IMG/VR virus record: IMGVR_UViG_3300027721_000068
Location: 1-25,241 of that record
DNA length: 25,241 bases
DNA from: a virus
Direction: 5' to 3' (one strand)
Shown: piece by piece, positions 1 to 25,241 of the stretch
Position numbering within the stretch: position 1 is the stretch's first letter
Layout of the letters: each line of letters begins with the position of its first letter
Program-made: the position numbers and the translations under genes
The notes under the pieces: generated by a model
Databases searched by the model: none
Seen by the model: only the letters and a program-made list of their open reading frames with translations
Told to the model about the DNA's origin: nothing

Positions 1-2
1 GT

Positions 3-1268
3 TTAACAAATACCGTTCATTCAGGGTATTTTACCCACGATAAAGTATTGGATAAAATTGATAAGTTATCTGATAAATTTTTATTTGTTTCTTTCCCATA
101 TGATGCGGAAACTGAAGTTCACGGATTTAACTATAATGAAATGAAACGACTAACAAATGCAACACCTAATATTGTTTGTCGTGGAGGATTTTTTGGTGGA
201 GATAAGGATACAATATCACAAATGAATAGTTTGTATTATGGGATATTATTGGATACCCTTAAACGGGGATTTATGGGAACAGAAGAAAGTTTATTTACAA
301 TCCTTACTTATCAATATCCAAGTTTAATTGATTATTGTGAAATTAATTCAGATGGTTTAGTATATAAATTTTTTGAGGATGTTAAAGATAATACAACAAA
401 AGTTAAAAATTTTAATTCAAACCCCATTGTTAATAAAACCAATAATAATAGGTTAGACACTTCAAAAGTTGGTCTTTACGTTATAACATTTAATTCCCCA
501 AAACAGTTTGAAACCTTAATTCAAAGTATGTTAGGTTATGATCCTAATTTTATCACACGAACCAAAAAGTTTTTGCTTGATAATTCAACGGACTTAACTA
601 CAACACCACGATATCTTGAACTATGTGAAGAGTATGGATTTGAACATATTAAGAAAGTTAATTTAGGTATTTGTGGGGGGAGACAATTTGTTTCAGACCA
701 TTTTAATGATTCCGATTTGGAAGTCGGAATATGGTCAGAAGATGATATGTTTTTTCAGAATAAACCGGGTGAAACTTGTCGTAATGGTTTTAATCGTTAT
801 ACCCCTAACTTATATCAAAAGTGTTTAGAAATATTAAAAAAAGAAAATTTTGATATGCTCAAGTTAAATTTCACCGAATTTTACGGTGATAATTCAGTTT
901 GTTGGCCGTGGTATAACACACCCCAAGATTTTAGACAAAAACATTGGACAAACAATCCTACATTACCGGTGCAAGGGTTAGACCCTAACGCACCTTTAAC
1001 AGAATTTAAAAATATTAAATCACATAAAGGTTTACCTTACGCGACAGGTGAAATTTACTATTGTAATTGGACTCATTTTATTACAAAAGAAGGTAATCGT
1101 AAAATGTTCCAAGATACAAAATTCCAACATCCTTTTGAGAATACTTGGATGTCCCACATTTATCAAGAAACCATAAAAGGAAAAATTAAGTCAGGATTGT
1201 TGTTATTAACACCAATAGAACATAATAGATTTGATCACTATGACGGATCATTAAGAAAAGAATGTTAA
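3..1268 (+). CDS. Two-domain glycosyltransferase, 5' end outside window (partial)
   Basis: The reading frame is open from the window edge (codon at position 3), so the gene is 5'-truncated; the in-frame TTG at 48 is probably internal. The first ~110 residues resemble the HtrL/YibB (WlaTC-like) glycosyltransferase family: RGGFFGG followed about 20 residues later by GTEESLFTIL. After an Asn/Lys-rich linker (about residues 115-138 counting from the TTG) a second domain starts VGLYVITFNS, like GT-A fold (GT2-type) enzymes, and carries WSEDDMFF near residues 229-236, a plausible DxD-type metal and sugar-nucleotide site. The likely role is sugar transfer to a phage structural protein, DNA or a host glycan; the acceptor cannot be told from sequence. 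It is followed after 36 nt by a small structural-type gene with its own promoter-like box. The family assignment comes from motif recognition only. Confidence 0.6.
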   Translation, partial: LTNTVHSGYFTHDKVLDKIDKLSDKFLFVSFPYDAETEVHGFNYNEMKRLTNATPNIVCRGGFFGGDKDTISQMNSLYYGILLDTLKRGFMGTEESLFTILTYQYPSLIDYCEINSDGLVYKFFEDVKDNTTKVKNFNSNPIVNKTNNNRLDTSKVGLYVITFNSPKQFETLIQSMLGYDPNFITRTKKFLLDNSTDLTTTPRYLELCEEYGFEHIKKVNLGICGGRQFVSDHFNDSDLEVGIWSEDDMFFQNKPGETCRNGFNRYTPNLYQKCLEILKKENFDMLKLNFTEFYGDNSVCWPWYNTPQDFRQKHWTNNPTLPVQGLDPNAPLTEFKNIKSHKGLPYATGEIYYCNWTHFITKEGNRKMFQDTKFQHPFENTWMSHIYQETIKGKIKSGLLLLTPIEHNRFDHYDGSLRKEC

Positions 1269-1281
1269 AATGTATTATTGA

Positions 1282-1291
1282 TATATTTATA
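1282..1291 (+). promoter_or_regulatory. Promoter-like box TATATTTATA before 1305 gene
   Basis: An exact TATATTTATA followed by GTAAAAAC ends 13 nt before the ATG at 1305. It is one of about a dozen copies of the (GG/GA)TATTTATA box found in gaps between genes in this window, always in the sense orientation. It is a promoter candidate by recurrence, not by experiment. Confidence 0.5.
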
Positions 1292-1304
1292 GTAAAAACT
1301 ATAA

Positions 1305-1721
1305 ATGGAATTCTACCTTAAACGAAATGCTACGTTACCTGTATTAAAAATCCAAGTGGTAAAAGACGGAAGAAGTGACTATAATAAATTTATGGATATG
1401 ATCGAAACTTCGGCGATTTTCTTTTCTATGGTAAATACTGAAACGGGAATACCCAAGATCACAACAAGGGCGGCTGGGTTTGTTGAAAAAATACAACTTG
1501 AACCAAATGCAACACCCGAATATTATATCTATTATAAATTTACATCAAGGGATACAAATAAGGTTGGTAGATACGAAGGTCAATTCTTATTAAGAAATGA
1601 TGAAGGAACATTAATTTTACCGATCAGAGAACAATTATTTATCAACATTCAAGAAAGTTTTATTGCTGATGACTTACCATATGAAAGTTGTTATGTTATT
1701 GAATTTCCTTGTTGTAATTAA
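1305..1721 (+). CDS. Small probable virion protein, possibly BppU-like fold
   Basis: A 138-residue protein with no signal peptide or membrane segment, rich in predicted beta-strands. The segment GRYEGQFLLRNDEGTLILPI near residues 88-107 has the look of BppU_N-type (baseplate upper protein N-terminal, Ig-like) domains in which a Gly-x-Tyr-x-Gly-x-Phe strand is followed by a 'P..e.l.I.I' strand, but I do not recognise the family with confidence. A baseplate or fibre-attachment role would fit a phage genome but is inference. The start is well supported: a promoter-like box lies 13 nt upstream and no alternative start lies nearby. The next gene, in the same direction, has its own box. Confidence 0.55.
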   Translation: MEFYLKRNATLPVLKIQVVKDGRSDYNKFMDMIETSAIFFSMVNTETGIPKITTRAAGFVEKIQLEPNATPEYYIYYKFTSRDTNKVGRYEGQFLLRNDEGTLILPIREQLFINIQESFIADDLPYESCYVIEFPCCN

Positions 1722-1740
1722 AAACATTTACTAAAATCGG

Positions 1741-1750
1741 TATATTTATA
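1741..1750 (+). promoter_or_regulatory. Promoter-like box TATATTTATA before 1781 gene
   Basis: CGG followed by TATATTTATA, then TAAAAACATAAAAC and a purine-rich A/C leader up to the ATG at 1781. The extended form is nearly identical to the box before the tail tube gene (19131-19140), including the CCGG/CGG prefix and the AAAAAC suffix. Confidence 0.55.
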
Positions 1751-1780
1751 TAAAAACATAAAACAAACAAAACAAAAAAA

Positions 1781-2017
1781 ATGAAAGTAGAAATTACAAA
1801 CCCAAAAACTATGGTTGTTGTTGCTGAACAAACAAAAACATTTAACTCATTAACAATCAGACGTATGGTTGATTTCCCAGGACAAAAAAAGGTTATCGTT
1901 CATATTGAGGAAGCAAACGAACCTGTTGTATTATGGGAAGGTGCCGCATATGACGCTATTGGTGAATGGACAAATGCTGATGTTATTGCAAAATTAAACA
2001 CACTTTACACGGCATAA
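1781..2017 (+). CDS. Small hypothetical protein, 78 residues
   Basis: Seventy-eight residues starting MKVEITNPKTMVVVAEQTK, with a central IRRMVDFPGQKKVIVHIEE stretch and an ending that contains LWEGAAYDAIGEW. It is predicted to be soluble, of mixed beta-strand and helix, with no catalytic motif I can see. It has a strong promoter-like box and a long A-rich leader like those of the sheath and tube genes, which suggests high, probably late, expression and a structural role; that is inference. A GC-rich hairpin follows the stop codon. Not recognised as a named family. Confidence 0.6.
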   Translation: MKVEITNPKTMVVVAEQTKTFNSLTIRRMVDFPGQKKVIVHIEEANEPVVLWEGAAYDAIGEWTNADVIAKLNTLYTA

Positions 2018-2026
2018 GAAATATTT

Positions 2027-2063
2027 AATATCCCCCGATGTTATTTAATGTTGGGGGGATATT
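2027..2063 (+). terminator. Hairpin, probable terminator after 1781 gene
   Basis: A perfect 10-bp inverted repeat, AATATCCCCC (2027-2036) with GGGGGATATT (2054-2063), and a 17-nt loop. The run of Gs and Cs stands out in A+T-rich DNA. A T-run (2075-2080) comes 11 nt after the stem rather than directly, so termination could be weak or the hairpin may instead protect the mRNA 3' end. Confidence 0.5.
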
Positions 2064-2084
2064 GATAACTAACCTTTTTTAGAA

Positions 2085-2093
2085 TATATTTAA
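2085..2093 (+). promoter_or_regulatory. Weak promoter-like box before DNA polymerase
   Basis: TATATTTAA is a degenerate match to the recurring TATATTTATA box, 35 nt before the polymerase ATG. It diverges at the last positions, so it may mark a different expression class or be chance. Confidence 0.25.
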
Positions 2094-2107
2094 GTGTATA
2101 AGGTAAA

Positions 2108-2124
2108 TGTCGGCAAGTACGACA
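2108..2124 (+). promoter_or_regulatory. Hairpin at polymerase start, candidate translational operator
   Basis: TGTCG (2108-2112) pairs perfectly with CGACA (2120-2124) around a 7-nt loop GCAAGTA, ending 4 nt before the ATG at 2129. In T4 and RB69, DNA polymerase gp43 represses its own translation by binding a small hairpin at its ribosome-binding region. Position, stem size and loop size here are similar, but the sequence is not the T4 one, so the role is inferred. Confidence 0.4.
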
Positions 2125-2128
2125 GATA

Positions 2129-5086
2129 ATGAACCAACTTAAATATATTAAAATGATATCAGCAGAAGAAATTAAGGCCTTTCTTGAGGGGTCTGATCCC
2201 GAACAACACATTGTTTCGGTAGAATTTGATTACGCATCCAATTGTGTATATAAAATCAAAGAAGTTCCCGGTCAAGGGAAAACAATACAAAAAGAAAGTT
2301 TTATTGCATTTGCTTGGGTAGGAGATCTACGTGGGTTAAATTTTTATGGTTCATCAAAAGATAACCAAAAAGAGGCGATGACCAAATATGGTATTGTGAT
2401 TGAGAAATTACGAACCGATGGTAATGAACGATTAGAAAATGGTTTAACATTTTTGGTTAAGTCATTAAAAGGATATAGAGAACTTATACAATTCTTTAAG
2501 GATGGTGGTTTAGATCCTTGGGGTGAGAAATGTAAGGATAAGATAACGGTTTTATCACCGGTGGAACAATACCTTGTTTCAAAAGAAAAACGATTATTTA
2601 AGGGGTTTGAGGAATACAACGATATTACCAGATTTGGATTTGACCTTGAAACGACCTCTTTGGAACCAAAGGATGGTCGTATCTTTATGATTGGGATGAA
2701 AACCAATAAAGGGTTTAAAAAAGTAATAGAATGTTCAAATGAAGATGAGGAAAGACGAGGTCTTGTGGAATTTTTCAGAACAATAGATGAACTTAAACCA
2801 TCAATTATTGCGGGATATAACTCAGCAAACTTTGACTGGTTTTGGATATTTGAGAGATGTAAGGCACTGAATTTAGATATTAAGAAAATTGCAATATCAT
2901 TAAACCCAAAGAAAACAATATCCCAAAAGGAATCAATGTTAAAACTTGCAAATGAGGTTGAAAGATTTAATCAGGTTCAATTGTGGGGTTATAATGTAAT
3001 TGATATTATTCACTCAGTTCGTAGATCACAGGCAATCAATTCAAACATTAAAGAAGCAGGTTTGAAATACATCACAAAGTTTATTGATGCTGAAGCAAAA
3101 GATCGTATATATATTGACCACACAAAGATTGGTCCTATGTATGCCGACAAAGATGATTATTGGCTAAACATAGAAAATGGTAATTACCGTAAATGTGGTG
3201 TTGATCCCAAGATTGATGAGGTTTGTTTTAGACGAGGAGACACTTACATAAAAACAACGGGGGATGATATTGTTGAGAGATATCTTGACGATGACCTTGA
3301 GGAGACATTGATTGTTGATGACGAATTTAACCAAGCAACGTTTCTATTGGCATCATTGGTTCCAACAACTTATGAACGAGTTTCAACCATGGGGACTGCA
3401 ACGCTCTGGAAGATGGTTATGTTGGCGTGGTCATATAAACATGGGTTGGCAATCCCAAAGAAAGAAGAGAAAAGAAACTTTGTTGGTGGGTTATCACGTT
3501 TGTTAAAGGTGGGATATTCTAAAGATGTATTAAAACTTGACTACTCTTCACTATATCCATCAATTCAGTTAGTACACGATATATTTCCTGAATGTGATAT
3601 TACAGGGGCGATGAAAGGATTTTTAACATACTTCCGTAATTCTCGTATTATGTTTAAGAATTTGGCGGCAGAATATAAAAACACCGATAAAAAGAAATCA
3701 ACGTCTTATGACCGTAAACAATTACCTATTAAGATTTTCATCAACGCATTCTTTGGATCGTTATCGGCACCTCACGTATTTCCTTGGGGGGATATTAATA
3801 TGGGTGAACAAATAACTTGTACGGGAAGACAATACTTAAGACAGATGTTAAAGTTCTTTAGTAAAAGAGGATATAGTCCGCTAGTTTGTGACACCGATGG
3901 GATGAACTTCTCACTACCTGAAGGTGGTGTTGATGGTAGATATTATGTCGGAAAAGGTTTAAATTGGTTAGTTAAGGAGGGTAAAGAATATATTGGTTAT
4001 GATGCAGATGTTGCAGAATTTAATGATTTATTTATGAAAGGTGAGATGGGACTTGATTGTGATGGTACTTGGGATTCTTGTATTAACTTGGCTCGTAAGA
4101 ACTATGCAACGATGGAACATAATGGTAAAATTAAATTAACAGGTAATAGTATTAAGTCCAAAAAGATGCCAAAATATATTGAGAAGTTTTTGGATAAGGG
4201 AGTTAAACAATTACTTAAAGGTGAGGGTAAGGAATTTATTGAGTGGTATTATGAGTATATCCAAAAGATTTTTGATCTAAGAGTTCCATTGGCAGAAATT
4301 GCCTCAAAGGCAAGAGTTAAAACAAGTGTTGATGATTACATTAAACGTAGTAAGCAAACAACAAAGTCGGGTAGTTTAATGTCCCGACAAGCACATATGG
4401 AACTTGTGATTAGAGATAAAATACAATCAAATCTTGGTGATACAATTTTTTACGTGAATAACGGAACTAAAGCATCTCACGGAGATGTCCAAAAAGTTAA
4501 TAAACCAAAGGCCGGTTGGAATAATGATCAGATAAATTTATTTTTTTCTGATTCTACAAAATCTAAAGTATCTTTTAAAGAAAAGGAAACTTTTTTACTT
4601 AACAATGGTTGGGAGCAATCTTGGTCTGACGATAACTGGGTACGTAGTAATTCTAAGTATAAAGAGGCGAATAGTGGTACTCCAACAGATGTTGCATATA
4701 AAATGTCTAGTACAGATTCTGTTGTTCAATTAAATTGTTATCGTATTGAACCATCTGATTTAGAAAACAACCCTGAGATGTTAGGTGAATATAATATCCA
4801 AAGAGCAATTGCAACTTTTAATAAACGAGTTGAACCATTACTTATTGTTTTTAGTAATGAGGTTAGAGATTCGTTATTAGTAAAAAATCCAGAAGATAGA
4901 AGTTTTTATACTTCAGGTCAATGCGTATTAACAAATGGTAATCCATTTAAACCTGAAGACCAAGATGACATATATGAAAACTTAATCAAAATGGAACAAG
5001 GTGAAGTTGATTTTTGGGGATCTGTGGGTATTGACTCTAACTACATTTACGAATTGGCAGAAGAGGGTTGGGAAGAATATTTATAA
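2129..5086 (+). CDS. 43: Family B DNA polymerase (T4 gp43-like)
   Basis: The 985-residue replicative DNA polymerase with proofreading. The 3'-5' exonuclease motifs are intact: ExoI FDLET (D172, E174), ExoII YNSANFD (230-236), ExoIII YLDDD (385-389). The polymerase motifs are also intact: A LDYSSLYPS (470-478), B KIFINAFFG (535-543), C CDTDGMNF (587-594, catalytic D588 and D590). It is a little longer than T4 gp43 (898 residues). Part of the excess is a segment at about 790-862 containing GWEQSWSDDNWV, placed between the thumb motif GTKASHGD and the conserved NCYRIEPSDLENNP block. The ATG at 2129 is preceded by a small hairpin; an in-frame ATG at 2153 is an alternative start. The gene stands alone and converges on the minus-strand cluster, with one base between the two stop codons. 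Confidence 0.95.
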   Translation: MNQLKYIKMISAEEIKAFLEGSDPEQHIVSVEFDYASNCVYKIKEVPGQGKTIQKESFIAFAWVGDLRGLNFYGSSKDNQKEAMTKYGIVIEKLRTDGNERLENGLTFLVKSLKGYRELIQFFKDGGLDPWGEKCKDKITVLSPVEQYLVSKEKRLFKGFEEYNDITRFGFDLETTSLEPKDGRIFMIGMKTNKGFKKVIECSNEDEERRGLVEFFRTIDELKPSIIAGYNSANFDWFWIFERCKALNLDIKKIAISLNPKKTISQKESMLKLANEVERFNQVQLWGYNVIDIIHSVRRSQAINSNIKEAGLKYITKFIDAEAKDRIYIDHTKIGPMYADKDDYWLNIENGNYRKCGVDPKIDEVCFRRGDTYIKTTGDDIVERYLDDDLEETLIVDDEFNQATFLLASLVPTTYERVSTMGTATLWKMVMLAWSYKHGLAIPKKEEKRNFVGGLSRLLKVGYSKDVLKLDYSSLYPSIQLVHDIFPECDITGAMKGFLTYFRNSRIMFKNLAAEYKNTDKKKSTSYDRKQLPIKIFINAFFGSLSAPHVFPWGDINMGEQITCTGRQYLRQMLKFFSKRGYSPLVCDTDGMNFSLPEGGVDGRYYVGKGLNWLVKEGKEYIGYDADVAEFNDLFMKGEMGLDCDGTWDSCINLARKNYATMEHNGKIKLTGNSIKSKKMPKYIEKFLDKGVKQLLKGEGKEFIEWYYEYIQKIFDLRVPLAEIASKARVKTSVDDYIKRSKQTTKSGSLMSRQAHMELVIRDKIQSNLGDTIFYVNNGTKASHGDVQKVNKPKAGWNNDQINLFFSDSTKSKVSFKEKETFLLNNGWEQSWSDDNWVRSNSKYKEANSGTPTDVAYKMSSTDSVVQLNCYRIEPSDLENNPEMLGEYNIQRAIATFNKRVEPLLIVFSNEVRDSLLVKNPEDRSFYTSGQCVLTNGNPFKPEDQDDIYENLIKMEQGEVDFWGSVGIDSNYIYELAEEGWEEYL

Positions 5087-5087
5087 G

Positions 5088-5438
5088 TTAATTTAACTTT
5101 AGACCATCAGAACTGATAATGTACCAGTTGCCCTCAACAAAACTTAGATGAACACACGCACCTTTATCTAATTGTAGTTCGTCCCACTCTTCATCAATTA
5201 AACCAACATCAGGTTTTATTAAAACGGTAGTCAAAGATTTTATGGTTACCGTTTTATTTTTTTCAGAATTTAAAGTTACTTCCGAACTTTCAATATCTTT
5301 AATAATAACTAAAAGTTCTTCATCAATTTTATAAGTTTCTTCGGTTACTATTTTATCTATAATAACATTGGGTGGTGTATAATGGGTTTGATATCTAACC
5401 ACATTTTTTCTTTGTGATATATTTTCTATTTTTATCAT
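5088..5438 (-). CDS. Small probable structural protein
   Basis: A 116-residue protein, beta-rich, with no signal peptide. Its C-terminus has the pattern KGACVHLSFVEGNWYIISSD, a form often seen at the ends of phage virion proteins (a 'G..v.L.yv.g.WyvissdG' strand pair); this is a resemblance, not an assignment. Its ATG overlaps the stop of the upstream gene in an ATGA arrangement (5435-5438), which indicates translational coupling to the connector-like protein and supports a role in the same virion structure. Confidence 0.6.
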   Translation of the reverse strand: MIKIENISQRKNVVRYQTHYTPPNVIIDKIVTEETYKIDEELLVIIKDIESSEVTLNSEKNKTVTIKSLTTVLIKPDVGLIDEEWDELQLDKGACVHLSFVEGNWYIISSDGLKLN

Positions 5439-6562
5439 ATTACATAAATTTGTCTTGGCATTGCTCGGAATTTTAATGATTTATTTAAATTCTCAGCAAT
5501 TAAAGCTTCTCGCTCCATTACTTTGTCGGGTCTTAACCTTGTTAATTTACCTTCCACTCCGATTAGTTCCTCAATTAATTTTGTTTTTTCATCTTTACCT
5601 TCAGTTGCTAGTGATGCATAATCCATAGTTAATTCAGAGTCAGGTGTTTTTAAGTTACCACTATATTTACCTCTAACTTTAGCAAGTGTTTCTTTACAAT
5701 ATGCTATAAACCAATTTCTAACCCAAACTTGTGCGGGATGATTTAGATCCGTCCAAGAGATACTATCTAAAGGAACGTCAGATGGTAATTTAATTATGTC
5801 TGGATTGTCTTTTAAACATTTGTCTCTACCACCTTCAGTGGTGTCGTAATACCAATACCAAACTTTACCTCTTGTCATTGTTCCATTACCAAAATCAAAT
5901 TTACCTCCGGGAGTATTCATTAAGTGAATTGCCTTTTTACCTCCGGGTAATGCGGTGATTCTATATGTTAAATCTCCGGCAATAACTCTTCTTTGGATAT
6001 TAATTTCTTGTGCTCTTAATAACATATCAAATACTGGCATCATAAAATAACTACCTGTATTACCTCCCATTTGTGCAAGACCTCCACCTCCTCCGAGACC
6101 TCCACCATATCCTAACGATCCGAACGACCAAGGATCAAACATTGTATTATTTAATGTTGCTGGTGTAAACCATAGGAGTTCGTTAATTTCTCTACCTGCA
6201 GGTATTTCATAAATTTGTTGGTTATGAACTAATTGGATATAATCTTTTTTAAGTTCCCACTCACCACCGGCTTGTAAACCAACAATTTTTGAATATGCGT
6301 ATGTGTATCTTGTTTCGTAATCTAAACTTTTAGTAACGAATGCTCTTGCAACTGATTGTGTTTCAATATTTAAATTATGAAGACTTGTCCATTGAGATTC
6401 TATTAACCAATCTTGAACATATTGAGAATATTGGTCAATAGAGAATTCTAACAACGTATCCATTTGTTCGTCCTCTAATTCTATACCTCTTAATGGGGCA
6501 CCAAGTACGTGTTTAACTTGTGTATATAGTTTGGATCTTTCTGGCTCTGGTATGATTGACAT
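5435..6562 (-). CDS. Probable neck/connector-type virion structural protein
   Basis: A 375-residue protein resembling the neck or head-tail connector structural proteins of marine T4-like phages. The N-terminal segment (LGAPLRGIELEDEQMDTLL, residues 20-38) looks like the small helical head-completion/connector domains. The C-terminal block has the form CKETLAKVRGKYSGNL.TPDSELTMDY..L..EG..E...L.EEL, a pattern I associate with such proteins. A glycine-rich segment (GYGGGLGGGGGLAQMGG, about 151-167) lies in the middle. No enzyme motif is visible. It has a promoter-like box 15 nt upstream and is coupled to the next gene by a 4-nt overlap. Separation from the plus-strand tail module means the structural genes are split across both strands. 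The exact T4 equivalent (gp13 or gp14?) cannot be fixed from sequence alone. Confidence 0.6.
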   Translation of the reverse strand: MSIIPEPERSKLYTQVKHVLGAPLRGIELEDEQMDTLLEFSIDQYSQYVQDWLIESQWTSLHNLNIETQSVARAFVTKSLDYETRYTYAYSKIVGLQAGGEWELKKDYIQLVHNQQIYEIPAGREINELLWFTPATLNNTMFDPWSFGSLGYGGGLGGGGGLAQMGGNTGSYFMMPVFDMLLRAQEINIQRRVIAGDLTYRITALPGGKKAIHLMNTPGGKFDFGNGTMTRGKVWYWYYDTTEGGRDKCLKDNPDIIKLPSDVPLDSISWTDLNHPAQVWVRNWFIAYCKETLAKVRGKYSGNLKTPDSELTMDYASLATEGKDEKTKLIEELIGVEGKLTRLRPDKVMEREALIAENLNKSLKFRAMPRQIYVI

Positions 6563-6577
6563 AGTGTTGGTTTTTAT

Positions 6578-6587
6578 TATAAATATC
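6578..6587 (-). promoter_or_regulatory. Promoter-like box before connector-like gene
   Basis: On the minus strand it reads GATATTTATA followed by ATAAAAACC, ending 15 nt before the ATG at 6562. Sequence and spacing match the plus-strand boxes. Confidence 0.5.
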
Positions 6588-6616
6588 TAACTAAATAAAA
6601 ACTATTTATTTATGGG

Positions 6617-6639
6617 TTAAATTATAGGTCTCCTCCAAC
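6617..6639 (-). repeat. Orphan fragment of the tandem repeat 3' end
   Basis: About 23 bp matching the 3' end of the repeat unit (the region encoding W-L-E-x-T-Y-N-L), lying outside any gene just after the stop of the last paralogue. Only this end is left, so it appears to be a scar of a deleted or recombined copy. Confidence 0.6.
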
Positions 6640-6645
6640 TTACGA

Positions 6646-6960
6646 TCACTTTCTCATCAATATCAGATAGGGTGTGACTCCCCTTAAATTATAGGTCTGT
6701 TCCAACCATATAGTCAGAATCTCCTTTGTTTGTGAGGTATTCAGACCAAAAATGTCTTCAAAAAATACCCAAATTCTGTCGTAATTTATATAAATAACCC
6801 CATTTTTTTCATCCTGGTAATAGTAAAATAACGGTTTTTGGTTATCATCAACATAATATGTTCTATCATGTTTAACTACCGGTGTAAGATCACCAAACTC
6901 CTTGTTTAACCAGTTTAGAACTAAACTATCTCTACTACTTTCAGTTATTATTATTTTCAT
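6646..6960 (-). CDS. Repeat-domain protein, copy 1, with MKIIITE leader
   Basis: A 104-residue paralogue of the genes at 6989 and 7307. It begins MKIIITESSRDSLVLNWLNK and continues through the shared domain: FGDLTPVV, then YYVDDNQKPLFYYYQD, KNGVIYINYDRIWVFFEDIFGL and ILTIWLEQTYNLRG. The domain is of alternating beta and alpha type with many aromatic residues, with no catalytic motif I recognise. The leader contains I-T-E (residues 5-7), the consensus cut by T4-type prohead protease, so the mature protein might begin at Ser8; that is inference. It has no promoter-like box of its own and is probably co-transcribed with the genes upstream. It is the last of three tandem copies. Function unknown. 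Confidence 0.7.
   Translation of the reverse strand: MKIIITESSRDSLVLNWLNKEFGDLTPVVKHDRTYYVDDNQKPLFYYYQDEKNGVIYINYDRIWVFFEDIFGLNTSQTKEILTIWLEQTYNLRGVTPYLILMRK
6684..6960 (-). repeat. Tandem repeat unit 1 (coding)
   Basis: Direct repeat of about 277 bp, one of five copies in the same orientation. Shared blocks include AAATTATAGGTCTGTTCCAAC (read on the plus strand) at one end and, in copies 1-3, an identical end covering the MKIIITESS codons. Confidence 0.8.
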
Positions 6961-6988
6961 ATTATAAGGTTTCCTCTGACAGTTATTT

Positions 6989-7300
6989 TTATATCATACG
7001 AGACACAACTGGTGTGTGTCCCCCCAAATTATAGGTATCTTCCAACCATATACTGAGTATATCCCTTGTTTGTGAGTCATCTAACCCAAAAATGTTTTTA
7101 AAAAACGACCAAAGTCTTTCTCTATTTATAAACACAAACCCATTTTTAATATTATGACGATAGAAAAATAACGGTCTTAGGTCTCTATCAACATAAAATG
7201 TTTTATCACCTTTAACCTCCGGAGTTAAATCACCAAACTCTTTGTGTAACCACTTAAACACCAATCTGTCCCTACTACTTTCAGTTATTATTATTTTCAT
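6989..7300 (-). CDS. Repeat-domain protein, copy 2, with MKIIITE leader
   Basis: A 103-residue paralogue of the neighbours. It starts MKIIITESSRDRLVFKWLHK and has the same domain: FGDLTPEVKGDKTFYVD, RPLFFYRHN, KNGFVFINRERLWSFFKNIFGL and ILSIWLEDTYNLGG. It differs from copies 1 and 3 more than those differ from each other (for example Phe, His and Arg changes in the middle), so the copies are diverging at protein level while the leader stays identical. It sits 6 nt downstream of copy 3 and 28 nt upstream of copy 1, in one likely operon. Function unknown; its ITE site at residues 5-7 is a possible processing site. Confidence 0.7.
   Translation of the reverse strand: MKIIITESSRDRLVFKWLHKEFGDLTPEVKGDKTFYVDRDLRPLFFYRHNIKNGFVFINRERLWSFFKNIFGLDDSQTRDILSIWLEDTYNLGGHTPVVSRMI
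7026..7300 (-). repeat. Tandem repeat unit 2 (coding)
   Basis: Second direct copy of the ~275-bp unit. It is the most diverged of the three tandem copies in its central part, yet identical to the other two over the leader codons. Confidence 0.8.
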
Positions 7301-7306
7301 ATCATT

Positions 7307-7330
7307 TTAAATTATAGGTCTGTTCCAACA
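7307..7330 (-). repeat. Orphan repeat fragment forming the tail of copy 3
   Basis: A second isolated piece of the repeat 3' end, about 24 bp. It lies inside the C-terminus of the copy 3 gene and is read in a different frame there: the bases that encode L-E-Q-T-Y-N-L in other copies give W-N-R-P-I-I and a stop here. It is a recombination scar that has been recruited as a C-terminal tail. Confidence 0.65.
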
Positions 7331-7648
7331 GTGGTGGAAAGAGATTATTCCATTTTTTGGTGTGAGACCCTTTAAATTGTAGGTCTCCCCCAACCATACC
7401 TTCAGAATCTTTCGTGTTTGAGGGTCTTTCAGTCCAAAAATAGAATTAAAAAATACCCAAATTCTGTCGTAATCTATATAAACAACCCCATTTTTTTCAT
7501 CCTGGTTATAGTAAAATAATGGTTCTCTGTCCTCATCAACATAATATGTTTTATCACCTCTAACCACCGAAGTAAGATCGCCAAACTCTCTGTTTAACCA
7601 TTTTAAAACCAACCTGTCCCTACTACTTTCAGTTATTATTATTTTCAT
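7307..7648 (-). CDS. Repeat-domain protein, copy 3, with MKIIITE leader
   Basis: A 113-residue paralogue, first of the three tandem genes. It starts MKIIITESSRDRLVLKWLNR and contains FGDLTSVVRGDKTYYVD, EPLFYYNQDEKNGVVYIDYD, RIWVFFNSIFGL and ILKVWLGETYNLKGLTP. It ends in an extra tail, ISFHHCWNRPII, produced by out-of-frame reading of a leftover repeat fragment. It begins 11 nt downstream of the large multidomain gene, whose third domain is another copy of the same module, so the two are likely co-transcribed. No catalytic motif is recognised. As in the other copies, I-T-E at residues 5-7 could be a prohead-protease type site. Confidence 0.7.
   Translation of the reverse strand: MKIIITESSRDRLVLKWLNREFGDLTSVVRGDKTYYVDEDREPLFYYNQDEKNGVVYIDYDRIWVFFNSIFGLKDPQTRKILKVWLGETYNLKGLTPKNGIISFHHCWNRPII
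7372..7648 (-). repeat. Tandem repeat unit 3 (coding)
   Basis: Third direct copy, closest in sequence to unit 1: long runs of shared bases, including the segment around the codons for RIWVFF and the last 29 bp at the gene start. Confidence 0.8.
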
Positions 7649-7659
7649 ATCATTTTATA

Positions 7660-10122
7660 TTAATTAATAAGTTGATATAACTCTTTATTGTAAAACTTAA
7701 GCCTTTCAGTAATATATTCAGAATCACCAAGTTCTCCTAATTTATCTTTATAATATTGTATTCTTTCTTTATAATAATATATTTCGTTTTCTTTATTCCT
7801 TGCAAGTTTTGGTTTAGCATCAATCTTTTCTGTTTCAATATGTACCTCAAACTCCATATTTGTATAAATTGGATTTTCATAATAATATACAAAAAACTTA
7901 GGGAATGTCGTTGGGTTTGCCACAGTTTGTATTCTTGAGTAATCGTTTCTAAACATTATGTATTTATTCTTAGGTCTATCAACGTAAAGAATAATATCAA
8001 CATTAGATTCTTTATATTTATTGTGATTATGCCAAGAAGGAACTTTATAATAATACCCTCTTTCGGATCCAAATTTTTCAATCAACGAATAATCAACCGG
8101 TTTAACTTGCACAAAATAAGAAGTCCCATCAATTATCACATCAAAATCTTGACCTAATTTTCTATCCCTAACATCACCAGCACATCTTTCTATAATATTC
8201 CAAGTAAGACCTTCTTCATCAGGGTTTAATTTAAATTTGTTTATTATAACTGTTTTTGCATAACTTTCATTTTCTCTACCAGTTAAAATAGTGTTTTTAT
8301 TTATATCAACCAATCTTTCGGTAAATCTACCTTTGTCACCTACTAGTTCTCCAATGTTGTTTATAATCCATTTTCTAAAATTTTCCGTAGAACCAGTCTC
8401 CTCAGACCAAATTTTTTGAATTTCTTTATGTACCGAACTATTTGTATCAAATCTGTTTATGATTGACCAATTACCATTACCACCATAATTTTGTTCCGAA
8501 TATTTACCACCAATAATTCCCACATCAGTTTTACATTGTTCTGTTTCAATTTTCCCTAAACAACCGTTTGTGTATTTTAAACCTTCACATTTAGGGTAAG
8601 CATTGTTTATTAAACTTCTAAAAGATTTTGAGGTTAATGGGAAGACTTCTTTATTTTCAGATAAAATAAAATGTTCGTTAATTGTTTCTGAATTATAGTT
8701 CTCATCCAATGGGTCGAATTTAATTCTTGAAAAATCAACGGGTGTGAAGTCCCTCAAATTATAGGTCTCATCCAACCATACATTTAGGATATCCTTTATT
8801 TGTAAATTATTTAGACCAAAAATGTTTTCAAAAAATACCCAAATTCTTTTGTAATTTATATATATATAACCAGTTGTTGAACCATTATGATAATAGTAAA
8901 ATAATGGTAATCTGTCTTTATTAACATAAAATGTTTTATCATCTTTAACCACCGGAGTTAAATCACCAAATTTCTTGTTTAACCATTTTAATGCTGATTT
9001 TTCCTTATGATCAACCGATTCATTAATTGTTTCTTTTTTGTTTGTTTTTAAATTAAAAAGATCGTTAACGAATTCCCAATTAATGTGGTTCCAAAATTTA
9101 TTAATATATTGGTCTCGTTTATTTTTATATCTTAAATAATATGCGTGTTCCCAAAGATCTAACCCAAGTATTGGATATCCCCCATTAACATCATTCATTA
9201 ATGGGTTATCTTGGTTTGGTGTTGTAATAATTTTTAATCTATTAGTTTTTGTTAAAACCAACCATACCCAACCTGAACCAAAACTATCCAAGGCGGCCTT
9301 ATTAAATTCTTCTTTAAAATTTTTAAATGATTTGTATTGGTTTGTTATTTTATCTAAAAGATCCCCTTTTAAAGTTTGTTTTTTTGGTGATAACATTTTC
9401 CAAAACAATGCGTGATTAAATGCACCACCAGCATTATTTCTAACCTTTGTATTAAATTTAGTGATTGTTTTAATAATATCCTCAAGTTCTATATCACCTT
9501 TTCTACTTGATAAGGCATCATTTAATTTTTTAACATAACCTTTATAATGTTTGTTATAATGAACATCCATTGTTTCAGGATCAACAAATTGTTTTAATGC
9601 CGAATATGAATAGGGTAATTTCTCAATACCAATTTTTTTCATTTCGGTAATGAATTCTTTTTGAATGTTAATTTTATCTAATAATACGATTTGTTCTGTT
9701 AAGATATCAATTCTATTTGAAATGGGTTTTAACCCCTCATAAACAATATTAACCATTTCGGGGTGTTCCTTTTCAAACATTTTAATTAATCGTCCAGCAC
9801 CAGCATTTGCCTCATCCTCATTTTTTCCACCAATATCTTGGCCAATTTCCCGTTTTAATATGGTCATTTGATGTTCGTGAATCCATTCGTGAGCAAGGGT
9901 TCTTAAGATATCTCGGTTCAACCGACCTTTAGTTAATATTTTAATACCAAACTCATCACTTCTACTACCAGTCGTCATTTGACCTGTGCGATCACCCAAG
10001 AAAGAAACTAAAATGTCGTCCTTTAATGGGTATTTATCATTTAAAAACTTAATAAATTTTTTGGCAAGATCCTTACTTTCTTGGGACATTGAGCATTTAA
10101 TATGTTTAATAGATACTTTCAT
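7660..10122 (-). CDS. Multidomain protein: HExxH peptidase-like, Fe/Mn SOD, repeat domain, PD-(D/E)XK-like nuclease
   Basis: An 820-residue fusion. Residues 1-130 form a zinc-peptidase-like domain with LAHEWIHEHQ (H78, E79, H82) and downstream acidic NEDEANAGAG (E102/E104). Residues ~167-355 are a complete Fe/Mn superoxide dismutase: LPYSY start, ligands H188 (VHYNKH), H237 (NHALFW), D322 and H326 (DLWEHAYY), gateway Y196. NNAGGAFNH and PNQDNPLM are closer to the Mn than the Fe type. Residues ~377-460 repeat the module of the neighbouring small genes. Residues ~610-720 resemble a PD-(D/E)XK nuclease: E617/E619, GQDFDVIIDG (D659/D661), VQVKP (Q672, K674). Residues ~490-610 are unassigned. [I/L]-x-E sites lie in each linker (141-143, 158-160, 366-368, 481-483, 487-489). 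The box upstream ends only 4 nt before this ATG; Met12 is an alternative start. Confidence 0.8.
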   Translation of the reverse strand: MKVSIKHIKCSMSQESKDLAKKFIKFLNDKYPLKDDILVSFLGDRTGQMTTGSRSDEFGIKILTKGRLNRDILRTLAHEWIHEHQMTILKREIGQDIGGKNEDEANAGAGRLIKMFEKEHPEMVNIVYEGLKPISNRIDILTEQIVLLDKINIQKEFITEMKKIGIEKLPYSYSALKQFVDPETMDVHYNKHYKGYVKKLNDALSSRKGDIELEDIIKTITKFNTKVRNNAGGAFNHALFWKMLSPKKQTLKGDLLDKITNQYKSFKNFKEEFNKAALDSFGSGWVWLVLTKTNRLKIITTPNQDNPLMNDVNGGYPILGLDLWEHAYYLRYKNKRDQYINKFWNHINWEFVNDLFNLKTNKKETINESVDHKEKSALKWLNKKFGDLTPVVKDDKTFYVNKDRLPLFYYYHNGSTTGYIYINYKRIWVFFENIFGLNNLQIKDILNVWLDETYNLRDFTPVDFSRIKFDPLDENYNSETINEHFILSENKEVFPLTSKSFRSLINNAYPKCEGLKYTNGCLGKIETEQCKTDVGIIGGKYSEQNYGGNGNWSIINRFDTNSSVHKEIQKIWSEETGSTENFRKWIINNIGELVGDKGRFTERLVDINKNTILTGRENESYAKTVIINKFKLNPDEEGLTWNIIERCAGDVRDRKLGQDFDVIIDGTSYFVQVKPVDYSLIEKFGSERGYYYKVPSWHNHNKYKESNVDIILYVDRPKNKYIMFRNDYSRIQTVANPTTFPKFFVYYYENPIYTNMEFEVHIETEKIDAKPKLARNKENEIYYYKERIQYYKDKLGELGDSEYITERLKFYNKELYQLIN
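8756..8994 (-). repeat. Repeat unit 4, embedded in the multidomain gene
   Basis: Same unit as in the tandem genes but without the MKIIITESS end. It encodes the third domain of the 820-residue protein. A few codons are inserted around the YYHNGSTTGY segment relative to the others. Confidence 0.75.
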
Positions 10123-10126
10123 TGTT

Positions 10127-10136
10127 TATAAATATC
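10127..10136 (-). promoter_or_regulatory. Promoter-like box before multidomain gene
   Basis: Minus strand GGATATTTATA. It ends 4 nt before the annotated ATG at 10122, much closer than the 13-36 nt seen elsewhere, so either the mRNA is nearly leaderless or translation starts at Met12 (10089). Confidence 0.45.
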
Positions 10137-10154
10137 CAACATATTAAAAATTGA

Positions 10155-10607
10155 TCATAATGGTTTAAGTGGGGGTAAATCATCTAACATCTTCATCATT
10201 AAGTCCGCCATATAAGTTACCCCAAAATCCCTTAAATTATAGGTCTGTTCCAACCATACCTTCAGTATCTCCTGTGTTTGCAAGTCTTTCAGACCAAAAA
10301 TGGATTCAAAAAATACCCAAATTTTTTCGTAATTTACAAAAATTGTTGTGTCATCAAAAGTTGTTGTGTCATCCTTACCATACATAAGTAACGGAAATTT
10401 GTTTTCATCAACATAATATATCTTATCATCAATAACCATCTTAATTAAATTACCAAACCCCTTGTTTAACCATTTTAATGCAATTTCAGATATAGTAGAC
10501 CCAACACGACCATCATTACCTAACGCCTGAAGCTCTCTATAAGTAATTTCATTAAGACCCATAACACCATTAATTCTATTTATGTTAGAGATTAAAATCT
10601 TATCCAT
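10155..10607 (-). CDS. Repeat-domain protein, diverged copy 5, with longer N-terminus
   Basis: A 150-residue protein whose C-terminal two thirds are the shared module: ALKWLNKGFGNLIKMVIDDK, YYVDENKFPLLMYGKDD, VNYEKIWVFFESIFGL and ILKVWLEQTYNLRDF. An extra DDTTTFDDTT stretch sits in the middle. The N-terminus is not the MKIIITESS leader, but I-S-E (residues 39-41) lies directly before ALKWLN and L-N-E at 18-20. I chose ATG 10607 over the in-frame ATG at 10637, because the longer form would be encoded by the promoter-like box GTATTTATG itself (10622-10630). It lies between the helicase and multidomain genes, each with its own box. Function unknown. Confidence 0.65.
   Translation of the reverse strand: MDKILISNINRINGVMGLNEITYRELQALGNDGRVGSTISEIALKWLNKGFGNLIKMVIDDKIYYVDENKFPLLMYGKDDTTTFDDTTIFVNYEKIWVFFESIFGLKDLQTQEILKVWLEQTYNLRDFGVTYMADLMMKMLDDLPPLKPL
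10232..10481 (-). repeat. Repeat unit 5 (coding, diverged)
   Basis: Most diverged copy, in the same orientation, sharing the AAATTATAGGTCTGTTCCAAC end and the block encoding KIWVFFESIFGL. Confidence 0.75.
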
Positions 10608-10621
10608 ATTAAATGTTTTAA

Positions 10622-10630
10622 CATAAATAC
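10622..10630 (-). promoter_or_regulatory. Promoter-like box before repeat protein 5
   Basis: Minus strand GTATTTATG followed by TTAAAACA, 14 nt before the ATG at 10607. It decides the start codon of that gene. Confidence 0.45.
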
Positions 10631-10646
10631 TAAACAATCTATTCTT

Positions 10647-12392
10647 TTACATTCTTCTATTAATAGAATTTAACATTTCCTCAACAATATCCCCACCATT
10701 CTCAAGTAGATCATCACCCATAACGGTATTAATGATCTTTTTCTTGTGGTTTAAAATGTTATAAATTGCTCCCTCAATAGTATTTTCAAATAACGGATAA
10801 TAAATTAACACATTATTTTTTTGACCATAACGATACGCCCTATCTTCTGCTTGAGCATGTTCTGCTGGAACAAAAGATAAATCATTCATAATAACAACCT
10901 CAGCGGCAGTTAATGTTAACCCAACACCAGCAGCCTTTAAATTTCCAACAAACACCTTAATCTTATCGTTTTCTTGGAATTCATCAATTGCGTGTTGTCG
11001 TTTTGGTTTTGAACAACTACCATCCAAATAAACGGATTGTTTCCCAAAATGATTATGTATTAATTGTAAGGTGTCAGTAAAGTTGGTGAATATAATAACT
11101 TTCTTACCCTGTTCAATAATGTTCTCAACAATCTCAATAGTATGTTTTACTTTTTCGTTAGCAATAATTTTTCTAACCTTCATTAATTTACTGAACTGTA
11201 TTGTAAGTGATGTAGATTCCTCCGACTTCTTTTCAAACCAATCATAATACTCACCCATCATCTCCTCATAATCTTTTGATTTTAAATTAAGATAAATTGG
11301 GGATATGATTTTTTCTGGTAGATCCAACACATCGTCTTTTAATCGTCTCAACATTTGTTTTGATGTTCTATCTCTTAGTTCTTCCAAATTAGATGCCCCC
11401 TGAACATTCCATATTTTTCTTTTACCTGCCATAAATTGATAACCCTGACAATAACGTATCGCATAAGCCATCCAATTCTGAGCAACGGGACTCTCAATAA
11501 TATTTAATAAATTAAAATAATTCATTGGTCTATTGGTCATCGGAGTTCCCGTTAATAACCAAACTCGTTTAATTTGTTTAACAAATGAATTAATAATCTT
11601 TGTCCGTTGAGCTTGGGGATTAGAGATCATATGAGCTTCATCCATTATAACCAAATCAAATTCAGAATTCTCCAATAAAGATTTCTCTTTTACCTTTGGA
11701 TCATAAAAGTTTTTAAGGATGTCGTAATTAATGATTACAAAGTCGTGGTCAGTTGAAAACTTCTTACCCTCACAAATAAAAATACTACGATCAGTGTAGT
11801 TCTCAATTTCTCGTTGCCAATTAATCTTTAACGATGCGGGACAAATAATTAATATCTTCTTAACACCAGTCTCTAATGCGGCAATAATAGTTGCGGTTGT
11901 TTTACCCAATCCCATATCGTCAGCAAGAATAAATCTTCTTGACCCAACCAATTTCTCAATCGCTTCTTTTTGGTGATTAAGTGGTGGTCGGTTATCGTAT
12001 TTGGAATAATCAACATCAACCTTCTCAATGGTGTGGGTTTTTATTAATGATGATTTAGGAACCCAAAATTCGGTTATCTCATCTTTCTCAAAAAACTTAC
12101 CCCAAATATGATACGATTTTTCTTTCTCAACCAAAAGTTTTTCAATATAAATTTTATCGGGAACCTCTAAAAGGTATTTTTCTTCAGCAAATTTCTTTGC
12201 AAAGTAAGTATCAAGATCAACCCACTTACGAGCAACTTTTGGTGTTACATCGTGATAGTTGTTAATATAATCGGATTGTGTTCTTGTGGGAAAGAATTTT
12301 TTATTCTTCTCTTTTTTTGTTTTTAACGAAAGGATATAGTTATTTGCCCCCGAGTAAACTTCAAGTAATTCTAATGCCTTATGTTCTATCAT
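10647..12392 (-). CDS. SNF2-family DEAH helicase/translocase
   Basis: A 581-residue superfamily 2 ATPase of the SNF2 type. Motifs (numbering from the ATG at 12392): NHQKEA (Q-like), Walker A DDMGLGKTT (158-166), Walker B DEAH (251-254), LTGTPM (280-285), AAGVGLTLT (487-495) and the arginine-finger motif QAEDRAYRYGQ (514-524). The DDMGLGKT and EDRAYRYGQ forms are typical of SNF2 proteins close to SMARCAL1/HARP rather than T4 UvsW. The likely role is an ATP-driven duplex DNA translocase in replication or recombination (fork remodelling). I use ATG 12392 rather than TTG 12410, because the TTG overlaps a GGAG element and the ATG gives MIEHKALELL. It diverges from the 12472 structural gene across a shared promoter-like region. 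Confidence 0.9.
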   Translation of the reverse strand: MIEHKALELLEVYSGANNYILSLKTKKEKNKKFFPTRTQSDYINNYHDVTPKVARKWVDLDTYFAKKFAEEKYLLEVPDKIYIEKLLVEKEKSYHIWGKFFEKDEITEFWVPKSSLIKTHTIEKVDVDYSKYDNRPPLNHQKEAIEKLVGSRRFILADDMGLGKTTATIIAALETGVKKILIICPASLKINWQREIENYTDRSIFICEGKKFSTDHDFVIINYDILKNFYDPKVKEKSLLENSEFDLVIMDEAHMISNPQAQRTKIINSFVKQIKRVWLLTGTPMTNRPMNYFNLLNIIESPVAQNWMAYAIRYCQGYQFMAGKRKIWNVQGASNLEELRDRTSKQMLRRLKDDVLDLPEKIISPIYLNLKSKDYEEMMGEYYDWFEKKSEESTSLTIQFSKLMKVRKIIANEKVKHTIEIVENIIEQGKKVIIFTNFTDTLQLIHNHFGKQSVYLDGSCSKPKRQHAIDEFQENDKIKVFVGNLKAAGVGLTLTAAEVVIMNDLSFVPAEHAQAEDRAYRYGQKNNVLIYYPLFENTIEGAIYNILNHKKKIINTVMGDDLLENGGDIVEEMLNSINRRM

Positions 12393-12436
12393 TGTAGACG
12401 TGTTCTCCAAAATAGTTAGTTTGTGTTAATAATAAT

Positions 12437-12455
12437 CAATAAATAGATATTTATC
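12437..12455. promoter_or_regulatory. Overlapping divergent promoter-like boxes
   Basis: CAATAAATAGATATTTATC. The right half, GATATTTATC (12446-12455), is a sense-strand box 16 nt before ATG 12472. The left half, read on the minus strand, gives CTATTTATTG (12437-12446), which matches the form before the tape measure gene and faces the helicase gene. The two cores abut, so use of one could exclude the other. Confidence 0.4.
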
Positions 12456-12471
12456 AATAAAACAGGTTTTT

Positions 12472-12984
12472 ATGCAAAATAAAGTTCCAATAACACGTTT
12501 AGGGAAATTCTTTGGTGAGAGTGATTACAATTTAGAAATTTCACTCGGCGAGGAATGGTTAATCGGCGATATGAACTTCACTTGCGTTCTTTATCGTATT
12601 GATAGATATAAAACAAAAACTGACGATGTTTATGGTGAAGCCCTTGAGGATGGTATAAAATATTTACCCCCCGTTGAGTTTAATGGTTATGTTCAGATCA
12701 CTGCCCCTGAAAATAAACTTATGGGATCCACTCGTATTGAGCAAATGGAACCAGGAAATATTAAAGTCTCCGTATATCAAAAAACATTGGATGATTTGGG
12801 TATTGATATTAGTTTTGGGGATTATATTGGTTATTATGAAAGTGAAACGGTAGTTAGATATTATACGGTAAATAACGATGGTCGTGTTATTTCGGATAAC
12901 AAACATACGTATGGGGGTTATAAACCATTTTATCGTACTATTAGTGCATCACCTGTTGGTCCAAATGAATTTAGAGGATTATAA
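12472..12984 (+). CDS. Probable virion structural protein, tail module
   Basis: A 170-residue soluble, beta-rich protein starting MQNKVPITRLGKFFGESDYN, with a middle segment KTDDVYGEALEDGIKYLPPV and a central LMGSTRIEQMEPGNIKVSVY. I do not recognise a named family. Its position directly before the gp15-like tail terminator (11-nt gap) and the sheath gene suggests a neck or head-tail joining component. A promoter-like box lies 16 nt upstream, so it probably heads a two-gene unit with the terminator gene. Confidence 0.6.
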   Translation: MQNKVPITRLGKFFGESDYNLEISLGEEWLIGDMNFTCVLYRIDRYKTKTDDVYGEALEDGIKYLPPVEFNGYVQITAPENKLMGSTRIEQMEPGNIKVSVYQKTLDDLGIDISFGDYIGYYESETVVRYYTVNNDGRVISDNKHTYGGYKPFYRTISASPVGPNEFRGL

Positions 12985-12995
12985 TATATATTAAT

Positions 12996-14033
12996 ATGGG
13001 ATTACCTAAAAAAATAAAAAAGACATTACCATTAACACAACCAAGAACTTTATATCCTAGAAGACAGGAATTAAAGGAAATGATTGAACGCGATGGAACT
13101 TATCTTCCCAAATCATTACTTCACGCAGATCTTGATCGTGGATTTTTGGATTTTGTTAGGGATGAATTAAAATGTGTTGTTGAGGGAAAAACGGTTCCAA
13201 TGGTTGATATTTTAATATCCACACAAAATTGGTCTCAGTTTGTCGAAACTTGGGATTTCCAAAATATTGATAAAAATACTGAACCACCACTTATTACTGT
13301 CATTAGAACACCTGAAGTTAAATACGGAACAAATCCGGCATTAAGGTATAATATACCAAATAGAAGACAATATTATTATGCTCAAGTTCCAACTTGGGAT
13401 GGTCAAAGACACGGTATGGATATTTATAAAATACCACAACCCGTTCCTGTTGATATAAAATATACTGTTGCAATTATTTGTAATAGAATGAGAGAACTTA
13501 ATAAGTTTAACCAAATTATATTGGAGAAATTTTCGTCAAGACAAGCATACCAAAATATTAAAGGACATTACATTCCAATAGTAAATGATGAAATTACGGA
13601 CGAGTCGGTACTAGATCTTGAAAAAAGAAAAGTATATATTCAAAAATATACATTCACAATGTTGGGATTTTTAATTGATGAAGATGAGTTTGAGGTTCAA
13701 CCTGCGGTTACAAGAATTTTTCAAATGTATGAAGTAGATACACAAATAAAAAAGAAACGACAAAAAAGGGAAGAACCAAATATACCATCGGATTATATTC
13801 CAACATATCCATCAGGAGTAACGGAATCTATCCAAACCTTTGAATATACTGTTAATTTAACATTAGGCGAAACAACTAATGTTGATAATTTTAGTGTATA
13901 CATTAATGGTGACTATTATGGTGATAATATTGAGTTTATACAAATCAATACAAATGATGTGTTAAGAATAACAGTTGTTAAACCAAACGAGTCTGACGAT
14001 ACCAAAATTATATATAACCAAGAGTTATTATAA
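12996..14033 (+). CDS. Tail terminator / sheath stabiliser (T4 gp15-like)
   Basis: A 345-residue protein, resembling T4 gp15 and its relatives. In gp15 a 'P-x-x-x-x-Y-x-x-x-I' strand is followed by a helix with FxQIxExxLxxF and later by a Lys/Arg-rich strand leading to a 'Y.FT..G.L/W..p....' strand. Here I see PVPVDIKYTVAIICNRMREL, FNQIILEKFSSRQ, then LEKRKVYIQKYTFTMLGFLI and VQPAVTRIF. The role would be to cap the tail tube and sheath at the neck end and join it to the head. About 80 extra residues at the C-terminus (after a KKKRQKREE basic patch) form a separate beta-rich segment (FEYTVNLTLGETTNVDNF). Its place one gene before the sheath fits T4 gene order 15-18-19. It ends exactly one base before the stop of a convergent small gene. 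Confidence 0.65.
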   Translation: MGLPKKIKKTLPLTQPRTLYPRRQELKEMIERDGTYLPKSLLHADLDRGFLDFVRDELKCVVEGKTVPMVDILISTQNWSQFVETWDFQNIDKNTEPPLITVIRTPEVKYGTNPALRYNIPNRRQYYYAQVPTWDGQRHGMDIYKIPQPVPVDIKYTVAIICNRMRELNKFNQIILEKFSSRQAYQNIKGHYIPIVNDEITDESVLDLEKRKVYIQKYTFTMLGFLIDEDEFEVQPAVTRIFQMYEVDTQIKKKRQKREEPNIPSDYIPTYPSGVTESIQTFEYTVNLTLGETTNVDNFSVYINGDYYGDNIEFIQINTNDVLRITVVKPNESDDTKIIYNQELL

Positions 14034-14198
14034 TCAATCTTCCCCATAAATATCTTTTTTCTCCTTACACTTTTCAAATATAAGGTTTTCCAAAAAACGA
14101 TACATTTTGATCCCACGTTTATCGCAATAACGTTTTAAAACTTCGTGCGACTCAACTGAAATCTTTAAATTCTTTATTTTTTTAACATCTTCACTCAT
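14034..14198 (-). CDS. Ribbon-helix-helix-like small regulator, 54 residues
   Basis: ATG at 14198, TGA at 14036-14034. The translation begins MSEDVKKIKNLKISVESHE and continues LKRYCDKRGIKMYRFLENLI, ending with a charged tail. A short strand (IKNLKISVES), a helix (HEVLKRYCDKRG) and a second helix (KMYRFLENLIFEKC) match the ribbon-helix-helix (Arc/CopG-type) layout of DNA-binding dimers. The promoter-like box TATTTATA on the minus strand (14234-14241) precedes it. It lies between the gp15-like and sheath genes, antisense to both, converging with the former. The sheath promoter region is about 80 bp upstream of its start, so a repressor acting on that gap is possible but unproven. No toxin partner is adjacent. 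Confidence 0.65.
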   Translation of the reverse strand: MSEDVKKIKNLKISVESHEVLKRYCDKRGIKMYRFLENLIFEKCKEKKDIYGED

Positions 14199-14233
14199 AG
14201 GTAGAAAAAAGGTAGAATAAAATCATACCATAA

Positions 14234-14241
14234 TATAAATA
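14234..14241 (-). promoter_or_regulatory. Promoter-like box before RHH gene
   Basis: Minus strand TATTTATA, 35 nt before the ATG at 14198. Confidence 0.4.
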
Positions 14242-14277
14242 GTTTCATATAAGTAAAGTTTTTGCTTAAAACTCCAA

Positions 14278-14285
14278 TATTTATA
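14278..14285 (+). promoter_or_regulatory. Promoter-like box before tail sheath gene
   Basis: AATATTTATATAATAAAAT, with the box ending 32 nt before ATG 14318. The leader that follows ends AACAAACAAACAAAATG, an A-rich, Shine-Dalgarno-free leader typical of strongly expressed Bacteroidota genes. Confidence 0.55.
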
Positions 14286-14317
14286 TAATAAAATAAATCT
14301 ATAAACAAACAAACAAA

Positions 14318-17300
14318 ATGGCAACTAACAGTAAAGTATTTGTATCACCAGGTGTATATACTTCAGAAGTAGACTTAAGTTTCGTTGCACAAAGCGTTGG
14401 TGTTACCACTTTAGGTATTGTGGGAGAGACTTTAAAAGGACCTGCTTTCGAACCAATCTTTATCAGAAACTTTGATGAATTTACTGCATTTTTTGGTGGA
14501 ACATCTGCTGAGAAATTCGTAAATACTCAAATCCCTAAATATGAAGCGGCTTACATCGCAAAATCATATTTACAACAATCTAACCAATTATTCGTAACAA
14601 GAGTATTGGGATTATCAGGTTATGATGCAGGACCATCTTGGTCTATCGTAACTGTGGCAAACGTTGATCCAACAACAATCGGATTTGATTGTGCTAGTGG
14701 TGTAACGGTTGATTGTTTATTTGAATGTACATCAGCAAACACTGTTGATATCCTTGTTGATTTTACGGGATGTACAAACAACATATCATCTGTAGGATTT
14801 ACAAGTAACTTCCCAAGTCAAATTCAATCAATCTTAAATAATTCTTACCAACAATTTAATGGTGGGACATCAACTTTAAATGATGATATAACAGGAACAA
14901 TTTATGATATCATCACATTAGATATTCCTTCTTCAGGTCAAACAGTTATTGATTATTTCGGTTCTATTGATACTGATGATTATAATGTTTTACACCCAAT
15001 TTTTTCTGCGGGAACTGAGAATAACAATTTTAGTGTTCCTTCAGTCTCTTTAGATGCAACTAATCTTGAATCACCATTAAATGATTCTTGGTATTATGCA
15101 TTATTTGATAATACAGGAAATGGTAATTATACAGGTTTCTCATTCTATTCTTATGTGACGGGAACAACTGCCACATCAACATCAAGTAATTGTGCATCAT
15201 TTAACTCACTTAGTGTTGGAGGATCGGTTACTTCATTTGATCCTATTGTTTCAGGAGGTACAGGATATACCGCATCAACAAATCTAACAACAACAACAAT
15301 CACAGGTGTAGGTGCGGGATTAACCGTTGATATAGAGGTTGATGGTGCGAATGTTGTTACGGGAGTAACAGTTAATTGTGAAGGTAGTGGTTATCAAGTA
15401 GGTGATACTGTCCTAATTTCACAATTAACTTCTAACAATGATGCTTATGTTGTTGTTGGTATTGTTGGCGCAACTACTAACGGTATCATTAATTATAATA
15501 CAAACACAATAAACGTATGTTTACCATCTGGGACATCAACTTGTGTGTTATCTACGTTGGTTCCTACATTCAGCGCATGTACGAGTGGTGTTAGCGTTAA
15601 TTCGGTAATACAATCAAGTGGTGGGACATCAAATGATTTTTCATCAGGTTCTGTAACATATATATTAACATCTGAAGATAGTACTTTAACAACAACTTGG
15701 ACGGTTAATGTTCAAATAAATGATCCTTGTAATCCTTGTTCTTTCGCTAGTGGTGGAACACAAAATACAGGAGAAATAACAACTTGTTATTCAGGTCAAG
15801 TAGTAGGTAAATTATATCTATATACAGGTAATTCATTTACTGACTATGATGATATGGTAGTTGGAACATTAAGATCAAGAGGTATTTCTGATTATGTTGA
15901 TGGTACAAACCCAACATATGAAATAACAGGAGTTACTGATGTAACACTTGACATGACAGGACCTTATTCAGGTGTTGCTAAAAATCCTTATATGTCGTTC
16001 GTTATTAATGCGACAAATTATGAAGGAACTAATTATTCGTTTGAAACTTCTTTCACCGCGAGTGATGCTAAATACATACCTAAAGTGTTCGGAACTTCCA
16101 ATTTCGGAAAACCAAGAAATGTTGTTCCATTAATGTTGGAAGAAAGATTCCAAAACTTGTTAAATTATGCATACAAGAAAGGGTACATTAGAGGTTTAAG
16201 TAATAACCTAATTTCTTTGAATTCTGCTCAAAGTGAAGATTCAAATTCAATTGGGTGGTACTTGGATAGATACCAATCACCAAGTTCTCCTTGGGTTGTA
16301 TCTGAATTAAGAGGTACTAAAATTTATAACTTATTTAAGTTCTATACGATATCAGATGGTAATACTGCAAATACTGAAGTTAAAATATCTATTTCTGATA
16401 TCTCATTTGCAAATCAAACATTTACAGTATTGGTTCGTGATTATTTTGATAATGATTCGGCACCTACAGTATTGGAGAAATTCACAAACTGTACGTTAGA
16501 TCCAAGTCAAAATAACTTTATTGCAAAGAAGATTGGAACACTTGACGGTGAATATGAGTTGAATTCTAAATATGTTATGATTGAAATGAACGAAGATGCT
16601 CCGGTAGATGCGTTACCTTGTGGATTTGAAGGATTTAACTTTAGAGAGTATTCAGGAGCAATTCCTCCATTCCCAATTTATAAAACAAAATATGATTTCC
16701 CAGGTGAAGTAATTTATAACCCACCATTCGGTTTACCTACAGGTGGAGACAATTCCACTACAACAGGTGGTGATAACATAAGAAGAACTTATCTTGGTAT
16801 GTCAAATTTCTGGGGTTATGATAGTAACTTCTTTGAATATAAAGGTAAAAGAAACCCAATTTCATCTTGTAATTTAGAAGGTGGTGAGTGGTCTTACAGA
16901 ACAAAAGGTTACCATATGGATAAAAACGCAAGTGGTCTTACGATCTCAAGTGCGTTTGCTACAAGTGGAACACCAAGATTCTTTGTTGGGGACGCACCGT
17001 TTGCATCTGAACCAACAAGTGAGTTAAGTCCTTACTACAGAATATTCTCAAGAAAATTCACTTTGTTTGTACAAGGAGGATTTGACGGATGGGATATCTA
17101 TAGAGAATTTAGAACTAACGGTGATAAATATGTTTTAGGTAGAATAGGATTCCTTAACGGGGCTTGTCCTACAGATAGATACCCAACGGCATCTGGATGG
17201 GGAGCGTTTAAACAAATCTCTATTGGTGATGGAACTCGTACTTGGGCAAATACTGACTACTACGCATACTTGTTAGGTATTAGAACATTCTCTAACCCTG

Positions 17301-18142
17301 AAGCGGTTAATATCAATGTATTTGTTACTCCGGGTATTGATTATGTTAATAACTCTGATTTAGTTGAATCAGCAATTGATATGGTTGAAAACGAAAGAGC
17401 GGATTCATTGTATATCACAACAACACCTGATTACAACTTGTTCCTACCAACAACAACAGGTATTGACGGATTAATCTACCCACAAGAGGCGGTTGATAAT
17501 TTAGATACAACAGGTATTGATTCCAACTACACGGCAACTTACTATCCTTGGGTATTAACTCGTGATAGTGTTAACAACACACAAATCTACATTCCACCAA
17601 CGGCTGAGGTGACAAGAAACTTGGCATTAACTGATAATATCGCCTTCCCTTGGTTTGCAGCAGCGGGTTACACTCGTGGTATTGTAAATGCGGTTAAAGC
17701 ACGTAAGAAGTTGACTCAAGAAGATAGAGACACACTTTACCTTGGAAGACTTAACCCAATTGCAACCTTCTCTGATGTTGGTACAGTAATTTGGGGTAAT
17801 AAGACCCTTCAATCAAGAGAATCCGCACTTGATAGAATCAACGTAAGAAGATTGTTATTACAAGCACGTAAGTTGATATCTTCAGTTTCAGTTAGATTGT
17901 TGTTTGATCAAAATGACGAACAAGTAAGACAAGATTTCTTAAATGCGGTTAATCCAATTTTAGACTCTATTAGAAGAGACCGAGGTTTATATGATTTCCG
18001 AGTTACAGTTTCAAGTGATACTGCGGACTTAGACAGAAATCAAATGACGGGTAAGATTTATATCAAACCAACTCGTTCACTTGAATTTATAGATATTACA
18101 TTCTACATTACTCCAACAGGAGCATCGTTCGAAAATATCTAA
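14318..18142 (+). CDS. 18: Tail sheath protein (T4 gp18-like) with large insertion
   Basis: A 1274-residue sheath, roughly twice T4 gp18 (659). The N-terminus is typical: VSPGVYTSEVDLSF, then TLGIVGETLKGPAFEPI, and AKSYLQQSNQLFVTRVLGLSGYDAGPSW (73-107 region). Core sequence resumes near residue 510 (DDMVVGTLRSRG), then YIPKVFGT and the conserved C-terminal contraction domain, ending FVTVSSD-like segments (FRVTVSSDTADLDRN) and IDITFYITPTGASFE. In between, about 390 residues form a Ser/Thr/Gly/Asn-rich, Cys-containing beta-type insertion, including VSGGTGYTASTNLTTT and GSGYQVGDTVLIS, like adhesin or fibre repeat modules. The insertion probably decorates the outside of the sheath. It has its own promoter-like box and is followed by a strong terminator. 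Confidence 0.95.
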   Translation: MATNSKVFVSPGVYTSEVDLSFVAQSVGVTTLGIVGETLKGPAFEPIFIRNFDEFTAFFGGTSAEKFVNTQIPKYEAAYIAKSYLQQSNQLFVTRVLGLSGYDAGPSWSIVTVANVDPTTIGFDCASGVTVDCLFECTSANTVDILVDFTGCTNNISSVGFTSNFPSQIQSILNNSYQQFNGGTSTLNDDITGTIYDIITLDIPSSGQTVIDYFGSIDTDDYNVLHPIFSAGTENNNFSVPSVSLDATNLESPLNDSWYYALFDNTGNGNYTGFSFYSYVTGTTATSTSSNCASFNSLSVGGSVTSFDPIVSGGTGYTASTNLTTTTITGVGAGLTVDIEVDGANVVTGVTVNCEGSGYQVGDTVLISQLTSNNDAYVVVGIVGATTNGIINYNTNTINVCLPSGTSTCVLSTLVPTFSACTSGVSVNSVIQSSGGTSNDFSSGSVTYILTSEDSTLTTTWTVNVQINDPCNPCSFASGGTQNTGEITTCYSGQVVGKLYLYTGNSFTDYDDMVVGTLRSRGISDYVDGTNPTYEITGVTDVTLDMTGPYSGVAKNPYMSFVINATNYEGTNYSFETSFTASDAKYIPKVFGTSNFGKPRNVVPLMLEERFQNLLNYAYKKGYIRGLSNNLISLNSAQSEDSNSIGWYLDRYQSPSSPWVVSELRGTKIYNLFKFYTISDGNTANTEVKISISDISFANQTFTVLVRDYFDNDSAPTVLEKFTNCTLDPSQNNFIAKKIGTLDGEYELNSKYVMIEMNEDAPVDALPCGFEGFNFREYSGAIPPFPIYKTKYDFPGEVIYNPPFGLPTGGDNSTTTGGDNIRRTYLGMSNFWGYDSNFFEYKGKRNPISSCNLEGGEWSYRTKGYHMDKNASGLTISSAFATSGTPRFFVGDAPFASEPTSELSPYYRIFSRKFTLFVQGGFDGWDIYREFRTNGDKYVLGRIGFLNGACPTDRYPTASGWGAFKQISIGDGTRTWANTDYYAYLLGIRTFSNPEAVNINVFVTPGIDYVNNSDLVESAIDMVENERADSLYITTTPDYNLFLPTTTGIDGLIYPQEAVDNLDTTGIDSNYTATYYPWVLTRDSVNNTQIYIPPTAEVTRNLALTDNIAFPWFAAAGYTRGIVNAVKARKKLTQEDRDTLYLGRLNPIATFSDVGTVIWGNKTLQSRESALDRINVRRLLLQARKLISSVSVRLLFDQNDEQVRQDFLNAVNPILDSIRRDRGLYDFRVTVSSDTADLDRNQMTGKIYIKPTRSLEFIDITFYITPTGASFENI

Positions 18143-18160
18143 AAAAAACAATAATAAAAG

Positions 18161-18188
18161 AAAAGGGAGACAAGTTCTCCCTTTTTTT
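18161..18188 (+). terminator. Intrinsic terminator after tail sheath
   Basis: A perfect 10-bp stem, AAAAGGGAGA (18161-18170) with TCTCCCTTTT (18176-18185), a 5-nt loop CAAGT, and a T-run (18182-18188). Classic rho-independent form. Confidence 0.85.
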
Positions 18189-18195
18189 ATTTATA
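18188..18195 (+). promoter_or_regulatory. Promoter-like box overlapping the terminator T-run
   Basis: TATTTATA begins at the last T of the sheath terminator and ends 14 nt before ATG 18210, the same spacing as at 1305, 20706 and 22606. The earlier in-frame ATG at 18195 overlaps the box and is therefore unlikely to be the start. Confidence 0.45.
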
Positions 18196-18209
18196 TGATA
18201 TTTATTAAT

Positions 18210-19109
18210 ATGAATTATAAAATTTTAACCAGACAAATCATTACCGAAATGGTAAATGAAATAGAAGAAAAACAATATGGTTTAAAGTATTATGCTTTTG
18301 ATTGGGACGATAATCTAATGAAAATGCCAACACAAATTGTTCTAAAGAATGAAGAAGGTAATGAAGTTGGTATGTCAACTGAAGACTTTGCGGAATATAG
18401 AACCGAGATTGGAGAAAAACCATTTAACTATAATGGTGAGACTATTATTGGTTTTGGTAATGATCCGTTCAGATATTTTAGAACTGCGGGTGATCAAAAA
18501 TTCTTACGTGATATAGAAAATGCTCCATTAGTGAGAGGTCCTTGGATGGATTTTGTTGAGGCAGTTAACAACGGGTCAATTTTTTCAATCATTACCGCTA
18601 GAGGACATAATCCAAATACCCTTAAAAAAGGTGTTTATAAATTAATAATGATGGGTCGTGGTGGTTTAGATAAAGAACAACTAGTTGATAGTTTAAATAT
18701 TTATAGACAAAAAATGGGACTTAAACCAATGTCTGATGAAAATACCTTAATTAAAGATTATTTAGATAGATGTAAATTTTATCCGGTAAGTTTTGGTGAA
18801 GGATCTGCAACCAACCCTGAAGAAGGTAAAGTTCGGGCGATGGAAGAATTTATAAGTTATGTGAAAAGATTATCACTTAGATTACAGAAAAAAGAATATC
18901 AATTTGTAAATGATGTGAGTAATAAATTTGTTCCAGTTGCACCTATGGTAGGATTTTCAGATGATGATATAAGAAATGTTGATGTTATGAAAAAACATTT
19001 TGAAAAAGAACCAGATAATATATTAAGAACTTATCATACTAAAGATGATGAAAAAACTATGCTAGAGCAACTAATTAATAGAACAATATTAAAAATTAAG
19101 TCAAAGTAA
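18210..19109 (+). CDS. HAD-superfamily hydrolase between sheath and tube genes
   Basis: A 299-residue protein with a HAD (haloacid dehalogenase) core. Motif I is AFDWDDNLMKMPT (nucleophile D31, D33), motif II is SIITARGHNP (T129), and the acidic motif IV is VGFSDDDIRNVD (D251-D253). The large insert between motifs I and II is a cap-type region. Many HAD enzymes are phosphatases acting on nucleotides, sugars or nucleic acid ends; the substrate cannot be read here. It begins MNYKILTRQIITEMVNEIEE: the catalytic domain starts only at ~residue 25, and I-T-E at 11-13 resembles the MKIIITE leader of the minus-strand repeat proteins. Start 18210 is chosen over 18195 from the promoter-like box position. 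Its location between sheath and tube is unusual, since these are neighbours in T4. Confidence 0.8.
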   Translation: MNYKILTRQIITEMVNEIEEKQYGLKYYAFDWDDNLMKMPTQIVLKNEEGNEVGMSTEDFAEYRTEIGEKPFNYNGETIIGFGNDPFRYFRTAGDQKFLRDIENAPLVRGPWMDFVEAVNNGSIFSIITARGHNPNTLKKGVYKLIMMGRGGLDKEQLVDSLNIYRQKMGLKPMSDENTLIKDYLDRCKFYPVSFGEGSATNPEEGKVRAMEEFISYVKRLSLRLQKKEYQFVNDVSNKFVPVAPMVGFSDDDIRNVDVMKKHFEKEPDNILRTYHTKDDEKTMLEQLINRTILKIKSK

Positions 19110-19130
19110 ATAGAAAAATTATTACTCCGG

Positions 19131-19140
19131 TATATTTATA
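19131..19140 (+). promoter_or_regulatory. Promoter-like box before tail tube gene
   Basis: CCGG followed by TATATTTATA and ATAAAAACAATAAAC, ending 36 nt before ATG 19177. Close twin of the 1741-1750 box. Confidence 0.55.
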
Positions 19141-19176
19141 ATAAAAACAATAAACTAAAAATTAAAATAAAAAATT

Positions 19177-19665
19177 ATGGCTGATTTATTAATGAAAATG
19201 CCAGTTCCTTACGAACCGAAAAGACAGAACCGATTTATAGTAAGATTTCCATCATCATTGGGGATAAACGAGTGGTTTGTTGAAAGTGCTGCAAGACCAA
19301 AAATTAAAATAAATCCAGTTGAGATTCAATTCTTAAATACATCAACATATGTTGCAGGTAGATTTAATTGGGAAGCGTTAACAGTTAAATTCCGTGACCC
19401 AATTGGACCATCAGCGGCTCAAGCATTAATGGAATGGGTTCGTTTATGTGCTGAATCTGTTACAGGACGTATGGGTTATGCTGCTGGATACAAGAAAAAT
19501 ATTGATATTGAAATGTTAGACCCAACAGGTGTGGTTGTTGAGAAATGGATATTAGAAGGGGCATTTTTGACTGGTGTTGATTTTGGCACATTGGCGTATA
19601 ATGCAGATGCGTTAGCGGACATTAGTGCAACAATCCAAATGGATCGTTGTATATTAGTTTACTAG
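19177..19665 (+). CDS. 19: Tail tube protein (T4 gp19-like)
   Basis: A 162-residue protein, the same size as T4 gp19 (163). The N-terminal PYEPKRQNRFIVRFPSSLGI, the central FNWEALTVKFRDPIGPSAAQ and MEWVRLCAESVTGRMGY, and the C-terminal LEGAFLTGVDFGTLAYNADA are all typical of the gp19 family of stacked-hexamer tube proteins. It builds the inner tube through which DNA passes, inside the sheath encoded upstream. The promoter-like box with a long A-rich leader and the strong terminator downstream make it a single-gene, presumably highly expressed transcription unit. Confidence 0.95.
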   Translation: MADLLMKMPVPYEPKRQNRFIVRFPSSLGINEWFVESAARPKIKINPVEIQFLNTSTYVAGRFNWEALTVKFRDPIGPSAAQALMEWVRLCAESVTGRMGYAAGYKKNIDIEMLDPTGVVVEKWILEGAFLTGVDFGTLAYNADALADISATIQMDRCILVY

Positions 19666-19686
19666 TTTTTTTACTTCAAAATAATA

Positions 19687-19724
19687 AAAACCTACAAGAT
19701 TTACAATAGTCTTGTAGGTTTTTT
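19687..19724 (+). terminator. Intrinsic terminator after tail tube
   Basis: A perfect 13-bp stem, AAAACCTACAAGA (19687-19699) with TCTTGTAGGTTTT (19710-19722), a 10-nt loop, and a T-run to 19724. Confidence 0.9.
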
Positions 19725-19770
19725 ATTTACTATGGTCTAATGTGAATTATTTTTTAATAAAAAGAATTAT

Positions 19771-20535
19771 ATGGAAAATGATGCATCACAATATGGTCAA
19801 ATGGATTTTAATTTACCACACGATGTGGTAGAACTTCCCTCAAAAGGTATATTTTATAAATCAAAAAAGAAAAGTGTGAAAGTTGGGTACTTAACGGCAT
19901 CCGATGAAAATATTTTATCAAACATAAACCCTAACAAATCAATTAAAGAATCGGTTGTTTTACCTTTATTACGAGGTAAAATATATGAATCTGATCTTAG
20001 ACCTGAAGATCTGTTAGATGGTGATTTAGAAGCTTTGTTAATATTTTTACGTAACACATCGTTTGGTCCAGAATATAACGTTAAACTTACTGACCCACAA
20101 ACAAATAAAGAATTTACCACAGATGTTTTATTAGATGAACTTAACATTAAAAAAACTAATGAATTACCTGACAATGATGGTTGTTTAACTACGACATTAC
20201 CAAGAAGTAAGGTGGTTGTAAGATTAAAATTCTTAACCTTAAGAGATTCAATGGAAATGGATAGAACTCTACTTGAATATCCTTTAGGAAGGATACCCCC
20301 AACAACGACATTAAGATTAAGTAAAATGATTGTTGATATTGATGGGGACTCTGATAAAGGAAAAATTGCCAAATTTATTGAGACAATGCCCATTATGGAT
20401 TCAAAACATATTAGTAAGTTCATGAATAGTAATGAACCTAGATTAGATTTAACTAAAGAAGTTTTCGCCCCGTCTGGAGAAAGAGTAATGGTAAACATTG
20501 CTTTTGGGGTGGAGTTTTTTCGGCCTTTCTTCTAA
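19771..20535 (+). CDS. Baseplate hub / tail assembly protein (T4 gp26-like), short frame
   Basis: A 254-residue protein resembling the T4 gp26 baseplate-hub family (PF12322-type): the opening VVELPSKGIFYKSKKKSVKV, then GYLTASDENILS, the LLDGDLEALLIFLRNTSFG block, and the ending PSGERVMVNIAFGVEFF. In T4 the protein is needed for hub assembly. It lies just before the tape measure gene, the position of tail-assembly chaperones in many phages. Near the 3' end the codons GAG TTT TTT CGG (20512-20523) precede a stop by only five codons, and the +1 frame is open through the stop to 20674, giving a possible 300-residue extended form (listed separately). It follows the tube terminator; no clear TATTTATA box is seen before it. 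Confidence 0.75.
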   Translation: MENDASQYGQMDFNLPHDVVELPSKGIFYKSKKKSVKVGYLTASDENILSNINPNKSIKESVVLPLLRGKIYESDLRPEDLLDGDLEALLIFLRNTSFGPEYNVKLTDPQTNKEFTTDVLLDELNIKKTNELPDNDGCLTTTLPRSKVVVRLKFLTLRDSMEMDRTLLEYPLGRIPPTTTLRLSKMIVDIDGDSDKGKIAKFIETMPIMDSKHISKFMNSNEPRLDLTKEVFAPSGERVMVNIAFGVEFFRPFF

Positions 20536-20674
20536 ATATTCGGCAATACTCCTTGATGAGTATTATTTTATGTCAAAATTTTTAAGAACTTCATATACTG
20601 AATTTTTAAAAATGCCAACTTATATTCGTAGATATTTGGTGGATAAAATTATTGAAGACCATAAAAAACAATAA
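20495..20674 (+). CDS. +1-frame extension of the gp26-like protein (putative programmed frameshift), or 34-residue small gene
   Basis: The +1 frame is open from 20495 to TAA at 20672-20674 and overlaps the last 41 nt of the gp26-like gene. Its own ATG at 20570 would give only 34 residues, MSKFLRTSYTEFLKMPTYIR and on to DHKKQ. Read as an extension from the TTT TTT C site, the added ~50 residues include SKYSAILLDEYYFMSKF before that ATG, and the whole reads as one helical domain ending in LKMPTYIRRYL, a pattern common at the C-terminus of gp26-like and gpT-like tail chaperones. The conserved-looking part starts upstream of the ATG, so fusion is favoured over an independent gene. Either product would act with the tape measure encoded next. 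Confidence 0.55.
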   Translation, partial: TLLLGWSFFGLSSKYSAILLDEYYFMSKFLRTSYTEFLKMPTYIRRYLVDKIIEDHKKQ

Positions 20675-20680
20675 AAAAAG

Positions 20681-20688
20681 TATTTATT
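20681..20688 (+). promoter_or_regulatory. Promoter-like box before tape measure gene
   Basis: AG followed by TATTTATT and GTAAATTG, ending 17 nt before ATG 20706. Confidence 0.4.
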
Positions 20689-20705
20689 GTAAATTGTAAT
20701 TTTTT

Positions 20706-22562
20706 ATGTTAAAACTTGATGGACCTAAAGATGTTAAAATTGGTGCGAATATTACTGAAGCCACAGAAGGTGTTGATAAACTTATTGATGTTGCGGCAAT
20801 TCTAAATAGTGTTGATCTAAAAAGACCTTTTGATGCGCTATTAGAAACGGGAAATCAATTATATAAAAATCTCGGACCTTCAGGTATATTGGGAGCAATT
20901 AAAAAACTTGATGAGGAAGCGTCAAGTTTAGTTAGAACTTTTGGTATAAGTAAACTCCGTGCGAAAGAATTTACATCAACAATTGCACAGGCAATACCGA
21001 TGTTTGTATCATTTGGTGCAACTGTTGAGGATGCTTCACTAACATTAGCAGAAATTGGTACAAGTTTTGGGTCTAACGTATCGTTAGGCGCGGAATCACT
21101 AGCAAGTTTAAAGGCGACATCTATTGTGACTGGAGTTTCGGTTAAAGATTTAGCGGGTAAATTTAGGGATGTTGGTATTGGGATTGGTGATGTTGGTGCA
21201 AGAATGTTAGAAGTTAATAATGTTGCAAGACAATCAGGGGCTTTAGTTTCAGCAGTTTCAACTGGTGTTGTTAATAATCTTGACAAAATGAACATATACA
21301 ATTTTGATGGAGGTACCAAGGGTCTTGCTAAAATGGCGGCACAGGCATCAAAATTAGGGATTAATATGGATTCTGTATTTGTTACAATTGATAAGGCGTT
21401 TAATCCTGAAACTGCCATTGAGATGGCTGCCGGATTACAAAGATTAGGTGTTGCTTCAAGTGAGTTATTGGATCCGTTAAGAATGATGGATTTAGCTCAA
21501 AATGATCCTGGAGAGTTACAAAATCAAATTGTTAATCTTAGTAAAGAATTTACGGTATTTAATAAACAAAATAATCAATTTGAAATTTTACCTGGAGCTA
21601 AGAGAAGAATGGTGGAAATTGGTAAGGAACTTGGTTTGGGTGCCGGAGAATTCCAAAAGATGGCAATAAATGCGGGTAATTTAGATTATAAGATGAAACA
21701 AATTAAATTCTCTCCAAATATTAAAGACGAAGATAGAGAATTAGTTGCTACGATGTCTCAAATTGGTTCTAAAGGAGACTTTAAAGGTTTGGCAACTGTT
21801 ATGGTTGAAAAAAAGGATGACAAAGGATTAGGTACTGGATATTATGAAGAAAAATTAGTTAGTGCGCTTTCATCAAAAGATGTAGAAAATTTAGCAGAAC
21901 AACAACTTGGTAGTCAAATGTCTATGGAGGATATTGCAAGAAATCAATTAGACGAATTAAAAAAGACTGCATCAGGAATTAATGAAATAATTGCTTCGGG
22001 TAAATTTGGTATTGCATCTAGTAAAACAAGTCAAACTTTTTATAAAGGTACTTTGAGTGAAATTGATAAAACAGTTAGAAATGAGGTTCCTGATGGGTAT
22101 AAAGATTCTGAAACTTATGGTCTTGGTGTTGATGAAATTGCGAAAGATATAAAAGATTTATTTAGTTTAAGTTTTGATGATCTATTAACTAAAACCTCAA
22201 AATTCGCTAAAGATGCTTGGGACAAGATCGGTAATTTTGATTTTGGTATGGGTGGTGGTGAAGGTATGGAAAATACCCAAACGGGTAAAAGTATCCCATC
22301 TTTAAATCCTAATATGTCCCTTGATAAAGCGTTATCTGAGGGTAATAGTAATGTACCATCGGCAACATCAACAACACCAATAAAAGTTGATATCACACAT
22401 ACTTTTGATTTTAATAATTTACCATCAAATATGACAAACGAACAAATAACAACAATTTTAAAAGATTGGGCAAAAACAAATATTACTCAAGATGAGGCTC
22501 AAAATATTCTTAAAGTTGGTGGTGGAACTAATAATGGTTTAACTCCCAATAAAAAACGATAA
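20706..22562 (+). CDS. Tape measure protein
   Basis: A 618-residue, largely helical protein that is Ala/Gly/Ser-rich and has no enzyme motif. The region 60-200 holds typical tape-measure segments: LRAKEFTSTIAQAIPMFVSF, ATVEDASLTLAEIGTSFGSN and TGVSVKDLAGKFRDVG. Length fits a tail of T4 size (T4 gp29 has 590). The protein sets tail length during assembly and is thought to leave the tube with the DNA. A Gly/Asn/Ser/Pro-rich low-complexity stretch (about 517-560) precedes a short C-terminal domain (VDITHTFDFNNLPSNMTNEQ). Its place after the gp26-like assembly protein and before the baseplate gene is the expected one. It has its own promoter-like box 17 nt upstream. Confidence 0.8.
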   Translation: MLKLDGPKDVKIGANITEATEGVDKLIDVAAILNSVDLKRPFDALLETGNQLYKNLGPSGILGAIKKLDEEASSLVRTFGISKLRAKEFTSTIAQAIPMFVSFGATVEDASLTLAEIGTSFGSNVSLGAESLASLKATSIVTGVSVKDLAGKFRDVGIGIGDVGARMLEVNNVARQSGALVSAVSTGVVNNLDKMNIYNFDGGTKGLAKMAAQASKLGINMDSVFVTIDKAFNPETAIEMAAGLQRLGVASSELLDPLRMMDLAQNDPGELQNQIVNLSKEFTVFNKQNNQFEILPGAKRRMVEIGKELGLGAGEFQKMAINAGNLDYKMKQIKFSPNIKDEDRELVATMSQIGSKGDFKGLATVMVEKKDDKGLGTGYYEEKLVSALSSKDVENLAEQQLGSQMSMEDIARNQLDELKKTASGINEIIASGKFGIASSKTSQTFYKGTLSEIDKTVRNEVPDGYKDSETYGLGVDEIAKDIKDLFSLSFDDLLTKTSKFAKDAWDKIGNFDFGMGGGEGMENTQTGKSIPSLNPNMSLDKALSEGNSNVPSATSTTPIKVDITHTFDFNNLPSNMTNEQITTILKDWAKTNITQDEAQNILKVGGGTNNGLTPNKKR

Positions 22563-22582
22563 TAAAAAAAATACATCTAAGG

Positions 22583-22590
22583 TATTTATA
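22583..22590 (+). promoter_or_regulatory. Promoter-like box before baseplate gene
   Basis: AAGG followed by TATTTATA and AGATAAAGG, ending 15 nt before ATG 22606. Confidence 0.5.
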
Positions 22591-22605
22591 AGATAAAGGT
22601 TAAAT

Positions 22606-25241
22606 ATGTCAGATAGTATATTATCATTTGCGTCATCGTCATCATTTAGAAACAAATTAATTGCGAGGAATTTAGCACCTTATCAGGTGCAAGGTGTATA
22701 TACTGCCCCTTCTGGAAATGTAACTTATGAGGCAACACCATTAACGGATAGTAATGTAATTGACTCACCTGATACGTTAATTTCAACAAATCAAGGGGCA
22801 AATCAACTTTATACATTAAATGAGTATGGTCCTGAAGGTGGGTATAGTGGAAAATATAATGTGCCGGGAGCACCTTACCCTGTTGAACCAAATAAAGGAC
22901 CTTACGATCCAAATGATACGATATTAGATTTAATTAACGAATTTTATATTGATACCGCATATATTCAAAATAAATATGGACCTGAAGGTGGGTATAAAGA
23001 TTTGGTCGTTGTTACAGATGTTATTACATCAGGTAAGATGTATTTACCATATTGGGATCCATCAATTTTTGTTCCATCATTTTATTCACCATTTGAGATA
23101 TTAAGTAATACTAATCCAAATGGGTCTAATGGATCTTTATCACAAGATTCATATCTTGCTAAAATTGGTGCAACACAGTTAAGGGCGTATTTTGAGGATA
23201 GGATTGCATTAGAGATCCAACAACTGACAATTGGGTCTATTAATTTGGATACATTATCTGATCCGTTCAGTGCGAGTTTATTGGCTTCAGGTCAACAACC
23301 ATTTTTTCTTAAAAATTGGAAAATTACGGTACCTGAAAATCCGATATTTGCCGCAATATCGTTTGCGAATAGGTTGACGGGAACATATTTTCCTGTTTCA
23401 TTTATTCCTGGTGATTATTTTGATGGGGAAGATCCTGTTGGTAATGTTCCATCAGCATTAAATACTGTTAATAATTTAACGGGTGGTGCTTTAGGTCCAA
23501 TATTAAATAAATTTAGGAATCCATCGGAAATATTTTTGGCAAATACTGGTAATGGACAACAATCAGTATTGTTTGCAACATTAGATTATAACATATATAG
23601 ACCACAATACCAAAAGAACCTCATCCAAGGGGTGTCAAGTGCAATCAATAACTTATTTGGTGGAGGGTCATCATCTGTTGGTGGTTATTATGTTGGTAGT
23701 GTTGATTCTGAACCAAGTCAAATTACAACACCCGCAAATGAAGTTGCCGTTGATAGATTTGGTAAACAGGTTGGAACTATTGTTTATGGTCCTGATGAAC
23801 TTGCCAAATTATATGAAGGTAATGAGGATAAAATAAATTTTGGATTAAAGGCGAAATCATATACTGATGGTGATGGTACGGATGGTAAATTTGTATGGAC
23901 ATCACCAAAATATAAAGACAATGCAGGTTTTAAGGTGGGTCCTGGTGGGCAGAACTTCCAAAAAGATGAAGAGTTTAACATTATTGAGAGTCAATACGGA
24001 CAAAACCTTTCAACGGGTATAGAATATAAGGGAGGATCTATTTTAGACAACACCCAACGAATTGTGCAAGCGGCAGACAATGTCCAAGGTGCAAAAAGAT
24101 TAAAACACGTTGGTAACGCAATTAATCAAGTATCAAAAGTGTTCAACGATGGATATAAAGAGATGACTAAAGGTTCTCAAGTTATTGCGTATTATGATCA
24201 AAGTTCGGACAGTAATACGATTGGTGTTAGTGGGTTTGAGGTTGGTAAAGAATATTGTAGAGTATTCCAAAAAGACACACCATATTTAACATATGCCGAT
24301 TTACAAAAAACTGATGGTATAACAATGTCAGGTAGAAAGTTTAGTTATTCTATTTTTGATAATACTTATAACTTGAATATTGCCCCAATAAGAAATCCGG
24401 GATCAACAAATATTGTTAATGGTAAAGTTAAAAAATATATGTTCTCATTGGAGAATTTGGCGTGGAGAACATCAGATCAACCAGGTTTTACATATGATGA
24501 TTTACCTAGTTGTGAAAAAGGACAAAATGGGGGTAGAATAATGTGGTTTCCACCTTATGATATAACATTTAGTGAGGATAGTAAGGCAAATTGGAGTCCA
24601 ACTTCATTTTTGGGTAGACCTGAACCAATATATACCTATAAGAATACAACAAGAACGGGAAGTTTAAGTTGGAAGATAGTTGTTGATTCACCCGCGATGA
24701 TGAACACAATTGTTGAAAAACAATTGGCAAATAGAAGTTCTCAAGAGATAAATTCTATTATGGATTCATTTTTTGCGGGATGCGTTAAATACGATATCTA
24801 TGATTTGGCGGCAAAATTTAATACAATACCGACAAGTGAATTATATACATATCAACAAATTCTTAATGATCCAAGATTAACGGAAGAAGAATATATAAAT
24901 ATTATTAAAGAAGTTCCTGTTAATACTGAAGAAAGTGTTGGTGGTAATCCTGGTAAACCTGGTAATTCTAGTCAGGCTGAAAATGCAAACATTACTACTA
25001 CTATAGTTGCGAATGCAACCGACCCGATATCTTTAGATACGTTAAACCCATATTTAAATTATGGTTTTTATTTTGAAAATGATTCACCATATTATAATCC
25101 AAACATTGTAAACCCTTCAGATCCTGCGGAATGGAAAATTCAAGGACCATTAGGAAGACCACCAGCGGATCCTGTGGATGGGTCATCATTTACTTATGTT
25201 GATTACTATAATTATTATATTGAATTACAGGGGACATATAA
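22606..25241 (+). CDS. Large baseplate-type structural protein (3' end outside window)
   Basis: The frame is open from ATG 22606 to the window end: 878 residues without a stop, so the gene is partial. N-terminal ~150 residues are Pro/Gly/Asn/Tyr-rich, with two copies of YGPEGGY. Residues ~580-720 contain LENLAWRTSDQPGF, GGRIMWFPPYDITFSED and FLGRPEPIYTYKNTTRTG followed by SLSWKIVVDSP, a pattern I associate with baseplate or hub proteins of marine T4-like phages (a 'GR.epvy.Y..t.R.g.lsf.iivD' motif). No lysozyme motif is visible in this part. It follows the tape measure gene, consistent with a hub or wedge component. The remaining C-terminal part may hold further domains not visible here. Confidence 0.7.
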   Translation, partial: MSDSILSFASSSSFRNKLIARNLAPYQVQGVYTAPSGNVTYEATPLTDSNVIDSPDTLISTNQGANQLYTLNEYGPEGGYSGKYNVPGAPYPVEPNKGPYDPNDTILDLINEFYIDTAYIQNKYGPEGGYKDLVVVTDVITSGKMYLPYWDPSIFVPSFYSPFEILSNTNPNGSNGSLSQDSYLAKIGATQLRAYFEDRIALEIQQLTIGSINLDTLSDPFSASLLASGQQPFFLKNWKITVPENPIFAAISFANRLTGTYFPVSFIPGDYFDGEDPVGNVPSALNTVNNLTGGALGPILNKFRNPSEIFLANTGNGQQSVLFATLDYNIYRPQYQKNLIQGVSSAINNLFGGGSSSVGGYYVGSVDSEPSQITTPANEVAVDRFGKQVGTIVYGPDELAKLYEGNEDKINFGLKAKSYTDGDGTDGKFVWTSPKYKDNAGFKVGPGGQNFQKDEEFNIIESQYGQNLSTGIEYKGGSILDNTQRIVQAADNVQGAKRLKHVGNAINQVSKVFNDGYKEMTKGSQVIAYYDQSSDSNTIGVSGFEVGKEYCRVFQKDTPYLTYADLQKTDGITMSGRKFSYSIFDNTYNLNIAPIRNPGSTNIVNGKVKKYMFSLENLAWRTSDQPGFTYDDLPSCEKGQNGGRIMWFPPYDITFSEDSKANWSPTSFLGRPEPIYTYKNTTRTGSLSWKIVVDSPAMMNTIVEKQLANRSSQEINSIMDSFFAGCVKYDIYDLAAKFNTIPTSELYTYQQILNDPRLTEEEYINIIKEVPVNTEESVGGNPGKPGNSSQAENANITTTIVANATDPISLDTLNPYLNYGFYFENDSPYYNPNIVNPSDPAEWKIQGPLGRPPADPVDGSSFTYVDYYNYYIELQGTY

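Follow-up and report, generated by a model that had tools for sequence, protein, structure and literature searches.

How a metallopeptidase-like domain, a superoxide dismutase (SOD), a module also encoded by small neighbouring genes and a nuclease-like domain come to share one phage polypeptide, and whether that polypeptide acts as a single enzyme or as a string of enzymes meant for delivery, are the questions raised by a gene in a viral record from IMG/VR. The window (the whole stretch of 25,241 bases that was analysed) encodes a polymerase, a SNF2-type helicase and a head-tail adaptor-like protein as neighbours of this gene, and further ORFs near it look like tail genes when set beside those annotated in Flavobacterium phage immuto. 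The phage is probably large and T4-like, with a host among the Bacteroidota. Also in the window, at 14318-18142 on the plus strand, lies a 1274-aa tail-sheath-like protein with a long T/S/G-rich stretch; the immuto sheath has 709 aa.

Domains of the polyprotein

The initial annotation had described one continuous frame running through all four domains, and a single open frame of 820 codons is indeed what the minus strand holds. The gene and its domains are as follows.

7660..10122, minus strand: whole polyprotein gene, ATG start, 820 codons, 0 internal stops
9739..10122, minus strand: zincin-like (IrrE N-terminal-like) metallopeptidase domain, residues 1-128, from invariant residues, model and fold match
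9877..9891, minus strand: HExxH site, residues 78-82, from invariance in relatives
9049..9636, minus strand: Fe/Mn superoxide dismutase, residues 163-358, from Pfam, ligands and solved relatives
8737..9003, minus strand: fused copy of the K module, residues 374-462, from likeness to neighbouring small genes
7663..8643, minus strand: C-terminal domain of type B, a probable PD-(D/E)XK nuclease, residues 494-820, from its motif and a separate model

The SOD is the firmest of the assignments. Both Fe/Mn SOD halves were found by Pfam above cut-off within residues 167-354 (PF00081, E = 7.4e-21; PF02777, E = 4.1e-40), and the full ligand set of three His and one Asp that had been proposed (H188, H237, D322 and H326) is invariant in 42 relatives. 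Among proteins of known structure its closest relatives are SODs of the Mn or Mn/Fe kind (E about 1e-58), and the polyprotein SOD is presumably of the Mn type. Most of the bacterial proteins nearest to it come from Bacteroidota; at the loci of these relatives no zincin domain was found beside the SOD.

For the N-terminal domain, the HExxH site named earlier (H78, E79, H82) is present and invariant across 42 family members, and in 35 relatives H78-E79-x-x-H82 is invariant together with E102-D103-E104, all three of which are candidates for the downstream acidic ligand of a zincin. The domain was modelled with a pLDDT of about 87; its best fold match in BFVD is an unnamed phage protein of 127 residues (TMt 0.89), and it also matches a phage protein described as IrrE N-terminal-like (TMt 0.78). 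The metallopeptidase-like reading thus stands on fold and active site but not on a named family, as no Pfam family scored above cut-off: single members gave weak matches to SprT, BSP, M76 and M78, each below it, and a PDB profile search with the domain returned chance matches only.

The nuclease-like reading of the C-terminal domain is moderately supported. Its motif, E619...D659...Q672-V-K674, is invariant in 13 relatives, and modelled separately (pTM 0.63) the domain forms a helix followed by strands, so that the pattern E...D...(E/Q)xK is found on an alpha-beta-beta-beta core. The best PDB matches of the AlphaFold model are the homing endonuclease I-Ssp6803I (probability 0.96, E 0.02), SPARDA effectors and CinB, all of which we take to be PD-(D/E)XK enzymes, but none lies below E = 0.001. 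Pfam gave no match to the domain, a PDB profile search with it gave chance matches only, and a BFVD search with its model gave unnamed proteins only (E 0.004 or worse). Judged by motif and model, domain B is a probable PD-(D/E)XK nuclease.

Relatives and exchange of the C-terminal domain

Relatives of the whole protein were encoded in at least 134 viral contigs in a scan of viral contigs, of which 80 were kept, and the first, zincin-like domain was encoded in 448. We wrote their architectures in a one-letter code, with N for the zincin-like domain, S for the SOD, K for the module and B, C and D for three unrelated C-terminal domains. Among 97 distinct proteins, 36 were N-S (these end after the SOD or are cut off there), 17 N-S-B, 17 N-S-C, 13 N-S-D, 9 N-S-K, 3 N-S-K-B, 1 N-S-K-K-B and 1 N alone; one or two K modules thus occur in 13. 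The zincin and the SOD form a constant core, after which comes nothing, the K module, or an exchanged B, C or D tail. The claim that the combination is without precedent has to be narrowed accordingly, since zincin plus SOD is common in this phage group.

The three tails did not join in an all-against-all comparison. Invariant residues are E462...P480-x-D482...S492-C-K494 in domain C and D202...E225-x-K227 in domain D, and by a reading of these motifs C and D look PD-(D/E)XK-like too.

The narrowing also follows from a BFVD search, in which a phage protein of 501 residues, already named just 'superoxide dismutase', matches most of the model. A PHROGs scan found no match to the polyprotein, and in a search of a phage collection only its SOD part was matched, the stand-alone phage Fe/Mn SODs found including those of the Pseudomonas phage PA5oct group and of Vibrio phage 2.275.O. 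At one locus (L164, 3001-3420, plus strand) the zincin domain is a free-standing gene of 139 aa that ends just beyond the first linker residues; it adjoins a gene whose product has an SLT domain and a double I/L-x-E tag at its N-terminus.

A protease motif in linkers, module genes and capsid protein

The strongest clue, which the initial annotation had missed, is the short prohead-protease motif I/L-x-E: no linker lacks it, and the small genes nearby carry it at their N-termini. T4 gp21 cleaves after L/I-X-E (PMC9026906). We consider it probable, on sequence grounds, that the product of this gene is a head-cargo polyprotein of a T4-type phage, which would be cut by the prohead protease and whose enzymes would be injected with the DNA; the comparative evidence favours the earlier suggestion that the logic is one of delivery or of a polyprotein and not of a single enzyme. 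The motif-bearing features of the polyprotein are listed here.

9637..9738, minus strand: linker 1, a predicted cleavage linker, residues 129-162, from low pLDDT and site density
9694..9702, minus strand: predicted cut site L141-T-E143; column 141 is I/L only, column 142 unconstrained and column 143 E in 39 of 42
9643..9651, minus strand: predicted cut site I158-T-E160, adjoining the SOD; column 160 is E in 42 of 42
9019..9027, minus strand: predicted cut site I366-N-E368, between SOD and module, from column pattern and low pLDDT
8656..8709, minus strand: linker with three motifs (L472-D-E474, I481-N-E483 and L487-S-E489), from sequence and low pLDDT

In the alignment of 42 sequences, column 158 is I or L except for a single V, and the residue at column 159 is unconstrained (T, M, L, N, V or A); columns 366-368 follow the same pattern as 141-143 and 158-160. 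The linkers between domains are predicted to be disordered, with model pLDDT below 50 over residues 129-138, 143-147 and 149-172 in the region of linker 1 and also over 362-378 and 451-492. At least one site is present in all 113 distinct linkers, which represent seven junction types. Linker 1 has 107 sites in 36 distinct linkers where shuffled sequences have 46 ± 5, and 9.9 sites per 100 residues as compared with 0.6-0.8 in the adjoining folded domains. At junctions after the SOD, every one of 46 linkers carries a site, with 92 sites in total against about 28 in shuffled linkers. In the count over all junction types the N-S linker has 209 sites against 117 ± 8 when shuffled, but this linker is rich in I, L and E and 59 of 67 shuffled versions also contain at least one site, so presence alone is weak evidence there and the weight lies on the number and position of the sites.

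Could the linkers instead be flexible or helical spacers in an uncut multidomain enzyme that is produced while infection proceeds and acts in the cell, with the motif arising from amphipathic, Glu-rich helices? The model has a low-confidence helix over residues 131-163, and E129 (9736-9738) and K150 (9673-9675) are invariant in 42 relatives within an otherwise variable linker, a conservation that cutting does not explain and that, like the hydrophobic spacing, would fit a structural role; the spacing would also suit an amphipathic helix. Such spacers would not, however, account for the same motif in all the other junction types, whose sequences are unrelated, nor for an invariant E160 next to a freely varying middle residue, and the motif also stands at the starts of free-standing module genes and is unchanged in the fused copies. 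We regard this explanation as unlikely.

The module genes themselves bear on the origin of the linker sites. The earlier observation that the polyprotein contains a copy of a module found in nearby small genes was borne out, the identity of residues 375-463 to four nearby ORFs being 50-59%. In the starts given below, a slash marks the position after the glutamate of the motif.

7307..7648, minus strand: free-standing K module gene starting MKIIITE/SSRDRL, from module likeness
6989..7300, minus strand: free-standing K module gene starting MKIIITE/SSRDRL, from module likeness
6646..6960, minus strand: free-standing K module gene starting MKIIITE/SSRDSL, from module likeness
10155..10637, minus strand: K module gene of 160 aa with ...GSTISE/IALKWLN, from module likeness

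Four free-standing copies at one locus amount to a local gene expansion. The module had no Pfam match in the copies scanned and none in the phage collection; the 160-aa gene had one weak PHROGs match (E 0.024). Free-standing copies run MKIIITE/SSRDRL..KWLN and fused copies ETINE/SVDHK..KWLN; in the fused form, ETINE/SVDHKEKSALKWLN, the motif lies about as far away as it does in free-standing copies. A second, related module type (IITE/NQSDKIN...KIFGG...) occurs at L010, 10001-12959, as three free-standing genes and one fused copy. Here the free-standing MKIIITE/NQSDKINHRIKSTVEKFGLENALKIFGG may be set against the fused KKNIITE/NQSDKINERVRSTVEKFGFENALKIFGG, and NQSDKIN follows the mark in both. 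Since free and fused module starts share the motif, fusion kept the tag at the junction, as would be expected if the tag were still needed there. The polyprotein's own N-terminus, read by sequence, has no I/L-x-E tag, unlike the free-standing module genes, and this speaks against the head-cargo reading.

The window, a 25-kb fragment, contains neither gp21 nor gp23; both are known from relatives, with Peptidase_S77 (gp21) and Gp23 genes, all above Pfam cut-offs, in 5 of 16 large relatives, including contigs of 290 kb and 144 kb. T4 gp23 loses 65 N-terminal residues (PMC9958956). In the relatives' capsid protein the sequence LINE/A ends at residue 60 in each of the four sequences read, which by analogy with T4 is the expected gp23 maturation site, and the I366-N-E368 motif of the polyprotein is the same as that in LINE/A. 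Flavobacterium phage immuto, among the nearest isolated phages by capsid protein, has genes of the same kinds, and the protein encoded immediately upstream of its protease has ..EHFIAE/A near its start.

The capsid and module sites also weigh on a second alternative, in which the zincin-like domain, and not the prohead protease, would process the chain, making it a polyvalent protein as defined by Iyer et al. 2017. Zincin-like metallopeptidases have been proposed as processors of polyvalent proteins (PMC5512222), and the zincin-like domain is always N-terminal in this family. Against self-processing, free-standing modules that lack a zincin bear the same motif, which also stands at the expected maturation site of the capsid protein, and the domain matches no sequence family of phage processing zincins; we judge this alternative to be improbable. 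That the fusion arose by chance, by assembly or by missed stop codons is excluded to near certainty: the N-S-K-B order first noted here recurs in L006 and L007, and L009 has it with two modules (N-S-K-K-B). Other contigs carry this fusion at 90-100% identity, and many data sets contain related architectures, zincin plus SOD among them.

Tags of this kind extend to other genes of relatives. The 290-kb relative (G001) has 41-43 ORFs with an N-terminal double I/L-x-E (43 against 15 ± 4 when shuffled), many of them between 156 and 205 kb. In a second ORF set, enrichment of the double tag over shuffles reached z = 8.9 in this relative and 4.2 in immuto, with z = 2.0 in the 144-kb relative (G006) and 1.1 in control genes, mostly from Bacteroidota genomes; ORFs around the polyprotein in relatives showed no enrichment (z = -2.0). 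The signal is thus strong in one relative and moderate in immuto, and extension to the whole group goes beyond what the counts show. Tagged ORFs include M23 peptidases, a lysozyme and an AAT-like protein, with an SLT protein in another relative. The cluster of double-tagged ORFs at about 156-205 kb of G001 (loci L109-L111) has many members without a known family and has the look of a head-cargo island. In the window itself, at 18195-19109 on the plus strand, a protein of 304 aa contains FDWDDN, looks HAD-like by eye, has no Pfam match at E 0.01 and carries an N-terminal QIITE/M; a relative of it at L025 (1635-2474) has QIINE/I.

Proposed course of infection and comparison with known systems

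From the domain order, active-site residues, motif-bearing linkers, tagged module genes and the gp21 and gp23 of relatives, we infer late expression, packaging, cutting, injection and a role for each enzyme. The head-cargo polyprotein would be made late in infection and built into the prohead core, where a gp21-type prohead protease would cut the linkers after I/L-x-E. The products within the head would be a zincin-like protease, a Mn-type SOD, the K module and a PD-(D/E)XK-like nuclease, and the freed proteins would enter the host together with the DNA. The SOD might then clear superoxide within minutes of the onset of infection, or might protect the packaged DNA; the zincin and the exchangeable C-terminal nucleases may have host regulators, defences or host DNA as their targets.

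Several parts of this course have precedents: trimmed and injected head proteins are already known from T4, P1 and SPN3US, polyvalent proteins as a predicted class, and a virion-packaged SOD from a chlorovirus. The internal head proteins of T4 (IPI, IPII, IPIII and Alt) share with the present system the I/L-x-E cut motif and, through relatives of this phage, a gp21-type protease and gp23; short N-terminal tags ending in I/L-x-E, as on the T4 proteins, are found here on the free-standing module genes. They differ in being separate genes with a single N-terminal trim, whereas here sites lie between the members of an enzyme string, and in having the targeting tag at the N-terminus, where the polyprotein itself has none. 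P1 DarA/Hdf and the SPN3US ejection proteins are likewise head-packaged, cut by a prohead protease and ejected with DNA (PMC12810830; PMC7411985), but by removal of an N-terminal propeptide, and neither an SOD nor an enzyme string is described in the literature consulted.

Polyvalent proteins of phages and conjugative elements, for which injection along with the DNA has been proposed (Iyer et al. 2017, PMC5512222), resemble the polyprotein in joining disparate enzyme domains and a zincin-like domain in one phage polypeptide, and at least two domains of disparate activity are indeed combined here. However, no SOD is mentioned in PMC5512222, where processing is ascribed to built-in zincins and not to a prohead-protease motif in linkers, and Pfam and PHROGs scans of the polyprotein gave no match among 131 catalogued polyvalent-protein families. 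As for SODs, that of chlorovirus PBCV-1 is encoded by the virus, is packaged into its particles and has been connected with reduced superoxide in infected cells (PMC7019647), but it is an unrelated Cu/Zn enzyme, a single protein, and belongs to an algal virus. The PA5oct group and 2.275.O do carry Fe/Mn SOD genes, although the matches are shorter, at 28-30% identity, and the SOD is not accompanied in the same place by a match to the zincin or the nuclease. The part of the literature covered contained no account of an SOD-bearing phage polyprotein, no paper with the term "phage-encoded superoxide dismutase", no account of prohead-protease motifs between enzyme domains, and no proteomics paper on Flavobacterium phage immuto.

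A broader proposition is that large Bacteroidota T4-type phages use a general cargo code, with dozens of double-tagged enzymes that are here fused into protease-cut strings delivering SOD and exchangeable nucleases; the SOD would then be the first antioxidant enzyme that a bacteriophage is known to inject. On sequence evidence we judge the chances of this proposition to be evenly balanced. If true, phages would bring an SOD into bacteria at the start of infection, which would point to an oxidative response that phages must counter. There would also be a sequence rule for spotting head cargo among the unnamed genes of large Bacteroidota phages, and a route from separate cargo genes to one processed polyprotein whose last enzyme is swapped between lineages.
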